Origin: Nioella halotolerans
GTDB lineage: Bacteria; Pseudomonadota; Alphaproteobacteria; Rhodobacterales; Rhodobacteraceae
Length of the DNA: 64,000 nt
Reading direction: 5' to 3'
NCBI GenBank assembly: GCA_003428585.1
Contig: QVQC01000046.1
Location: forward strand, 50,512 to 114,511
The notes below the pieces were generated by a model. The model was not told the origin of the DNA and searched no databases. It was given only the letters and a program-made list of their open reading frames with translations. The position numbers were made by a program, and so were the translations under genes. Below are positions 1 through 64,000 of this stretch, piece after piece (within the stretch, counting starts at the first letter, position 1; each line of letters begins with the position of its first letter).

Positions 1-440
1 CGAAGCGCCTTGCGCCCCTCGGCCCAGTCCGCGAATTCCGCGTGCGAGCACAGGAACCGGTCATCTTCCAAAACGTGAACCTTGAGAGGATGATCGCGCA
101 GCACCTCGATCAGCCGCCATTCGCCGGGCTCGGTCGCCAACACCTCCGTCGCGCCGACCCCCTGCGCCCGGCGCAGCAACTCGCCCCCGATGGAGCCCGC
201 ATTGTCCGGGTCATCAAGCCGGGTATAGGCCACGCGCCAGCCCTCCGCCTCCAGCCGTGCCGCGAATTTGCGCATCGCGGCGAAAAGCAACGCGATCTTC
301 TTGGGGTGATGGGGCACGTAGACGGCCTCATCCGCAACCTCGGCCATCACCACCACGTCGCGCGACTTGTCGGCGGCCTTCAAAGCCGCGACATGGACCG
401 AGACCTGATCGCCCAGCACCAGAACGAGGCGCGGGGTCAC
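1..440 (-). CDS. Cryptochrome/photolyase-related protein (FeS-BCP type), C-terminus cut by window edge
   Basis: Translating the minus strand from the GTG at 440 gives a continuous frame to the window edge. Its first ~145 residues open with LVLVLGDQ and continue with a DVVVMAEVADEA stretch, a HHPKKIALLF stretch and EPGEWR. This matches the N-terminal alpha/beta domain of the deoxyribodipyrimidine photolyase-related family (FeS-BCP, bacterial (6-4) photolyases). These use FAD and a 4Fe-4S cluster for light-driven DNA repair; the cluster and FAD-binding parts lie outside the window. The GTG start overlaps the TGA of the upstream SDR gene by 4 nt, so the two are probably co-transcribed. A second in-frame GTG lies at 443. 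Family is confident; substrate specificity is not. Confidence 0.8.
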   Translation of the reverse strand, partial: MTPRLVLVLGDQVSVHVAALKAADKSRDVVVMAEVADEAVYVPHHPKKIALLFAAMRKFAARLEAEGWRVAYTRLDDPDNAGSIGGELLRRAQGVGATEVLATEPGEWRLIEVLRDHPLKVHVLEDDRFLCSHAEFADWAEGRKAL

Positions 441-1105
441 CACGGCACCGGTTTGCCGGCCCAGTCGAAGAAATGGCCGCTATCCTCCGGCGTCAGCCCG
501 TCGATCACGCGGATAAGATTCGCCGCGGCCTCTGGCGGCGTCACCGCCTTGTGGCGGCCGAGATAGGGGCCGGTCAGGTCGGTCTGCACGGTGCCGGGAT
601 GCAGCGCGACCAGAATGGCCTGCTTGCGCAGCCGCCCATATTCGATCGCCGAGGTGCGCAGCACCTGGTTCACCGCTGCCTTGGCCGCGCGGTAGCTGAT
701 CCAGCCGCCGATATGGTTGTCGCCGATGGAGCCCACCCGCGCCGACAGAACCGCAACGACACTGCGCCGGTCGCGCGGGACCAGCGGCAAAAGGTGTTTC
801 AAGACAAGCGCCGGGCCGATGGCGTTGAGCGCGAACTGCGCCGCCATGTCGGCCGGGTCGAGCGCGCGGATGGTCTTTTCCGGCCCGGCCTCGCCAATCT
901 GAAGCGCGCCCGTGGTGACAAGGATGCGGTCGAACGTGCCCGCAAGCCCGCCAAGCACCCGTTCGATACTGGCCTCGTCGGTCAGGTCCAGCCCGTCGGC
1001 GCGGCGCGACAGGCCGATGACCTCGCCCCGCGCCTGCGACATCTCGGCCAAGGCGGAGCCGATGCCACCCGAAGCGCCGATGATGAGTGTTCTTTCTTCT
1101 GTCAT
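437..1105 (-). CDS. Short-chain dehydrogenase/reductase, C-factor-like
   Basis: 222-residue classical SDR. It has a Rossmann nucleotide-binding motif GASGGIG at residues ~10-16 and the catalytic Tyr-Lys pair in SYRAAKAA near residue 139. It most resembles the short SDRs annotated as C-factor/CsgA-like oxidoreductases in Rhodobacterales; the true substrate is unknown. The end overlaps the photolyase-like gene by 4 nt, an SDR-photolyase arrangement I recognise as common in this family. It is divergent from leuA, so the 100 nt upstream carry promoters for both directions. Confidence 0.85.
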   Translation of the reverse strand: MTEERTLIIGASGGIGSALAEMSQARGEVIGLSRRADGLDLTDEASIERVLGGLAGTFDRILVTTGALQIGEAGPEKTIRALDPADMAAQFALNAIGPALVLKHLLPLVPRDRRSVVAVLSARVGSIGDNHIGGWISYRAAKAAVNQVLRTSAIEYGRLRKQAILVALHPGTVQTDLTGPYLGRHKAVTPPEAAANLIRVIDGLTPEDSGHFFDWAGKPVPW

Positions 1106-1171
1106 GGTCGTTCAGCTAGCCCAGCCGCTGCCCCGGTCAAAGCCCAACCGTCGCAAACGCGAAAAAAGGGG

Positions 1172-1200
1172 TTTTCAACGTGCCGATCCCGCGACATATT
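1172..1200 (+). promoter_or_regulatory. Possible sigma70-type promoter for the leu leader/leuA
   Basis: TTTTCA (1172-1177), a 17-nt spacer and CATATT (1195-1200) form a plausible but not strong promoter. Predicted transcription would begin near 1207, next to the ATG of the leader peptide at 1208, so the leader would be leaderless. Leaderless attenuator peptides are known in alphaproteobacteria (the trpL leader of Sinorhizobium). No start-site data are available here. Confidence 0.35.
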
Positions 1201-1207
1201 CACCCCC

Positions 1208-1294
1208 ATGACGATGCACGGCCATATCCTGCCCCGAACCACCCTGAAGGGTGGCATCGCCCCGTGCGCGCTTCTTCTCCTTAGCCGCCTCTGA
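1208..1294 (+). CDS. Leucine-rich leader peptide of leuA (attenuator peptide)
   Basis: 28-codon ORF ending 87 nt before leuA. Its C-terminus reads ALLLLSRL followed by TGA, with codons CTT CTT CTC CTT AGC CGC CTC at 1271-1291. A run of four Leu codons, three of them CTT (uncommon in this GC-rich genome where CTG/CTC prevail), directly before the leucine biosynthesis gene is the hallmark of ribosome-mediated attenuation. The stop codon lies inside the left arm of an inverted repeat (1291-1297 with 1314-1320). No Shine-Dalgarno is seen, but the predicted promoter would place the transcript start at or next to the ATG. An internal ATG at 1214 is an alternative start. Function is inferred from context and codons; no homology search was done. 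Confidence 0.6.
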   Translation: MTMHGHILPRTTLKGGIAPCALLLLSRL

Positions 1295-1335
1295 GCGTGC
1301 CTTTCGGCGCGACCGCTCAGGGGGGAACCAGCGCC
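1239..1335 (+). promoter_or_regulatory. Candidate leu attenuator RNA with mutually exclusive stems
   Basis: Three inverted repeats surround the leader peptide end: CCACCC/GGGTGG (1239-1244 with 1249-1254, TGAA loop), CTGAGCG/CGCTCAG (1291-1297 with 1314-1320), and GGCGC/GCGCC (1306-1310 with 1331-1335). The last two interleave and cannot form as nested stems together, as expected for a switch. No T-run follows either stem, so a classical Rho-independent terminator is not evident. Control could be translational or Rho-dependent. Confidence 0.45.
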
Positions 1336-1381
1336 GAGATCATCGCACAGACAAACAGGCTAAGACCAAGGATTTGATCCC

Positions 1382-2953
1382 ATGACCACCGAACAGGACC
1401 GCGTGTTCATCTTCGACACGACCTTGCGCGACGGCGAACAAAGCCCGGGCGCCACGATGAGCCATTCCGAGAAGCTGGAGATTGCCAGCCTGCTTGACGA
1501 GATGGGCGTCGACATCATAGAGGCCGGCTTTCCCATCGCCTCCGAAGGCGACTTCAACGCCGTGGCCGAGATTGCCAAGCTGGCCAAGCAGGCCACCATT
1601 TGCGGCCTCGCCCGCGCCAACCCCAAGGATATCGACCGGTGCTGGGAGGCCGTGAAGCACGCGAATTCCCCGCGCATTCACACCTTTATCGGCACCTCGC
1701 CGCAGCACCGCGCCATTCCAGACCTGACCATGGACGAGATGGCCGACCGCATCCACGAAACCGTGACCCATGCGCGCAACCTCTGCGACAACGTGCAATG
1801 GTCGCCGATGGACGCGACGCGGACGGAGTGGGATTTCCTGAAACGTACGGTCGAGATCGCCATCAAGGCCGGCGCCACCACGATCAACATCCCCGATACC
1901 GTGGGCTATACCGCACCCGTCGAATCGGCCGACCTGATCCGGCGCCTGATCGCGGATTGCGAGGGCGGCGAGGATGTCGTCTTCGCCACCCATTGCCACA
2001 ATGACCTCGGCATGGCGACGGCGAACGCGCTGGCCGCCGTCGCGGGCGGGGCGCGACAGATCGAGTGCACCGTGAACGGGCTGGGCGAACGCGCGGGCAA
2101 CACCGCGCTGGAAGAGGTCGTGATGGCGCTGAAGACGCGCAACGACATCATGCCGTGGACGACCGGCATCGACAGCACCAAGATCATGCACATCTCGCGC
2201 CGCGTTTCGACGGTGTCGGGCTTCGTCGTGCAACCCAACAAGGCCATCGTCGGCAAGAACGCTTTTGCCCACGAATCCGGCATCCATCAGGATGGGATGC
2301 TGAAAAGCGCCGACACGTTCGAGATCATGCGTCCGGAGGATATCGGCTTGGCGGGCACCTCGCTGCCGTTGGGCAAGCATTCGGGTCGGGCAGCGTTGCG
2401 CGCGAAGCTCAAGGAACTGGGCTTCGACATGATCGACAACCAGCTCAATGACCTCTTCGTTCGGTTCAAGACACTGGCCGACCGCAAGAAGGAGGTGTTC
2501 GACGACGACCTGATCGCGCTTGTGACCGATGCCGCCGCCGCCGGCACCGAGGATCACCTGGAACTGAAATTCCTGCGCGTGATCTGCGGCACCGAGGCGC
2601 CCCAGTCTGCCGATATCACCCTGCGCGTGGGCAACGAGGACAAGCAGGCCACGGCGCAGGGCGACGGGCCGGTCGATGCCGCCTTCAACGCGGTGAAGGC
2701 GCTTTACCCCAACGAAGCCGTGCTGCAACTCTACCAGGTCAGCGCGGTGACCGAGGGCATGGATGCACAGGCCACCGTCAGCGTTCGCATCGAGGAAGAC
2801 GGCAAGATCACCACCGGCCAGTCGGCCGATACCGACACCGTGGTCGCCAGCGTCAAGGCCTATGTCAACGCGCTCAACCGCCTGATCGTGCGCCACGAAA
2901 AGCTCGGCTCCGGTGGCGACATGCCGGAAGTGTCCTACAAGGACATGGGCTGA
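1382..2953 (+). CDS. leuA: 2-isopropylmalate synthase
   Basis: 523 residues, the usual length of bacterial LeuA. It condenses acetyl-CoA with 2-oxoisovalerate, the first committed step of leucine synthesis, in the cytoplasm. The catalytic-domain signature FDTTLRDGEQSPG is at residues 11-23, with R16/D17 at the active site. The divalent-metal HCHNDLG motif is near residue 204, and GLGERAGN follows. Residues ~400-510 form the C-terminal LeuA allosteric domain, which binds leucine in feedback inhibition. An AAGGA ribosome binding site lies 9 nt before the ATG. It is preceded by the leucine leader; leuC lies about 60 kb away in the same orientation. Confidence 0.97.
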   Translation: MTTEQDRVFIFDTTLRDGEQSPGATMSHSEKLEIASLLDEMGVDIIEAGFPIASEGDFNAVAEIAKLAKQATICGLARANPKDIDRCWEAVKHANSPRIHTFIGTSPQHRAIPDLTMDEMADRIHETVTHARNLCDNVQWSPMDATRTEWDFLKRTVEIAIKAGATTINIPDTVGYTAPVESADLIRRLIADCEGGEDVVFATHCHNDLGMATANALAAVAGGARQIECTVNGLGERAGNTALEEVVMALKTRNDIMPWTTGIDSTKIMHISRRVSTVSGFVVQPNKAIVGKNAFAHESGIHQDGMLKSADTFEIMRPEDIGLAGTSLPLGKHSGRAALRAKLKELGFDMIDNQLNDLFVRFKTLADRKKEVFDDDLIALVTDAAAAGTEDHLELKFLRVICGTEAPQSADITLRVGNEDKQATAQGDGPVDAAFNAVKALYPNEAVLQLYQVSAVTEGMDAQATVSVRIEEDGKITTGQSADTDTVVASVKAYVNALNRLIVRHEKLGSGGDMPEVSYKDMG

Positions 2954-4659
<1,706 letters not shown>

Positions 4660-4694
4660 CCGGCGCCCGCCTGGGGCGCCCCTGAAAGGACCGA

Positions 4695-5645
4695 ATGGCA
4701 AGGGAGCGCGCCGATAACAGCCATACACGTCCCGTCCGGCGTCTGCTTGTGGCGGTGGTCGTGTTGTGCCTGTTGGCGCTCGTCATCGTGTGGCGCATCG
4801 ACAACCCGCGCGTGGAACGCCTGCGCAGCAATATCACCGATCAGGTTGTGCCGAACCTCGAATGGGCGATGGCACCGGTGACGGCGCTCGGCCGGATGGT
4901 CGACGATTTCCAATCCTATACGCGGCTTTACCAGCAGAACGAGGAATTGCGCCGCGAATTGCAACAGATGCGCGCGTGGCGCGAGGCGGCCTTGCAACTG
5001 GAACAGGAAAACGCCCGTCTGCTGGATCTCAACCGGGTGCAGCTTGACCCCGAACTGACCTATGTCACCGGGATCGTCCGGGCCGACAGCGGCAGCCCCT
5101 TCCGCCGGTCGGTCCTGATAAACGTCGGGGCGCGTGATGGCATCGTAGACGGCTGGGCGACGATGGACGGGCTGGGCGTGGTTGGCCGGATTTCCGGGGT
5201 GGGCGAGAACACGTCCCGCGTGATCCTGTTGACCGATGCGGCGCACCGCACCCCCGTCTCCGTGATGCCTTCAAGCCAGCAGGCCATGCTGCTTGGGGAC
5301 AATACCGCGTTGCCGGTGCTGGAATTCCTCGAAACGCCCGAGGATATCTCGCCCGGCGACAGGATCGTGACCTCGGGCGATGGCGGGGTCTTCCCGCCGG
5401 GGCTGCTCGTGGGGCATGTCGTCGTCGACCGTGACGGCCGGTTGCGGGCGCGGCCCTCCGCCGACATGTCGCGCCTCAATTTCCTGCGGGTGATGCGCAG
5501 CCACCCCGGCACCTCGCTGGCCGATCCCGGCGGGCTGATCGGCCCGCCATGGCCGCTGCCATCCGACAGCGCGACCGATGCCGCGCCAGAAGACCCGGAC
5601 GACACCGTGGAACTGACCCCCGAAGACGAGAGCGCCGATGGCTGA
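4695..5645 (+). CDS. mreC: Rod shape-determining protein MreC
   Basis: 316 residues. A cytoplasmic basic N-terminus is followed by one membrane helix (residues ~17-35), a coiled coil (~75-112, rich in Glu/Gln/Leu), and the beta-rich periplasmic MreC domain (~120-275) with VGARDGIVDGW and SPGDRIVTSGDGGVFPPGL. MreC links MreB to PBP2/RodA. The acidic tail after ~285 is typical of this lineage. It lies 35 nt after mreB and overlaps mreD by 8 nt. Confidence 0.94.
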   Translation: MARERADNSHTRPVRRLLVAVVVLCLLALVIVWRIDNPRVERLRSNITDQVVPNLEWAMAPVTALGRMVDDFQSYTRLYQQNEELRRELQQMRAWREAALQLEQENARLLDLNRVQLDPELTYVTGIVRADSGSPFRRSVLINVGARDGIVDGWATMDGLGVVGRISGVGENTSRVILLTDAAHRTPVSVMPSSQQAMLLGDNTALPVLEFLETPEDISPGDRIVTSGDGGVFPPGLLVGHVVVDRDGRLRARPSADMSRLNFLRVMRSHPGTSLADPGGLIGPPWPLPSDSATDAAPEDPDDTVELTPEDESADG

Positions 5646-6171
5646 ACGGCGTGCACGCGGTATTTGGCGCTACCGGATGGTCTACCTGTTGTTCGGCTTG
5701 GCGGTCATCCTCTACCGCATCCTGCCGCTGCAAACCGGCATACCCAGCCTGCCCGGCCCCGATTTCATTCTTTGCGTGACGCTGGCATGGGTCTTGCGCC
5801 AACCGGCGGCTGTGCCGCTTGCGGCGATCCTGCTGCTGTTCCTGATCGGCGATTTCCTGCTGCAACGCCCGCCCGGATTGTGGACCGCGCTTGCCGTCAT
5901 GGCGACGGAATTCTTGCGCAACCGGCGCGCGGGCCTTGCCGAGGTGCCGTTTCTCTTCGAATGGGGCGTGGTTGCAGGGGTGATCCTTGCGATGGTGCTG
6001 GGCCAGCGGGTCGTCCTCTGGATCCTTGTCACCGACCAGCCAAGCCTCGGGCTTGCGCTGATGGAGGGGCTCGCAACGATCGTGCTCTACCCGACCGTCG
6101 TGCTGGTCTCGAAATACCTGCTGGGAATGGGTAGGATGCGCGCCATCGACATGGAGCCCGGCAGACCATGA
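5638..6171 (+). CDS. mreD: Rod shape-determining protein MreD
   Basis: 177-residue polytopic inner-membrane protein with about five hydrophobic segments (e.g. MVYLLFGLAVILY, AAVPLAAILLLFLIGDFLL, GVVAGVILAMVLG). MreD families are poorly conserved, and this call rests on size, topology and position between mreC and mrdA. Its start overlaps mreC by 8 nt and its stop overlaps mrdA by 4 nt, so translation of the cassette is probably coupled. Confidence 0.9.
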   Translation: MAERRARGIWRYRMVYLLFGLAVILYRILPLQTGIPSLPGPDFILCVTLAWVLRQPAAVPLAAILLLFLIGDFLLQRPPGLWTALAVMATEFLRNRRAGLAEVPFLFEWGVVAGVILAMVLGQRVVLWILVTDQPSLGLALMEGLATIVLYPTVVLVSKYLLGMGRMRAIDMEPGRP

Positions 6172-8114
6172 AGCGTTCCCAGAAAGAGACCGAGGACAGC
6201 GCCCGCGCGATTTCGCGTCGGTCCATGGTGATGGGCGGCCTCATGTTGGCCACCAGCGGGGCGCTCGCCGCGCGGATGCGCTATCTTCAGGTCGAACGCG
6301 CCAGCGATTTCCGCCTGCTGGCCGAGGAAAACCGCATCAACATCCAGCTTCTGCCACCCGCCCGCGGGCTGATCTACGACCGGGAGGGGCGGGTTCTGGC
6401 CAATAACGAACAGAATTATACCGTGGTCATGGTGCGCGAGAACGCAGATGACGTTGACGCGGTGCTGGATCGCTTGTCACGCATCGTGCGAATCGACATG
6501 CGGGACCTGGCCCGCGCGCGTGAGGAAATGATGGCCCGCGCCCCCTTCGTGCCCGTGACCATCGCCGACCGGCTGAGTTGGGAGGAATTCGCCTCGATCG
6601 CGGTGAACGCCCCTGCCCTGCCCGGGATCACGCCAGAGGTCGGGCTTAGCCGGATCTACCCGTTTGGCCAAGATTTCGCGCACGTGGTGGGCTATGTCGG
6701 GCCGGTGTCGGATTTCTATCTTGAATCAACGGGCGACACCGATCCGGTCCTGCAAATCCCCGATTTCCAGGTCGGCCGCTACGCCGTCGAGTCGCACATG
6801 GAACAAGACTTGCGCGGCGAAACCGGCAGCCGCCGGGTGGAGGTGAACGCCGCCGGTCGGGTGATGCGAGAGCTTGACCGCACGCCGCCCACCCCCGGCA
6901 AGGATCTGCAACTGACCGTCGATACCGGCCTGCAGAACTACGCGCAGGCGCGGCTGACGGACGAAAGCGCCTCGGCCGTGGTGATGGACGTCGATAGCGG
7001 CGAGGTTCTCGCGCTCGTCTCTGCGCCATCCTACGACCCCAACCTCTTCGTGCGCGGCATCTCGACGGCGGAATACGGCAACCTGACGGATGACCCCTAC
7101 CGGCCGCTCGCCAGCAAGACGGTGCAGGGGACTTATCCGCCGGGCTCCACTTTCAAGATGATCACCGCGCTTGCCGGGCTGGAGGCAGGGGTGATCGACC
7201 CCGAGGAAACGATCACCTGCAACGGCTCCATCGAGCTTGGCACACGTCGGTTCCATTGCTGGCGTCGGGGCGGGCACGGACGCATGGACCTCGTGGATGG
7301 GCTCGCACAGTCTTGCGACGTCTATTACTATGAGCTTGCACAGCGCGTCGGGATCGACGCGATCTCCGCCATGGCGCGCCGGTTCGGGCTCGGTGACCGC
7401 CATGACCTGCCACTGTCCGGTGTGGCCAGCGGTCTCGTGCCCGACCGGGACTGGAAACGCGCCAACCGCGGTGCGGAATGGGTGGTGGGCGACACGCTCA
7501 ACGCCGCCATCGGGCAGGGCTTTGTCCTGAATTCTCCGCTGCAACTTGCAGTGATGACCAGCCGTATCGCCACCGGGCGGGCGGTGCGGCCGCATCTTGT
7601 ACGCACGGTCAACGGGATCGATCAGCGCCCGGCGCAGGACGAGGATCTCGGGATCGACCCAGACCACCTTGCCGTGATCCGAGAGGCGATGTGGAACGTG
7701 ACCAATGTCCGCCGCGGCACCGCCTATTCCTCGCGCACGGTCGAGGAGGGCTTCGAGATCGCCGGCAAGACCGGCACCAGCCAAGTGCGCAGCATCACCT
7801 CCGAGGAGCGCGCCGCGGGCGTCACCAGAAACGAGGATCTGCCGTGGGAACGGCGCGACCACGCGCTTTTCGTCGGATATGCCCCGGCCGAAGCGCCGCG
7901 TTACGCGGTCAGCGTCGTCGTGGAGCATGGCGGCGGCGGATCCACGGTGGCCGCCCCGATCGCGCGCGACCTGCTGTTGCGCACCATGCACGGAACGGTT
8001 CCGCCATCCTCCGCCTACCCGGTGGGCCAACGCCGCGATATGGAACGGATGCATGACACGATGGACCTTCTGCCGCTTGATCCGCTGAACCCAACCGGGC
8101 GCACGCGCGCATGA
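6168..8114 (+). CDS. mrdA: Penicillin-binding protein 2 (elongation D,D-transpeptidase)
   Basis: 648 residues. A single N-terminal membrane anchor (~residues 22-38) is followed by the pedestal/dimerisation domain (LLPPARGLIYDREGRVLA at ~62-79) and the C-terminal transpeptidase domain. The active-site STFK is in PPGSTFKMI (~residue 326), the second motif SCD is in AQSCDVYYYELA, and KTGTS follows near 540. It cross-links new peptidoglycan during elongation, working with RodA. The start overlaps mreD (4 nt) and the stop overlaps rodA (4 nt). Confidence 0.96.
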   Translation: MKRSQKETEDSARAISRRSMVMGGLMLATSGALAARMRYLQVERASDFRLLAEENRINIQLLPPARGLIYDREGRVLANNEQNYTVVMVRENADDVDAVLDRLSRIVRIDMRDLARAREEMMARAPFVPVTIADRLSWEEFASIAVNAPALPGITPEVGLSRIYPFGQDFAHVVGYVGPVSDFYLESTGDTDPVLQIPDFQVGRYAVESHMEQDLRGETGSRRVEVNAAGRVMRELDRTPPTPGKDLQLTVDTGLQNYAQARLTDESASAVVMDVDSGEVLALVSAPSYDPNLFVRGISTAEYGNLTDDPYRPLASKTVQGTYPPGSTFKMITALAGLEAGVIDPEETITCNGSIELGTRRFHCWRRGGHGRMDLVDGLAQSCDVYYYELAQRVGIDAISAMARRFGLGDRHDLPLSGVASGLVPDRDWKRANRGAEWVVGDTLNAAIGQGFVLNSPLQLAVMTSRIATGRAVRPHLVRTVNGIDQRPAQDEDLGIDPDHLAVIREAMWNVTNVRRGTAYSSRTVEEGFEIAGKTGTSQVRSITSEERAAGVTRNEDLPWERRDHALFVGYAPAEAPRYAVSVVVEHGGGGSTVAAPIARDLLLRTMHGTVPPSSAYPVGQRRDMERMHDTMDLLPLDPLNPTGRTRA

Positions 8115-9250
8115 GCTTTCTGGAATATACCCAAAAGGCGACGCCGACCGGCCTGCGCAAGGTGATTCACCTGAACTGGGCGCTGATCCTGCTGATCGGC
8201 GCCGTCGCCTGCATAGGCTTCCTGATCCTGTATTCCGTCGCCGGCGGGTCAATGCGACCTTGGTCGGCCCTGCAGATGCAGCGCTTCGCGCTCGGCCTCG
8301 TGGCGATGCTTATCGTCGCGTTCATCCCGATCTGGTTCTGGCGCAACCTGTCAGCCGTAGCCTATGGCCTGTCGTTGCTGCTGCTGCTGTTCGTCGAACT
8401 GTTCGGGTCGGTGGGCATGGGCGCGCAACGCTGGATCGACCTTGGCTTCATGCGGCTTCAACCATCCGAGATGACCAAGATCACCATCGTGATGATCCTT
8501 GCCGCCTATTACGACTGGCTCGATCTGCGAAAGGTATCGCATCCGGCATACGTGGCGATCCCGGTGGCGATAATCCTCGTGCCGGCCATGCTGACCTTCA
8601 TGCAGCCCGACCTCGGTACGGCGGGCCTGTTGATGATGGGGGGCGCCGCGATGATGTTTCTCGCCGGCGTCCACTGGGCCTATTTCGCCGCCGTGATCGG
8701 TGCGGCGGCGGGGGCCGTCACGGCGGTCATCGCGTCGCGCGGAACCGAATGGCAGCTTTTGCAGGATTATCAGTATCGGCGGATCGATACGTTCCTTGAT
8801 CCGGCATCGGACCCGCTTGGCGCGGGCTACCACATCACCCAAAGCCAGATCGCGCTCGGCTCTGGCGGCTGGACGGGACGCGGGTACATGCAAGGCACCC
8901 AGTCGAGCCTCAATTTCCTGCCTGAAAAGCACACCGACTTCATCTTCACCACGCTGGCGGAGGAATTCGGCTTCGTGGGGGGGGTTTCCCTGCTCGTGCT
9001 CTACCTGCTTATCCTGCTTTTTTGCATCGCCACCGCGCTCAGGACCAAGGATCGTTTCGCATCGCTGGTCTCTCTCGGCGTCGCGGTGACCTTCTTTCTC
9101 TATTTTGCAATCAACATGGCAATGGTCATGGGCCTTGTCCCGGTCGTCGGTGTGCCGCTGCCGCTGGTCAGTTACGGGGGGTCGGCCATGCTGGTGCTGA
9201 TGGCGGCTTTCGGGCTGGTCCAGTCCGCCCATATCCATCGCCCCCGCTGA
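8111..9250 (+). CDS. rodA: Rod-shape SEDS glycosyltransferase RodA
   Basis: 379 residues with about ten membrane helices, a SEDS-family peptidoglycan glycosyltransferase. Family motifs seen are GAQRWIDLGFMRLQPSEMTK (~residues 100-120), the MQPDLGTAGL segment, and EKHTDFIFTTLAEEFGFVG in the large periplasmic loop, which carries the catalytic Asp of the family. The end PLVSYGGSAMLVLMAAFGL is diagnostic. It polymerises lipid II glycan strands in complex with PBP2. Last gene of the cassette; the next gene follows after 10 nt but is metabolically unrelated. Confidence 0.96.
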   Translation: MSFLEYTQKATPTGLRKVIHLNWALILLIGAVACIGFLILYSVAGGSMRPWSALQMQRFALGLVAMLIVAFIPIWFWRNLSAVAYGLSLLLLLFVELFGSVGMGAQRWIDLGFMRLQPSEMTKITIVMILAAYYDWLDLRKVSHPAYVAIPVAIILVPAMLTFMQPDLGTAGLLMMGGAAMMFLAGVHWAYFAAVIGAAAGAVTAVIASRGTEWQLLQDYQYRRIDTFLDPASDPLGAGYHITQSQIALGSGGWTGRGYMQGTQSSLNFLPEKHTDFIFTTLAEEFGFVGGVSLLVLYLLILLFCIATALRTKDRFASLVSLGVAVTFFLYFAINMAMVMGLVPVVGVPLPLVSYGGSAMLVLMAAFGLVQSAHIHRPR

Positions 9251-9260
9251 AGGTGCTCTG

Positions 9261-10193
9261 ATGCTCACCATTCTCTTCTCCGCCCGCCCCGATAGCTGGG
9301 ACCAGTATGACGACCCGCTGAACGACGCGCTGTCGGATGCCGGGATCGGCCCGTTCCGCGTGGTGACACAGGCCGCCGCGGATGAGGTCGATTACATCGT
9401 CTACGCCCCGGACAGCGGGCTGACGGATTTCTCGGTCTTTCCAAGGCTGAAGGCGGTGCTAAGCCTCTGGGCCGGGGTCGAACGCATCGTGGGCAATCCC
9501 ACGATCACCGTGCCGCTGGCGCGCATGGTCGATGCCGGCCTGCGCGAAGGTATGCAGGAATGGGTCACGGGGCATGTGCTGCGTCACCATCTCGGAATGG
9601 ACGCGCATATTCTTGGCACGCCGGGTATCTGGACCAAGCAGGTGCCACCTCTGGCGCGCGACCGAACCGTCGCGATCCTTGGCCTTGGTGAACTTGGGGC
9701 CGCCTCGGCGGAGGCGCTCGTGCACCTTGGCTTTCGCGTTTCGGGCTGGAGCCGCCGCCCGAAAGCCCTGCCCGGCATGCAGTGCCATCACGGGGCCGAA
9801 GGGCTGGACACCTGCCTGCGCGAGGCAGAGATCGTTGTCCTCCTGCTGCCCGACACGCCCGCGACGCAAAACATATTGAATAGCCGAACGCTCGACCTGC
9901 TGCCGACGGGGGCGGTGATCATCAATCCGGGGCGCGGGCCGCTGATCGACGATGACGCTCTTCTCGCCGCGCTCGACAGCGACCGGGTCGGCCACGCCAC
10001 GCTGGATGTCTTCCGGGTGGAACCGCTGCCGACCGATCATCCCTACTGGGCTCATCCGAAGGTCACGGTGACCCCGCATATCGCGTCGGAAACACGGCCG
10101 GCGACGGCCTCGAAAGTCGTGGCCGAGAACATCCGCCGCAAAGAGGCGGGCGAACCGATGCTGAACCTCGTCGATCGCGGCGTCGGCTACTAA
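9261..10193 (+). CDS. ghrA: Glyoxylate/hydroxypyruvate reductase A-like 2-hydroxyacid dehydrogenase
   Basis: 310 residues, D-isomer 2-hydroxyacid dehydrogenase family, GhrA-type length. The NAD(P)-binding motif VAILGLGELGAASAEAL is near residues 137-153. The catalytic Arg is in the NPGRGPLIDDDALL region (~224), Glu in DVFRVEPLP, and His in VTPHIAS (~277). Such enzymes reduce glyoxylate and hydroxypyruvate in the cytoplasm with NADPH; the exact substrate is inferred. It sits 10 nt after rodA and could be transcribed from the mre-mrd promoter. Confidence 0.85.
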   Translation: MLTILFSARPDSWDQYDDPLNDALSDAGIGPFRVVTQAAADEVDYIVYAPDSGLTDFSVFPRLKAVLSLWAGVERIVGNPTITVPLARMVDAGLREGMQEWVTGHVLRHHLGMDAHILGTPGIWTKQVPPLARDRTVAILGLGELGAASAEALVHLGFRVSGWSRRPKALPGMQCHHGAEGLDTCLREAEIVVLLLPDTPATQNILNSRTLDLLPTGAVIINPGRGPLIDDDALLAALDSDRVGHATLDVFRVEPLPTDHPYWAHPKVTVTPHIASETRPATASKVVAENIRRKEAGEPMLNLVDRGVGY

Positions 10194-10296
10194 GGCACGA
10201 CCGGCCCCTTCATCTTGCGGGGAATAGACCGGGAAAGTCGCCTAAACGAACGGGGCAGCGCATCCCGGCCGATTAGGCCGCGCGAAATGGTCGCCG

Positions 10297-11184
10297 TCAG
10301 ATCCACTTCGCCATCGGCGGCAGGCTCATCAGCACCGCGTTGGCGTCATGCCCAGTGGCCAGCCCGAACTTGGTGCCGCGGTCATAGACGAGGTTATACT
10401 CGGCATAAAGGCCGCGATGCACCAGTTGCGCCTCCTTGTCGTCCTCGGTCCATGCCGTATCGCGGCGCGTCTCGATGATCGGCAGGAAGGCGGGCAGGAA
10501 GGCGCGCCCGATATCCTGCGTCAGGGCAAAATCCGCCTCCCAGTCGCCGCTGTTGCGGTCGTCCATGAAGATGCCGCCAACCCCGCGCGCCCGGTGCCTG
10601 TGCGGGATGTAGAAATACTCGTCCGCCCAGGCCTTCAACTCGGCATGCAGTCCCGCACCGTGCGGCGCGAGGTAAGTTTCCTGAACGGCATGAAAATGGG
10701 CGGTATCCGCCTCATACTCGATACAAGGATTGAGGTCCGATCCCCCCCCGAACCACCACGCGTTCGGCGTCCAGAACATCCGCGTGTTCATGTGAACAGC
10801 CGGGCAATGCGGGTTCTGCATATGCGCCACCAGTGAAATCCCCGACGCCCAGAAACGCGGATCCTCGGCCATTCCGGGCACGCCGCGCGCTGCCATCGCC
10901 TTTTGCGCCGCGTCCCCCAGGCGTCCATAGACGGTGGAAACGTTGACGCCCACCTTCTCGAAGACCCGGCCGCCGCGCAGCACGCTCATCAAGCCGCCGC
11001 CCGCATCGGACCCGTCATCGGAGGCGCGGGTGGTCTTTGTCACCTCGAACCGGCCCGCCTGCCGGTCGGCGAACGGGCCTGTCGTTTGGCTGTCCTCCAG
11101 CGCCTCGAACGCGGCGACGATCTCGTCGCGCAATTCTCGGAACCACGCCGAGACGCGCGGCTTGCGGGCATCGAACGGGTCGCT
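10297..11184 (-). CDS. hemF: Oxygen-dependent coproporphyrinogen III oxidase
   Basis: 295 residues, HemF family. Typical blocks include GGGLMSVLRGGRVFEKVGVN, the HMNTRMFW segment with a conserved His, the WWFGGGSDLNP motif, YFYIPHRHRARGVGGIFMDD and the C-terminal YNLVYDRGTKFGL. It decarboxylates coproporphyrinogen III to protoporphyrinogen IX using O2. The ATG at 11184 is preceded by GGGAG at about 8 nt, better than an in-frame ATG 14 codons upstream. The window also holds the oxygen-independent counterpart hemN (23466-24821), so haem synthesis can run with or without oxygen. Confidence 0.95.
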   Translation of the reverse strand, partial: SDPFDARKPRVSAWFRELRDEIVAAFEALEDSQTTGPFADRQAGRFEVTKTTRASDDGSDAGGGLMSVLRGGRVFEKVGVNVSTVYGRLGDAAQKAMAARGVPGMAEDPRFWASGISLVAHMQNPHCPAVHMNTRMFWTPNAWWFGGGSDLNPCIEYEADTAHFHAVQETYLAPHGAGLHAELKAWADEYFYIPHRHRARGVGGIFMDDRNSGDWEADFALTQDIGRAFLPAFLPIIETRRDTAWTEDDKEAQLVHRGLYAEYNLVYDRGTKFGLATGHDANAVLMSLPPMAKWI

Positions 11185-11413
11185 CATCGCGGGTCTCCCT
11201 TTCAAATTCGACTGGGCTGCGCCCAATCGGCGTCGGCGGGTCCAGTGGACGAGACACAGATATTGCGGCCTTTCGCTCGCGCCAACCCATATCTGCGACG
11301 CCTCAAAATTGTCTCAATAGTGTAGAAGGTTAAAGATGGATTTCATCCGGGGAATCCCCTAATCTTTCATAAAAGCCGCACTAGACGGCGCCAGAGGCAG
11401 ATAGGGCAGTTTC

Positions 11414-12967
11414 GTGACCCGAAGAGCGTTCCTTTCGGTCCTTTTGGGCCTCACGATGCTATGCGGCATCGCCCTGACCATTCCCGGCCCGGCGCAGGCG
11501 GCGCCTTACGCGGCCATGGTGATCGACGCGCGGACCGGCGAGGTTCTGCATTCGCGTAATGCCGACAGCCGCCTGCATCCCGCCTCGCTGACCAAGATGA
11601 TGACCCTCTACATCGTGTTCGAGGCGCTTCGCCTTGGCGAGATCACGCTCGACACGCCGATCCGCATCTCGCGCAACGCCGACGCGGAACCGCCGTCGCA
11701 CCTTGGCCTGCAGGCGGGCAGCACGATCCGGCTGCGCTACCTGATCCGGGCAAGCTCTGTCCGGTCCGCCAATGATGCCGCAACGGCGCTTGCAGAGGCG
11801 ATCGAGGGGTCCGAGGCGGCCTTCGCCCGCCGCATGAACCGCACCGCCGAAGCGCTTGGCATGACCCGCACCACCTTTCGCAATGCCCACGGCCTGACAG
11901 CGGAGGGGCACCTTTCCACCGCACGCGACATGACAACGATGGGGCGGCGGCTTTTCTACGACTACCCGCAATACTACAACCTGTTCTCGCGCCGCTCGAC
12001 GGATGCCGGCATCGCCACCGTGCGCAACACCAACCGCCGGTTCCTCGATGCCTATCGCGGCGCTGACGGGATCAAGACGGGCTATACACGTGCTGCCGGG
12101 TTCAATCTTGTCGCCTCTGCCGAACGCGGCGGCGTGCGGATCATCGCAACGGTGTTCGGCGGTCGGTCCACCGCAACCCGCAATGAACGGATCATGGAGC
12201 TTCTGGACATGGGCTTTGCCCGCGCCCCCAGGCACGCGACCGTGAGGCGCCCTGAACTGCCGCAATACCCCGATGACGGGCCTATCGGGCGCAACTACAA
12301 CGCCACCGGACTTGTGACCCGAAGCCTCAGGCCCTTGCGCCGCCCGACGGATGACCCCGCGGATACGCCAAGCGTTGCGCCCGAATTGCTGGCCGCCGTG
12401 GAGGATGCCGTCGGAACTGCACTCGCCGCGCCACCCGACGAGCCCCCGGAAGAGGAGGCCGTTCTGGCCGAGATCACCCCGACCCCAAGGCCGGAGCCGC
12501 CGGTGGAAGATGGCGTGGGCGCCTCGATCGAGCCGGAAGCGGCTGCGCAGTCGCCCCCCACCTCGCCGGACACCAGCCACACCATCGCCGCACTCGACCC
12601 GGAGCCGGAGATGACGCCGATCCCCCGCCCGGAAATCGTGGCCTACGATTCGATGGAGATCGAGCTTGCGGTGATCGACCCGGACCCGGAACCGCCGGAA
12701 CAGGAAATCATCACCCGGGCGTCATCGACCGGCAACCGGCTCTACGGCGTGTCGCTTGGCCGTTACCCGTCGCGGTTCGCGGCGGAACAGCTGTTGCTGC
12801 GCACCGCCCTTGCCGAGCTTGGAACCTTCGACGAAGCACTGCGCAGCGTGGTCGAGCGCACCGGCGGCTACGAGGCGCAATTCGCGGGAATGAGCCAATC
12901 GGAAGCGGAACGTGCCTGTGCCCGGCTCATGTCGCGCAACGTCACCTGCACGACCTACGGGCCCTGA
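11414..12967 (+). CDS. D-alanyl-D-alanine carboxypeptidase with C-terminal SPOR domain
   Basis: 517 residues from a GTG start. A signal peptide (~1-29, cleaved after PAQA) is followed by a peptidase S11 (DacA/DacF-like) domain with SLTK (~56-59), SAN in RSANDAATAL (~117) and KTG in GIKTGYT (~220). Residues ~295-435 are a Pro/Glu/Asp-rich, low-complexity linker. The last ~75 residues (from LYGVSLGRYPSRFAAEQLL) look like a SPOR domain, which binds denuded septal glycan. It likely trims pentapeptides in the periplasm and is recruited to division sites. Convergent with ccoS, ending 10 nt from it. Confidence 0.92.
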   Translation: MTRRAFLSVLLGLTMLCGIALTIPGPAQAAPYAAMVIDARTGEVLHSRNADSRLHPASLTKMMTLYIVFEALRLGEITLDTPIRISRNADAEPPSHLGLQAGSTIRLRYLIRASSVRSANDAATALAEAIEGSEAAFARRMNRTAEALGMTRTTFRNAHGLTAEGHLSTARDMTTMGRRLFYDYPQYYNLFSRRSTDAGIATVRNTNRRFLDAYRGADGIKTGYTRAAGFNLVASAERGGVRIIATVFGGRSTATRNERIMELLDMGFARAPRHATVRRPELPQYPDDGPIGRNYNATGLVTRSLRPLRRPTDDPADTPSVAPELLAAVEDAVGTALAAPPDEPPEEEAVLAEITPTPRPEPPVEDGVGASIEPEAAAQSPPTSPDTSHTIAALDPEPEMTPIPRPEIVAYDSMEIELAVIDPDPEPPEQEIITRASSTGNRLYGVSLGRYPSRFAAEQLLLRTALAELGTFDEALRSVVERTGGYEAQFAGMSQSEAERACARLMSRNVTCTTYGP

Positions 12968-12977
12968 CGATGCCCAG

Positions 12978-13136
12978 CTAGCGTTTGGGCTTGTCGTCGT
13001 AGTCACCGTTCAGGATTCGGTTGGCGTCGCCCTCTGGGTCATCGAACTGCCCGCGTTTGAGCAACCAGAAGAATCCCACGAGGCCGACCGCCCCGAGGAA
13101 CAGGGACACGGGAATGAGAATGAGGAGAATTTCCAT
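12978..13136 (-). CDS. ccoS: cbb3-type cytochrome oxidase assembly protein CcoS
   Basis: 52-residue protein. It starts MEILLILIPVSLFLGAVGL (one membrane helix), continues with a GFFWLLKRGQFDDPEGDANR segment, and ends in a polar tail DDKPKR. The combination of a single helix and the FDDPEGDA motif is diagnostic of CcoS/FixS, needed to insert haem/Cu into the CcoN subunit. It lies 17 nt after the ccoI stop codon as the last gene of ccoGHIS. Confidence 0.93.
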   Translation of the reverse strand: MEILLILIPVSLFLGAVGLVGFFWLLKRGQFDDPEGDANRILNGDYDDKPKR

Positions 13137-13153
13137 GCCAGCCTTTCGGCGCG

Positions 13154-15340
13154 TCAGCGCAAGCGCAACGCGTTCAGCGATACGGTAATGGAACTCGACG
13201 ACATTGCCAAGGCCGCGACCAGCGGCGTCGCCAGACCGGCAATCGCGAAGGGCACGGCAATGATATTGTAAACGGTGGCGATGGTGAAATTCTCGCGGAT
13301 GCGCGCGCGTGCCTTCACGGAGGTTTCGAACGCATCGGCGATCGGTGCAAGATCCTTGCCGAGCAACACCATGTCCGAGGCCACCCGCGCCGCGTCAAGC
13401 GCCGAGGCCGGCGAGATGGAGACATGCGCCGCCGACAGCGCCGCCGTATCGTTCAGCCCGTCGCCCACCATCAGCACACGGGCGCCTTGCTCGGCCAACT
13501 CCGCCACCCGGGCGGCCTTCTGGTCTGGCAATGCCTCGGCCATCACCTCGTCGATGCCGATCTCGGCGGCAAAGCGCTCCACCGCGCCACGCGTGTCGCC
13601 CGAAACAAGGATCACGCGCAGGCCGTTCGCCTTAAGCCCGGCGACCGCCGCCGCCGCGCCGGGGCGCATGGAGTCGGTAAAGGGGATGGCTTGCGGCGGC
13701 TCATCGCCGATCTGAAGGAAGGTCGCGGTCAGCGCCGGTGCCTCTGCCCCCATCCAGCTGGCCCGGCCAAGGCGGACGGGGCGACCGTTCCACTTTCCCT
13801 CGACGCCATAGCCCGGCACTTCGCGCAGATCGGTCAGCGGCGTGGGCTGGCGGCCCATGTCGCGCAGGGCGCCGGCCAATGCCTCGGCCAGCGGGTGCCC
13901 CGATACAGTGGCCAGCGACAGGGCCACGCCCTGTGCGTCCACGGGCAGATCGTCCAGCCCGACAGGGTGGGGCGCCCCCATTGTCAAGGTGCCGGTCTTG
14001 TCGAAGACGACGGTATCGGCCTCGGCCAACCGCTCCATCGCTGTGCCATCCTTGATCAGCATCCCCTTGCGGAACAGGCGACCGGAGGCGGCGGTCGTCA
14101 CCGCCGGCACGGCGAGGCCAAGCGCGCAGGGGCAGGTGATGATCAGAACCGCCGCCGCGATGTTGAGCGATATCCGCAGATCGAACGTGTAAAGATACCA
14201 GCCGATCGCGGCGAGCGCGGAAAGGATATGGACGCCAGGCGCATAAAGCTTCGCCGCCTGATCGGCCAGCGAGGTATAATTGTTTCGCCCCGATTCCGCG
14301 ATCGCCACCAGATCGGCGATGCGGTGCAGGGCGGTATCCTCGCCCGCCGCCGTTACCTCAACAGTCAAGGGCCCGGTCAGGTTGACCTCCCCCGCCGACA
14401 CGGCGGTGCCCGGCCCGGCAAAGGCGGGCAGGCTTTCGCCCGTCATCAGCGCGCGGTCGATCTCCGACGTGCCCTCCAGCACCGTGCCATCGACGGGCAC
14501 CCGGCCACCGGGGCGCACCAACACCCGATCGCCAACCGCCAGATCGCCGACGCCAACGGTTTCCGGCGTGCCTGTCTCGGCCAGGCGCAGCGCGCGGGGC
14601 ACTTCCATCGCGGCGAGTTCCTGCGCCGCGGACCGGGCGGAGGCGCGCGTTCGGTAATCAAGATACCGGCCCGCCAGTAGAAAGAAGGTCAGCGCGATGG
14701 CCGCGTCGAAATAGGCATGCGCGCCGGAATGGATCGTCTCGTAAAGCGAGGTGCCGACCGCCAGCCAGATCGCCAGCGTGATCGGCACATCCATGTTGAG
14801 CCGCCCGTGGCGCAGCGCCGACCACGCGTTGACGTAGAAAGGCTTGCCCGTGAATACGATGGCCGGCAGCACGATGGCTGCGGAAATCCAGTGCATCATG
14901 TCGCGCGTCACGCCCTCGGCCCCCGACCAGACGGCGATGGACAGGAGCATGACATTCATCATCGCGAAGCCGGCCACGGCCAAGCGCATCAACAGGTCTT
15001 TCGCGGAGCGGTCGGCGGCGGTGCTGGCCAGAACGCCGGGGTCAAGCTCATGCGCCTCGTAGCCCGCGGACTCGACCACCTTGACCAGATCCTCTGCCGT
15101 CACCTCCGGCCCGGCATCAACGAGGGCACGTTTCAGCGTCAGGTTGACCCGCGCCTCGTGGACACCGGGCACCTGCGCCAAGGCCTTTTCCACGGTCGAT
15201 ATGCAGCCCGCGCAGTGAATGCCCGGCAAAGACAGCATGAGCCGCGCGTCCTTGGGCGCCTCGGCCAGGGCTTCGGCCGCCGGCGTGACGGAACAGGCCG
15301 GGCAGACGGCAGGGCTGCTATGCTCGAAGGTGGAGGCCAT
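13154..15340 (-). CDS. ccoI: Copper-translocating P1B-type ATPase CcoI (FixI)
   Basis: 728 residues. An N-terminal CPAC (residues 13-16) precedes a heavy-metal-associated domain with GIHCAGC (C43/C46). About eight membrane helices follow, with the CPC metal site in ITCPCALGLAVP, the phosphorylation motif DKTGTLT, and the hinge GDGLNDTAAL. Within ccoGHIS this is the FixI/CopA2-type exporter that supplies Cu for cbb3 oxidase maturation rather than copper detoxification. The gene lies 6 nt after ccoH. Confidence 0.95.
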   Translation of the reverse strand: MASTFEHSSPAVCPACSVTPAAEALAEAPKDARLMLSLPGIHCAGCISTVEKALAQVPGVHEARVNLTLKRALVDAGPEVTAEDLVKVVESAGYEAHELDPGVLASTAADRSAKDLLMRLAVAGFAMMNVMLLSIAVWSGAEGVTRDMMHWISAAIVLPAIVFTGKPFYVNAWSALRHGRLNMDVPITLAIWLAVGTSLYETIHSGAHAYFDAAIALTFFLLAGRYLDYRTRASARSAAQELAAMEVPRALRLAETGTPETVGVGDLAVGDRVLVRPGGRVPVDGTVLEGTSEIDRALMTGESLPAFAGPGTAVSAGEVNLTGPLTVEVTAAGEDTALHRIADLVAIAESGRNNYTSLADQAAKLYAPGVHILSALAAIGWYLYTFDLRISLNIAAAVLIITCPCALGLAVPAVTTAASGRLFRKGMLIKDGTAMERLAEADTVVFDKTGTLTMGAPHPVGLDDLPVDAQGVALSLATVSGHPLAEALAGALRDMGRQPTPLTDLREVPGYGVEGKWNGRPVRLGRASWMGAEAPALTATFLQIGDEPPQAIPFTDSMRPGAAAAVAGLKANGLRVILVSGDTRGAVERFAAEIGIDEVMAEALPDQKAARVAELAEQGARVLMVGDGLNDTAALSAAHVSISPASALDAARVASDMVLLGKDLAPIADAFETSVKARARIRENFTIATVYNIIAVPFAIAGLATPLVAALAMSSSSITVSLNALRLR

Positions 15341-15346
15341 GCGACG

Positions 15347-15835
15347 TCACCCGCGCACGCGGAAAGTGATATTGTGGCGGTAGTCCGTTCCATCGCGGGC
15401 GGTCCCCGTCAGGCGCAAACGCCAACGGCCCGGCGCGATGTCGACGGGTGCCACGAAGGCCCCGCTGTTTCGGGTCAGGTCCAGCAGCTGGTCTTCCTCG
15501 AGGTTGGTGGGCCGGGTCAGCAGCGCCTGAAACTCCGCCGGGACAGCCGCGTTGCCCTCCGCATCCAGAAGGTGCAGCGTCAGCATCCCTTCCGCCTCGT
15601 CCAACTCGACTTCGGCCGTCCAGCCAAGCGCCTCCTGCGCTTCGCGCCGCTCGTCGAAATCCTGGCTGTCAGCGTAGGAGGAGGACACCTCCATCCCCGA
15701 AAAGGTGCTGACCGCGCTGAACGCCATGAAGAGGTTCACCCCGAGGATGACGGCGAAGCCACCGCCAAAGATCATCAGCACCTTCCAACCCGTCAGTTCG
15801 CGACCCCGCGGGGTGAAATCGTTCTCCTCGGTCAT
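15347..15835 (-). CDS. ccoH: cbb3 oxidase accessory protein CcoH (FixH)
   Basis: 162 residues. A short cytoplasmic N-terminus, one membrane helix (LTGWKVLMIFGGGFAVILGVNLFMAF, roughly residues 14-39) and a periplasmic beta-domain with SSYADSQDFDERREAQ make this FixH. It is required for stable assembly of the cbb3 complex. The ATG at 15835 lies one base after the ccoG stop codon (TGACATG). An in-frame upstream ATG would place the start inside ccoG and is less likely. Confidence 0.92.
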   Translation of the reverse strand: MTEENDFTPRGRELTGWKVLMIFGGGFAVILGVNLFMAFSAVSTFSGMEVSSSYADSQDFDERREAQEALGWTAEVELDEAEGMLTLHLLDAEGNAAVPAEFQALLTRPTNLEEDQLLDLTRNSGAFVAPVDIAPGRWRLRLTGTARDGTDYRHNITFRVRG

Positions 15836-15836
15836 G

Positions 15837-17264
15837 TCAGTTTTCCCGTCCATTGAACACGGTGTCCGTGTAGGTGCGCGTGCCGCTGGCCTCATCCTCC
15901 AGCCAGAGCCGGAACTCCGTCCTCTCGCGGTTGCCCGCCGGGCTGTCGGGCCCTGCTGTCACGTATACACGTTGCGATTGTGTGGTGTCAGCGGGTACCG
16001 TTACGGACAGGCCCTCGGCGCCTTCAACGTCAATGTCCAGCGCCGCCTCCGACGTCAGCGAGAAGACGAAAGAGGTTTCATCATGCTGCATGTTGCGGAT
16101 CCGCACGTCATAGGTATTGCGGACCGTGCCATCGGAAAGGGTGACGTATTGCGGGTTGCGCACCGGCGAGACCGTCATGTCGATATCGGAGCGGATGAAC
16201 AACAGCACGACCAGCCCGACGCCAATGGCGGCCCAGAGCGCGGTATAGATCATCGTGCGCAGGCGGAAGACATGCTTCCAGACCGGGATTTTCGGCTTGC
16301 CGGCGCGTTCATTCGCCTCGTCCGTCAGGGCCATGTAGTCGATAAGCCCCCGCGGTTTGCCGATCTTCTCCATGATCTCGTCGCAGGCGTCGATGCACAG
16401 CGCGCAGGTGATGCATTCCAGTTGCTGCCCGTCGCGGATGTCGATGCCCACCGGGCAGACATTGACGCAGGCCATGCAGTCGATGCAGTCGCCAAGCTGG
16501 TCTGCATCGGCCCCCTTGCGGTGCTTGCCGCGCGGCTCGCCGCGCCACTCACGGTAAGCGACGGTCAGCGAATCCTCGTCCATCATCGCCGCCTGGATGC
16601 GTGGCCAGGGGCACATGTAGATGCAGACCTGTTCGCGCATGAAGCCGCCGAAAATGAAGGTCGTCGCGGTCAGGATGCCGATCGTGGCATAGGCCACGTA
16701 GGGGGCGTCGAAGGTGACAAGGTTGATGGCCAGCGTCGGCGCGTCGGTAAAATAGAACACCCAGGCCCCGCCGGTGGCCACGGCGATCACGAACCACACC
16801 ACGTATTTGGTGGCGCGCAGGCGGATCTTCTTGCCATCCCATTTCTGTTTCCAAAGGCGCAGGCGCGCGTTGCGGTCGCCCTCGATCCAGCGTTCGACGG
16901 TATAGAACAGGTCCGTCCAGACGGTCTGCGGGCAGGCATAGCCGCACCAGACCCGGCCAAGCGCCGAGGTGAACAGGAACAGGCCAAGCCCCGCCATGAT
17001 GAGCAGGCCGGCGACGAAGTAGAACTCGTGCGGCCAGATCTCGATCCAGAAAAAGAAGAAGCGCCGATTGGCCAAATCCATCAGCACCGCCTGGTCGGGC
17101 AGCGACGGGCCGCGATCCCAACGGATCCATGGCGTCAGGTAATAGATGCCAAGGGTCACGATCATGATGGCCCACTTGAGGTTCCGAAACGACCCCTTGA
17201 CCCGCTTGGGAAAAACGGGTTCGCGGGCCGCGTAGAGCTTTTGGGGTTCTTCTGTGGAACTCAT
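15837..17264 (-). CDS. ccoG: cbb3 oxidase assembly iron-sulfur protein CcoG (RdxA/FixG)
   Basis: 475 residues, an integral membrane ferredoxin-like protein with about five helices. A membrane-region CGYACPQTVW and CIYMCPWPRIQ are followed by two 4Fe-4S motifs, CIDCMACVNVCPVGID and CITCALCIDACD (~residues 255-300). The C-terminal periplasmic Ig-like domain is typical of FixG. It acts as a cupric reductase in delivering Cu to the cbb3 oxidase. The ATG at 17264 has AAGGTGA 9 nt upstream; an in-frame GTG at 17276 overlaps that site and is less likely. An FNR-like box lies ~78 nt upstream. Confidence 0.94.
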   Translation of the reverse strand: MSSTEEPQKLYAAREPVFPKRVKGSFRNLKWAIMIVTLGIYYLTPWIRWDRGPSLPDQAVLMDLANRRFFFFWIEIWPHEFYFVAGLLIMAGLGLFLFTSALGRVWCGYACPQTVWTDLFYTVERWIEGDRNARLRLWKQKWDGKKIRLRATKYVVWFVIAVATGGAWVFYFTDAPTLAINLVTFDAPYVAYATIGILTATTFIFGGFMREQVCIYMCPWPRIQAAMMDEDSLTVAYREWRGEPRGKHRKGADADQLGDCIDCMACVNVCPVGIDIRDGQQLECITCALCIDACDEIMEKIGKPRGLIDYMALTDEANERAGKPKIPVWKHVFRLRTMIYTALWAAIGVGLVVLLFIRSDIDMTVSPVRNPQYVTLSDGTVRNTYDVRIRNMQHDETSFVFSLTSEAALDIDVEGAEGLSVTVPADTTQSQRVYVTAGPDSPAGNRERTEFRLWLEDEASGTRTYTDTVFNGREN

Positions 17265-17335
17265 GGCCGGAGTCACCTTTCGAGTCGGATTACCTTGGCA
17301 TGGTCGTGGTGTAGGAGGCGCACGGTATGGCAGCC

Positions 17336-17349
17336 TTGACGTGGATCAA
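17336..17349 (-). promoter_or_regulatory. FNR/FnrL-type box upstream of ccoG
   Basis: TTGAC-GTGG-ATCAA, one mismatch from TTGAT-N4-ATCAA. Its centre (17342.5) is ~78 nt from the ccoG ATG. A class II arrangement (-41.5) would put the start near 17301, with TACACC (minus strand, 17313-17308) as a weak -10. This gives ccoGHIS its own oxygen-responsive promoter. Confidence 0.6.
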
Positions 17350-17599
17350 GTCGTCACCGCGTCGCATGAAAAAGATGAGTTGCCGGAATAGGTTTTTGCA
17401 GGGGGTGCGGCGAAATACCCTGCCCGAAATAGCCAAGGCCGACCCTGCCTGAGCGTTCTCGAGGGACGGGCGTCGGCTGTTCTTCAGTCTGCGCGGTCTC
17501 TTTCCCACGCCAGGTGCTTTCGGTTGCAACCATGACACCGCAACGGGCCGTGCCGGGGCAAGCCCGGGTGTTCCTGCCGGAGCGTTCGGGGCAAGGAAA

Positions 17600-17681
17600 G
17601 TGTCGGCCCCACAGGAAACGCGCGAACAGGACCGGGGCCGACACCTTTTCCGAAGGCCGGTTGGGCCTTGCGGAACTCTTG
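17600..17681. repeat. Structured repeat unit 1 of a tandem pair (91-nt period) in the ccoP-ccoG spacer
   Basis: 82-nt unit, 80% identical without gaps to the unit starting at 17691. It folds into two hairpins. The first pairs GTGTCGGCCCC (17600-17610) with GGGGCCGACAC (17634-17644) around a 23-nt loop. The second is 17648-17675, where TTCCG pairs with CGGAA and AAGGCC with GGCCTT. The loop of the first hairpin is almost unchanged between units. No T-run follows on either strand, so neither hairpin is a classical terminator. Confidence 0.8.
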
Positions 17682-17690
17682 TCTCTTTGG

Positions 17691-17772
17691 GTGCCGGCCC
17701 CGCAGGAAACGCGCGAACAGGACCGGGGCCGGCACCTACTCCGGCGGCCGCGAGCGGCCACCGGAATTCTTG
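17691..17772. repeat. Structured repeat unit 2 of the tandem pair, 8 nt downstream of the ccoP stop
   Basis: Second unit of the pair. Its large hairpin pairs 17690-17702 with 17724-17736, a perfect 13 bp. Relative to unit 1, T17603-A17641 becomes C17694-G17732, a compensatory change that keeps the pair. Its smaller hairpin is 17740-17765 (TCCGG/CCGGA and GGCCGC/GCGGCC with a C-A mismatch). It begins right after ccoP, so in transcripts it is the 3' untranslated part of ccoNOQP. Confidence 0.8.
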
Positions 17773-17779
17773 CCGAGGA

Positions 17780-18688
17780 CTACTCCCCGCCGCCCAGCGA
17801 GTGGACGTAGACCGCGAGCGAGCGCACCTCGGCCTCGGACAGGCGCCCCGCATCGGAGGCCTCCGCCGACCAAGGCGGCATGACACCGAACCGCGAATAG
17901 CGCACGGTTTCCTCGATCGAGGCGACATCGCCACCGTAGAGCCAGATCGCATCGGTCAGGTTGGGCGCCCCGAGGAAGCGGTCACCGGTGCCGTCATCCA
18001 TGTGGCAGGAGGCGCAGTTGTTGAGGAACACCTCCTCGCCCGCGCTTGCCAGCGTTGAATCGTGCTCTTGGTCGGAAATGCTGCGCACGTATTGGACGAC
18101 GCTGTCGATTTCCTCGTCGGTCAAGATCTCATCAAAGGCTGTCATCTCGGAATAGCGGGCGTCCAGATCGTCCTCGTTGCGGATGCCATGACTGATCGTG
18201 TAGTGGATCTCGTCCAGCGAACCGCCCCAAAGCCAGTCATCGTCCAGCAGGTTGGGATAGCCCGAGGCCTGAACCCCTGCGGCGCCCGACCCGTGGCATT
18301 GCGAACACCATGTCATGAACAGCGCTTCGCCACCCTGCTGGGCATAGTTGTAGAGGTCCGGATTATCGTCGGGATTGATCGCCGCAAGCTCGACCTCCTC
18401 GATCTCGGCGCGGACCGGTGCGTTCATCGCCTCGAAACTGGAGATGTCCTCGGCCACCTCGCCGCGGGTCGAATACCCGAGGATCCCGGCGGTCGAGGTG
18501 CTGACCAGCGGCCATGCCGGGTAAAGCACGGTGTAGATCAGCGCCCAGACGATCGTGGCGTAGAAGGTCCACAGCCACCAGCGCGGCAGGGGGTTGTTGA
18601 ACTCCTTGATCCCGTCCCACGAGTGCCCGGTGGTGTCCGGATCACCCTCTTGCAGTTTCTGTTCTTCGGGGTGTTTTTCTTCGGTCAT
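17780..18688 (-). CDS. ccoP: cbb3-type cytochrome c oxidase subunit III (di-haem)
   Basis: 302 residues. A soluble N-terminus is followed by one or two membrane helices (residues ~37-70), then two cytochrome c domains with CSQCH (C128/C131/H132) and CASCH (C225/C228/H229). The distal Met in FGVMPPW is visible. CcoP transfers electrons from soluble or membrane cytochromes to CcoO and CcoN. The start overlaps the ccoQ stop by 4 nt. The stop is followed after 8 nt by the tandem hairpin repeats. Confidence 0.96.
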   Translation of the reverse strand: MTEEKHPEEQKLQEGDPDTTGHSWDGIKEFNNPLPRWWLWTFYATIVWALIYTVLYPAWPLVSTSTAGILGYSTRGEVAEDISSFEAMNAPVRAEIEEVELAAINPDDNPDLYNYAQQGGEALFMTWCSQCHGSGAAGVQASGYPNLLDDDWLWGGSLDEIHYTISHGIRNEDDLDARYSEMTAFDEILTDEEIDSVVQYVRSISDQEHDSTLASAGEEVFLNNCASCHMDDGTGDRFLGAPNLTDAIWLYGGDVASIEETVRYSRFGVMPPWSAEASDAGRLSEAEVRSLAVYVHSLGGGE

Positions 18689-18903
18689 TGCCGCGCCTCC
18701 CTCAAATGGGCATCCGAGCCATCGGTCTCGTTCGACCGGGCCGGCTTGTCGTCATGGCGGAACGGGATATTGGCACTGTCCTGATGGACCTTTCGGCTGC
18801 CGGGCCGGAAGATGAACAGGATCATGCCGATGAACGCGAGGAACATGAAGATAAGCCCCCCGGTCCCCGCGAAGATCCGCATGATGGTATAGGTATCTTC
18901 CAT
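18685..18903 (-). CDS. ccoQ: cbb3-type oxidase subunit IV
   Basis: 72 residues. One membrane helix (FAGTGGLIFMFLAFIGMILFIF, roughly residues 10-31) is followed by a polar tail beginning RPGSRK, the normal CcoQ pattern. CcoQ stabilises the complex and influences its signalling in Rhodobacter. I chose the ATG at 18903 (MEDTYTIMR), which lies 10 nt after the ccoO stop. An upstream in-frame start would overlap ccoO. Confidence 0.92.
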   Translation of the reverse strand: MEDTYTIMRIFAGTGGLIFMFLAFIGMILFIFRPGSRKVHQDSANIPFRHDDKPARSNETDGSDAHLREARQ

Positions 18904-18913
18904 CGTTACCCCC

Positions 18914-19636
18914 TCAGCGGCTTTCATCCGGCGTGAAGGTCGAGAAATCGACCAGCGTGCCGAGCATTTGCAGATAGGCGATCATCGCGTCCATTTCGGT
19001 CACCGCCGGGTTCCCGTCAAAGTCGCGGATCTGCGCCCCCGGATAGCGTTCCGCCACCGCGTCATCGCCGAAATCGGTGGCCTGTTGGACGAAGTCGTAC
19101 TGGGCCTGTTCGATCATCTCGTCGGTATAGGGCACGCCGACCAAGCGGTGCGTCGACATCAGGTCGCCGATATGCTCCGGGTCTATGACCCGGTCGGAGA
19201 AGTAGCCATAGGCCGGCATCACCGATTCCGGCACCACCGATTGCGGGTCGGTCAGGTGATCGACATGCCATTCGTCCGAATACCGCCCGCCGACGCGGGC
19301 AAGGTCAGGCCCCGTCCGCTTCGACCCCCATTGGAACGGATGGTCATACATCGATTCCGCCGCGAGGCTGTAATGCCCGTAGCGTTCGACCTCGTCGCGC
19401 ATCGGCCGGATCATCTGGCTGTGGCAGACGTAGCAGCCTTCGCGCACGTAGATCTCGCGCCCCGCCAGTTCCAGCGGCGAGTAGGGGCGCACGCCCTCCA
19501 CCTCTTCGATCGTGTTGTCGAGGTAGAAGAGCGGCGCGATTTCCACGACCCCACCCACCGTGACGACAGCGAAGCTGAGCGCCAGAAGCAGGGTCGCGTT
19601 CTTCTCGATTTTCTTGTGTCCGTCGAGAGCAGCCAT
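18914..19636 (-). CDS. ccoO: cbb3-type cytochrome c oxidase subunit II (mono-haem)
   Basis: 240 residues. An N-terminal membrane anchor (~15-38) precedes a periplasmic cytochrome c domain with CYVCHSQ (C68/C71/H72), family blocks such as [20 protein letters not shown] and [16 protein letters not shown], and the distal-ligand region ESVMPAY. CcoO passes electrons from CcoP to the CcoN haem. It is 13 nt downstream of ccoN in the same operon. Confidence 0.96.
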
Positions 19637-19649
19637 TGTTCAGCCCTCC

Positions 19650-21254
19650 TTATTCAGCGGGCGCCGCAGCGGTGGTGGTTGCCTTGGCAACGCCCTTCCG
19701 CACGGTCATCCACAGGTTATAGGCCATGATCAGCGCACCGCCGAGGTAGAGAACCCCACCGAGGCCACGGACCACATACATCGGGAACTTGGCCGCCACG
19801 GTGTCGGCGAAGCTGTTCACCAGAAAGCCCTGGTCGTCGACTTCGCGCCACATCAGGCCTTCCATGATGCCGGTCACCCACATCGACGCGGCGTAGAGCA
19901 CGATGCCGATGGTGGCGAGCCAGTAGTGCCAGCTGACCATTCGCAGACTGTAAAGCGCCTGGCGGTTCCACAGCTTGGGCACGAGGTAATAGAGCATCCC
20001 GAAGGTGATCATGCCGTTCCAGCCAAGCGCGCCGGAATGCACGTGGCCAATCGTCCAGTCGGTATAGTGCGAAAGCGAATTGACCGCGCGGATCGACATC
20101 ATCGGGCCTTCGAAGGTCGACATGCCGTAGAAGGCCACCGAGGTCACCATCATCCGAAGCACCGGGTCGGTGCGCAGCTTGTCCCACGCGCCCGACAGCG
20201 TCATCAGGCCGTTGATCATGCCGCCCCAACTGGGCATCCACAGCACGATCGAGAACACCATGCCGAGGGTCGAGGCCCAGTCCGGCAGCGCGGTGTAGTG
20301 CAGGTGGTGCGGACCGGCCCAGATGTAGATGAAGATCAGCGCCCAGAAGTGGATGATCGACAGCTTGTAGGAATAGACCGGGCGTTCGGCCTGCTTCGGA
20401 ATGAAGTAATACATCATGCCGAGGAAGCCCGCGGTCAGGAAGAAGCCCACCGCGTTATGGCCATACCACCACTGCGTCATGGCATCCTGAACACCCGAGA
20501 ACAGCGACACGGAGCGCGACCCGAAGATCGACACCGGCACGGCAAGGTTGTTGACCACGTGCAACATCGCCACGGTGACGATGAAGCTGAGGTAGAACCA
20601 GTTGGCGACGTAGATATGCGGTTCCTTGCGCTTGATCAGTGTGCCCATGAACACAGCGAGATACGCGACCCAGACCACGGTCAGCCACAGGTCGATATAC
20701 CATTCGGGTTCCGCGTATTCCCGGCTCTGCGATCCGCCAAGGATGTAGGAAGTCGCGGCCAGAACGATGAAGAACTGGTAGCCCCAGAGCACGAACCAAG
20801 CCAGGCCGCCGCCCCACATCCGCGCGGCACTGGTGCGCTGCACGACGTAGAAGGACGATGCGATCAGCGCCGTGCCCCCGAATGCGAAAATCACCGCCGA
20901 GGTGTGCAGCGGCCGAAGCCGACCGAAATTCATGTAGCCCTGCGCCCAGTCGAAATTCAGCTGCGGGTAGGCAAGCTGGAAGGCGATGAACACCCCGACC
21001 AGAAAGCCCACGACGCCCCAGAAGGCCGTGAGCGCCACCCCGACCCGAACCGGGCCATCCATGTATTCGGTTTCCAGCACCTCTGCCGAAACAGGTTCAT
21101 CCGTGCGGCGCAGCTGCCACAGGAAAAGCCCCGTCGCCGTCACCATGACCAGGATCATGTGAATCATGTACAACATGTCCCTGGCGTAACTGGCCGCGAT
21201 CGCGGCCAGCACCGCCACGAGGCCAAGGATCAGTAGCTTCACGTAATCAAGCAT
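19650..21254 (-). CDS. ccoN: cbb3-type cytochrome c oxidase subunit I
   Basis: 534 residues, 12 membrane helices, haem-copper oxidase type C. It carries the His ligands of the low-spin haem (LRPLHTSAV), the Cu-B/haem b3 centre ([20 protein letters not shown]) and [12 protein letters not shown]. This is the catalytic O2-reducing, proton-pumping subunit with high oxygen affinity. I chose the ATG at 21254 ([11 protein letters not shown]): AAGGGA lies 8 nt upstream and it matches CcoN N-termini of Rhodobacter. An upstream in-frame start adds 19 non-conserved residues. An FNR box lies at 21347-21360. Confidence 0.96.
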
Positions 21255-21346
21255 CGATCGTCCCTTCGTCGCGCCCCGGTACGCCTCGAAAGCCGTCCGG
21301 GACTGTTCCATCTGACCCCAGATCGCGCAGGAAACGCGATCCGGCT

Positions 21347-21360
21347 TTGATTCATATCAA
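21347..21360 (-). promoter_or_regulatory. Perfect FNR/FnrL box for ccoNOQP
   Basis: TTGAT-TCAT-ATCAA, an exact match to the FNR consensus, centred ~99 nt upstream of the ccoN ATG. The analogous position upstream of ccoN carries the FnrL site in Rhodobacter. The motif is symmetrical; the assignment to ccoN is from position. Confidence 0.85.
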
Positions 21361-21379
21361 TATAGCCTCATCTTGCTGC

Positions 21380-21393
21380 TTGATGCAGGTCAA
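21380..21393 (+). promoter_or_regulatory. FNR/FnrL box for the uspA gene
   Basis: TTGAT-GCAG-GTCAA, one mismatch. Its centre (21386.5) and a TAGAGA at 21416-21421 fit a class II promoter (start near 21428) for the universal stress gene at 21448. The ccoN and uspA boxes are separated by only 19 nt. Confidence 0.7.
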
Positions 21394-21447
21394 TGTGTCG
21401 CTCACTCTACATCCGTAGAGATCGGGCAGCAGTCACGGAGGACACAC

Positions 21448-22287
21448 ATGGCCTACAAGAGCATTTTCACCGTCATCACCGAGCCGGAAGACGTGGGCCC
21501 CGTTCTGGAGGCCGCGATTCCCTTCGTCCGCGCCGAGGGCGCGCATCTGGATGTGCTTTGTCTGGGAATCGATCGGACGCAGACGGGATACTATTTCGCC
21601 GGCGCCACCGCCCTGATGCACGAGGAAACGCTGCGCCACGCGCAGAACGAAGCCAAGGCCATCGAACAGGCCGTGCGCGACCGGCTTGGCCGCAGCGATA
21701 TCAGTTGGGGCGTCGATGCCGTGGTGGCGCAAACCGCGACCGTCTCCGGGCTGGTCGCCAAGCGGGCCCGGTTCGCCGACCTCGTGATGCTGCCCAAACC
21801 CTATGGCGACAACCGGACAATGGACGCCCCCGTCGTCGTCGAGGCCGCCATGTTCCAGGGGCAGGCGCCGGTCATGGTTCTGCCGGAAGCCAAGTCCCCC
21901 AGCAACAGGCCGTCGCGCGCCGTGGTGGCATGGAACGAGAGCGCAGAGGCGCTAAGCGCCGTGCGACGGGCGATGCCGCTTCTTCTGGCCGCCAAGGAGG
22001 TCGAGATCCTGATCATCGACCCGCAGCGCCACGGCACCGAAACCGCCGACCCGGGAACAGAGTTGTCGGAAATGCTGACCCGTCATGGCGCCAAGGTGGA
22101 GGTGTCGATCGTCGCGTGCACCATGCCCCGAGTCTCGGACATGATCCTGCGGTACGTCTCGGATCAGGACGCCGATCTGCTGGTGATGGGGGCCTACGGG
22201 CATTCGCGGTTCCGCGAGGCGATCCTTGGCGGCGCGACGCGCAACCTGCTGGAACAGGCGGATATTCCGGTTCTGATGGCGCATTGA
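21448..22287 (+). CDS. uspA: Universal stress protein (two UspA domains)
   Basis: 279 residues from the ATG at 21448 with GGAGG 7-9 nt upstream. It has tandem Usp domains (roughly 1-140 and 150-279), the second ending in the ATP-binding pattern GAYGHSRFREAILGG-ATRNLL. Homologous genes sit between ccoN and fnrL in other Rhodobacterales and are under FnrL control. It is probably an ATP-binding stress/energy-starvation protein, but its molecular role is unknown. It is divergent from ccoN, with an FNR box ~60 nt upstream and a strong terminator downstream. Confidence 0.9.
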   Translation: MAYKSIFTVITEPEDVGPVLEAAIPFVRAEGAHLDVLCLGIDRTQTGYYFAGATALMHEETLRHAQNEAKAIEQAVRDRLGRSDISWGVDAVVAQTATVSGLVAKRARFADLVMLPKPYGDNRTMDAPVVVEAAMFQGQAPVMVLPEAKSPSNRPSRAVVAWNESAEALSAVRRAMPLLLAAKEVEILIIDPQRHGTETADPGTELSEMLTRHGAKVEVSIVACTMPRVSDMILRYVSDQDADLLVMGAYGHSRFREAILGGATRNLLEQADIPVLMAH

Positions 22288-22315
22288 CGCGCGTGCAGCC
22301 GAACACGGCCAACGG

Positions 22316-22344
22316 AAAGGGCGCCCTCGCAGGCGCCCTTTTTT
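22316..22344 (+). terminator. Rho-independent terminator after uspA
   Basis: AAAGGGCGCC (22316-22325), loop CTCGCA, GGCGCCCTTT (22332-22341), then further T to 22344: a 10-bp stem directly followed by a T-tract, 28 nt after the uspA stop. Confidence 0.9.
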
Positions 22345-22399
22345 CCGTGTAGAAGCTATGCCGCTTGGCGGGGCGCGCGACTATCTTCAGGCGACCAGC

Positions 22400-22428
22400 T
22401 TGCTTAAGTGTGTCTAGTACACTATATT
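22400..22428 (+). promoter_or_regulatory. Near-consensus promoter for a small transcript beside fnrL
   Basis: TTGCTT (22400-22405), exactly 17 nt, TATATT (22423-22428). It points away from uspA, beyond its terminator, toward a 46-codon ORF that has an AGGA ribosome binding site. The region is AT-rich relative to its surroundings. Confidence 0.55.
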
Positions 22429-22477
22429 GAGACGCATGAACTGAGTCGCATTGAATACCCCGATTAGGACCCAAATC

Positions 22478-22618
22478 ATGTTCTGCACCGCACATATGCC
22501 GCCCCGCCCTGCCTTGCGCACAGCCGAAGCGCCGCGCCATGAGGACACTCGCCTGCGCGCGCCGAAAGCACCCCGCCACAAGCCAGGCCAAGTCTATACC
22601 GACTGGGCCAGCATCTGA
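22478..22618 (+). CDS. Small basic protein of unknown function, 46 residues
   Basis: ORF beginning MFCTAHMPPRPALR and ending PGQVYTDWASI, rich in Arg, Pro, Ala and His. It has one Cys (C3) and no membrane helix. AGGA (22466-22469) is 8 nt before the ATG, and a near-consensus promoter ends 50 nt upstream. Its stop is 16 nt from the stop of convergent fnrL. I do not recognise a family. Promoter plus RBS plus ORF make a real small gene plausible; alternatively the transcript is a small RNA and the ORF is incidental. Confidence 0.45.
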   Translation: MFCTAHMPPRPALRTAEAPRHEDTRLRAPKAPRHKPGQVYTDWASI

Positions 22619-22633
22619 ACGTTTCGGGGAAGA

Positions 22634-23380
22634 TCAGGAATAGACGCCACCATCCGTATCGTCGCCGGTCTCGTCCATCAGCGCCTCGACATCGGGCACC
22701 ACGATATGTCGCTTGCCCCGCAATTCGATTACGCCGTCACGCTTCAGGGCCGACATCTGGCGGCTCACCGTTTCCAGCGTCAGGCCAAGATAGTCGGCCA
22801 TCGCTTCACGCGTCAGCGGAAGATCGAAAGACAAGCTTGCCGCCGCACCCACATTCTTGAGGCTGGCATCGCGCCGGGCGATGATCGCAAGGAAACTGGC
22901 AATTTTCTCACGCGCCGTCTTGCGCCCGAGGATCAGCATCCATTCCCGCGCCGCGTCCAGTTCATCCAGCGTCATTTCCAGCAGTCGCTGGCTCACATGC
23001 GGCGTCTCTTCGATAAGGGCTTGAAACGAGGCACGCCGGAAACAGCAGAGAGTCACATCGCTCGTTGCGGTCACGTCGTAGGCCGCCGATTCGCGGTTCG
23101 GGCGTCCCAAGAAGTCGCTCGGCAACAACAAACCGACCATCTGGCGCCGGCCATCCTCCATGGTCTGGGTCAGGGCCGCGACACCCTCGACCACCGACGC
23201 CACGAAATCCATCTTGTCGCCGGCCCAGGCAATCGTCTGCCCAGCCTCGAACCGCCTGTAATACTTGATCGCGTCAAGCCGTTCGAGTTCATCGGATTCG
23301 CAACGCGCGCAAACGGCACGGTGCCTGATCGGGCAATCCGAACAAGCCATGTCCGAGACTGCCAGAGAGTTGTTGGGCAT
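22634..23380 (-). CDS. fnrL: Oxygen-sensing Crp/Fnr-family regulator FnrL
   Basis: 248 residues. N-terminal cluster cysteines lie in CSDCPIRHRAVCARC (C13, C16, C24, C27), with a further Cys pair in TLCCFRR (~112) as the fourth-ligand candidate for a 4Fe-4S cluster. A cNMP-like beta-barrel and dimerisation helix (~140-165) follow. The HTH has the recognition helix LTLETVSRQMSALKRDG, whose E-SR pattern reads TTGAT. It activates microaerobic genes when the cluster is intact. AAGGA precedes the ATG by ~7 nt. The shared upstream box (23417-23430) could also mediate autoregulation. Confidence 0.95.
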   Translation of the reverse strand: MPNNSLAVSDMACSDCPIRHRAVCARCESDELERLDAIKYYRRFEAGQTIAWAGDKMDFVASVVEGVAALTQTMEDGRRQMVGLLLPSDFLGRPNRESAAYDVTATSDVTLCCFRRASFQALIEETPHVSQRLLEMTLDELDAAREWMLILGRKTAREKIASFLAIIARRDASLKNVGAAASLSFDLPLTREAMADYLGLTLETVSRQMSALKRDGVIELRGKRHIVVPDVEALMDETGDDTDGGVYS

Positions 23381-23416
23381 TGCAGTTTCCTTGGGTCCCG
23401 ACCGAGGATCCTCGCC

Positions 23417-23456
23417 TTGATCTCGATCAATTACATCCTGTGCGCACGTATATAAT
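23417..23456 (+). promoter_or_regulatory. FNR class II promoter of hemN
   Basis: Perfect FNR box TTGAT-CTCG-ATCAA at 23417-23430 and a perfect TATAAT at 23451-23456. The box centre lies 30 nt from the -10 centre, the class II spacing. Transcription would begin around 23463-23466, i.e. at the hemN start codon. Confidence 0.85.
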
Positions 23457-23465
23457 CCTACGCTA

Positions 23466-24821
23466 ATGGAAAATCTTGCGCAACTTCGTCGCCTCGGCCT
23501 GTTCGAGGCAAAGGTCCCGCGCTACACCAGCTATCCGCCCGCCACGAAGTTCTCGAACGACGTGGATTCTGGTGTCTACGAGGACTGGATCCGCGCGATC
23601 CCCGCCGGAACGCGGGTATCGCTGTATCTGCATGTGCCTTTCTGCCGCAGGCTGTGCTGGTTTTGCGCCTGCCGCACGCAAGGGGTGCGCAGCGACGCGC
23701 CGGTGCAGGCTTACCTCGAAACCCTGAAGCAGGAAATCCGGCTGGTCGCCGGAATGTTGCCCAGCGGGGTGGAGGTTGCAAGGCTGCATTGGGGGGGTGG
23801 AACGCCCACGCTGCTGTCTGACAGGATGATCGCGGACCTATCGGCGGAACTAGCGCGGTCTTTCCCATATTCCGAGGACATCGAATTCTCGGTGGAGATC
23901 GACCCGAATGAAATCGGCCCCGCCCGGCTCGACGCTCTGGCCGCGGCCGGAATGAATCGCGCCTCGATCGGGGTGCAGGATTTCGACCCGGGCATTCAGA
24001 AGATCATCGGGCGCATTCAGAGCTACGAGGTGACGCGCAACGCGGTGGAGGAACTGCGCGCACGCGGAATCACATCGCTCAACGCCGATATCCTCTTTGG
24101 CCTGCCGAACCAGACGCAGGAACGTATATCCGACACGGTGCAGATGCTGCTATCGCTGACCCCCGACCGGGTGGCGCTCTACGGCTATGCGCATGTGCCG
24201 TGGATGGCGCGGCGGCAGGCGATGATCCCGACGGAATCGCTGCCCCGCCCCGAGGAACGGCTCGAGTTGTTCGAGACCGCCCGCCGCCTGTTCAAATGGG
24301 ACGGCTACGATGAGATCGGTATCGACCATTTCGCCAAGCCGGGGGACGGGCTGGCCAAGGCGGCGCAGAGCGGGCACCTGCGGCGCAATTTCCAGGGCTA
24401 TACCGATGATACCTGCGACGCGCTGATCGGGCTCGGCGCCTCGTCGATCTCGAAATTTCCGCAAGGCTTTGCACAGAACGCCTCCGGGACTGCCGACTAC
24501 CAGAAAGCCGTGCGCGCCGGCCACCTGTCCACGGGCCGTGGGCATGCGTTCAAGGGCGATGACCGGCTGCGCGCAAGGCTGATCGAGGCGTTGATGTGCG
24601 ATTTCCACATAGACAGCGCCGAGATTCGCCAAAGCTTCGGGCTGTCGGAGGCGCAGTTGCGCGCGATCTACCAAGGAGCCGCCGAGGCCTTCCCGGCGAT
24701 GGTGGACTGGGACGATAGCGGCTTCTCCATCCGCCCCGAGGGGCGGCCGTTGGCCCGCCTGATCGCGCGCGCCTTCGATGCCTATGAAATGCAGGCGGAC
24801 GGGCACAGTTCCGCGATCTGA
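23466..24821 (+). CDS. hemN: Oxygen-independent coproporphyrinogen III oxidase
   Basis: 451 residues, radical-SAM HemN. The cluster motif is HVPFCRRLCWFCAC, with C60/C64/C67 and the extra HemN-type Cys69. The SAM-binding GGGTP follows near residue 115, then the C-terminal HemN domain (~330-440). It makes protoporphyrinogen IX without oxygen. The start MENLAQLRRLGLFEAKVPRY matches HemN N-termini, and no Shine-Dalgarno fits because the -10 box ends only 10 nt before the ATG. The mRNA therefore seems leaderless. Divergent from fnrL with a shared FNR box. Confidence 0.95.
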   Translation: MENLAQLRRLGLFEAKVPRYTSYPPATKFSNDVDSGVYEDWIRAIPAGTRVSLYLHVPFCRRLCWFCACRTQGVRSDAPVQAYLETLKQEIRLVAGMLPSGVEVARLHWGGGTPTLLSDRMIADLSAELARSFPYSEDIEFSVEIDPNEIGPARLDALAAAGMNRASIGVQDFDPGIQKIIGRIQSYEVTRNAVEELRARGITSLNADILFGLPNQTQERISDTVQMLLSLTPDRVALYGYAHVPWMARRQAMIPTESLPRPEERLELFETARRLFKWDGYDEIGIDHFAKPGDGLAKAAQSGHLRRNFQGYTDDTCDALIGLGASSISKFPQGFAQNASGTADYQKAVRAGHLSTGRGHAFKGDDRLRARLIEALMCDFHIDSAEIRQSFGLSEAQLRAIYQGAAEAFPAMVDWDDSGFSIRPEGRPLARLIARAFDAYEMQADGHSSAI

Positions 24822-24834
24822 GGCGACGGGCGGC

Positions 24835-26436
24835 TCAGGCCGCCCCGCCTTTCACCGATCCGAAGGCGGCGACCATCAATTCGCGGGTATAGTCGGACTG
24901 CGGGTTGTCGAAAATCTCGGCGGTTGTGCCCGTCTCGACGATATCGCCCGTCTTCATCACCACCACCTTGTGACTGAGCGCCCGCACCACCTTCAGGTCG
25001 TGGCTGATGAACAGGTATGCGAGGTTGTGGCGCTTTTGCAGCCGCAGCAGAAGCTCCACGATCTGCACCTGCACCGTCATGTCGAGCGCACTGGTCGGTT
25101 CATCCAGTACCACCAGCCGCGGGTTCAGCACCATCGCGCGCGCAATGGCGATACGCTGCCGCTGACCACCGGAAAACTCGTGCGGGTAACGGTGCATCAT
25201 GCCGGGGTCGAGGCCCACCTCTGTCAGGATGTCGGACACGCGGCCGTGTCGCGCCTCGGTGGTCAGCTCTTCGTGGATCGAGAGACCTTCCGCAACGATC
25301 TGTTCCACCGTCATGCGTGGCGACAGCGACCCGTAGGGATCCTGAAACACCACCTGCATGTGCCGGCGCAGGGGGCGCAGCCGGGTCGAATGCCAGCCTT
25401 GCACGTCTCGACCAAGGAACACGATCTTCCCCTCGGAGGACAGGAGCCGCAGGATCGCCAGCGCCAGCGTCGTCTTGCCCGACCCGGATTCGCCCACGAT
25501 GCCCAGCGTTTCCCCCGCCCGCACCGACAAATCCGCCTGGTTGACCGCCTTCACGTGGCCCACCGTCCGGCGCAGGAATCCGCGCTGGATCGGGAACCAG
25601 ACGCGCAGCCCGTCGGTGCGCACGATTTCCTCGGCGCGCTCCGGCACCGGGTCGGGGATGCCCTGCGGTTCTGCCGCCAGCAGCTTTTGCGTGTAGGGGT
25701 GTCGTGGGTTGGCAAAGATGCCATCGGTCGGGCCGGTTTCCACGATCTCGCCGTCCTTCATCACGCAGACCCGGTCGGCGATGCGGCGCACGATGCCAAG
25801 GTCATGGGTGATGAACAGAAGGCTCATATTCTCCTGCTGCTTTAGGTTCGCCAGCAGGTCGAGGATCTGGGCCTGAATGGTCACGTCAAGCGCCGTGGTC
25901 GGTTCATCGGCAACCAGAAGGTCGGGGCCGTTGGCAAGCGCCATGGCGATCATCACGCGCTGCCGCTGACCGCCCGACAACTGGTGCGGGTAGGCCTTCA
26001 GCCGGGTTTCCGCGTCGCGGATGCCGACCCGGTCCAGCAATTCGAGGATCCGCGCCCGCGCCGCCGCGCCGGTCAGCCCCTGGTGCAGCGCGAGGCTTTC
26101 GCCCAACTGCTTTTCCAGCGTGTGCAACGGGTTGAGCGATGTCATCGGCTCCTGAAAGATGAAGCTGATATCGTTGCCACGCACCTTGCGCAGCTCCGCT
26201 TCCGGGGCGTCGATCATCTCGCGCCCGTCATAGGTGACGGAGCCCGAAACCTCCGCGCTGCCCGGCAGAAGCGACACGGCGGACAGCGCCGTCACCGACT
26301 TTCCTGACCCGGACTCGCCCACGATCGCCACCGTCTCGCCGCGGCCGACCTCGAAGCTGACACCCTTCACGGCGTCGGTGCGCGCGCCGTCCTGCGTGAA
26401 GCTGACCGACAGGTTGCTGACCTTGAGCAAGCTCAT
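24835..26436 (-). CDS. yejF: Peptide/microcin C-type ABC transporter, double ATPase subunit
   Basis: 533 residues with two complete ABC ATPase halves. Walker A GESGSGKS (~39) and GESGSGKT (~316), signatures LSGGQRQR and FSGGQRQR, and Walker B VADEPT and VLDEPT are all present. A fused duplicated ATPase after YejA-B-E homologues is the YejF arrangement, powering uptake of oligopeptides (microcin C in E. coli; host antimicrobial peptides in related pathogens). The start overlaps yejE by 4 nt. The stop lies within a hairpin (24828-24845) between convergent hemN and yejF. Confidence 0.9.
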   Translation of the reverse strand: MSLLKVSNLSVSFTQDGARTDAVKGVSFEVGRGETVAIVGESGSGKSVTALSAVSLLPGSAEVSGSVTYDGREMIDAPEAELRKVRGNDISFIFQEPMTSLNPLHTLEKQLGESLALHQGLTGAAARARILELLDRVGIRDAETRLKAYPHQLSGGQRQRVMIAMALANGPDLLVADEPTTALDVTIQAQILDLLANLKQQENMSLLFITHDLGIVRRIADRVCVMKDGEIVETGPTDGIFANPRHPYTQKLLAAEPQGIPDPVPERAEEIVRTDGLRVWFPIQRGFLRRTVGHVKAVNQADLSVRAGETLGIVGESGSGKTTLALAILRLLSSEGKIVFLGRDVQGWHSTRLRPLRRHMQVVFQDPYGSLSPRMTVEQIVAEGLSIHEELTTEARHGRVSDILTEVGLDPGMMHRYPHEFSGGQRQRIAIARAMVLNPRLVVLDEPTSALDMTVQVQIVELLLRLQKRHNLAYLFISHDLKVVRALSHKVVVMKTGDIVETGTTAEIFDNPQSDYTRELMVAAFGSVKGGAA

Positions 26437-27554
26437 TGGAACGTCTTTCTGGGGTCAAACGCGTCGCGCACCCCTTCGAAAATGAAGACCAGCAGCGACA
26501 ACATGATGGCGAAGGCGAAAAACGCGGTGAAGCCGAGCCACGGCGCCTGCAGGTTGTTCTTGGCCTGCAAGGTCAGCTCGCCCAGCGACGGCGCCGACGA
26601 GGGCAACCCGAAGCCGAGGAAATCGAGCGCTGCCAGCCCGCCGATCGTGCCCGTCACGATGAAGGGCAGCATGGTGAGCGTCGCCACCATCGCGTTCGGC
26701 AGGACATGGCGGAACATGATCGTGCCGCTGCCGACGCCAAGCGCGCGGGCGGCGCGGACATATTCGAAATTGCGCGCGCGCAGGAACTCCGCGCGCACCA
26801 CGCCCACAAGCGCCGTCCAGCCGAACAGCGTCATCAGGAACACCAGCAGCCAGAAATCCATGCGGAAAATGGCGGCAACAATGATGATGATGTAAAGGCT
26901 CGGCGTCGCGCCCCACAGTTCGATCACCCGCTGGAACAGAAGGTCGATCAGCCCGCCAAAGAATCCCTGCACCGCGCCCGCCGCGATGCCGATGACGGAT
27001 GTCAGGAATGTCACGATCAGCGCGAAGGTCACGCTGAGGCGAAAGCCGTAGATCACCCGCGCCAGCACGTCGCGCGCCGTGTCGTCGGTGCCCAGCAGGT
27101 GATCGGAATCCGGCGGCGACGGGGCCGATCCGCCGATATCGTTCACCGTGTTGTAGGCATAGGGCACCGGTGGCCAGACCAGCCAGCCCCGGTCGAAATC
27201 CGGCACGCTTTCGGCCAGCGAGCCGTCCTGCGCCGCCGCGATCACCCCCTCGGGGTCGTCCCAGCACCTGTCCAGCCCGCCGGAAACGATCAGGCACTGC
27301 ACCTCGACATCGCGGTAAACCGCCTCGGTGCGGAAATCACCGCCGAACGCGGTTTCGGGATAGAAGTTTAGGATCGGCGTGTAAAATCCGCCCCGGTACT
27401 GCACCAGCAACGGCCGGTCATTGGCGATCAGTTCGGCGCCGAGCGACAGGATGTAAAGGATGGCGAAGATCACCAGCGACCAGTAGGCGCGCCGGTTGGA
27501 GCGGAAGTTGCGCCAGCGGCGCCGGTTCAGCGGCGACAGGGTGACAAGGGCCAT
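26433..27554 (-). CDS. yejE: ABC transporter permease, YejE-type
   Basis: 373 residues. N-terminal helix (~28-43), a long periplasmic stretch including DSDHLLGTDDTARDVLARVIYG (the OppC-type N-region), then five helices. The cytoplasmic EAA-type loop is at EYVRAARALGVGSGTIMFRHVLPNA. Its length and insertion are typical of YejE rather than OppC. It pairs with YejB, 3 nt upstream in the operon, to form the channel. Confidence 0.9.
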   Translation of the reverse strand: MALVTLSPLNRRRWRNFRSNRRAYWSLVIFAILYILSLGAELIANDRPLLVQYRGGFYTPILNFYPETAFGGDFRTEAVYRDVEVQCLIVSGGLDRCWDDPEGVIAAAQDGSLAESVPDFDRGWLVWPPVPYAYNTVNDIGGSAPSPPDSDHLLGTDDTARDVLARVIYGFRLSVTFALIVTFLTSVIGIAAGAVQGFFGGLIDLLFQRVIELWGATPSLYIIIIVAAIFRMDFWLLVFLMTLFGWTALVGVVRAEFLRARNFEYVRAARALGVGSGTIMFRHVLPNAMVATLTMLPFIVTGTIGGLAALDFLGFGLPSSAPSLGELTLQAKNNLQAPWLGFTAFFAFAIMLSLLVFIFEGVRDAFDPRKTFQ

Positions 27555-27557
27555 GGC

Positions 27558-28715
27558 TCAGGTCTCTCGCGTCTCGAAGTCGATGCGCGGATCGATCCAG
27601 ACATACATCAGGTCCGAAAACAGCCCGACCACCAGCCCGATCAGCCCGAACACGAAGAGCGTGCCGAAAATCACCGGGTAATCACGGCTGACCGCCGCCT
27701 CGAAGCCCAGCCGGCCAAGCCCGTCGAGCGAGAAGATCGTCTCGATGATCAGCGAGCCGCCGAAGAACACCGACACGAAAACCGCCGGGAACCCGGCGAT
27801 GACGATCAGCATCGCGTTGCGAAAAACATGACCATAAAGCACCCGGCCCTCGCTCAGCCCCTTGGCCTTTGCGGTCATCACGTATTGCTTCTTGATCTCG
27901 TCGAGAAAGCTGTTCTTGGTCAACAGTGTCAGCGTGGCAAAGGCCGAGATCGTCGAGGCCAGCACCGGCAGCGTGATATGCCAGAAGTAATCCAGCACCT
28001 TGCCGATCAGGCTCAACTCCTCCCAGTTGTCCGATGTCAGGCCGCGCAGCGGGAAGAATTGCCAGTAGGATCCGCCCGCGAAAAGCACCAGCAGCAGGAT
28101 CGCGAACAGGAAGCCGGGGATCGCGTAGGCGATGATGATCATGCCGCTGGTCCACGTGTCGAACTTGGTGCCATCGCGCGTTGCCTTGCGGATGCCCAGC
28201 GGGATCGACACGAGGTAGGCGATCACCGTTGACCACAGGCCCAGCGTGATTGAGACCGGCATCTTTTCCACCACCAAATCGACGACGGAGATGGAGCGGA
28301 AATAGCTTTCCCCGAAATCGAAGCGCAGGTAATCCCACATCATCAGGAAAAACCGCTCCAAGACAGGGATCGACTCTGTTGCGCATTCTTCGGCGTCGAG
28401 CGTCGGCTCCCCCTCGTAGCCCTCGGCGCAGACGATGCGGGCGAAGTGGAACTCCACCTCCAGTTCGGCGATAAAATCAGGAGGCAGACCGCGTGCGCCA
28501 AGGTAGCTGTCCTCGCCCCCCATCTCTCCGGTGCCGCCGGTCTCCGAGCCGCCGCCGGAAATGCCGGCGAAGACATCGCCCTCGCCTTCCAGCCGGGCCA
28601 TGATCTGGTCGATCGGCCCGCCCGGCACGAATTGCACGAGGGTGAAATTGATCACCATGATCCCGATCAGCGTCGGGATCATCAGCAACAATCGTCTGAG
28701 GATATAGGCGCTCAT
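27558..28715 (-). CDS. yejB: ABC transporter permease, YejB-type
   Basis: 385 residues. The start [18 protein letters not shown] is the classical OppB/DppB N-terminus. A long periplasmic insertion (~30-125) distinguishes YejB. An EAA loop is seen at [26 protein letters not shown]. Six helices are predicted. It lies 6 nt after yejA and 3 nt before yejE. Confidence 0.9.
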
Positions 28716-28721
28716 CCCGAT

Positions 28722-30608
28722 CTACAGAATGCCGGCATCGCGCAGGTCCGCCTCGGCCTCGGGATCGATCCACCAGAAATCAAGGAAGCCGAGCGAATAG
28801 GGCGGCAGGTTTTCCGGGTAGCGATACATGTCGTAGTAAGCGACCCAGTGGTTGGGGTTGTACCATTGCGGCACGCGGAACCGTTCCAGCCGCAGCACCC
28901 GGTCAAGCGCCTGCACGGCCGGGGTCAACTCCTCCTGCGTTTCGGCATCGACGACCGCCTCGACCAGCGCGTCGATGGCCGGATCGGCAACGCCCGCGGT
29001 GTTGAAGACGGAATCGTTGGCCGTCGCGGACCCGAAATACTGCCGCAGGCTTGAACCGGGCTCGTAGCTCATCGGGAAGTGGTCGGTGATGATGTCGAAA
29101 TCGTAGTTGCGTTCGCGCTGCGTGAACTGGGCATTGTCGATCCGGTTCAGGCGGGCATCGACCCCGATGGCCTGCAGGTTCTCGACATACGGGTTGATGA
29201 TCCGGTCGAACAGCGGCGAGGTGTTGAGAAACTCGATTTCCAGCCGCTCGCCGTCCTCGTTGCGCAGCATCCCGTCATCGCCCGGTTCCCACCCGGCCTC
29301 TTCCATGAGGCGCAGCGCCTGCCGCGCGCGGCGCCGGTCAAAGGCACGATCGGGATCGGCGGGCGGGATGGTATAGGCTTCGTCGGTAAAGACCTCCGGG
29401 CGCAGTTGATCGCGCAGCGGTTCCAGCAGCTCCAGTTCCCCTTCCGAGGGCAGGCCGGTCGCCGAAAGGTAGGTGTTTTCCCAGAACGACACGTTGGGGG
29501 TGTAGAGCCCGTGGAACAGCGTCTGGTTGGTCCATTCGAAATTGAACATGAGCGAGATCGCCTCGCGCACCCGCGCATCCTGGAACTTCGGCCGGCGCAG
29601 GTTCATCACGAAGCTCTGGCCCGACGAAATCGTGCCGTCGGGAATTTCCTCACGCACCACGATACCGCGTTCCAGGCGGGGAAAGTCATAGGCTGTGGCC
29701 CACTGGTTCGAGCTTGATTCATTGCGGAACGTGTATTGCCCGGCGGTGAAGCCTTCGAAGGCGGCGATGGAATCGCCGTAATACTCGACCCGTATGGTCT
29801 CGTAATTGTGCCGGCCCTGACTGATCGGCAGGTGATCGCCCCAGTAGTCGGGGTTGCGGCGGAACACGGTGCGCTCGCCTACGTTGACCGTATCAACGAC
29901 ATAGGGGCCGGACCCGGTCAGCGGGTCCAGCCGGCTTTCCTCGAAATCGCGGCCCGATGCCTCGTGGCTGGCACGGCTGAACACCGGCAGCCCGCCAGCC
30001 GTGTCGATGCGGCCGCGAATGGGCGCGTCGGGATTGAAATCGAATCGCACCCGGCGCTCGTCCAGCGCCTCCGCCCCGGCCAGTGTCAGAACGATCGAAG
30101 CGCGGAAAGACGGCAGCCCTTCGTCGCGCAGGATCTCGTAGCTGAACACCACGTCGTCGGCGGTAACCGGCGTGCCGTCTGAAAACCGCGCTTCCTCGCG
30201 CAGCGTGAAAATGACGTAGGAGCGGTCCTCCGGGTAGGCGATTGTTTCGCATAGCAGGCAATAGAAGCTGCCGACCTCGTCCGCGGTGCCTTCAAGCATC
30301 GACTCGAAGAAGATCGAGGACAGCAGCGCCGACCGGCCCTGCCGCGTATAGGGATGCAAGGAGTCAAACGACCCCGACCAAGGGAAAGAGAACTCGCCGC
30401 CGCGCGGAGCGTCGGGATTGACGTAGTCGAGATGCTCGAATTCCGGCCCGTAGCGCAGGTCGCCGAACGTGGAGATGCCGTGCGCCACGGTCAGCTCTGC
30501 CGTCTCCTCCTGCCCGAAACCGGGGGCTGCAAGCAGCATGGCGGCAACCAGCGGCAAGGCCGTCCACCAAGAAACAGTCGGGCGCGTCGAAACTCGGGTG
30601 CGGGTCAT
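28722..30608 (-). CDS. yejA: Periplasmic peptide-binding protein, YejA-type
   Basis: 628 residues, SBP family 5. Signal peptide from the ATG at 30608 (MTRTRVSTRP, a hydrophobic run WTALPLVAAMLLAAPGFG, cleavage near residue 33). Family blocks include DYVNPDAPRGGEF and the EARFSDGTPVTADDVVFSYE region typical of the oligopeptide-binding fold. GGGAG precedes the ATG by ~6 nt; an in-frame start 26 codons upstream is unlikely since it would bury the signal peptide. First gene of yejABEF. Confidence 0.9.
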   Translation of the reverse strand: MTRTRVSTRPTVSWWTALPLVAAMLLAAPGFGQEETAELTVAHGISTFGDLRYGPEFEHLDYVNPDAPRGGEFSFPWSGSFDSLHPYTRQGRSALLSSIFFESMLEGTADEVGSFYCLLCETIAYPEDRSYVIFTLREEARFSDGTPVTADDVVFSYEILRDEGLPSFRASIVLTLAGAEALDERRVRFDFNPDAPIRGRIDTAGGLPVFSRASHEASGRDFEESRLDPLTGSGPYVVDTVNVGERTVFRRNPDYWGDHLPISQGRHNYETIRVEYYGDSIAAFEGFTAGQYTFRNESSSNQWATAYDFPRLERGIVVREEIPDGTISSGQSFVMNLRRPKFQDARVREAISLMFNFEWTNQTLFHGLYTPNVSFWENTYLSATGLPSEGELELLEPLRDQLRPEVFTDEAYTIPPADPDRAFDRRRARQALRLMEEAGWEPGDDGMLRNEDGERLEIEFLNTSPLFDRIINPYVENLQAIGVDARLNRIDNAQFTQRERNYDFDIITDHFPMSYEPGSSLRQYFGSATANDSVFNTAGVADPAIDALVEAVVDAETQEELTPAVQALDRVLRLERFRVPQWYNPNHWVAYYDMYRYPENLPPYSLGFLDFWWIDPEAEADLRDAGIL

Positions 30609-30718
30609 TCGGGGCTCCCTGCGAGAGGTCGATGTTGTCCTGTTATGGGTGTGAATAGCGTAAGGACCAGCCCTACCCCGGTTCAAGGCGAATTACATCT
30701 TCGTGACCGTGCAAATGC

Positions 30719-30744
30719 AAAAAGGCCGCCCGGAAGGGGCGGCC
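30719..30744 (-). terminator. Rho-independent terminator after the cytochrome c gene
   Basis: GGCCGCCC (30724-30731) pairs with GGGCGGCC (30737-30744). Read on the minus strand, the stem is followed by TTTTTGCATT. It lies 22 nt past the cytochrome stop. Confidence 0.85.
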
Positions 30745-30765
30745 CGTGACATGCATGGCGCGAAA

Positions 30766-31287
30766 TCACTCGTCGAGCGAGTCGAGGTAGGCGATCATCG
30801 CGGCGCGGTCTTCCACATCGCGCATGCCGCCATAGGACATGGCGGTGCCCGGCGCGTAATCGCGCGGGTTTTCGAGGAACGCGTTCAACTCCTCGGGCGT
30901 CCAAGCGGTATCCATCGATTCCAGCGCGCCGGAATAGCTGAAATCGTCGAACGAGGCGATCTGCCGGCCAACAACGCCGTGCAGGGACGGCCCGACCCCG
31001 TGGACCCCCGGTTCCACCACGTGACAGGCGCGGCACTGGCGCCAAAGCCCTTCGCCATCCGCCGGATCGGCCGAAGCAAGGATTTCCGAGAAGGGCACCT
31101 CTTCGACCTCCTCCTCCTCTACGGCCTCGTCATCGTCGGTCATGATAACGTAGCCGGCCAGGTGGTCTTCGCCATGGCCCCCGCCAACGTTAAAGAGGCC
31201 GCTCGCAGCCCAGCCACTCAGAAGCAGAATCAGCAAGGCGGCGCAGACGCTGCCAACGGCCTTGGTGAGGGTCATCGTGTCAAACAT
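30766..31287 (-). CDS. Membrane-anchored cytochrome c (CycM/c552-like)
   Basis: 173 residues. The N-terminus MFDTMTLTKAVGSVCAALLI is a membrane anchor strongly resembling cytochrome c552/CycM of Paracoccus. An acidic linker (AVEEEEVEEVP) leads to a class I cytochrome c domain with CRACH (~residue 85) and the Met ligand in GTAMSYGG. It probably carries electrons between bc1 and the aa3 oxidase at the periplasmic face. I chose the ATG at 31287 over one 5 codons upstream by similarity of the MFDTMT start. Confidence 0.9.
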   Translation of the reverse strand: MFDTMTLTKAVGSVCAALLILLLSGWAASGLFNVGGGHGEDHLAGYVIMTDDDEAVEEEEVEEVPFSEILASADPADGEGLWRQCRACHVVEPGVHGVGPSLHGVVGRQIASFDDFSYSGALESMDTAWTPEELNAFLENPRDYAPGTAMSYGGMRDVEDRAAMIAYLDSLDE

Positions 31288-31394
31288 GGTTATCCCATCC
31301 ACATTTCGGTTTGCGGCGTATGTATCGGCTTTTCCGCGTTGCTTTCAAGGTGTAGTAGCGCGACAGAACGCCCTTGTCGAAGAAAGACCGACGA

Positions 31395-32225
31395 ATGACC
31401 GCCCGCATCGCCTTCCAGGGGGAACCCGGCGCCTACTCGCACCAGGCCTGCCGCACGGCGCGCCCGAATCTGGAAGCGCTGGCTTGTGCCAATTTCGAGG
31501 ACGTGATCGACGCCGTGCGCGAGGGCAAGGCCACCGAGGCGATGCTGCCAGTGGAGAACTCTACCTATGGCCGCGTGGCCGACATTCACCGACTGCTGCC
31601 AGACAGCGGGCTGCATATCGTCGACGAGGCGTTCGTGCGGGTCCATATCAACCTGCTCGGCGTGCCGGGCGCAACGCTGGCGGATGTCGAGGAGGCGTTC
31701 AGCCACCTCGTGTTGCTGCCGCAATGCGGGTCATTCCTGCGCAAGCATGACATCCGTGGCCGGGTCAGCCCCGACAACGCCCGGGCCGCGCGCGACGTGG
31801 CCGCCTGGGGCGACAAGTCCAAGGCGGCCCTCGCCTCGGAACTGGCGGGCGAGATCTACGGGCTCGACGTTCTGGCGCGCCACATCGAGGATCATGACCG
31901 CAACACCACGCGCTTCCTGATCATGTCACGCACCCCCGACATGACCCGCCGCGCCGACCACATGATGACCAGCTTCGTGTTTCAGGTGCGCAACATCCCC
32001 GCCGCACTTTACAAGGCGATGGGCGGCTTTGCGACCAATGGCGTGAACATGACCAAGCTGGAAAGCTACATGATCGGCGGCAGTTTCACCGCCACCCAGT
32101 TCTACGCCGATATCGAGGGCCACCCCGAGGACCACAACGTGCAACTGGCGCTGGACGAGCTGGGCTATTTCACCTCGCATATCCGCATCCTGGGCACCTA
32201 CCCGGCGGATCCGATGCGCGACTGA
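31395..32225 (+). CDS. pheA: Prephenate dehydratase
   Basis: 276 residues. The dehydratase domain starts IAFQGEPGAYSHQA and has the MLPVENSTYGRV motif. The Thr-Arg-Phe active-site triplet is in RNTTRFLIM (~residue 175). The C-terminal ACT domain carries the Phe-binding ESYMIGGSFTATQFYADIEG segment. It converts prephenate to phenylpyruvate. It is monofunctional, without the chorismate mutase domain of E. coli PheA. The ATG at 31395 is preferred over an in-frame TTG at 31374. Confidence 0.95.
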   Translation: MTARIAFQGEPGAYSHQACRTARPNLEALACANFEDVIDAVREGKATEAMLPVENSTYGRVADIHRLLPDSGLHIVDEAFVRVHINLLGVPGATLADVEEAFSHLVLLPQCGSFLRKHDIRGRVSPDNARAARDVAAWGDKSKAALASELAGEIYGLDVLARHIEDHDRNTTRFLIMSRTPDMTRRADHMMTSFVFQVRNIPAALYKAMGGFATNGVNMTKLESYMIGGSFTATQFYADIEGHPEDHNVQLALDELGYFTSHIRILGTYPADPMRD

Positions 32226-32229
32226 CGGC

Positions 32230-32706
32230 TTAGCCGCGCGCCTGGTGGCGGCGGTACTCGTGCTCGAACTGGTTGGCGAGAGCAACGATCCGCGAGTCGA
32301 CTTTCGTCTGGATCTTCTTGCGCGCCAGTTTCACCGTCTGAAGGATCAACCGCGATGCCAACGTCGTTGCCACGAGCTGTGCCTTGGCAAAGACCTGCGT
32401 CTTTTGCGGCCCGATTTCCTCGAACACCAGATCGACATCGACGCGCATGCCGCCGACGGTGGTCACAATCTGCGCATGCTCTGGCCGGGTCAGGTCGGTC
32501 ACCGTCGCCTCAACACCGCGTGTCTTGCCGCGCACCACGACGGACCCACGCCACGACACGCCTTCCGCAACCTCGGTAAAGCCGTTCACGCGACGAATGT
32601 CCGCGCCATAGCCACGCGCCGCCTGCTCGTAGCGGGTGAAATCGGCGAACCGGTCGAACGCGAAATCTCGTGGAACGTCGACTTCTTCGCGTGTCTCGAA
32701 GATCAT
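32230..32706 (-). CDS. SRPBCC-fold (START-like) protein
   Basis: 158 residues. The N-terminus IFETREEVDVPRDFAFDRFAD, a GVSWRGSVVVRGK block and a C-terminal amphipathic helix fit the polyketide cyclase/dehydrase SRPBCC superfamily, which binds hydrophobic ligands. No ligand can be inferred. Convergent with pheA, ending 5 nt from it. Confidence 0.75.
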   Translation of the reverse strand: MIFETREEVDVPRDFAFDRFADFTRYEQAARGYGADIRRVNGFTEVAEGVSWRGSVVVRGKTRGVEATVTDLTRPEHAQIVTTVGGMRVDVDLVFEEIGPQKTQVFAKAQLVATTLASRLILQTVKLARKKIQTKVDSRIVALANQFEHEYRRHQARG

Positions 32707-32755
32707 TCAGGGGATCCTTCCTGCTAGCATGCCCGCCATGCGCGCAGTTTGACCG

Positions 32756-33727
32756 TTAATCCAGCCGATCCGCAAGCCAGTTTTCCAGAAGGAAATGCGC
32801 GATCGCCCCGCGCCGCGCCGGAAGCAGTGTGGGGTGGCGGCCGGCCATCGCCTCGGCCAGATCCTCGCGGCTCATCCAGAACGCGCCCTCCAGTTCCACC
32901 GGGTCGATGGTGATTGCGCGGCTTTGCGCCTGACCCCAGCAGCCGAACATCAGCGACGAAGGGTAGGGCCAGGGCTGGCTGGCAAGGTAGTCGACAGGTC
33001 CCACCTTGACTGCGGTTTCCTCGGCCACCTCGCGGCGCACCGCCGCCTCGATCGTCTCGCCCGGCTCCACGAAACCCGCCAGCAGCGAATACATGCCCGC
33101 CGGCCAGCCGGGCGAGCGGCCAAGCAGCACATCGTTGCCATGGGTGATCAGCATGATGACAACCGGGTCCGTGCGCGGGAAATGATGCGCACCGCAATCG
33201 GGGCAAAGGCGCTGCCAGCCCGCCTGCGCCACACGGCTTTCGCTGCCGCAGCGCGCGCAGAAGCGGTGCGACCGATGCCAGCCCAGCATCGCCTTCGCGG
33301 TCGCCGCAAGCTCCGCATCGCGCGGCGTCAGCATCGTCATCGCCAACCGCAACTCCCGAAACACCTGCCCCGCGTCGGCAGTCGGGTGAACCTGAAGACT
33401 GTCATCGGCAAAACTGTCCAGCGGCGCGTAAGCCGCGGCTTCCGGCGCCCAACGCGCCAGATCCGCGGCAAAGCGCAAGGCGCCATCGTCATTGCCGAGG
33501 AACAGGCGCTCACCCGGCGCATCCGCCAGCATCGGGTGATCCGCAGGCAGCCAGACAAGCCGCTGCCCCGCGTCATCCGCCTGCATCAACGGTTTGCCAC
33601 GCCAGATCGGCAGGACCGTGCCCCGCCCATCGGCAAGCGCCGCGGCGAGGGCCCCGGCATCGCCGCGAAGCTCCGCTGCCCGGTCAAGGCCCGCCCCCCC
33701 GAACGTCACCGTTTCCGCCAGCTTCAT
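32756..33727 (-). CDS. nudC: NAD+ diphosphatase (NudC)
   Basis: 323 residues. The zinc ribbon has C157/C160 and C175/C178 (CARC and CPDC), then the Nudix box GFVEPGETIEAAVRREVAEE (residues 218-237), followed by the SQPWPYPSSLM motif that distinguishes NADH pyrophosphatases. It hydrolyses NAD(H) and can remove 5' NAD caps from RNA. The alphaproteobacterial form carries a longer N-terminal domain (~1-150) than E. coli. Confidence 0.94.
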   Translation of the reverse strand: MKLAETVTFGGAGLDRAAELRGDAGALAAALADGRGTVLPIWRGKPLMQADDAGQRLVWLPADHPMLADAPGERLFLGNDDGALRFAADLARWAPEAAAYAPLDSFADDSLQVHPTADAGQVFRELRLAMTMLTPRDAELAATAKAMLGWHRSHRFCARCGSESRVAQAGWQRLCPDCGAHHFPRTDPVVIMLITHGNDVLLGRSPGWPAGMYSLLAGFVEPGETIEAAVRREVAEETAVKVGPVDYLASQPWPYPSSLMFGCWGQAQSRAITIDPVELEGAFWMSREDLAEAMAGRHPTLLPARRGAIAHFLLENWLADRLD

Positions 33728-33902
33728 GATCCCTCCGCCTCTCCGGCCCGCCCGGAATTAACCTTGTTTAACAAATCTATGGCAGGAATGTCGCACCGGC
33801 GCATTTCCGTATCGCAGTCAAAACCTCCTGCGTCCTGCCACTGGTGTTTCCCTGCTTGGGTGATCTAACTGGTTCCGGGACAAGGGAAAAGCATAGAAAC
33901 CC

Positions 33903-35729
33903 ATGGGGACGAAACCGACAGAAACCGCTGCCCGTGCTGATGGGCAGCGCCTTCAGATCGTGGTGCTGGCGACAACCGACCTTCACGCGAACCTGCGAAC
34001 CTACAATTACTACCTCGATTCCGAGGGCGACGATCCCGGCCTTGCCGGCGTCGCCAGTCTTGTGCGCAAGCTGCGCGCCGGGGCGCACAACGTCCTGTTG
34101 CTGGATAACGGCGATACGTTGCAAGGCTCCCCCCTCGGTGATCTGGCAGCCGAAGGTGGAATCGGCGCGCCGCATCCGATGATCGCGGCGATGAATGCGG
34201 TTGGCTACGACGCGGCGACCGTGGGCAACCACGATTTCAACTACGGGCTGACATTCCTGCACGATATGCTGGCCGACGCGACCTTCCCGATTGTGCTGGC
34301 CAATGTGGACCGGCCCGATGGCGACAGCCTGCTGCCGCGCTCCTGCCTGCTGGACCGCGGGGTCACCGCCGAAGATGGCACGCCGCAGCGGCTACGTATC
34401 GGTATTCTGGGCGTCGCGCCGCCGCAGATCACGAAATGGGATGCCCGCCTGCTGGCGGGGCACGTGCGCACCCGCCCGATCGTTGCCAGTGCGCGAACCG
34501 AGGCCGCCCGCCTGCGCGACAAGGGCGCCGACCTCGTGATCGCGCTCTGCCATTCCGGCATCGGGGCCGAGGAGGATGCGCCAGGCCTTGAGAATGCGGT
34601 GCTGCCGCTTGCCGCGAGCGGCGCGGTCGATGCCATCGTCGCCGGCCACACCCACAAGGCCCTTCCCACGCCCGACAATCCCGGCCCGATCCACGGTGTT
34701 CCGGTTGTGCAGCCCGGATTCTTCGGCTCTCACCTGGGTGAGATTCGGCTCGATCTGATCCGCGACGGGGACGGCTGGCGGATCGAGAACAGCGCGGCGC
34801 GGCTTCACCGGGTGGCCGAGCCCCCGGACCCCGAGATTCAAACGCTGTCAGCCGACTGCCATGCCGCCACGCTGGCCCATATCCGCCGCCCGCTTGGCAA
34901 GACGGAGCGGCCGCTGGAAACCTATTTCTCGCTGGTGGCCAACTGCCCGGCCTTGGCCCTGATCGCCGAGGCCACCACGGCGGCGGCCCGGCGCCTGCTT
35001 GACGGCCACCCGCTGTCCCATCTGCCGCTTCTGTCCGCCGTGGCGCCCTTCAAGGCCGGCGGCCGAGGGGGACCGGACTATTACACCGACATCCCGGCCG
35101 GTCCCTTGTCGATCCGCCACGCTGCCGATCTTTATGCCTATCCCAACAGCCTGCAAGTGCTGCGCGTCACCGGCGCCGATCTGCGCGACTGGCTGGAACG
35201 GACCGCTTCGGCCTTCTGCCGGATCGCGCCGGGGCACGCCGGGCAAAGCCTGCTCGACCCGGCCTTCTCCAGCTACAATTTCGACGTGGTCCACGGGCTG
35301 ACCTACCGCATCGACGTGACCGCCCCCGCCCGCACCAGCGCCGATGGCGCGCAGGTCTTTTCCGGGCCCGGCCGCATCCGCGACCTCGCCCATATGGGCC
35401 GGCCGGTGCGCGACGACGATACCTTCCTCGTGGTCACCAACAGCTATCGCGCCGCGGGTGGCGGGCATTTCGCGGCCGCTGCCCACAGCGAGGCGGTGCT
35501 CGCCAGTGCCGAGACCGTGCGCGACGTGTTGGCCCGATATATCGCGCGGGCCTCGCCGCTCCGCCCGCATGCACAGGATACATGGCGATTCATGCCCGTT
35601 CCCGGCACGACCGTGATCCATGAAACCGGGCCCGGCGCCCTTGCGCACACAGCCCGGATGGAGGCGCTCGGCCTTACCCCCGACGGCTGGAGCAAGGCGG
35701 GCTTCCTGCGCTGCGCCCTGTCCCTGTGA
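33903..35729 (+). CDS. 2',3'-cyclic-nucleotide 2'-phosphodiesterase/3'-nucleotidase-like protein
   Basis: 608 residues. An N-terminal metallophosphatase domain has TTDLHAN, DNGDTLQGSP, GNHDFNYG, a CHSG motif and GHTHKALP. The C-terminal 5'-nucleotidase domain (~340-560) ends in SYRAAGGGHF-type substrate residues. The family (CpdB/UshA) normally acts in the periplasm, but this start MGTKPTETAARADGQRLQIV has no signal peptide. No better start is obvious, as the upstream region is AT-rich intergenic DNA. Either export is absent or another start is used. Confidence 0.88.
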   Translation: MGTKPTETAARADGQRLQIVVLATTDLHANLRTYNYYLDSEGDDPGLAGVASLVRKLRAGAHNVLLLDNGDTLQGSPLGDLAAEGGIGAPHPMIAAMNAVGYDAATVGNHDFNYGLTFLHDMLADATFPIVLANVDRPDGDSLLPRSCLLDRGVTAEDGTPQRLRIGILGVAPPQITKWDARLLAGHVRTRPIVASARTEAARLRDKGADLVIALCHSGIGAEEDAPGLENAVLPLAASGAVDAIVAGHTHKALPTPDNPGPIHGVPVVQPGFFGSHLGEIRLDLIRDGDGWRIENSAARLHRVAEPPDPEIQTLSADCHAATLAHIRRPLGKTERPLETYFSLVANCPALALIAEATTAAARRLLDGHPLSHLPLLSAVAPFKAGGRGGPDYYTDIPAGPLSIRHAADLYAYPNSLQVLRVTGADLRDWLERTASAFCRIAPGHAGQSLLDPAFSSYNFDVVHGLTYRIDVTAPARTSADGAQVFSGPGRIRDLAHMGRPVRDDDTFLVVTNSYRAAGGGHFAAAAHSEAVLASAETVRDVLARYIARASPLRPHAQDTWRFMPVPGTTVIHETGPGALAHTARMEALGLTPDGWSKAGFLRCALSL

Positions 35730-35777
35730 TCGGATCGCGCCCCTTGCGAAAGCGCGCGGCATCCCCTATGTCGCGGC

Positions 35778-35876
35778 GTGAGGGGTTGGCGCGGGCAAGC
35801 GCCTCGCCAACCTGGTCAGGACCGGAAGGTAGCAGCCACAACGAGCCCCGCTTGGGTCGATGTCCAACCTCTCACC
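35778..35876 (+). ncRNA. ffs: Signal recognition particle RNA (small bacterial type)
   Basis: The universally conserved apical signature GGTCAGGACCGGAAGGTAGCAGCC is present at 35814-35837. The ends pair as GTGAGGGGTTGG (35778-35789) with CCAACCTCTCAC (35864-35875), giving a ~99-nt 4.5S-type hairpin that binds Ffh. The exact 5' and 3' ends are estimated. It lies 49 nt after the phosphodiesterase gene. Confidence 0.95.
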
Positions 35877-35932
35877 CCGCTTTCAGGTCGCGCGCAGAAC
35901 ATGCCGCGGCCTGATGCGTTTCGCGGCCCTCA

Positions 35933-36631
35933 TCAGGCCGAAAGCCGCGCCACAAGGGCGGGCAGATGTGACAGGTCGGGAACTTCGTGGAACCGCGGAT
36001 CGGCCACCGGCGGGGGTGCCTGTTCAAGCGCCCATGTCAGGCCATGCGGAACGTGGACACCGAACGCGCCGGCCTCGATCGCCGGGATCACGTCTGATTT
36101 AAGCGAGTTGCCAACCATCATCGCGCAAGCGGGGCCGTCCCCGTGGGCGGTGAAGGCGCGGGCGTAAACCTCCGCCGTCTTGTGCGAGACGATTTCCACC
36201 GCGTCGAACAAGTCGCCCAGCCCCGATTGCGCCAGCTTGCGCTCCTGGTCCAGCAAGTCACCCTTGGTGATAAGGATCAGGCGATGCGTGCCGGCCAATG
36301 CCTCCACCGCTTCCCGTGCATGGGGCAGAAGGTCGATGGGATGGTTCAGCATCTCCTGCCCGGCGGCGAGGATTTCCTCGATGACGCTGGCAGGCACCGT
36401 CCGGTCGGTCACCTCGATGGCCGTCTCGATCATCGACAGCATGAAGCCCTTGATGCCGAATCCGTAATGGCCGATGTTGCGCCGCTCCGCGGTCAGCAGA
36501 TGCTCCATCAGGTGATCCTTGGCGGTGTAGTCGACCAGAAGCTCGGCGAACCGATCTTGTGTCATGCGGAAGAACCGCTCGTTTTGCCAGAGCGTGTCAT
36601 CCGCATCGAAACCGATTGTCTGCACCGTCAT
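35933..36631 (-). CDS. HAD-superfamily hydrolase
   Basis: 232 residues. Motif I FDADDTLW gives DxDDT, motif II ILITKGD, motif III Lys in the KTAEVY region and motif IV VGNSLKSDVIPA follow in order. An all-helical cap occupies ~18-100, so this is a small-molecule phosphatase-like HAD of subfamily I. Substrate unknown. An in-frame ATG two codons upstream is an alternative start. Confidence 0.85.
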   Translation of the reverse strand: MTVQTIGFDADDTLWQNERFFRMTQDRFAELLVDYTAKDHLMEHLLTAERRNIGHYGFGIKGFMLSMIETAIEVTDRTVPASVIEEILAAGQEMLNHPIDLLPHAREAVEALAGTHRLILITKGDLLDQERKLAQSGLGDLFDAVEIVSHKTAEVYARAFTAHGDGPACAMMVGNSLKSDVIPAIEAGAFGVHVPHGLTWALEQAPPPVADPRFHEVPDLSHLPALVARLSA

Positions 36632-36744
36632 GGCCACCCCGTCCTTTCAATATGGCAGGGCGTGACATCCTCCCCCTTTTCTGACAAGGGGGGCGGATTA
36701 TATACTGCCTCCAAGCGACAACCTTCGACCATTCGAAAGATGTG

Positions 36745-37089
36745 ATGCCACAGCGATTCCCGATATCCATGGCGGACAAGTCGGACCCCGATTCCGAAAA
36801 CGACCTGCTGACAAAGACCAAGTCCAAGACGCAACGCCCGCCGATGTACAAGGTGCTGCTGCTCAACGACGATTACACACCGATGGAGTTCGTCGTGCAC
36901 GTGTTGGAACGCTTTTTCGGCATCGGCCACAGTCAGGCGGTGGAAATCATGCTGACGGTGCACAAGAAGGGCGTGGCCGTGGTTGGTGTTTTTTCCTACG
37001 AGATCGCGGAAACCAAGGTCGCGCAGGTGATGGATTTCGCCCGCCGCAGCCAACACCCGCTGCAATGCACGATGGAGAAAGAGGACTAG
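36745..37089 (+). CDS. clpS: ATP-dependent Clp protease adaptor ClpS
   Basis: 114 residues. A variable N-tail precedes the ClpS core [20 protein letters not shown], with the N-degron pocket residues (NDDYTPM, VHKKG). It delivers N-end-rule substrates to ClpA/ClpP. The start is uncertain: GTG at 36742, ATG at 36745, or ATG at 36769 (MADKSDPD). A hairpin CCCCCTT/AAGGGGG (36672-36678 with 36686-36692) and a TATACT (36701-36706) lie in the promoter region. Divergent from the HAD gene. Confidence 0.93.
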
Positions 37090-37116
37090 GCCCGCGTCGC
37101 CTGCGTCCCGCCCCGC

Positions 37117-38124
37117 ATGACCCCGCCCCGATGGACCCTCGCGCTGGAAAACGGCGAATTGGCATGGCCCTCGGCGGGCCGCGGGCTGGTTTTGCGCGCG
37201 CATGCGGAGGCCGATTTCGCCGCGCTCGGGCCGGAGAGGCTGGTCGCGGTGCAGGGCTTTGCGCCGGCGCATGAGCGTCTGGTGGCGCGGGGCCTGACCG
37301 TGCAGATGGCCCCGGACGATGACTATGCCGCAGCGCTCGTGCAGATCGTGAAAAGCAAGGCCGAAACCCTGTCGCTGGTGGCCGAGGCGCTGGCCCATGT
37401 GCCGCCCGGCGGCCTCGTCGCCGTGGACGGGCAGAAGGACGAGGGGATCGAATCGATCCTCAAGGCGGTAAGAAGACACTTGCCCGTCGACGGCGTGCTA
37501 TCGAAATCGCATGGCAAGCTGTTCTGGCTGACCCGCCCCGACACCCTGCCCGAGGCGGTGATGGGCTGGCTTGCCACGCCAGAACCGAATGCCGACGGCT
37601 TCATCACCTCGGCCGGCATGTTTTCGCCCGATGGCGCGGATCAGGGGTCGGAGCTTCTGGTGGCGCTGGTGCCGCAACTGACGGGCCGTGTTGCCGATCT
37701 TGGCGCCGGGTGGGGCTACATGTCGGCCGTGCTGCTGGACGAACAGGACAGCATCGCCACGCTCGACCTTGTGGAGGCCGACTGGGCCACGCTCGAAGCG
37801 GCGCGCGTCAATGTCAACGACCCGCGCGCCGCATTCCACTGGGCCGACGCCGAGAGCTTCGCCCCCGAGGCGCCCTATGACGCGATCATTTCCAACCCGC
37901 CGTTCCACGCGGGGCGCGCGGCGGATCCGACCCTCGGGCAGGGCTTCATCGCGGCCGCGGCGCGGATGCTGAAACGCTCGGGCCAGTTCTTCATGGTCGC
38001 CAACCGGCATTTACCTTATGAGGCGACGCTGAAGGCGCATTTCGGGACCGGCACCCTGCTGGCCGAGATCGCGGGCTACAAACTCTATCAGGCGGGCAAG
38101 CCCAAGGGGGCACCGCGAGGCTGA
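37117..38124 (+). CDS. RsmC-like class I SAM-dependent methyltransferase
   Basis: 335 residues in two halves. A degenerate methyltransferase-like N-domain (~1-160, with QKDEGIESILKAV) is followed by a catalytic C-domain with the SAM motif VADLGAGWGYMSA (~192-204) and the NPPFH motif (~260). The architecture matches RsmC/RlmG, which methylate guanine N2 in rRNA. The precise rRNA site is not deducible. It starts 28 nt after clpS. Confidence 0.88.
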   Translation: MTPPRWTLALENGELAWPSAGRGLVLRAHAEADFAALGPERLVAVQGFAPAHERLVARGLTVQMAPDDDYAAALVQIVKSKAETLSLVAEALAHVPPGGLVAVDGQKDEGIESILKAVRRHLPVDGVLSKSHGKLFWLTRPDTLPEAVMGWLATPEPNADGFITSAGMFSPDGADQGSELLVALVPQLTGRVADLGAGWGYMSAVLLDEQDSIATLDLVEADWATLEAARVNVNDPRAAFHWADAESFAPEAPYDAIISNPPFHAGRAADPTLGQGFIAAAARMLKRSGQFFMVANRHLPYEATLKAHFGTGTLLAEIAGYKLYQAGKPKGAPRG

Positions 38125-38144
38125 CCGGCGCGAGAGGACACACC

Positions 38145-38954
38145 ATGTCGCTAAGCATTCAGGGCAAGACCGCCATCATCACCGGCGCGGCAAACGGCGT
38201 CGGTCTGGCCATCGCGCGGCATTTCCTCGAACGCGGGGCCAACGTGATGATGGCCGACCGCGACGAGGCGCGGCTGGCCGACGAGGTCGGACAGGCCGAG
38301 GACGAGAAGGGGCAGGCCCGCTATTTCGCCGGCGACCTGCGCGAAAAGCTGACGGTCGCCAACCTGTTGTCAGCCACGATCGACGCCTTTGACCGGGTAG
38401 ATATCCTCGTCAACGCCTCGCGGCAGGTGCTGGAGTCAGACCCGCTGGATCCCTCCGACAGGACGGTCGAGGTTCTGATGGAACAGAACATGTATGCCGC
38501 CTTGCGGCTCAGCCAGACCGTCGCCAACCAGATGATCGCGCAGGCCAAGGAGGATGGCGTCGAGGATCGGCCCATCGGCGCGATCGTGAACCTGTCATCC
38601 ATCGCGGCACGCGTGACGCATCCCGATCTTCTTGCCTATTCGATCAGTTCGGCCGCCCTCGACCAGTCCACGCGCAGCCTTGCCGTGGCGCTTGCGCCGC
38701 ACCGCATCCGGGTGAACGGGGTAGCGTTCGGCTCTCTGATGTCGAACAGCCTTAAGGAAACGCTGAAAGACAACCGCGGCCTGCGCGAAGAGATCAAGCA
38801 TTGCACGCCAATGGGCCGCATCGCCGCCTCGCGCGAGGTGACGGGCGCGGTGCAATTCCTGTGTTCGGACGGCGCGGCCTTCGTGACGGGCGAGGTCATC
38901 ACGGTGGACGGGGGGCGCACGCTTCTGGACGGGGTGGCGACCGCCGCGCACTAA
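38145..38954 (+). CDS. SDR-family protein with Ser in place of the catalytic Lys
   Basis: 269 residues, classical SDR fold. The cofactor motif TGAANGVG (residues 13-20) is present, and a catalytic Ser lies in VNLSSIA (151/152). The active-site Tyr is at 165 in AYSISSAAL, where the YxxxK lysine is replaced by Ser169 (codon TCG read directly). NNAG is also altered to VNASR. The C-terminus FVTGEVITVDGGRTL is normal. With Lys lost, oxidoreductase activity is doubtful. It follows the RsmC-like gene by 20 nt and overlaps the convergent DUF4453 gene by 4 nt. Confidence 0.85.
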   Translation: MSLSIQGKTAIITGAANGVGLAIARHFLERGANVMMADRDEARLADEVGQAEDEKGQARYFAGDLREKLTVANLLSATIDAFDRVDILVNASRQVLESDPLDPSDRTVEVLMEQNMYAALRLSQTVANQMIAQAKEDGVEDRPIGAIVNLSSIAARVTHPDLLAYSISSAALDQSTRSLAVALAPHRIRVNGVAFGSLMSNSLKETLKDNRGLREEIKHCTPMGRIAASREVTGAVQFLCSDGAAFVTGEVITVDGGRTLLDGVATAAH

Positions 38955-39529
38955 CCGGCGTAATCCTCGCAATCCGGTTCGCCGTTGCGCATGTCAAGCC
39001 AGCCCGAGGCGCTTGGTGGGCCTTTCCAGCCCGTGGCGTAGGCGGTCACGAAATCCCAGCCCGCCTCTGGCATGTATTCGAACAGGATACTGCTGCCCCG
39101 CCGGATCGTGCCCATGACCGGGCCGTGCGTCGCGCCCGGCGCGGTGTAAAGCGGCAGATCAGGGCCGAGATAGCCGATACAGCCATAGGCCCCGTCGACC
39201 GGGACCGGCAGCACCGCGAACCGGCGCAGATCCTCCAGCTCGGACATGGTTTGCAACCTACGGACGCCCGTATCCATGTCGCAGCCAAGCCAGTCCTCCA
39301 GTTCCCGGATCTGCGCAACCGCCTGCGAATCGCGGTCCGACAGGGCAATATCCGTGCCGGTGCAGTCGGAATTGTCGAACACCGATTGCCCGAGCGCAGA
39401 CGAAAAACAGTAGCCGGCCCGGTCGAAGATCAGGTTGCGAATGAACCATGGACGTTCGCAGTACGGATCATTGGCCAGCGCGGGCGATGCGGACAGAAAC
39501 AACAAGAGGGTGGCGATCAGTCGGGGCAT
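38951..39529 (-). CDS. Secreted DUF4453/YARHG-like protein
   Basis: 192 residues. Signal peptide MPRLIATLLLFLSASPALA is followed by NDPYCERPWFIRNLIFDRAGYCF, the Cys-containing signature of DUF4453 proteins of Rhodobacterales, in which a YARHG-like segment precedes an SH3-like domain (~115-165, with YTAPGATHGPVMGTIRRG). Six or more Cys suggest disulfides in the periplasm. Function unknown. An in-frame start 20 codons upstream would precede the signal peptide and is rejected. Confidence 0.7.
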   Translation of the reverse strand: MPRLIATLLLFLSASPALANDPYCERPWFIRNLIFDRAGYCFSSALGQSVFDNSDCTGTDIALSDRDSQAVAQIRELEDWLGCDMDTGVRRLQTMSELEDLRRFAVLPVPVDGAYGCIGYLGPDLPLYTAPGATHGPVMGTIRRGSSILFEYMPEAGWDFVTAYATGWKGPPSASGWLDMRNGEPDCEDYAG

Positions 39530-39612
39530 GGTCGGTGTCCGGGATTCTCGGTCTCGTGTCAGCTTAGACGCTTTTGCGCGGCTCCGCAAAAGACACCCGC
39601 ACCTCGGCCATG

Positions 39613-39644
39613 AAAAACCCCGGCCGTGCCTTGCACGACCGGGG
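39613..39644 (-). terminator. Rho-independent terminator after trcR
   Basis: Stem CCCCGG (39618-39623) with CCGGGG (39639-39644), continued by CGTGC (39625-39629) with GCACG (39633-39637). The minus-strand read continues into TTTTTCA. It lies 26 nt downstream of the trcR stop. Confidence 0.88.
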
Positions 39645-39669
39645 CAGTCAAACCGTCATCGGCCCGGGG

Positions 39670-40425
39670 TCAGCGCCGGTTCTCCTCCTCGTCCGCCTCG
39701 TCATCCTCCTCGGGCAGGTTGAAGAAGCTGTCGGCGTCGCTCACATCGGCCTGTTTCTCATCCTCGTCGGGCTCGGAGAGCGAGAACGTCTCCAGCCCCG
39801 AAATCGCGGTCGGCATGCGCGGTTCCGACTCCATGCCGAGGCTCTGCTCGGTCGAGACCAGCTTGCGACGTTCATCATCGCTCATCGAGCCGCCTTCGCT
39901 CGACGCCTTAGAGGCGGCTTTCTGCACGGCGGCGTCAAGTTCCGACTGCTTGCACAGGCCAAGCGCGACGGGATCGATGGGCTGCATGTTGGAAATGTTC
40001 CAATGGGTGCGCTCACGGATCGACTGGATCGTCGGCTTGGTGGTGCCGACCAGCTTTGCAATCTGGCTGTCGGCCAGTTCCGGGTGGAATTTCACCAGCC
40101 AGAGGATCGCATTGGGCCGGTCCTGCCGCTTGGACAGCGGCGTGTAACGCGGGCCGCGGCGCTTTTCCTCGCCGGTGGCGGCGGGGTTGAATTTCAGCTT
40201 CAGCTTGTGGGCCGGGTCGTTCTCGGCGGTCTCGATTTCTTCGGGCGTCAATTGGTTGTTGGCCACGGGGTCGAACCCCTTGACGCCGGCGGCGACGTCG
40301 CCATCGGCGATGCCCTGCACCTCCAACTCGTGCAGGCCGCAGAAATCCCCGATCTGCTTGAAGCTGAGCGTGGTGTTGTCGACCAGCCAGACGGCGGTGG
40401 CTTTGGCCATGATGGGTTTGTTCAT
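39670..40425 (-). CDS. trcR: DUF1013 protein, TrcR-type cell-cycle transcriptional regulator
   Basis: 251 residues starting MNKPIMAKATAVWLVDNTTL, with GGAG 8 nt upstream. DUF1013 is an alphaproteobacterial family now annotated as the cell cycle transcriptional regulator TrcR. Visible features are an HTH-like segment ADSQIAKLVGTTKPTIQSIR (~118-137) and a Ser/Asp/Glu-rich acidic tail (from ~205, ending EEDDEADEEENRR). The Lys/Arg-rich middle may contact DNA. A strong terminator follows. Confidence 0.88.
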   Translation of the reverse strand: MNKPIMAKATAVWLVDNTTLSFKQIGDFCGLHELEVQGIADGDVAAGVKGFDPVANNQLTPEEIETAENDPAHKLKLKFNPAATGEEKRRGPRYTPLSKRQDRPNAILWLVKFHPELADSQIAKLVGTTKPTIQSIRERTHWNISNMQPIDPVALGLCKQSELDAAVQKAASKASSEGGSMSDDERRKLVSTEQSLGMESEPRMPTAISGLETFSLSEPDEDEKQADVSDADSFFNLPEEDDEADEEENRR

Positions 40426-41073
40426 CTTGCAGGCTCCTTCGAAAAAGCACGTCTCCCTCGGCGCCGGAAATCGGCTCGCGGGGTCGGGCCCTCGCGCATC
40501 CTCATTTTGGGGAGGTTCGACCTTCATATAAAGGGAATGGGCGGCGAGGGGAAGGGCAAAAGATCGCCCGCCGGGCCCGTCGCGGGGGCGCCGGGCGTTG
40601 GGGGGTGCCTGCCCTGCGCGGGGCGGGCTGCGAGTTGACGACAGGGGGAAGCCGGTCTTGGCGAGGTCCGCGTCCACCAGACAGGCGTAGGCCGCACGGC
40701 GTATGACCGCTCCCAGTCCCGGAGCGGACATGGTGCGCAAGCCGCGGGATGGCGATCTGCCGCCTGAACGGCGCGCCTTATCCAGCCAAATCCGTAGAAC
40801 CTCTAATCGGCGCGCTGGCCTCACGAAATCGCCAGCCCGTCCAGGCGGTCTGGGGATCGCGCGGCGCCTTCGGCGCTATTCGCGCGGGCCATTGGCCAAT
40901 GACGGCTCTCCGCAAGGATGCGTGGCACGTCGCCTGAATGTCCGTTGGCGGGGAACGTCCCGGACTTTGCACCGCTTCATGCGCAGCGCGGACCTTGGCG
41001 CCTGACAGACGAACGTCCACTCCCCGCCCATCGTGTCGCCCTGCACGCCGGCACGCCTCCGAAAGGCGCCCCC
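40426..41073. other. 648-nt spacer with several hairpins and no supported gene
   Basis: No ORF here has a recognisable family or convincing RBS. Structure is dense: CCGCTCC/GGAGCGG (40707-40713 with 40721-40727), GCGCC/GGCGC around 40862-40874, a perfect 12-bp palindrome CATTGGCCAATG (40890-40901), and CGCCT/AGGCG near the recR end. TTTATAT (minus strand, around 40528) may be the trcR -10. An unannotated RNA or degraded gene cannot be excluded. Confidence 0.4.
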
Positions 41074-41673
41074 TCAGAACGCCTTGCGCGCGCGGAGTGC
41101 CGCCGAGATCGTGCCGTCGTCGAGATAGTCGAGCTCCCCCCCCACCGGCACGCCTTGCGCCAGCGACGAGACGCTGACGCCGGTGCCCTCCAGCTCGCCC
41201 GCGATGTAATGGGCGGTGGTCTGGCCGTCGACGGTGGCGTTCAGCGCAAGGATCACCTCGGTCACGGCATCCTCGCGGATGCGGGTCAGCAGCTTGGGGA
41301 TGTGCAGATCCTCGGGCCCGATATCGTCGAGCGCCGAGAGCGTGCCGCCCAGCACGTGGTAGCGCCCGGAAAAGGCATGGCCGCGCTCCATCGCCCAGAG
41401 GTCGGCGACGTCTTCCACCACGCAGATCTGGCCATTGGCGCGCCCCGGGTCGATGCAGATCGGGCAGACCTGCGCGGTGCCAATATTGCCGCAACTCACG
41501 CATTGCTGCGCGGTGGCGGCGACATGGGTCATCGCCTCGGCCAAGGGCTGCATCAGGAGCGCGCGCTTCTTGATCAGGTGCAGCACCGCGCGCCGGGCCG
41601 AGCGGGGTCCAAGCCCCGGCAGCCGGGCCATGATGTCGATCAGGGCCTCTATATCCTCTGTGCCGCGGGTCAT
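41074..41673 (-). CDS. recR: Recombination protein RecR
   Basis: 199 residues. Helix-hairpin-helix [17 protein letters not shown] (~14-30), C4 zinc finger [16 protein letters not shown] (~57-72), Toprim domain ([16 protein letters not shown] and [11 protein letters not shown]), and the C-terminal [18 protein letters not shown] region. It works with RecFO in gap repair. It is 12 nt from ybaB, the usual dnaX-ybaB-recR order. Confidence 0.96.
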
Positions 41674-41685
41674 GGCGCGCCGCCC

Positions 41686-42030
41686 TCAGAAGGGCAACTT
41701 CATCCCTTCGGGAAGGTTCAGCCCCTCGGTGATCCTGGCCATTTCCTGCTGGCTGCGTTCGGAGGCCTTGGCCTGCGCGTCCTTGATCGCGGCGAGGATC
41801 AGATCCTCGACCACCTCTTTCTCGTTCGGGTCGAAGATGGAGGCGTCGATGTCGAGCCCCGTCAGGTCACCCTTGCAGGTCGCGGTGGCACGCACGAGGC
41901 CCGCACCGGATTCGCCCTCCACCGTGATGTTGGCAAGCTCCTCCTGCATCTCGGCCATCTTGCCCTGCATTTCCTGCGCCTGTTTCATGATCTTGGCCAT
42001 GTCGCCAAGCTGGCCCAGTCCTTTCATCAT
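41686..42030 (-). CDS. YbaB/EbfC nucleoid-associated protein
   Basis: 114 residues. The start MMKGLGQLGDMAKIMKQAQ, an alpha-helical first third, and the conserved block VRATATCKGDLTGLDID match YbaB/EbfC DNA-binding dimers. It sits between dnaX and recR, a conserved order in most bacteria. An alternative start at the second Met is possible. Confidence 0.94.
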   Translation of the reverse strand: MMKGLGQLGDMAKIMKQAQEMQGKMAEMQEELANITVEGESGAGLVRATATCKGDLTGLDIDASIFDPNEKEVVEDLILAAIKDAQAKASERSQQEMARITEGLNLPEGMKLPF

Positions 42031-42102
42031 CGTCGTCCCTCCTTCGGGGTATGTGTCGTTGCCCCTAGATACGCGCGCTGCGGGGGGCGGGCAAGGTGGT
42101 GG

Positions 42103-43860
42103 TCAATCGTCCTCGAACGGGTCCCATTCGTCCTCCACCTCGGGCAGGGCATCGGCCTCGGCCTCGGCGGCGATCTCCTCCGCCGTGCGGATCTGGGTCA
42201 CCTTGGCCTTGGGGAAGCGCGCTAGGACCGCCTGCATCATCGGGTGGTCCAGCGCCTCATCCTCCAGCGCACGGGCCCTCGCGGTTTCCGCCTCCTCGAT
42301 GGTGTCGCCGCCGCCCTCGCCCGCCACCGAGACCGTCCAGCGCACACCGGTCCAGGTCTTCAGGCTTTGGGCAAGCCGCGGGGCAAGGTCGCGCGGGGCG
42401 CGGTCGGTGGGCTGAAAGGTGATACGGCCCGGGCTGTAGGAGACGAGGCGCAGGCAGGTCTTGACCTCCACCAGCAGCTTGATGTCGCGGTTCGCTTCGA
42501 TGAGCGCCACGACGCTGTCAAAGGTCGGGTAATGCGCCAGCGCGGTGTCCGGCGCCTCGGCCAGCGCCGTCGCCGTCGTGCCGTGTGCGCCGCCGCGCGG
42601 GGCGGATGCCTGCGGGGCCTGGCCGCCGGTTTCTGGTGCCGGGGCCGCCCCCCCGCCGGGCGGACCGGACGGCCCCGCGGGGGCCGGCGGCGGCGTGGCA
42701 TCCTTCAGCCTGCGCACGAGGTCCTCGGGCGGGGGCAACTCGGCGACATGGGTCAGGCGGATCAGCGCCATCTCGGCGGCCATCATCGCGTTGGGGGCAA
42801 GGGCCACCTCCTCCAGCGCTTTCAGCAGCATCTGCCAAGTCCGCGCCAGAACCCGCATCGACAGCCTTTCGGCGAGGCTCCGCCCGCGGGCGCGCTCCTC
42901 GGGGCCGATGGTGGGGTCCTCGGCGGCCTCTGGCGTGATGTTGATGACCGAGAGCCAGTGCGTGAGTTCCGCAAGGTCGCGCAGCACCGCCATCGGGTCG
43001 GCCCCGTCGGCATATTGCCCGCCCAGTTCCGCAAGCGCGCCGGCGGCGTCACCGGACATGACTTTCTCGAACAGGTCCATGATGCGGCCGTGATCGGCCA
43101 GCCCGAGCATGGCGCGCACCTGGTCTGCGGTGGTCTCGCCGCCGCCGTGGGACATCGCCTGGTCCATCAGGCTCATCGCGTCGCGGACCGACCCCTCGGC
43201 GGCGCGGGTGATGAGGGCGAGCGCGTCCTCGTTGATCTCGGCGCCTTCCTTGGCGGCGATGGCTTGCAGATGGGCAATCATCACCTCGGGTTCGATCCGG
43301 CGCAGGTCGAACCGCTGACAGCGCGACAGGACGGTGACCGGCACCTTGCGGATCTCGGTGGTGGCGAAGATGAACTTCACATGCGCGGGCGGTTCTTCCA
43401 GCGTCTTCAACAGCGCGTTGAAGGCGCTGTTCGACAGCATGTGAACCTCGTCGATGATATAGACCTTGTAGCGTGCCGAGGCCGCCCGGTAATGCACGCT
43501 TTCGATGATCTCGCGGATGTCGCCCACGCCGGTATGGGAGGCGGCATCCATCTCGATCACGTCGACATGGCGCCCCTCGGCGATGGCGTGGCAATGCTCG
43601 CAGGTTCCACAGGGGTCGGTGGTCGGCCCGCCGGTGCCGTCGGCCCCGATGCAGTTAAGGCCCTTGGATATGATCCGCGCGGTGGTGGTCTTGCCCGTGC
43701 CGCGGATACCGGTGAGGATGAAGGCCTGCGCGATGCGGTCGGCGGCAAAGGCGTTCTTTAGGGTCCGTACCATCGCCCCCTGCCCGATCAGGTCGGCAAA
43801 GCTGGCAGGCCGGTATTTGCGGGCGAGAACCTGGTAGGCGGTGTCTTGCGTGTCGGACAT
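42103..43860 (-). CDS. dnaX: DNA polymerase III subunit gamma/tau
   Basis: 585 residues starting MSDTQDTAYQVLARKYRP. Walker A GIRGTGKTTTARI (~46-58), a zinc-binding C/CGTCEHC cluster (~65-85), Walker B DEVHMLS and sensor 1 ATTEIRK define the clamp-loader ATPase. Residues ~375-435 are a Pro/Gly/Ala-rich linker and the tail (~440-585) is the tau-type polymerase-binding region. An in-frame start 41 codons upstream is rejected since it lengthens the family N-terminus with non-conserved sequence. Confidence 0.95.
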   Translation of the reverse strand: MSDTQDTAYQVLARKYRPASFADLIGQGAMVRTLKNAFAADRIAQAFILTGIRGTGKTTTARIISKGLNCIGADGTGGPTTDPCGTCEHCHAIAEGRHVDVIEMDAASHTGVGDIREIIESVHYRAASARYKVYIIDEVHMLSNSAFNALLKTLEEPPAHVKFIFATTEIRKVPVTVLSRCQRFDLRRIEPEVMIAHLQAIAAKEGAEINEDALALITRAAEGSVRDAMSLMDQAMSHGGGETTADQVRAMLGLADHGRIMDLFEKVMSGDAAGALAELGGQYADGADPMAVLRDLAELTHWLSVINITPEAAEDPTIGPEERARGRSLAERLSMRVLARTWQMLLKALEEVALAPNAMMAAEMALIRLTHVAELPPPEDLVRRLKDATPPPAPAGPSGPPGGGAAPAPETGGQAPQASAPRGGAHGTTATALAEAPDTALAHYPTFDSVVALIEANRDIKLLVEVKTCLRLVSYSPGRITFQPTDRAPRDLAPRLAQSLKTWTGVRWTVSVAGEGGGDTIEEAETARARALEDEALDHPMMQAVLARFPKAKVTQIRTAEEIAAEAEADALPEVEDEWDPFEDD

Positions 43861-44256
43861 GGGGCCTCGTCCTTGGGTTGGTCCGCCGGCAAGGTAGAGC
43901 GTTTTGCGGGCCGGGGGAACAGGCGACCTGCCGTCGCGCGCGCGGCGATTGCGGGACGCCTCCGGCGGGAGTATTTTTGCCAAGAAGAAGGACAGTTGTG
44001 CGAGGGGATCGCGGGCGCGCGTTAAGGTTAACGGCGTTAAGGTTGATGGAGGGTGGAAGGGGGCGAGGTCCGGCGGATCGGGCCTGGCAGGCGGACAGGC
44101 GGGGCATGGTCATGGGGCGGTGCGGCACAGAACTGAGCGGGGGCATGGCCGCGCGCGCCGCAGGGGGCCGCGACCCCCCGCAGATGTGATCGGTTAGGCC
44201 TTGTCGCGCCGGGTGCGATCGTGACACTTCACCGGGTTTCTCGAGGGACCCCGCAC
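43861..44256. other. Divergent spacer between dnaX and the lipid synthase gene
   Basis: 396 nt with no gene. At 43959-43978 it holds a CTCC/GGAG mini-hairpin followed by TATTTTT, a sequence type I recognise as a common interspersed terminator-like motif in Rhodobacteraceae. It also holds two direct copies of GCGTTAAGGTT (44019-44029 and 44034-44044, 15-nt spacing), candidate regulator sites. Confidence 0.5.
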
Positions 44257-44871
44257 ATGCTCGACGCCCGACTTTTGCCCATTCAAAACAGGCTTATGGA
44301 CCCGCCGGCCCTGCTTCTGTCGCGGGCCGGGATCAGCGCCGACCAGATCACGCTGACGGGCTTTGTCCTCGGCGCGCTTGCCCTGCCCGCGCTGTGGATG
44401 GGCGCGACCGGCGTGGCGCTTGTGCTGATCCTGGCCAACCGGTTGGCCGATGGGCTCGATGGGGCGCTCGCACGGCGGCAGGGGCCGACCGACCGCGGCG
44501 CCTTCCTCGACATCGCGCTGGATTTCCTGTTCTACGCGCTGGTGCCGCTTGGCTTTGCCCTGATGGACCCGGCGCAAAATGCCCTGCCCGCCGCCATCCT
44601 GCTGACCAGTTTCGTTGGCACCGGGTCATCCTTTCTTGCGTTTTCGGTGATTGCCGAAAAGCAGGGGCTGCGCGCCGAGGATTACCCGACCAAGGGCATC
44701 GCCTATCTGGGTGGCCTGACGGAAGGGTTCGAAACCATCGTATTCTTCTGCGCCATCTGCCTGTGGCCGGGCGCCTTCCCGGTGCTGGCAGCGATCTTTG
44801 CAGGCGCCGCCTTCGTGACGACGCTCAGCCGCTGGGTCATGGGCTGGTGCCTGTTCCGGCCTCAGGGCTGA
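44257..44871 (+). CDS. CDP-alcohol phosphatidyltransferase family protein
   Basis: 204 residues. The CDP-OH-P signature reads DGLDGALARRQGPTDRGAFL then D (~residues 62-83), with the two-Asp metal site. About five or six membrane helices are predicted. The family makes phospholipids such as phosphatidylglycerol-phosphate or -serine from CDP-diacylglycerol; the head-group substrate is not determinable. The ATG at 44257 has GAGGGA 8 nt upstream; an in-frame GTG at 44221 is less likely. Overlaps the convergent MFS gene by 10 nt. Confidence 0.88.
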   Translation: MLDARLLPIQNRLMDPPALLLSRAGISADQITLTGFVLGALALPALWMGATGVALVLILANRLADGLDGALARRQGPTDRGAFLDIALDFLFYALVPLGFALMDPAQNALPAAILLTSFVGTGSSFLAFSVIAEKQGLRAEDYPTKGIAYLGGLTEGFETIVFFCAICLWPGAFPVLAAIFAGAAFVTTLSRWVMGWCLFRPQG

Positions 44872-46202
44872 ACGGGCCAAGACCGATGGTCATCGTCGAT
44901 GACGATCCTGTGGCTGTGGCGCCGCCCCCCACCATGGGCGCGCAGATGGGGATGATCCGCCGGCAGGTCGGGATGCTCATGCGCGATGAAAGGGGATTGC
45001 CCCGCAGGCCAGACCCTCCGTGCCAGCAACACGGCCGCCGCCGCCAGTGACGCAAGCAGCGCCAGCGTCGCCGGCAGCCCGAGCCACGGCCCGAGCCACC
45101 CTGCCAGCGGATAAGCGACCAGCCAGCAGGCGTGCGACAGCGCGAATTGCGCGGTGAAAAGCGCCGGGCGGTCCTCCGCATGCGCGGAGCGGCGCAGAAG
45201 CCGTCCCGCTGGCGTCATCACCGCAGAATTGCACAGGCCAAGCCCGGCCCAGACCGCCAGAAGCGCCGCCCAGCCTTGCCCGCCACCGCCGAGCAGCGCC
45301 GCGTAGCCAAGCCCGCCAAGCGCCAGCCCGGCGCCGCCCGCCAGCATGACCGTCCGGTCGGCAACCCGCTTGAGCACGCCCGGCAGCGCCAGCGCCGCGG
45401 CCATCGACCCGGCGCCGAACGCCGCCATGGCCAGCGCGACCCCGCCTTCACCGCCGCCAAAGCGCCCGCGCACCAGCACCACGGTATCGACCAGAACGAA
45501 GGCGACCACCGCGGCCACCGCCATGTTCAGCGCCAACAGGCCGCGAAGACGCGGGGTGGACAGGTAGATCGCCCCGCCGCGCAGCAGCCTTTGCCGGAAC
45601 GGCCTCTCCTTGCTGGGGGCAACGCGCGCGGGCACTGCGGCGCCGAGGATCAGCGCGGCCGACAGCAGGAAGCCCGCGACGGTGCCCACGAACAACAGGT
45701 TGTAGCTCATGACCAGAAGCAACAGACCAGCGATCGCCGGGCTGAGGAGGTTTTCAAGGTCATAGGCCAGCCGCGACAGCGACAGGGCGTTGGTATAGTC
45801 CGTCTCGTCGCGCAAGACGTCCGGGATTGTCGCCTGAAAGGCAGGGGTGAACGTGGCCGAGGCGAACTGCAACACGAAGATCAGCCCGTAGACCTGCCAG
45901 ACCGCGTCGACGAAGGGCAACGCAAGCGCCACCGCGGCGCGGGTCAGGTCGGCGCCGATCAGCACCACCTTGCGCGGCACTGCCACCAGCGCCGCCGCCA
46001 TCACCGGCGACAGGCCTACATAGGCCACCATCTTGATCGTCAGCGCCGTGCCCAGCACCGTTCCCGCCCGCGCGCCCGCCATGTCATAGGCCAGCAGCGC
46101 CAGGGCAATCGTCAAAAGCCCGGTGCCGAACAATGCGACGACTTGCGCGGCGAACAGGCGGAAGAATACGGGATGGCGCAAGGTGGACAGCATCGGGGGC
46201 AC
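44862..46202 (-). CDS. MFS transporter with His-rich C-terminal tail
   Basis: 446 residues, about 12 membrane helices, major facilitator superfamily, starting LSTLRHPVFFRLFAAQVVAL. The last ~40 residues form a soluble tail with eight His in 36 residues (HEH, HPH, HSH, DDDH groups). This type of tail often binds metal and may indicate metal sensing or efflux. No substrate can be assigned. Convergent and overlapping (10 nt) with the CDP-alcohol phosphatidyltransferase gene. Confidence 0.85.
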   Translation of the reverse strand: MPPMLSTLRHPVFFRLFAAQVVALFGTGLLTIALALLAYDMAGARAGTVLGTALTIKMVAYVGLSPVMAAALVAVPRKVVLIGADLTRAAVALALPFVDAVWQVYGLIFVLQFASATFTPAFQATIPDVLRDETDYTNALSLSRLAYDLENLLSPAIAGLLLLVMSYNLLFVGTVAGFLLSAALILGAAVPARVAPSKERPFRQRLLRGGAIYLSTPRLRGLLALNMAVAAVVAFVLVDTVVLVRGRFGGGEGGVALAMAAFGAGSMAAALALPGVLKRVADRTVMLAGGAGLALGGLGYAALLGGGGQGWAALLAVWAGLGLCNSAVMTPAGRLLRRSAHAEDRPALFTAQFALSHACWLVAYPLAGWLGPWLGLPATLALLASLAAAAVLLARRVWPAGQSPFIAHEHPDLPADHPHLRAHGGGRRHSHRIVIDDDHRSWPVQP

Positions 46203-46511
46203 CGCAAGCAGGGGTCGCGCAGAGCCTCGCCGCGAGTCGGCGCCGGGTCAAGGCTCGCGCCCGCGACCCCGCCTCGCGCGGCTTGGCCTTGAGGCGGCGG
46301 CGGCCGCACCAGCATCGACATGGCCCTGAAGCGGGCAGGCCCCGCCTCCAGGGCCTCTCGGCGGGAACTCCACCCCTTTATCTCCCGCGAACACTACCCG
46401 CGTGGCGCGCGACCGTCCAGATGCCCCGTGGCAACGCGGGCCGAGGACGGCTCCAAAGGAGCCCGACGAGGGCCGCCCCCCGATCGACGCCGCGAGGGCG
46501 GCGAAACCGCT
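46203..46511. other. 309-nt spacer upstream of the MFS gene and downstream of the quinone reductase
   Basis: No gene or RNA seen. It contains one hairpin GGCTCC-AAA-GGAGCC (46449-46463) without a T-tract. The remainder is featureless GC-rich sequence. Confidence 0.5.
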
Positions 46512-47501
46512 TCAGCGGACCTTCAGGACGATCTTTCCAATATGGGCGGAGCTCTCCATGCGCGCATGGGCCGCGGCGGCCTCGTCCAGCGGGAATGCCG
46601 AATCCATCACTGGCCCGATCCGTCCCGCCGCCAGCAGCGGCCAGACATGCGCCGCGAGGTCCTGCGCGATCCGCGCCTTGGCCTGCACGCTTTGCGGGCG
46701 CAGGGTAGAGCCTGTCATGGTCAGCCGCCGCGTCATCAGTTGCGCGAAATTCACCTCCGCCTTCGGGCCTTGCAGGAAGGCGATCTGCACCAGCCGCCCG
46801 TCATCGGCCAGTGCCTTGAGGTTGCGCGCGATGTAAGGCCCGCCCACCATGTCGAGGATCAGGTCGGCGCCGCCAAGCGCGCGCATCTCCTCGACGAAAT
46901 CCGCCTCGCGGTAGTTGATCGCGCGGTCCGCGCCCAGATCCTCGCAAGCCGCGCATTTTTCAGCCGTACCAGCCGTGGCGAAAACCCGCGCGCCGAAGGC
47001 GCGGCCAAGCTGGATCGCCGTGGTGCCGATACCGGACGATCCGCCATGCACAAGCAAGCGTTCGCCGGCCTGCAACCCGCCGCGCAGGAAGACGTTGGAC
47101 CAGACGGTGAAAAACGTCTCGCACAGGGCTGCCGCGCGGTCCATCGCCATGCCGTCCGGCACCGGCAGCGCGTGGTCGGCATGGGTCAGCGCATATTCCG
47201 CGTAGCCGCCGCCGGGCAGCAGCGCCGTCACCGTGTCGCCGACCAACCATTGCGCCACGCCCGGCCCCACGGCAGCAACCGTACCCGCGGCCTCCAGACC
47301 CGGCAGGGGCGAGGCGTCGGGCGGCGGCGCGTAGGCCCCGGCGCGTTGCAGCGCATCGGGCCGGTTGACCCCGGCATGATCAACGGCGATCAGGATCTGT
47401 CCGGCGCCCGGGCTGGGCACCGGCACCGTCACCGGGCGCAAAACCTCTGGTCCGCCGGGCTCCGAGATTTCAACCGCGCGCATCGTGTCAGGCAAGGTCA
47501 T
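46512..47501 (-). CDS. NAD(P)H quinone oxidoreductase, PIG3/QOR family
   Basis: 329 residues, zinc-free medium-chain dehydrogenase (no catalytic zinc Cys/His cluster). N-terminal GroES-like domain with VDHAGVNRPDALQR. The Rossmann domain carries VHGGSSGIGTTAIQLGRAFG, the NADPH motif. PIG3-type proteins reduce quinones with NADPH. It starts 8 nt after the COQ9 gene stop on the same strand and may form an operon with it. Confidence 0.9.
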   Translation of the reverse strand: MTLPDTMRAVEISEPGGPEVLRPVTVPVPSPGAGQILIAVDHAGVNRPDALQRAGAYAPPPDASPLPGLEAAGTVAAVGPGVAQWLVGDTVTALLPGGGYAEYALTHADHALPVPDGMAMDRAAALCETFFTVWSNVFLRGGLQAGERLLVHGGSSGIGTTAIQLGRAFGARVFATAGTAEKCAACEDLGADRAINYREADFVEEMRALGGADLILDMVGGPYIARNLKALADDGRLVQIAFLQGPKAEVNFAQLMTRRLTMTGSTLRPQSVQAKARIAQDLAAHVWPLLAAGRIGPVMDSAFPLDEAAAAHARMESSAHIGKIVLKVR

Positions 47502-47508
47502 CGCTTTG

Positions 47509-48207
47509 TCATCTCCCCGGGGTATTGTCGCGGCCCCAATGGCCCGGCATGTCGGCCATGCCCGCCCGTGACGGCGGCTTTACATGGCTCAGCACCCAGT
47601 TGGGCCCGGCCAACAGCGGTTGCAATAGCTTGTTCTTGCGCACCTGCGCCTTCAGTTTCTCGAATTGCATCACGTCCTCGATCCGCCGGTCGAGGAACGC
47701 CCATGTCGCCGCATGGCCCTCCGAGGTATCGCCCAGCCAGTAGAGCAGGACGGATGAATAGACCCCCGAAAGGGTCATGCGCTTGGTATACCAATTGTAA
47801 TCGTCGCTGTCGTCGCCGGTCGCGGTCCAGATCGCATCGGCGGTTTCCCACAACGCGCGGGCACCATCGGCCGCATGGACCGGCAGCGCGAAGAGCGTCG
47901 TGCCCCGGCGCACCGCCTCCTTGTCCATCTCCATCAATTCAAGCCGGGTGCGAATCGCCAGCACGATCCTTTCACGAATCTTGAGCCCGGCCAGCCGCTC
48001 CGGCGTCAGCGCCGCCACCATCGCTGCGTCGCCCTTGCGATGAAAGGCCAGCGCAAGATCCACCGCGCCGCGCGGGAACAGTGCCCGCACCTCGCCGGGA
48101 TCGGCGCCGATATCGGCGATTGCGGCGTTCAGCGTCGCCTCTGACCAGCCATCGAAGACAACGTGGATCATGGCGGCATCGAGAATTCGGTCTTTCAGGT
48201 CGGGCAT
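47509..48207 (-). CDS. COQ9-family ubiquinone biosynthesis protein
   Basis: 232 residues starting MPDLKDRILDAAMIHVVFDGW, with AAAGGAGG 6 nt upstream. The N-terminal ~70 residues are TetR-like helix-turn-helix, and the C-terminal COQ9 domain (~80-225, with WTATGDDSDDYNWYTKRMTL) is diagnostic. Eukaryotic COQ9 binds lipids and presents ubiquinone intermediates to COQ7; the same role is inferred. Its ATG at 48207 is preferred over an upstream one. Divergent from rpsU. Confidence 0.93.
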   Translation of the reverse strand: MPDLKDRILDAAMIHVVFDGWSEATLNAAIADIGADPGEVRALFPRGAVDLALAFHRKGDAAMVAALTPERLAGLKIRERIVLAIRTRLELMEMDKEAVRRGTTLFALPVHAADGARALWETADAIWTATGDDSDDYNWYTKRMTLSGVYSSVLLYWLGDTSEGHAATWAFLDRRIEDVMQFEKLKAQVRKNKLLQPLLAGPNWVLSHVKPPSRAGMADMPGHWGRDNTPGR

Positions 48208-48307
48208 CGGGGCCTCCTTTCGGGACGCGGGGCAAGTGCTGGACATATAGCTGGGGTTTTGCTAAACGGCCACCTCCTGCACATTCTTGCAACTCCAACT
48301 TAGAAAG

Positions 48308-48321
48308 GTGGTGAAAACCAC
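48308..48321 (+). promoter_or_regulatory. Hairpin covering the rpsU ribosome binding site
   Basis: GTGGT (48308-48312), GAAA tetraloop, ACCAC (48317-48321) ends directly before the rpsU ATG. The Shine-Dalgarno AAAGGTGG (48304-48311) overlaps its left arm. The stem would need opening for initiation; it may be regulatory or just weak. Confidence 0.45.
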
Positions 48322-48528
48322 ATGCAGGTTAGCGTTCGTGACAACAATGTCGATCAGGCGCTTCGCGCCCTGAAGAAGAAGCTGCAGCGTGAAGGCGTTT
48401 TTCGTGAGATGAAGCTCAAGCAGCATTACGAAAAACCGTCCGAGAAGAAAGCGCGCGAAAAGGCGGAAGCGATCCGCCGGGCACGCAAGCTGGCTCGGAA
48501 GAAAGCGCAGCGCGAAGGGCTTCTCTAA
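48322..48528 (+). CDS. rpsU: 30S ribosomal protein S21
   Basis: 68 residues, strongly basic C-terminus. Starts [22 protein letters not shown], then the family [16 protein letters not shown]21 sits near the 3' end of 16S rRNA and aids initiation. AAAGGTGG lies ~10 nt upstream of the ATG, partly in a hairpin. A Rho-independent terminator follows 51 nt after the stop. Confidence 0.97.
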
Positions 48529-48579
48529 GCACTTTCAGGCTTTGCGAACCAAGGGGCGGCCACGCTGCCAAACAAGACA

Positions 48580-48610
48580 CCCCCGCGCCGCCCGGCCCGG
48601 GGGTATTTTT
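48580..48610 (+). terminator. Rho-independent terminator after rpsU
   Basis: CCCCCG (48580-48585) pairs with CGGGGG (48598-48603) around a 12-nt loop, followed by TATTTTT to 48610. It lies 51 nt after the rpsU stop codon. Confidence 0.8.
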
Positions 48611-48645
48611 CAGCCGCACTCTTTCGTGCTGCAAGGCGGGCGCCC

Positions 48646-49290
48646 CTAACTGTCGCCGAGCGCCGCCTCCACCTGCTGGGCGCGAAGCTCTGCGCGGGCC
48701 TGACGGGCCAGCAATTCGGTATTGTTGTCGGCATCGTCATCGAAGATCTGTTCGCTCCGAACGCCGGGGATCTCGGCAAAGGCGTTCATCGTGCGCACCG
48801 GGAAATAGGAGCGGCGGACATGATCCCATCCGGGCACCTGCCCAAGGATGGAAGAGACCGACAGCGAACATTGCGCACTGGGCACGGGCCCATAGTCCTG
48901 CACCGCGCGCGAAAGCTGCGCCGCCACCTCGGGGCTGACCTCCACCTCCTGCGCGACGACATGGTACGTCTCGCGCGCATGGTAGTCGATGTAGAAGCTC
49001 AGCAATTGCGGGCTCATCCCGAAGATCACGTCGTTGCGTTCCGGCGCCGCCGGATGGTGCCATGTCCCCGCCGGGTCGAACAGCAACCGCTGGTCCGCGT
49101 CGATCATCAGCGCCGAATGCCCGCCCGCGCCGGACCGGTTGGAAATCATCGTGTAAAGCGTCACGGTCGGCGGGCCGCCAGGTTCGAACCGGGCGCGCGC
49201 CACCGCCTCGTCGGGGGCCCAGACGGGTTCCGCCCCGCAGGCGGCCAGCCCGAGCAGAAGCCCGAGCGCCAGAACCGCGCGCCGCAGCAT
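48646..49290 (-). CDS. Lipoprotein of unknown function, possible permuted papain-like hydrolase
   Basis: 214 residues. The signal peptide ends in the lipobox LAAC (Cys18), so it is anchored as a lipoprotein. A GGHSALMID segment (His58) precedes AQCSLSVSSI (Cys141). This His-then-Cys order resembles circularly permuted NlpC/P60 (LRAT-like) hydrolases, but that is a guess without a search. The start overlaps the upstream aa3 subunit IV stop by ATGA, suggesting translational coupling. Confidence 0.7.
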   Translation of the reverse strand: MLRRAVLALGLLLGLAACGAEPVWAPDEAVARARFEPGGPPTVTLYTMISNRSGAGGHSALMIDADQRLLFDPAGTWHHPAAPERNDVIFGMSPQLLSFYIDYHARETYHVVAQEVEVSPEVAAQLSRAVQDYGPVPSAQCSLSVSSILGQVPGWDHVRRSYFPVRTMNAFAEIPGVRSEQIFDDDADNNTELLARQARAELRAQQVEAALGDS

Positions 49291-49433
49291 CAGCGGAAGA
49301 ACAGCGCCAGGATCGCCACCACCACGAGGCAGGCGATGATCGCGTTGGTCAGGAACTTGACGAAGCCGTTGAAGGTGTCCTCCTGATCCTGAATGTCCAT
49401 TTCACCGTGCTTGTGGGTCTGATGTTCTGCCAT
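49290..49433 (-). CDS. aa3-type cytochrome c oxidase subunit IV
   Basis: 47 residues. The N-terminus MAEHQTHKHGEMDIQDQEDT is polar, and a single helix LTNAIIACLVVVAILALFF ends the protein. The HGEMDI and FNGFVKF blocks match the short bacterial aa3 subunit IV (CoxIV_bact family). It sits in the membrane beside subunits I-III encoded elsewhere. A four-base overlap with the lipoprotein gene follows. Confidence 0.88.
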   Translation of the reverse strand: MAEHQTHKHGEMDIQDQEDTFNGFVKFLTNAIIACLVVVAILALFFR

Positions 49434-49543
49434 TGGATCGGTCCTGTGTGTCTTCTGTTGAACAGTCAGCCGGGAATTAGCCGATTTCCCTGCGCCTGTC
49501 ACGCACGACGACACCCGATGTGGCCAAGTTGTGCATGCAAGCC

Positions 49544-50572
49544 TCAGCCCACCCCCGTCAATTGCCAGAGCCACGCGCCATCCTCGCGCCTTTCCCGCGT
49601 GACCTCGCCCAGCGCGAGAAGGTGGTTGAGATGCGCAACCGCCTCGACCATGGCCAGCCCGTAGGTGCCCTCGCCGATCTCGCGCTTGAAGAGCGGCGCG
49701 AAGCAGTCGCAGGCGGTGCGGGGGCGGTCGAGATGGTCGCGCAGGCGGTCGAGCGCGCCGTGGTGGTTCTCGATCAACTGGTGCAACCGGTCGGGCAGGC
49801 CGGTGAAAGGCAGCTTGTGGCCCGGCAGAACCAGTTGGTCGGCACGGGCGAACCGGGCGAGGTGGCCGCAGCTTTCGATCCAGTCCGCCACCGGGTCGGC
49901 CATCGGTTCGGTCGCGTAGACGCCAAGGTTGGGCGAGATCGACGGTAGCAGTTGATCACCGCCCAGCACCAGCGCCTCGTCCCGGCACCACAGCGTGGCC
50001 TGTTCCGGCGCGTGGCCATGGCCGATGCGCACGTCCCAGTCGCGCCCGCCGATCCGCAGATGATCGCCTTCACGGATGCGGGTATAGCCCAGCGGCATCG
50101 GGGCGACGACATCGGCGAAATTGAAGGGGCGCTCGTTCGCGCGCTGCTCGTAGATCGTCCGGTCCATTCCGGCCGCGCGCCAGAAGGCCAGCGTTTCCGA
50201 TGTCGGCCTGTCCTGCGCGTCCAGCACCAGCATCCGCGCCATCAGCCACGCGGTGCGGGTGGTGACAAGATCCGCGCCCCGTGATTGGAACCAGCCCGCC
50301 AACCCGATGTGGTCGGGGTGGTGGTGGGTGACGATGACGCGCGTCACCGGCAGGCCGCCCAAGGCGCCGGCCAGCGCCTCCTGCCATATGGCGCGCGCCT
50401 TGCGGCTGTCGAAGCCGGTATCGACGATGCACCAGCCATCCGCGTCGCGCAGCGCGTAGACGTTGACATGGTCGAGCGCCATGGGCAGCGGGAAGCGCAG
50501 CCAGAGGACACCCTCGGCCAGTTCCACTGCCTTTCCCGGTTCGGGCGGGGTCTCGAACGGGTATCGGATCAC
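49544..50572 (-). CDS. MBL-fold metallo-hydrolase
   Basis: 342 residues from a GTG at 50572 that overlaps the upstream acyl-CoA dehydrogenase stop (GTGA). The metal motif is THHHPDHIGL (HxHxDH, ~residue 85), with further ligands in GHGHAPEQ and GGDQLLP. The family includes glyoxalase II-like and LACTB2-like enzymes. Coupling to an acyl-CoA dehydrogenase suggests a thioester or acyl substrate, by inference only. Confidence 0.88.
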   Translation of the reverse strand: MIRYPFETPPEPGKAVELAEGVLWLRFPLPMALDHVNVYALRDADGWCIVDTGFDSRKARAIWQEALAGALGGLPVTRVIVTHHHPDHIGLAGWFQSRGADLVTTRTAWLMARMLVLDAQDRPTSETLAFWRAAGMDRTIYEQRANERPFNFADVVAPMPLGYTRIREGDHLRIGGRDWDVRIGHGHAPEQATLWCRDEALVLGGDQLLPSISPNLGVYATEPMADPVADWIESCGHLARFARADQLVLPGHKLPFTGLPDRLHQLIENHHGALDRLRDHLDRPRTACDCFAPLFKREIGEGTYGLAMVEAVAHLNHLLALGEVTRERREDGAWLWQLTGVG

Positions 50573-52266
50573 GCCGAAAGCTCTTCCGCGGTCAGCCCGT
50601 AGAGATCCGCCGCCCCGGCCGTGGCCTGCGCCAGCAACCCATGCGCCTCGGGCAGAAGGCGCGCGAGGAAGACCTGCGCCAGCCGGCTGCGCGGCCCGGT
50701 GCCGCCCTCGGCCAACGACGCCTTCAGGTGGTAGTGCCCGCCCAGCACCCGCGCCACCGCCGTGAGGTAGGGCATGGCACCGGCGAAGCGGTCGTTCATC
50801 TCCATCGCGACCAGCGTTTGCGTCGCCGAACGCAGCGATTTCGCCGCCTCGGCCAGCCCGGCGTGATCGCCTTGCTGCGCCGTTTCGTCGACCTCGTCGA
50901 GCAGCGCGAACATCGCCGCGCCGCCATCCATCATCTTGCGCGCCACGAGGTCCATCGCCTGGATGCCATTGGTGCCCTCGTAGATCGCCGTCACCCGCAC
51001 GTCGCGCAGGAACTGCGCCGCGCCCGTTTCCTCGATATAGCCCATGCCGCCATGCACCTGGATACCAAGCTGGCTGACATCGATTCCGGTTTGCGTGCCG
51101 TGGGCCTTGGTCACCGGGGTCAGCAGCGCGGCGCGTGCTTTCCACGCCTCCTCGCCAGTGGCGTGGCCCATGTCGATCGACACCGCGTTATCGAGCGCGA
51201 GCGCGCGCGCCGCGAAGGTCTCCGCCTTCATCTGCGCCAGCATCCGGCGCACATCGGCATGGTCGATGATCGTGCCAGTGCCGCCATCCACCGGGCTGCG
51301 GCCCTGCTTGCGGTCCATCGCGTAGGCAAGCGCGTGCTGATACGCGCCCTCAGCGACGCTGATCCCCTGCACGCCAACCCCGAGCCGCGCGTTGTTCATC
51401 ATGGTGAACATCGCCGCCATCCCGCCATGCGGCTTGCCGACCATCCAGCCGGTCGCGCCATCATATTGCATCACCGCCGTCGGCGATCCGTGCAGCCCCA
51501 TCTTGTGTTCAAGGCTGACCACGCCCAGGCTGTTGCGCTTGCCCGGCGCGCCGCCCGCGTCGGGGATAAACTTCGGCACCAGGAACAGGCTGATCCCCTT
51601 GGTCCCCGGCACCCCGTCGGGCAGCCGCGCCAGCACGAGGTGGCAGACATTCTCGGAAAAATCGTTGTCACCCCACGAAATATAGATCTTCTGCCCGGTG
51701 ATCGCATAGGTGCCGTCGTCGTTCGGCTCCGCCTTGGTGCGCAGCGCGCCCACGTCGGACCCCGCCTGCGCCTCGGTCAGGTTCATGGTGCCGCACCACT
51801 CGCCGGAAATCAGCTTGGGCAGGTAGAGCACCTTCAGCGCATCGCTGGCGTGGTGTTCCAGCGCCTCGATCTGGCCTTGCGTCATCAACGGGTTGAGTTG
51901 CAGCGACAGGCAGGCCGAGCCGATCATCTCGTTCACGGCCGTCGTCACCGCCATCGGCAGGCCGAGGCCGCCGTTTTCCACGTCCGCCGACATGCCGATA
52001 TAGCCGCCCTCGGCAATCGCCCGGTACCCTTCGGCAAAGCCGGGGCTGGTCCGCACCACGCCGTTTTCCAGCCGCGCGCCCGTCTGGTCGCCCACGCGGT
52101 TGAGCGGCGCCAGCACCGTTTCGGCCATCTTGCCCGCCTCGGTCAGGATCGCGGTGACCATGTCGGGCGTGGCCTCGGCGTAGCGGTCGGTCGCGGTGAC
52201 GCGGTCAAGGCCGACCACGTGGCGATAGAGAAAGTCGAATTCGGATACGGGCGCGGTGTAGGGCAT
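50569..52266 (-). CDS. Acyl-CoA dehydrogenase, large C-terminal-extended type
   Basis: 565 residues from the ATG at 52266, with AAGGAGG ~8 nt upstream. Acyl-CoA dehydrogenase N, middle and C domains are present: MNLTEAQAGSDVGALRTKA, NNARLGVGVQGISVAEGAYQ and YEGTNGIQAMDLVARK (Glu base region). The ~130-residue C-terminal extension (after ~430) is typical of FadE12/DMGC-like long acyl-CoA dehydrogenases. FAD-dependent beta-oxidation is inferred. Substrate chain length unknown. Confidence 0.9.
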   Translation of the reverse strand: MPYTAPVSEFDFLYRHVVGLDRVTATDRYAEATPDMVTAILTEAGKMAETVLAPLNRVGDQTGARLENGVVRTSPGFAEGYRAIAEGGYIGMSADVENGGLGLPMAVTTAVNEMIGSACLSLQLNPLMTQGQIEALEHHASDALKVLYLPKLISGEWCGTMNLTEAQAGSDVGALRTKAEPNDDGTYAITGQKIYISWGDNDFSENVCHLVLARLPDGVPGTKGISLFLVPKFIPDAGGAPGKRNSLGVVSLEHKMGLHGSPTAVMQYDGATGWMVGKPHGGMAAMFTMMNNARLGVGVQGISVAEGAYQHALAYAMDRKQGRSPVDGGTGTIIDHADVRRMLAQMKAETFAARALALDNAVSIDMGHATGEEAWKARAALLTPVTKAHGTQTGIDVSQLGIQVHGGMGYIEETGAAQFLRDVRVTAIYEGTNGIQAMDLVARKMMDGGAAMFALLDEVDETAQQGDHAGLAEAAKSLRSATQTLVAMEMNDRFAGAMPYLTAVARVLGGHYHLKASLAEGGTGPRSRLAQVFLARLLPEAHGLLAQATAGAADLYGLTAEELSA

Positions 52267-52372
52267 GGTCACTCCTCCTTGGCATGGGCGGCGCGGCGCG
52301 CTAAGGCCCTGTCCTTGCAAGGGCAGATATTTGCCGAACCCCGCCCCGATCAACAGGAACGTTACGTCGCGC

Positions 52373-53332
52373 ATGGCCCACGGCAAGACCGAAACCCTGA
52401 TACCAGATGCTGCGGGCATCGCCCGCGCCGCCGATCTGCTGCGCACGGGCCAGCTTGTCGCCCTGCCGACGGAGACGGTCTACGGGCTGGCGGGCGATGC
52501 CACAAGCAACATCGCCTGCGCCCGCATTTTCGAGGCCAAGGGGCGGCCCCGGTTCAACCCGCTGATCGTGCATCTGCCATCGGTCGGTGCGGCCGAGGCG
52601 ATCGCCGCAATCCCCGACACCGCCCGCCAGCTCGCCGCCGCCTTCTGGCCCGGACCGCTGACCATGGTGCTGCCGCTGCGCGACGGCCACGGTCTGTCGC
52701 CGCTTGTGACCGCCGGGCTCGATACCGTGGCGATCCGCCTGCCCGCCCACGCCGTCATGCGCGCGGTTCTTGGCGCGGTCGGCCGCCCGGTTGCAGCGCC
52801 GTCGGCCAATCCCTCGGGCCGCATCAGCCCGACCACCGCCGACCACGTGCGCGCCGGGCTCGACGGCCGGATCGCCGCCATCCTTGACGGCGGCCCCTGC
52901 AACGTCGGGGTGGAATCGACGATCCTCGCGCCGGCGGACACCGGCACTCGCCTTTTGCGGGAAGGCGGTATCCCGCGCGAGGCAATCGAGGCGCTGACCG
53001 GCCCGCTTGTCAGCGATACCACCCCCGGCAAGGTGCAGGCGCCGGGGCAACTTTCGTCGCATTACGCACCCACGACGCAAATGGTCCTGAACAGCGCGCT
53101 GGACGATCCGGACGCGATCCTCGTCGGCTTCGGCCCGGGCACCGCGGAGCTGACCCTTTCGGACAGCGGCGACCTGACGGAGGCCGCGGCCAACCTTTTC
53201 CGAATCCTGCACGAGGCCGACGCGCTGGCCGAGGCGCGCGGCGCCACCGCGATCCATGTCGCGCGGGTCCCGCACGAAGGGCTCGGCCGTGCCATCAATG
53301 ATCGCCTCACCCGCGCCGCCGCGCCGCGCTGA
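52373..53332 (+). CDS. L-threonylcarbamoyladenylate synthase (Sua5 type)
   Basis: 319 residues. YrdC domain with LPTETVYGLAGDA and KGRPRFNPLIVHL, then a PSANPSGRISPTTADHV segment (~140-157). The C-terminal Sua5 domain (from ~205) includes SSHYAPT. It makes threonylcarbamoyl-AMP for the t6A37 modification of ANN-decoding tRNAs. Divergent from the acyl-CoA dehydrogenase gene. The ATG at 52373 lies ~13 nt after an AGGA; an earlier in-frame start is possible but not conserved. Confidence 0.93.
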   Translation: MAHGKTETLIPDAAGIARAADLLRTGQLVALPTETVYGLAGDATSNIACARIFEAKGRPRFNPLIVHLPSVGAAEAIAAIPDTARQLAAAFWPGPLTMVLPLRDGHGLSPLVTAGLDTVAIRLPAHAVMRAVLGAVGRPVAAPSANPSGRISPTTADHVRAGLDGRIAAILDGGPCNVGVESTILAPADTGTRLLREGGIPREAIEALTGPLVSDTTPGKVQAPGQLSSHYAPTTQMVLNSALDDPDAILVGFGPGTAELTLSDSGDLTEAAANLFRILHEADALAEARGATAIHVARVPHEGLGRAINDRLTRAAAPR

Positions 53333-53367
53333 CCTTCCCCGTCTTCTTGGCCCGGTTGCGCCGCGTT

Positions 53368-53931
53368 TCAAGCGCGCCCGGCCTCGCCCGACAGCATCAG
53401 GGGCGACACGCCAAGCTTGGCAAGCGCCGCCTCCCATTTGACGGCCATGTCGGGGCCGAACAGGATCTCGTCATCGGCGGCACAGGTCAGCCAGCCGTTC
53501 TGACCGATTTCCGCCTCCAGCTGCCCCGGTGCCCAGCCGGCATAGCCCAGTGCCATCACCGCCTGCGCGGGCCCGCCGCCATGCGCGAGATCCTCCAGCA
53601 CGTCCAGCGTCGCCGTCATGCCGTATCCGCCATCGACCATGAGCGTCCCGTCCCCGTTGCCATACTCGCCGCTATGCAGCACGAAGCCGCGCCCGGTTTC
53701 CACCGGCCCGCCGAACAGGATCGGCACGCGCGGCGGCTGAATCGCCTCGATCCCCAGCTGCCCGATCATCTCGGCGAAGCTGACCTCGGGCACCGGCTTG
53801 TTGACGATCAGGCCCATGGCCCCTTCGCCCGAGTGATCGCACAGGAACACGACGGAGCCGTCGAACCGCGGATCGCCCATACCGGGCATCGCGATCAGGA
53901 GTTGGCCGGTCAGGTCGGTTTCCATGGTCAT
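53368..53931 (-). CDS. YqgE/AlgH family protein
   Basis: 187 residues, starting MTMETDLTGQLLIAMPGMGD, with GGAGG ~10 nt upstream. Motifs DPRFDGSVVFLCDHSGEGAMGLIVNKP and VPILFGGPVETGRGFVLHS are the YqgE signature. The family is widespread and its function is unsettled (AlgH regulates alginate in Pseudomonas). An ATG two codons downstream is an alternative start. Convergent with the Sua5 gene. Confidence 0.92.
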   Translation of the reverse strand: MTMETDLTGQLLIAMPGMGDPRFDGSVVFLCDHSGEGAMGLIVNKPVPEVSFAEMIGQLGIEAIQPPRVPILFGGPVETGRGFVLHSGEYGNGDGTLMVDGGYGMTATLDVLEDLAHGGGPAQAVMALGYAGWAPGQLEAEIGQNGWLTCAADDEILFGPDMAVKWEAALAKLGVSPLMLSGEAGRA

Positions 53932-54068
53932 TTTTTCGCACCCTCCACGCAAAGCATGTTCGGATTTCAAGGCGGGTGCAAGCGTTCGCGCACCGCCACG
54001 CGCCTTTGCCCGGGCCGTCGCCAAAACGTGACTTCCCTTTGCGCGGTCAAGGCAATAATTCAACCGTC

Positions 54069-54905
54069 ATGAAACCCACGATCCTGCACCCGTTTCTTGC
54101 CGCCCTTGCCGGTCTTGTGACCGCGCTTCTGCCGCCGCTTCCCGTCACCGCGCAAACCGAAGCGCGCGCCGCGGAGGACGTGGTGGAGGTTGAGGTTCTG
54201 GAAGGCTGGCGCCGGGCCGATGGCAGCCACATGGCGGGCCTTCTGGTGCGGCTGGAACCGGGCTGGAAGACCTATTGGCGCGCACCCGGTGACGGCGGCA
54301 TCCCGCCGCGCCTGCAATTGCGCGACCGGCGCGCGCTCATGGGCGTCGAGATGCACTGGCCGGTGCCCGAAGTGTTCTACGCCAATGGCCTGCGCTCCAT
54401 CGGCTATACCTCCGACGTGGTGTTTCCGCTGGAACTGACACTTGCCGAGGGGCATGGCGATGTCAGCCTTGCCGGGCGGATCGATCTGGGCGTGTGCGAG
54501 GATATCTGCATGCCGATCACCGTGAACCTGCGCGCCACCCTGCCCGCCGGCGGGCGGCCCGATCCGCGTATCGCCGCAGCCCTTGCCGACCGCCCCGCCA
54601 CCGGGGCCGAGGCCGGCGTGGGCCGCATCACCTGCCGGCTGACGCCGATATCGGACGGGCTGAGGGTCGAGGCCACGCTCCCCCTGCCGCAACAGGGTCG
54701 AGGCGAGGCGGTGGTCTTCGAACTGCCCGATCCCGGCACCTGGATTTCGGAGGCAGACACGCGCCGCGAGGGCGGCCATCTGCATGCCAGCGCCGATATC
54801 GTGCCCGCCGATGCCGGGCCCTTCGCGCTTGATCGCTCCACCTTGCGGATGACGGTGCTGGCCGAGGGGCGGGCGGTGGAAATGACTGGCTGCGTGGGCC
54901 GTTAG
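54069..54905 (+). CDS. Secreted DsbD N-terminal-domain protein (DsbD alpha-like)
   Basis: 278 residues. Signal peptide (~1-29, cleavage after VTAQ) is followed by a thiol:disulfide interchange N-domain, with a Cys pair in DLGVCEDICMPI (~residues 142-146). It lacks membrane helices and a thioredoxin-like C-domain, so it is a stand-alone periplasmic DsbD-alpha module that would accept electrons from a separate transmembrane protein. Start at the ATG 54069 rather than one 31 codons upstream. Convergent with and overlapping the RND gene by 4 nt. Confidence 0.85.
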   Translation: MKPTILHPFLAALAGLVTALLPPLPVTAQTEARAAEDVVEVEVLEGWRRADGSHMAGLLVRLEPGWKTYWRAPGDGGIPPRLQLRDRRALMGVEMHWPVPEVFYANGLRSIGYTSDVVFPLELTLAEGHGDVSLAGRIDLGVCEDICMPITVNLRATLPAGGRPDPRIAAALADRPATGAEAGVGRITCRLTPISDGLRVEATLPLPQQGRGEAVVFELPDPGTWISEADTRREGGHLHASADIVPADAGPFALDRSTLRMTVLAEGRAVEMTGCVGR

Positions 54906-57900
54906 GCGGCGCGCCGGCGCGCCGCCGCGATCACCCCGGAAACGAGGAGCGACAGCAGCCACAGCGCCACGCAGATAGACGCGCTGCCCGCCACGAAGGC
55001 GAGGAAGGCGGCGCGGGCGCCTTCCATCGGCAGCAGCCCGGCCAGCGGCGCCCAGATCGCCCCGGTCACGATCTGCGCCCCCAACGTCGCCGCGAACAGG
55101 ACCGCCACCGCCAGCACCGCGACCCCGACCCCCGTCGCCAATGCCGGGGCGCGGGCCGCCGCGCGCAGCCCGCGCCGCAGCGCCTGCATCTGCCGCCCCA
55201 CGTCCTGCTGCATGGCAAGGATCGCGGGCACCACCAACAGCACCACCACCATGCCGAAGCCCAGCCCGTAGACCAGCGTGATCACCGTGGGTTTCAGGAA
55301 CTGCGCATCCGCCGACCGTTCATAAAGCAGCGGCGACAGTCCCAGAACCGTCGTCAACGTGGTCAGCAGCACCGGACGCAAGCGGTCCGCCACTGCGTCG
55401 ACGATGGCCGGCACCAGCCCCCTGTCGCGCGCGTATTCATCGACCGTGGTGATCAGCACGATGGAATCGTTGATGATGATCCCGGTCATGCCGATCAGCC
55501 CCACCACCGTAAACATGCTCAGCGGGACGTCCCACGCGGCGTGGCCATAGATCGTGCCGACAAGGCCGAAGGGGATCACCGCCATCACGACAATGGGCCG
55601 GGTCCAACTGGCAAAGATCCATGCGAGCACGAGGTAAATCCCCAGCAGGCACAGGCCGAAGCCCAGAAGCGCATCGTTCAGGAAGGCGTTTTCCTGCTCC
55701 GACAGACCCGACAGGCGATAGCCGACCCCGTAATCGGCCTCGATCTGTGGCAGGATCACCTCGCTCAATTCGGTCATGACCTGTTCGGCGCGGGCCGGAT
55801 CATCCTCCGACAGGTCGCCGGTGACCGAGACCAGCCGTAACCCGTTCTCACGCTGGATGGTGGCAAAGCCGGTCCGCGTGGTGACGGAGACCAGATCGGC
55901 CAGCGGCACGTATTCGCCGGAACTGGCGCGCAACAGCGTGCGGTCGAGGAAATCGGCGGTCAACTCGCCCTCGGGCAACTCCACCCGGATCGCGGCGGTG
56001 CGCACGCCCTCAGGGAAAGTCGCCGCCTCGATGCCGTTCAGCCGGTCGCGCAGCACCCGGCCAAGCGAGCCGATCTCGAAGCCGAGCGCGCGCCCCTGCG
56101 GCGTCAGTTCAAGGATCATCTCGTCGCGGTCATAGGCCAGCGTATCTTCCAGCGCCGAGACTTCCGGGTACGCGCCAAGCGCGGTCTGCACCGCCATCGC
56201 GGCCTCTTTCAGAACCTCGGTCTCGGCGCCGAAAAGCTGCACGTCGATGGCGTCGCCGCCGGGCCCGCCGCGCCAGCCGCGGAAGCTTATCGCCTCGGCC
56301 ATCGGGTGGCGATTCACTTCATCCTGCAAATCCGCGACGAACTGAAAACTGGAATAGGGCCGCAGGTCGGCCTCGATCAGCTCAATCGCGATGGAGCCGA
56401 GCAGGTCGCCCTCCTTGTCATCCGCCACCGCCAGCCCGCGCCCGGTGGTGCCGCCCACCTCCGCCAGCGCGAAGACCAGCGGGTTGACCCCGTATTCTTC
56501 CTCGTAGCGGGTGGCCACGGCCTCCGTCGCGCGCTGCATCTCGCGCATCATCTCGAAGCTGTCGCTGCGGTCCGCGCCGTCCAGCATGGCGAAGTTGCCA
56601 GAGACGGAGCTTTGTTCCGGCGCGTTGAAGAAACGCCACGTCACGTCGCCGCGCAGGAACACCGCCATTTGCATGGCAAGGATCACGATCACCCCCGCCA
56701 GAACCGGGTAGCGCGCCCAGATGACCAGCTTCATCGCCGGGCGGAAAAGCGTATCGCGCACCCATGCAAAGCCCGCGTTCACCACCCGGCTGGGCCAGTC
56801 ATACCAATGGGTTTTCGCGGTGTGCTTCAACGCATGCGCCATGTGGTTGGGCAGGATGATGAAACATTCCACGAGGCTGGCCGCCAGCACCGCGATCACG
56901 GTAAAGGGGATGTCGGCGATAAGCTCCCCGAACCGCCCGCCGACGGCGACCAGCGCGGCAAAGGCAAGGATCGTCGTCAGCGTCGCGGAAAAGACCGGCG
57001 CTGCCATGCGCCGGGCGGCGTTCTCGGCGGCGACGACCGGCGGCTCGCCCAGTCGCCGCGCGCGGAAATCGGCATGCTCCCCCACCACGATGGCATCATC
57101 CACCACGATCCCCAACGTGATGATCAGCGCGAAAAGCGAGATCATGTTCAGCGTCAGCCCGGCGAAATACATGATCGTGATCGCCGTCAGCATGGCCACC
57201 GGAATGCCAAGCGCCACCCAGAAGGCGGTCCGCGCGTTGAGAAACAGGAAGAGAAGCCCGACCACGAAGGCAAGTCCCATGAGCCCGTTATCCAACAGGA
57301 TGCTGAGGCGGCCGGAAATCGCCTCCGCCCGTGTGCGGATAAGCTCCACCGACACGCCGTCCGGCAGGGTCGCTTCCAGTTCCTCGGCCACCTCGGCGAC
57401 GGTCGCCTGTATGGCGATGGCATCGCCCCGGTCGGACCTGTCCACGCGGATCGAGATGGCCGGGCTGTCACCCACGAAATAGGCGCGGTTGCGGTCGATC
57501 CCTTCTTCCCTGACCATCGCCAGATCGCCGATGGTCAGGGCCGAGCCGTCGGCGTTGTAGCGCAGCACGATGCCCGCCACATCCACCGCGCTGCGTTTCG
57601 CCACGCCGGTGCGCACCCGCGCATTGGCCCCTGTCACGTCGCCCGCCGGGGCGGTGTCGGCCTCTGCCGCGATGGCCTGCGCGATCTGCGACATCGACAC
57701 GTCATGCCGTATCAGCGCCGCGGAGGGTACCTCCACCACGATCTCGGGCGCCGCCACGCCCCGGATCGTGGTCCGCGTCACGCCGCGATCGAACAGCATC
57801 GCCACGAATTCATCGGAAAACCGGCCCAGTTGATCGGTGCTGACCGGGCCGGAAATCACCACGTCGGTCACCCGGTCGCGCCAGACACCGCGACGCACGA

Positions 57901-58300
57901 CCGGGTCTTCGGCATCGTCGGGCAGGGTGCTGACCCCGTCGACCGCCACCTGCACGTCATCGGCGGCGCGGCCCATGTCCCAGCCGGGGTCAAACTCCAG
58001 CCGGATCGAGGCGCTGCCCTCGCGGCTGGTGGCGCTGGTTTCGGCAACCCCTTCAACGGCTAGCAGAACCGGTTCCAGCACGGCGACGATCGCCTCGTCG
58101 ATATCCTCGGCGCCAGCCCCGTCCCAGCGAACGCTGACGCTGACATTGTCGACCACCACGTCGGGAAAGAACTGCGCCCGCATGCGCGGGAAGACGGCCA
58201 GCCCGACAACGATCAGCACGACCAGCAGAAGGTTCGCCGCCGTGGCGTGGCGGGTAAAGTAGGACAGGACGCCCCCGGCGCTGTCGGGAAGCTGCCTCAT
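54902..58300 (-). CDS. RND-family efflux pump permease
   Basis: 1132 residues, AcrB-like. N-terminal helix, large periplasmic porter domains (~35-335 and ~575-880) and the transmembrane proton-relay motif GIVVDDAIVVGEH (Asp-Asp in TM4). It resembles heavy-metal/hydrophobic-drug RND members of Rhodobacterales. Substrate unknown. The start overlaps the adaptor gene by 4 nt and the stop overlaps the convergent DsbD-like gene by 4 nt. No outer-membrane factor is adjacent. Confidence 0.93.
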   Translation of the reverse strand: MRQLPDSAGGVLSYFTRHATAANLLLVVLIVVGLAVFPRMRAQFFPDVVVDNVSVSVRWDGAGAEDIDEAIVAVLEPVLLAVEGVAETSATSREGSASIRLEFDPGWDMGRAADDVQVAVDGVSTLPDDAEDPVVRRGVWRDRVTDVVISGPVSTDQLGRFSDEFVAMLFDRGVTRTTIRGVAAPEIVVEVPSAALIRHDVSMSQIAQAIAAEADTAPAGDVTGANARVRTGVAKRSAVDVAGIVLRYNADGSALTIGDLAMVREEGIDRNRAYFVGDSPAISIRVDRSDRGDAIAIQATVAEVAEELEATLPDGVSVELIRTRAEAISGRLSILLDNGLMGLAFVVGLLFLFLNARTAFWVALGIPVAMLTAITIMYFAGLTLNMISLFALIITLGIVVDDAIVVGEHADFRARRLGEPPVVAAENAARRMAAPVFSATLTTILAFAALVAVGGRFGELIADIPFTVIAVLAASLVECFIILPNHMAHALKHTAKTHWYDWPSRVVNAGFAWVRDTLFRPAMKLVIWARYPVLAGVIVILAMQMAVFLRGDVTWRFFNAPEQSSVSGNFAMLDGADRSDSFEMMREMQRATEAVATRYEEEYGVNPLVFALAEVGGTTGRGLAVADDKEGDLLGSIAIELIEADLRPYSSFQFVADLQDEVNRHPMAEAISFRGWRGGPGGDAIDVQLFGAETEVLKEAAMAVQTALGAYPEVSALEDTLAYDRDEMILELTPQGRALGFEIGSLGRVLRDRLNGIEAATFPEGVRTAAIRVELPEGELTADFLDRTLLRASSGEYVPLADLVSVTTRTGFATIQRENGLRLVSVTGDLSEDDPARAEQVMTELSEVILPQIEADYGVGYRLSGLSEQENAFLNDALLGFGLCLLGIYLVLAWIFASWTRPIVVMAVIPFGLVGTIYGHAAWDVPLSMFTVVGLIGMTGIIINDSIVLITTVDEYARDRGLVPAIVDAVADRLRPVLLTTLTTVLGLSPLLYERSADAQFLKPTVITLVYGLGFGMVVVLLVVPAILAMQQDVGRQMQALRRGLRAAARAPALATGVGVAVLAVAVLFAATLGAQIVTGAIWAPLAGLLPMEGARAAFLAFVAGSASICVALWLLSLLVSGVIAAARRRAA

Positions 58301-59766
58301 CCGCCCATCCGGCTTTCGATCCGGGTGACGATCCGCACGGGCACCTCCTCCTCCTGCAATTGAAGCAGCATCCGGTCGCGCACGTCATCGGGCAGGAAAC
58401 TGTTGGTCTCGACGAAGGCGATCAGCCGCGCGCGCCGGTCCGGGTCGAGCGTGATGGTGTCCGGCGCGGCTTCCGCCTCGGTCCTTTCGTCGGTACCGGG
58501 CCGCAGCGGGGTGACGCGGATCCCGGCGCCAAGCGAGGGGGAGCGCGACACCACCACCTCGGCGCCGTCAAGCTCCGCCGGGGCGCGCACGATCACGTCA
58601 TCGCCCTGTCGCCGCAGCAGCGTGACCTGCGCCTGCTCCAGCCGGTTTTCCTCCCCGAGGACCAGCACCCGGTCCTGCGCATCGAGCGCGGTCGCGGGCA
58701 GGATCGCCACGTCGCCCAGTGCCGGCTCTTGCAGGCGGACGGTCACGAAATCGCCCGCCCGGAAACCGCGCGTTTCCAGCAATTCGGCATAGAGCAGCCG
58801 GCCCGATTGCCCCTCTTGCACCTCGCCGCTTTCGCGGGTCAGGCGCGCGGGCGCAACGATGTCCAGACCCATCACGTCGAGGATCACCGACACCTCGGCG
58901 TGCGGCAGGCTGCCGTCTTCGTCCAGCAGCCGGGCATATTGCGACGTCGAGACCCGGAACGACACTTCCAGCGCCTGCGCGTCGATGAGTGTCGCCACCT
59001 GTTCATTGCGGTTCACAAGGCCGCCCTGCACGACGGACACATCCGCCAAAACGCCCGCGAATTCCGCGCGCAACTCGGTTTCGGCCAGCATCCGCTCGGC
59101 CTCCGACAGCGCGATGCGCCGCCTGTCCAGCGTGGTGCCCGCCTCGTCCAGCTGCGCCTCCGCCTGCGCCAGCGCCTGCCGCCGCGACAGCACCGCCTGA
59201 TGCGCGTTTGCCGCCGCCAGTTCCGCCGTCTCCACGCTGGCCGCCGAGCCGACGCCGCGGTCCAGCAGGTCCCGTTGACGGGTCAGCGCCCGATCCCGCA
59301 GTGCCGCCTGCGCCTGCGCGGCCGCCACATCCTCTCCGGCCAACTCAACGGCGGACTCGGCTTCGGCAAGGCTGTTTTCCGCCTCGCGCAGGTCGGCGGC
59401 CGCCACGTCCCGTGCCGATCGCGCCTCCGCCGGGTCGATCCGCAGCAACAGTGCCCCGGCCTCGACCGTACCGCCATCCTCGACCCCATCGGCCAGCGTC
59501 ATCACCGTGCCGGCGGCGGGGGCGCGCAGTTCCAACGTTCGCCGGCTACGCACATCGCCGAATGCGGTCAGGATGGGGGTCGCGGTCTGGAACTCGACCG
59601 TCGTGACTTCGGCGGAAAACACCCGCTCGCGTGCGAAAATGGGTTGGCCTTCCTGCGCCCAGCGCTCCTGGAGCGCCGTGTAAACGGTATTACCCGCCAA
59701 GGCCATCAGCCCCAACGTCAAGGAAATCAGGAAAAGCCCCGCGAGGGAGCGTCGGAAAAAGCGCAT
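58297..59766 (-). CDS. RND efflux periplasmic adaptor (membrane fusion protein)
   Basis: 489 residues. Membrane anchor (~10-28), lipoyl/barrel-sandwich halves with LRAPAAGTVMTLADG (~residues 80-94) and a matching second half, and a coiled-coil hairpin (~115-235, with many Ala-Glu heptads). The membrane-proximal domain ends in a non-conserved acidic segment. Typical HlyD/AcrA architecture. It pairs with the RND permease and is the first gene of that two-gene operon. Confidence 0.92.
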   Translation of the reverse strand: MRFFRRSLAGLFLISLTLGLMALAGNTVYTALQERWAQEGQPIFARERVFSAEVTTVEFQTATPILTAFGDVRSRRTLELRAPAAGTVMTLADGVEDGGTVEAGALLLRIDPAEARSARDVAAADLREAENSLAEAESAVELAGEDVAAAQAQAALRDRALTRQRDLLDRGVGSAASVETAELAAANAHQAVLSRRQALAQAEAQLDEAGTTLDRRRIALSEAERMLAETELRAEFAGVLADVSVVQGGLVNRNEQVATLIDAQALEVSFRVSTSQYARLLDEDGSLPHAEVSVILDVMGLDIVAPARLTRESGEVQEGQSGRLLYAELLETRGFRAGDFVTVRLQEPALGDVAILPATALDAQDRVLVLGEENRLEQAQVTLLRRQGDDVIVRAPAELDGAEVVVSRSPSLGAGIRVTPLRPGTDERTEAEAAPDTITLDPDRRARLIAFVETNSFLPDDVRDRMLLQLQEEEVPVRIVTRIESRMGG

Positions 59767-59850
59767 GGGCCGAAGCCTCTTTGTTCTATGATTGCCTAGA
59801 TAGAACGCGAGATCCCATCCGCCAAGCAGTGATTGACACGGACAACCGCG

Positions 59851-60393
59851 TCATTTCCGTCGCTTGTGTTCATCGAGGCGCGGAAAGATCTCGACGAAAT
59901 TGCACGGCAGGTGCCGATAATCGAATTGCCAGCGCAGGATCTCGTCCCATGCGTCCTTGCAGGCACCAGAACTGCCCGGCAGCGCGAACAGGTAAGTGCC
60001 GTTCGCCACGCCGCCCGTTGCCCGGCTTTGCACCGCGCTGGTGCCGATCTTTTGATAGGAAACCATGGTGAAGACGGTCGCGAAGGCTTCGATCTCTTTC
60101 TCGTAGACCGCGCGATGCGCCTCGACCGTCACGTCGCGGCCCGTCAACCCGGTGCCGCCGGTGGAAATCACCACGTCGACCTCGGGGTCGGCGCACCAGT
60201 CGCGCAGGTGGCCCGTGATCTCGGTGCGGTCATCGCGGCATATCCTGCGGTCGGCCAACACGTGGCCCGCGTCGCGAATCCGCGCCGCCAGCAGGTCACC
60301 GGACTTGTCCTCGGCAAGGCTGCGGGTGTCGGAAACGGCCAAGAGCGCGATGCGAACCGGGATGAAGGCTTTGCTTTCGTCGATGCGGCTCAT
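59851..60393 (-). CDS. moaB: Molybdenum cofactor biosynthesis protein MoaB
   Basis: 180 residues. Ferredoxin-like MoCF domain with IALLAVSDTRSLAEDKSG, the adenylylation-site STGGTGLTGRDVT and ALPGSSGACKDAWDE. It adenylylates molybdopterin in the bacterial MoaB/MogA family. The ATG at 60393 overlaps the phosphoesterase stop by 4 nt. First gene in a row (moaB, phosphoesterase, uracil-DNA glycosylase) with ATGA overlaps. Confidence 0.92.
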   Translation of the reverse strand: MSRIDESKAFIPVRIALLAVSDTRSLAEDKSGDLLAARIRDAGHVLADRRICRDDRTEITGHLRDWCADPEVDVVISTGGTGLTGRDVTVEAHRAVYEKEIEAFATVFTMVSYQKIGTSAVQSRATGGVANGTYLFALPGSSGACKDAWDEILRWQFDYRHLPCNFVEIFPRLDEHKRRK

Positions 60394-60989
60394 GTCGTGA
60401 CCTCGAACCAATTTGCGCGGGGGCCAAGGTTGACAACACGGCTTGCGCCGATCCGACCCTCCTGCCCCCAACTGTCGTGGATATGGCCGCAAAGCACCAG
60501 CCGTGGCCGGATGCGATCTATCGCCGCGCGGATCGCGACCGACCCCACCGATTGTCCGGCAGATGTCACATCCACGACGCCCTTGGGCGGCGAATGGGTG
60601 ACGAGGATGTCGGCGCCCTCACAGGCGGCGAGCATCGCGGCCGCCGCCCGCTCGTCGAGGTCGCAGGACCACGCGCCGAAGGGTGTTACCGGCACGCCGT
60701 AGCCCAACCCGAAAACGCGCAGTCCGTCGGTCTGCGTGCCATCGCCATGCAGCACCGTCACGCCCGCACCCGCCGCGGCGCGCAATTCTTCCAAGCTCTC
60801 GGCATTGCCGGGCACCGCGATCATCGGCGCCGCGAGCCCGTCAAGCAGCGCCAGCGCCTCGGCCAGCCCGCGACGCATGTTGCAGAAATCCCCCGCCCCG
60901 ATCACGAGGTCGGCCGCGCGGCTTGCCGTCACCAGTTCGGCCGCGCGTTCACCGGAGGCATGCAAGTCGGAAAACGCGAGGATCCTCAT
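60390..60989 (-). CDS. Calcineurin-like metallophosphoesterase
   Basis: 199 residues. The start MRILAFSDLH gives the first metal motif, then GDFCNMRRG, the PGNAES motif (GNAES where GNHE is more usual), VTHSPPKG, and the final GHIHDSWGQEG. Small metallophosphoesterase like those acting on cyclic nucleotides or phospho-substrates; target unknown. Start and stop both overlap neighbouring genes by 4 nt (ATGA). Confidence 0.88.
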   Translation of the reverse strand: MRILAFSDLHASGERAAELVTASRAADLVIGAGDFCNMRRGLAEALALLDGLAAPMIAVPGNAESLEELRAAAGAGVTVLHGDGTQTDGLRVFGLGYGVPVTPFGAWSCDLDERAAAAMLAACEGADILVTHSPPKGVVDVTSAGQSVGSVAIRAAIDRIRPRLVLCGHIHDSWGQEGRIGASRVVNLGPRANWFEVTT

Positions 60990-61777
60990 GTCCGCAGCCT
61001 CGCCTGCACCGCCAGCAGATCGGCCCACGCCTCGCGCTTGCGCACCGGTTGGCGCAGCAGGAAGGCGGGGTGGAACATCGGCATCGCGGGGCGCTGCATG
61101 ACCTCCTGCCAATTTCCGCGCAATCGCGTGATTCCGCGCCGCCCCAGCAGGCCGTCGCAACTGACATTGCCCATCAGGATCAGCAGGTCAGGCGCGGCCA
61201 GTTTTATATGGCGCTGGACGAAGGGCAGCATCATGGCGATCTCGACAGGGCTCGGGTCGCGGTTCTGCGGTGGGCGCCATGGCAGGATATTGGTGATGTA
61301 GAGCGCCTTTCGCGCTTCCGCCGCGGTCCGCGCGAGGCCGATCGAGTCGAACATCCGGTCCAGCAACTGGCCCGCGCGCCCCACGAAAGGCTTGCCCTGC
61401 ATGTCCTCTTCGCGCCCCGGCGCCTCGCCCACGATCATCACCCGCGCCGCCGGGTCGCCATCGCAAAAAACGAAATTGCGCGCACCGTGGCGCAGGTCGC
61501 AATGGGCGAAGCCTTCCATCTCGGTCGCAAGTTGCCCAAGATCACCGGCACGCAGAGCCGCCTTGCGCGCCTCGACGACCGGATCGACCTCCCCTGCCGG
61601 TCCGGCGACCGGCGGCGCGCCGGGTGCCGCGGCAGCCATGGACGCGGGCGCGGCAACCGGCTCCGCCGCCGCCACGAACCGGTCCACCGGCGTTTCGGCA
61701 ATCGCCTCGTCGGCGCCAAGCTCCACCTGCCAGGCGAGCCAGTCCAATGCGGTATGATAGGCGATGTCCGACTCCAT
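60986..61777 (-). CDS. Uracil-DNA glycosylase, family-4-like, lacking the Fe-S cysteines
   Basis: 263 residues with a ~90-residue N-terminal extension (Pro/Ala-rich linker ~40-65). Motif A GEAPGREEDMQGKPFVG (~118-134) and motif B FHPAFLLRQP (His236) define a family-4-type uracil-DNA glycosylase for base-excision repair. The family normally has four cluster Cys beginning with CxxC; here only C93, C105 and C207 are present and HCDL replaces CxxC. The cluster is therefore probably absent, as in some alphaproteobacterial members. Confidence 0.88.
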   Translation of the reverse strand: MESDIAYHTALDWLAWQVELGADEAIAETPVDRFVAAAEPVAAPASMAAAAPGAPPVAGPAGEVDPVVEARKAALRAGDLGQLATEMEGFAHCDLRHGARNFVFCDGDPAARVMIVGEAPGREEDMQGKPFVGRAGQLLDRMFDSIGLARTAAEARKALYITNILPWRPPQNRDPSPVEIAMMLPFVQRHIKLAAPDLLILMGNVSCDGLLGRRGITRLRGNWQEVMQRPAMPMFHPAFLLRQPVRKREAWADLLAVQARLRT

Positions 61778-61876
61778 GCGCCAAGGCTATGCCCGGCCCC
61801 GCGCAAGGTAAATGCCCCTCGTGCGGCCCCGCGCCCCGGCCGAGGATGGCGCGCAACGGTGTTCAGCGGTGCGCAA

Positions 61877-62416
61877 CTAGACCGACGCCTTGCGCAGATC
61901 CGCCATCAATTCCGACAGCGCCGCCTCGTAAAGCTCGTTCACAAGGCGCCCCTCTGCGTCGAATTCCTCCGAACAATTGCCCACCAGAACCTCCGGCCCC
62001 GGCAGAATATGCGGGCGGAACGGCGTCAAGCACAGGCGCAGCAGCCATTGCGTCCGCTCCCCGCCCGCACGGCCGGCAGTTGCAGCCATGATCGCCACCG
62101 GCTTGTCGCGCCACGGCCCGCCCTTGGTGCGGCTGACCCAGTCGAGCGCGTTCTTCAACACCCCCGACAAACCCTTGTTGTATTCCGGGCCGGAAATGAT
62201 CACCGCATCGGCCGCCGCGATCTGGTCGGCAAGGCGTTGCACCGACGCCGGAATGCCCTCCGCCGCCTCAAGATCGCCGTCATAGAGCGGAAGGTGCAGA
62301 TCGGCCTCGACAAACTCCGCCGGGTCATACATGCGCGCTGCCTCCCGCATCAGCTTGCGGTTATAGGAGCCTTCGCGCAGCGATCCGCTGATGCCCAGCA
62401 ATGTTCCCGATGCCAT
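61877..62416 (-). CDS. NAD(P)H-dependent FMN reductase-like protein
   Basis: 179 residues, flavodoxin-like fold. The FMN phosphate motif GISGSLREGSYNRKL is near residues 7-21, followed by GPEYNKGLSGVLKNALDW, the characteristic PEYN block of NADPH-dependent FMN reductase/azoreductase. Substrate (quinone, azo dye, chromate) is unclear. I chose the ATG at 62416 with an AAGGA ~9 nt upstream; an ATG 48 codons earlier is rejected. Confidence 0.92.
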   Translation of the reverse strand: MASGTLLGISGSLREGSYNRKLMREAARMYDPAEFVEADLHLPLYDGDLEAAEGIPASVQRLADQIAAADAVIISGPEYNKGLSGVLKNALDWVSRTKGGPWRDKPVAIMAATAGRAGGERTQWLLRLCLTPFRPHILPGPEVLVGNCSEEFDAEGRLVNELYEAALSELMADLRKASV

Positions 62417-62627
62417 GTGCCTTGTCCTTTCTTTCGATTTGGTGTCGACAACCCACATATGCCGCGCAGCGGCGAAATCCATGCCCCGCACAGGCGCTGT
62501 GCGCGACGCGCGCCCCTTGGCAAGCGGTGGTGCGAGGTGTATCTCGATAGCCCATGACACGGATTTTCGACATGGATGACAGGACGCGCCTGCCTTGGCG
62601 TTTTCACGGTCTCTGCGCCTCGGGCCG

Positions 62628-62654
62628 GGTCAGCGGGCTATCGCCCTGCTGACC
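62628..62654 (+). promoter_or_regulatory. Strong hairpin upstream of leuC
   Basis: GGTCAGC (62628-62634) and GGG pair with CCC and GCTGACC (62648-62654), with one bulged T, ending 44 nt before the leuC ATG. No T-tract follows. It could be a leader structure controlling leuC or an end of the divergent transcript. Confidence 0.35.
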
Positions 62655-62698
62655 ATCGCCACCTTTCGCAGCCAGACACCCCGAGAAAGTATCAAACG

Positions 62699-64000
62699 AT
62701 GACCGGCAAGACCCTTTACGACAAGATCTGGGACGCTCACCTCACTCATGAGGACTCGGACGGCACCAGCCTGATCTATATCGACCGCCACCTTGTGCAC
62801 GAAGTCACCAGCCCGCAAGCCTTCGAAGGGCTGCGCATGGCGGGGCGCGGCGTGCGGGCCCCCGACAAGACCATCGCGGTGCCCGACCACAACGTGCCCA
62901 CGACCGAGGGGCGCGACAACCCCGACCAGATGCCGGAAGACAGCCGCATCCAGGTGGCCGCGCTCGACACCAATGCCAAGGATTTCGGCATTCATTACTA
63001 CCCGGTCAGCGATGTCCGGCAGGGCATCGTTCATATCGTCGGCCCCGAACAGGGCTGGACCCTGCCCGGCATGACGGTGGTCTGCGGTGACAGCCACACG
63101 GCGACGCACGGCGCCTTCGGCGCGCTTGCGCACGGGATCGGCACCTCGGAGGTGGAGCATGTGCTGGCCACCCAGACGCTGATCCAGAAGAAATCGAAGA
63201 ACATGAAGGTGGAGATCACCGGCAAGCTGAACCCCGGGGTCACCGCCAAGGACATCACGCTGGCGATCATCGGCGAAACCGGCACCGCCGGCGGCACCGG
63301 CTACGTGATCGAGTATTGCGGCGAGGCGATACGCGCGCTGTCCATGGAAGGCCGCATGACGGTCTGCAACATGGCGATCGAGGGGGGCGCGCGCGCCGGC
63401 CTGATCGCGCCGGACGAAACAACCTACGATTACGTCAAGGGCCGCCCGCATGCGCCGAAAGGCGCCCAGTGGGAGGCGGCGATGGCATGGTGGCAGACGC
63501 TGCGCTCCGACGATGATGCCCATTGGGACAAGGTGGTCACGATCCGCGGCGAGGATATCGCGCCGGTTGTCACGTGGGGCACCTCACCCGAGGACGTGCT
63601 GGCGATCACCGACAAGGTGCCCGCGCCCGAGGATTTCGAGGGCGGCAAGGTCGAGGCGGCGCGCCGCGCGCTCGACTACATGGGGCTGGAGCCGGGCACG
63701 CCGCTCGACCAGATCAAGATCGACACCGTTTTCATCGGCTCCTGCACCAATGGCCGGATCGAGGATCTGCGCGCCGCCGCCGAGATCCTGAAGGGCAAGA
63801 AGATCGCCAAGGGCATCCGCGCCATGATCGTGCCCGGCTCCGGCCTCGTGCGCGCACAGGCCGAGGAGGAGGGGCTCGCCGACATCTTCAAGGAGGCCGG
63901 CTTCGAATGGCGCCTTGCGGGCTGTTCCATGTGCCTTGCCATGAACCCCGACCAGCTTGCCCCCGGCGAGCGTTGCGCGGCGACCTCGAACCGCAATTTC
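62699..64000 (+). CDS. leuC: 3-isopropylmalate dehydratase large subunit, C-terminus cut by window edge
   Basis: 434 codons of ~467. Aconitase-type fold with [23 protein letters not shown], the first Fe-S Cys in [14 protein letters not shown] and CxxC in [13 protein letters not shown]. These are the three cluster ligands of the 4Fe-4S centre (all inside the window). Forms a heterodimer with LeuD to isomerise 2- to 3-isopropylmalate. leuA is in the same orientation 60 kb upstream; leuD/leuB are not within the window. Confidence 0.96.

Follow-up and report, generated by a model that had tools for sequence, protein, structure and literature searches.

The intergenic stretch behind ccoP in Nioella halotolerans carries two tandem copies of a two-hairpin unit which, matched by location and by a stem with a conserved tip to the accessible part of the published description, is a tandem form of the HRC-8-4 motif (PMC8632094). 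We consider it reasonably probable that this motif belongs to an FNR-controlled small RNA that acts in trans via the loop of its larger hairpin, SL2, and that is derived from the 3'UTR in the window (the whole stretch of 64,000 nucleotides analyzed here) and stands alone elsewhere. Comparison across relatives establishes a conserved predicted RNA structure, its strand and its gene context, as well as an FNR box with a promoter signature at those loci where the motif is detached from ccoP. A motif so far listed without a function and tentatively read as a riboswitch would thereby become a testable sRNA of the oxygen response in a large and widespread bacterial family, and its loci would offer a natural series for the passage of an sRNA between an mRNA 3' end and a promoter of its own.

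The cbb3 oxidase operon of the window is located on the minus strand in the order ccoN, ccoO, ccoQ and ccoP, followed by an intergenic stretch, ccoG and more genes. The cco names were assigned by homology, except for the gene that we take to be ccoQ. The features of the locus are as follows:

19650-21311, minus strand: ccoN, at the head of the operon that ends in the repeat units (homology)
17780-18688, minus strand: ccoP (FixP_N)
15837-17276, minus strand: ccoG, next gene downstream of the repeat (translation)
21347-21360, no strand assigned: FNR box upstream of ccoN (box search)
21380-21393, no strand assigned: second FNR box, between ccoN and usp (box search)
17336-17349, no strand assigned: FNR box between the repeat and ccoG (box search)
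17738-17767, minus strand: SL1 of unit 1, GC-rich and variable, preceding SL2 (local fold)
17690-17736, minus strand: SL2 of unit 1 (the ccoP-proximal unit), 13-bp stem with conserved loop (covariance model R1, 69.4 bits)
17706-17720, minus strand: loop core CTGTTCGCGCGTTTC of unit 1 (exact match)
17648-17675, minus strand: SL1 of unit 2 (local fold)
17597-17647, minus strand: SL2 of unit 2, with the short tail TTTCCTT at its end (R1, 70.3 bits)
17615-17629, minus strand: loop core CTGTTCGCGCGTTTC of unit 2 (exact match)

The 82-nt copies at 17600-17681 and 17691-17772 are spaced by 91 nt, share 80% identity without gaps and are separated from the ccoP stop (17780) by 8 nt, in agreement with a sequence-only reading of the region that had first described them. 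That reading folded the wrong strand: because the cco genes are on the minus strand, the sequence it folded has to be reverse-complemented to give the RNA, and on the functional ccoP strand each unit consists of the short hairpin SL1 followed by SL2 with at least 13 pairs and the loop CUGUUCGCGCGUUUC. Two hairpins per unit, as it had proposed, are obtained in the local fold (four hairpins, -102.0 kcal/mol), but the lowest-energy fold (-112.2 kcal/mol) pairs arms between unit 1 and unit 2. The minus-strand fold is far better than those of shuffled sequences (z -6.6; 0 of 200 shuffles as good), and the plus-strand fold is also better than shuffles (z -5.2). The T-A to C-G swap between the units (17603/17641 versus 17694/17732) is present, and A17611 versus G17702, next to the stem, is a second difference. 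A CGCGCG palindrome in the SL2 loop, broken in a few relatives, forms a kissing contact in the global fold of the window, and the SL1 loops of the window are UCGC and CAACC, the CCUCCC loop of the sister species being lost. No terminator-like site was found 3' of unit 2, and the tail after its SL2 reads only TTTCCTT. The search for genome-wide copies that the reading had proposed comes down to one locus, no further copy being found in the own genome by DNA similarity or by exact loop match; the repeat has no match at Rfam cut-offs. Elsewhere in the window the bacterial small SRP RNA (RF00169) was recognized at 35779-35877 (+) with 56.9 bits.

The hairpin is present in all six genomes of the genus, and among the best 80 of 226 ccoP loci of relatives the loop core (at most 2 mismatches) lies no further than 2.5 kb downstream of ccoP in 53, and in 50 of these no further than 100 nt. 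In the alignment of the 54 hairpins from which the covariance model R1 was built, two-sided changes occur in 10 of 11 stem pairs. Of 589 cells 95.4% are paired, a share that leans towards structure because a stem filter had been used to choose the rows; the two-sided changes are less affected by this. The covariation score of 0.551, compared with 0.277 in shuffles, was matched neither in 500 shuffles nor in any slid version. Selection on structure, suggested earlier by the single covarying pair of the two units, is thus well supported: that pair, weak alone, is not a chance event, since 10 of 11 pairs vary two-sidedly in relatives. The columns of the SL2 loop are nearly invariant over 168 distinct units (chosen with at most 3 mismatches). 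The 1680 stem cells of these units, read on the ccoP strand in a register set by scoring without preference for wobble pairs, comprise 1587 Watson-Crick, 55 G-T and 12 A-C combinations, counts that serve as a guide since the admission filter is more lenient towards G-T than towards A-C and the sequences, being related, are not independent of one another. Because G-U exceeds A-C on this strand, and G-U here equals A-C on the other, the selected form is likely the RNA of the ccoP strand.

Across 394 genomes of the family R1 matched 189 at E<=0.01, a few of the weakest of which may be chance, and 182 of the 189 had a single match. Among 289 genomes of the class it gave 4 matches, two of them in Rhodobacteraceae and two (E 0.002-0.003) inside open frames. 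Copies and conservation outside the window, whose absence the sequence-only reading had named as evidence against itself, were therefore found, together with the further covarying pairs it had proposed to look for, and its proposal of a 3'UTR RNA or repeated sRNA of the cbb3 operon is well supported by the comparative data. ccoP (FixP_N) occurs in 355 of the 394 family genomes, and the motif, as judged from lists compared by eye, in 188 of these 355 versus 1 of the 39 without FixP_N; about half of the ccoP genomes have no R1 match. The single motif genome without FixP_N (G334) is 73% complete and contains LysR, the motif and ccoG, with no ccoN match. One genome (G280) has a rare copy elsewhere, a second R1 match of 42.5 bits on contig 30 (793829-793885; L292), a few bases after a TAA and with no cco genes around; a frame about 0.6 kb away is presumably malyl-CoA-lyase-like.

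When the surroundings of the best R1 matches were fetched, 108 loci could be placed. In 97 of them a co-oriented ccoP precedes the motif by at most 1.5 kb, at a median distance of 48 nt (62 at 32-66 nt), and 63 of the 108 are found 32-84 nt after the ccoP stop. The next gene downstream is ccoG in 56 loci and LysR in 46, at distances wider than that to ccoP; LysR is the nearest upstream gene in 3. One explanation of this arrangement is that SL2 serves only as a 3'-end stabilizer or terminator of the ccoNOQP mRNA, blocking exonucleases, with its loop bound by a processing or chaperone protein and with no action in trans. The position close behind ccoP, the near restriction of the motif to genomes with ccoP and the very stable fold all favor it, as do the SL2 tails, which are T-rich (at least 5 T in 8) in 45 of 168 units compared with 44 of 840 control windows. 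Since a separate terminator follows SL2 in only 19 of 159 R1 loci, SL2 itself may be the terminator in many. Against it stand the fixed 15-nt loop, for which a pure terminator has no need, and the loci in which the motif is not close to ccoP.

We termed loci near when ccoP is within 100 nt (63 loci) and detached otherwise (the other 45 of the 108), and searched up to 300 nt upstream of SL2 for the FNR box pattern TTGAY-N4-RTCAA. A box was present in 45 of 45 detached loci, 44 times perfect (shuffled copies, 2 of 45), at 52-135 nt from SL2 with a single exception at 173 nt. In near loci it was present in 2 of 63, each with one mismatch (shuffled, 1 of 63). Behind the box, 37 of the 45 detached loci display T (0.49) and G (0.68) at positions 20-21, a TANANT-like hexamer at 23-28 (T 0.43, A 0.78, A 0.57 and T 0.59 at 23, 24, 26 and 28) and C (0.51) and A (0.68) at 34-35. 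In a class-II FNR promoter the -10 element and the +1 sit at those distances behind the box, and the detached loci, with an FNR box followed by a -10 and start-site signature, appear to have a predicted FNR promoter of their own. The RNAs predicted from this signature (n=37) have a median length of 121 nt (78-161), and CCUCC or CUCCC precedes SL2 in 12 of the 37 versus 5.4 expected. Where ccoP of a detached locus is 100-600 nt distant, the interval from the ccoP stop to the FNR box contains an intrinsic terminator in 18 of 21 cases (shuffled, 1). A further detached locus with an FNR box (L070) belongs to the ccoP-anchored set, outside the 45, and L105 is the same locus as L172, with identical box and distance. 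A loop match at L089 (two mismatches, 2.1 kb off, no FNR box) was rejected as chance, since L089 carries a short-loop hairpin behind ccoP. In genome G014 (L036, 1347-1590) an FNR box (1347-1360), a 14-codon frame, SL1, SL2 and a ccoI-like gene remain; the surrounding 3 kb showed neither ccoP nor ccoG, and ccoN has a single match in this genome, a 53% relative 1.6 Mb away. The FNR box of every detached locus, the terminator of ccoP ahead of that box in most of the loci checked and the retention of box and SL1-SL2 in G014 speak against a mere mRNA 3' end, and we regard the stabilizer explanation as unlikely.

The near loci are linked to FNR as well, through the start of the operon. With one mismatch allowed, ccoN is preceded by an FNR box in the window as well as in each of the 20 relatives fetched, and by this criterion the near form, as in the window, belongs to a predicted FNR-box operon of which the motif is the 3' end. 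Downstream of the motif an FNR box occurs within 300 nt in 24 of 48 near and 10 of 37 detached loci; in the window it is the box at 17336-17349, at which the next transcription unit probably starts anew. Another perfect box at 23417-23430 is situated between frames 22634-23380 (FNR/Crp-type regulator) and 23466-24821 (HemN-like), both named by inspection. The string GCGTTTCC, which the window has both in the SL2 loop and in the 5'UTR of ccoN, was dismissed as chance, because L385 is the only one of 20 relatives to share it, and there it lies well upstream, at -143.

A second explanation, also improbable in our view and to about the same degree, is a terminator-embedded riboswitch or attenuator, in which the loop would bind a ligand or HvrB, a LysR protein, and control read-through into hvrB or ccoGHIS. 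In the accessible part of their paper the HRC-8-4 authors speculate along these lines, naming an ON riboswitch or HvrB binding (PMC8632094). LysR or ccoG as the following gene (46 and 56 of 108 loci) and the T-rich SL2 tails agree with this proposal, and detached loci consist of an FNR promoter, the hairpin and then mostly a co-oriented gene. A riboswitch of the HMP-PP or guanidine-IV type would control a co-oriented gene behind it, and ccoG or LysR is co-oriented downstream in 102 of the 108 placed loci, including most detached ones, so that a leader or mixed role may exist. However, the next gene is predicted from reading frame and codon bias to be convergent, before any ccoG or LysR, in four loci (L226, L232, L233 and L065) of the twelve checked, four of which have no ccoG or LysR nearby and eight of which were picked by eye. 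In addition, the FNR boxes downstream of the motif, the tighter distance to ccoP than to ccoG or LysR, and tandem units that share one loop, which would be odd for a single switch, argue against read-through control.

Further evidence on this point comes from Yoonia and Loktanella relatives, whose SL2 has a shorter loop, CUGUUCGCGCA. In the 12 of 24 such loci with a 15-nt loop, from which model R2 was made, the covariation of the stem is 0.795 versus 0.263 in shuffles (0 of 500), and 8 of 10 pairs show two-sided changes, a number also reached by 92 of 500 shuffles. A separate terminator is located 3' of the hairpin in 21 of 24 loci; therefore SL2 is not the terminator in this branch, as it may be elsewhere. 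Together with the convergent neighbors, these separate terminators lower the riboswitch reading, and an FNR-controlled sRNA fits the data better than the published guess. The genome count of R2 (217 of 394 at E<=0.1) includes genomes without FixP_N and was discarded as unspecific. In 40 genomes taken from the listed ccoP genomes without an R1 match, degenerate forms were found in 5 by a fixed rule and in about six more by eye. Hairpin loops behind ccoP keep TGTTCGC followed by A or G at L329, L330, L333, L338, L342, L346, L349, L351, L362 and L364, all from genomes without an R1 match and some assigned by eye, a pattern that would suit a G[UUCG]C tip with a U-R pair.

The number of units per locus differs within the genus: one in G004, two in the window and three in G001, G002 and G005, with five loop-core matches on two contigs in G003. 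Outside it, two units with the same 91-nt spacing occur in one other genus (G378, L252) and two units 160 nt apart in G414, so far placing tandem units mainly in the genus of the window. In a small tree unit 1 of the window groups with the single unit of the near relative L055 (0.918), and the two units of L252 group together (0.895); the number of units has therefore varied inside the genus, and tandem arrays probably originated on more than one occasion. From one tandem unit to the next the stems differ and the loop is retained. The sister species also show the T-A/C-G swap between unit 1 and unit 2, for which inheritance is the simplest explanation. A selfish or REP-like element present here by accident, for which the tandem copies within the genus might speak, was rejected for the own genome on copy number and is very improbable overall, given one match in 182 of 189 matching genomes, the position of the matches at the cco locus in the loci examined, and tandem units that differ in their stems yet keep the loop.

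In the model of an FNR-controlled sRNA that we prefer, both units would be tandem HRC-8-4 hairpins at the 3' end of a ccoNOQP transcript with FNR boxes at its start, and would be released from this mRNA as a small regulatory RNA accumulating while FNR is active, i.e. when oxygen runs low. We infer that the RNA is produced, processed and active in trans, the invariant SL2 loop (core CUGUUCGC) contacting target mRNAs or a partner protein, with SL2 and its T-rich tail also protecting or ending the RNA. In many relatives the SL1-SL2 module lies outside the ccoP 3'UTR and is preceded by a predicted FNR promoter, which would make it a separate gene some 80-160 nt long. In the six genomes of the genus, antisense matches to the loop (15-mer, 2 mismatches) number 209, a figure in which the copies themselves are counted, versus 147 for the reversed pattern; these counts speak neither for nor against targets. 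The accessible literature on sRNAs and RNase E sites of Ruegeria, Paracoccus and R. sphaeroides gave no passage on a transcript at this locus.

The description of HRC-8-4, in its accessible part, lists 160 representatives, from Rhodobacterales only, primarily between ccoNOQP and ccoGHIS and sometimes beside hvrB, with a terminator-like stem and a conserved tip and with no function assigned (PMC8632094); we found no other paper naming it in the literature searched. Our loci share the taxonomic range, the interval, the occasional hvrB neighbor and the strong stem with its conserved tip. Beyond that description, as far as it is accessible, go the tandem arrangement (1-3 units per locus in the genus), the SL1 partner, the short-loop branch with its own terminator and the FNR boxes before detached copies (PMC8632094). 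New are these boxes with their promoter signature, and the motif as the 3' end of an FNR-box operon when it is behind ccoP.

Two FNR-controlled sRNAs of enterobacteria, FnrS, from a gene of the FNR regulon, and NarS, from an mRNA 3' end, are described in the accessible part of PMC8139620 and would correspond to the detached and near forms by likeness of working only, no kinship being claimed. On balance we lean slightly towards the view that HRC-8-4 constitutes the 3' module of an FNR-controlled sRNA of family-wide occurrence in the Rhodobacteraceae, a counterpart of FnrS and NarS by convergence, which has moved, probably more than once, between the ccoP 3'UTR and an adjacent stand-alone FNR promoter and has in this genus been amplified to two or three units that share their loop but differ in their stems. 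Fixed loops on free stems are likewise known, from the accessible parts of PMC10253847 and PMC3927594, in CcsR1-4, cuckoo RNAs and other alphaproteobacterial sRNAs with anti-Shine-Dalgarno loops; CcsR is likewise tandem behind a gene, usually with a DUF1127 gene as neighbor, and the CCUCCC loop in SL1 of the sister species recalls it. The kinship with tandem Rhodobacter sRNAs suspected in the sequence-only reading did not hold: membership in CcsR1 (RF02791)/cuckoo RNA was rejected at 30.5 bits with long inserts against a gathering cut-off of 65.3, ten relatives had no RF02791 match, and the CCUCCUCCC loops of these RNAs are absent from SL1 of the window, CCUCCC occurring only in sister species. 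The SL2 loop differs from that of CcsR, and the element as such had already been published as HRC-8-4. A further parallel, by description only, is PcrZ of Rhodobacter sphaeroides, a low-oxygen sRNA that, according to the accessible part of PMC8139620, needs PrrA and, perhaps indirectly, FnrL.
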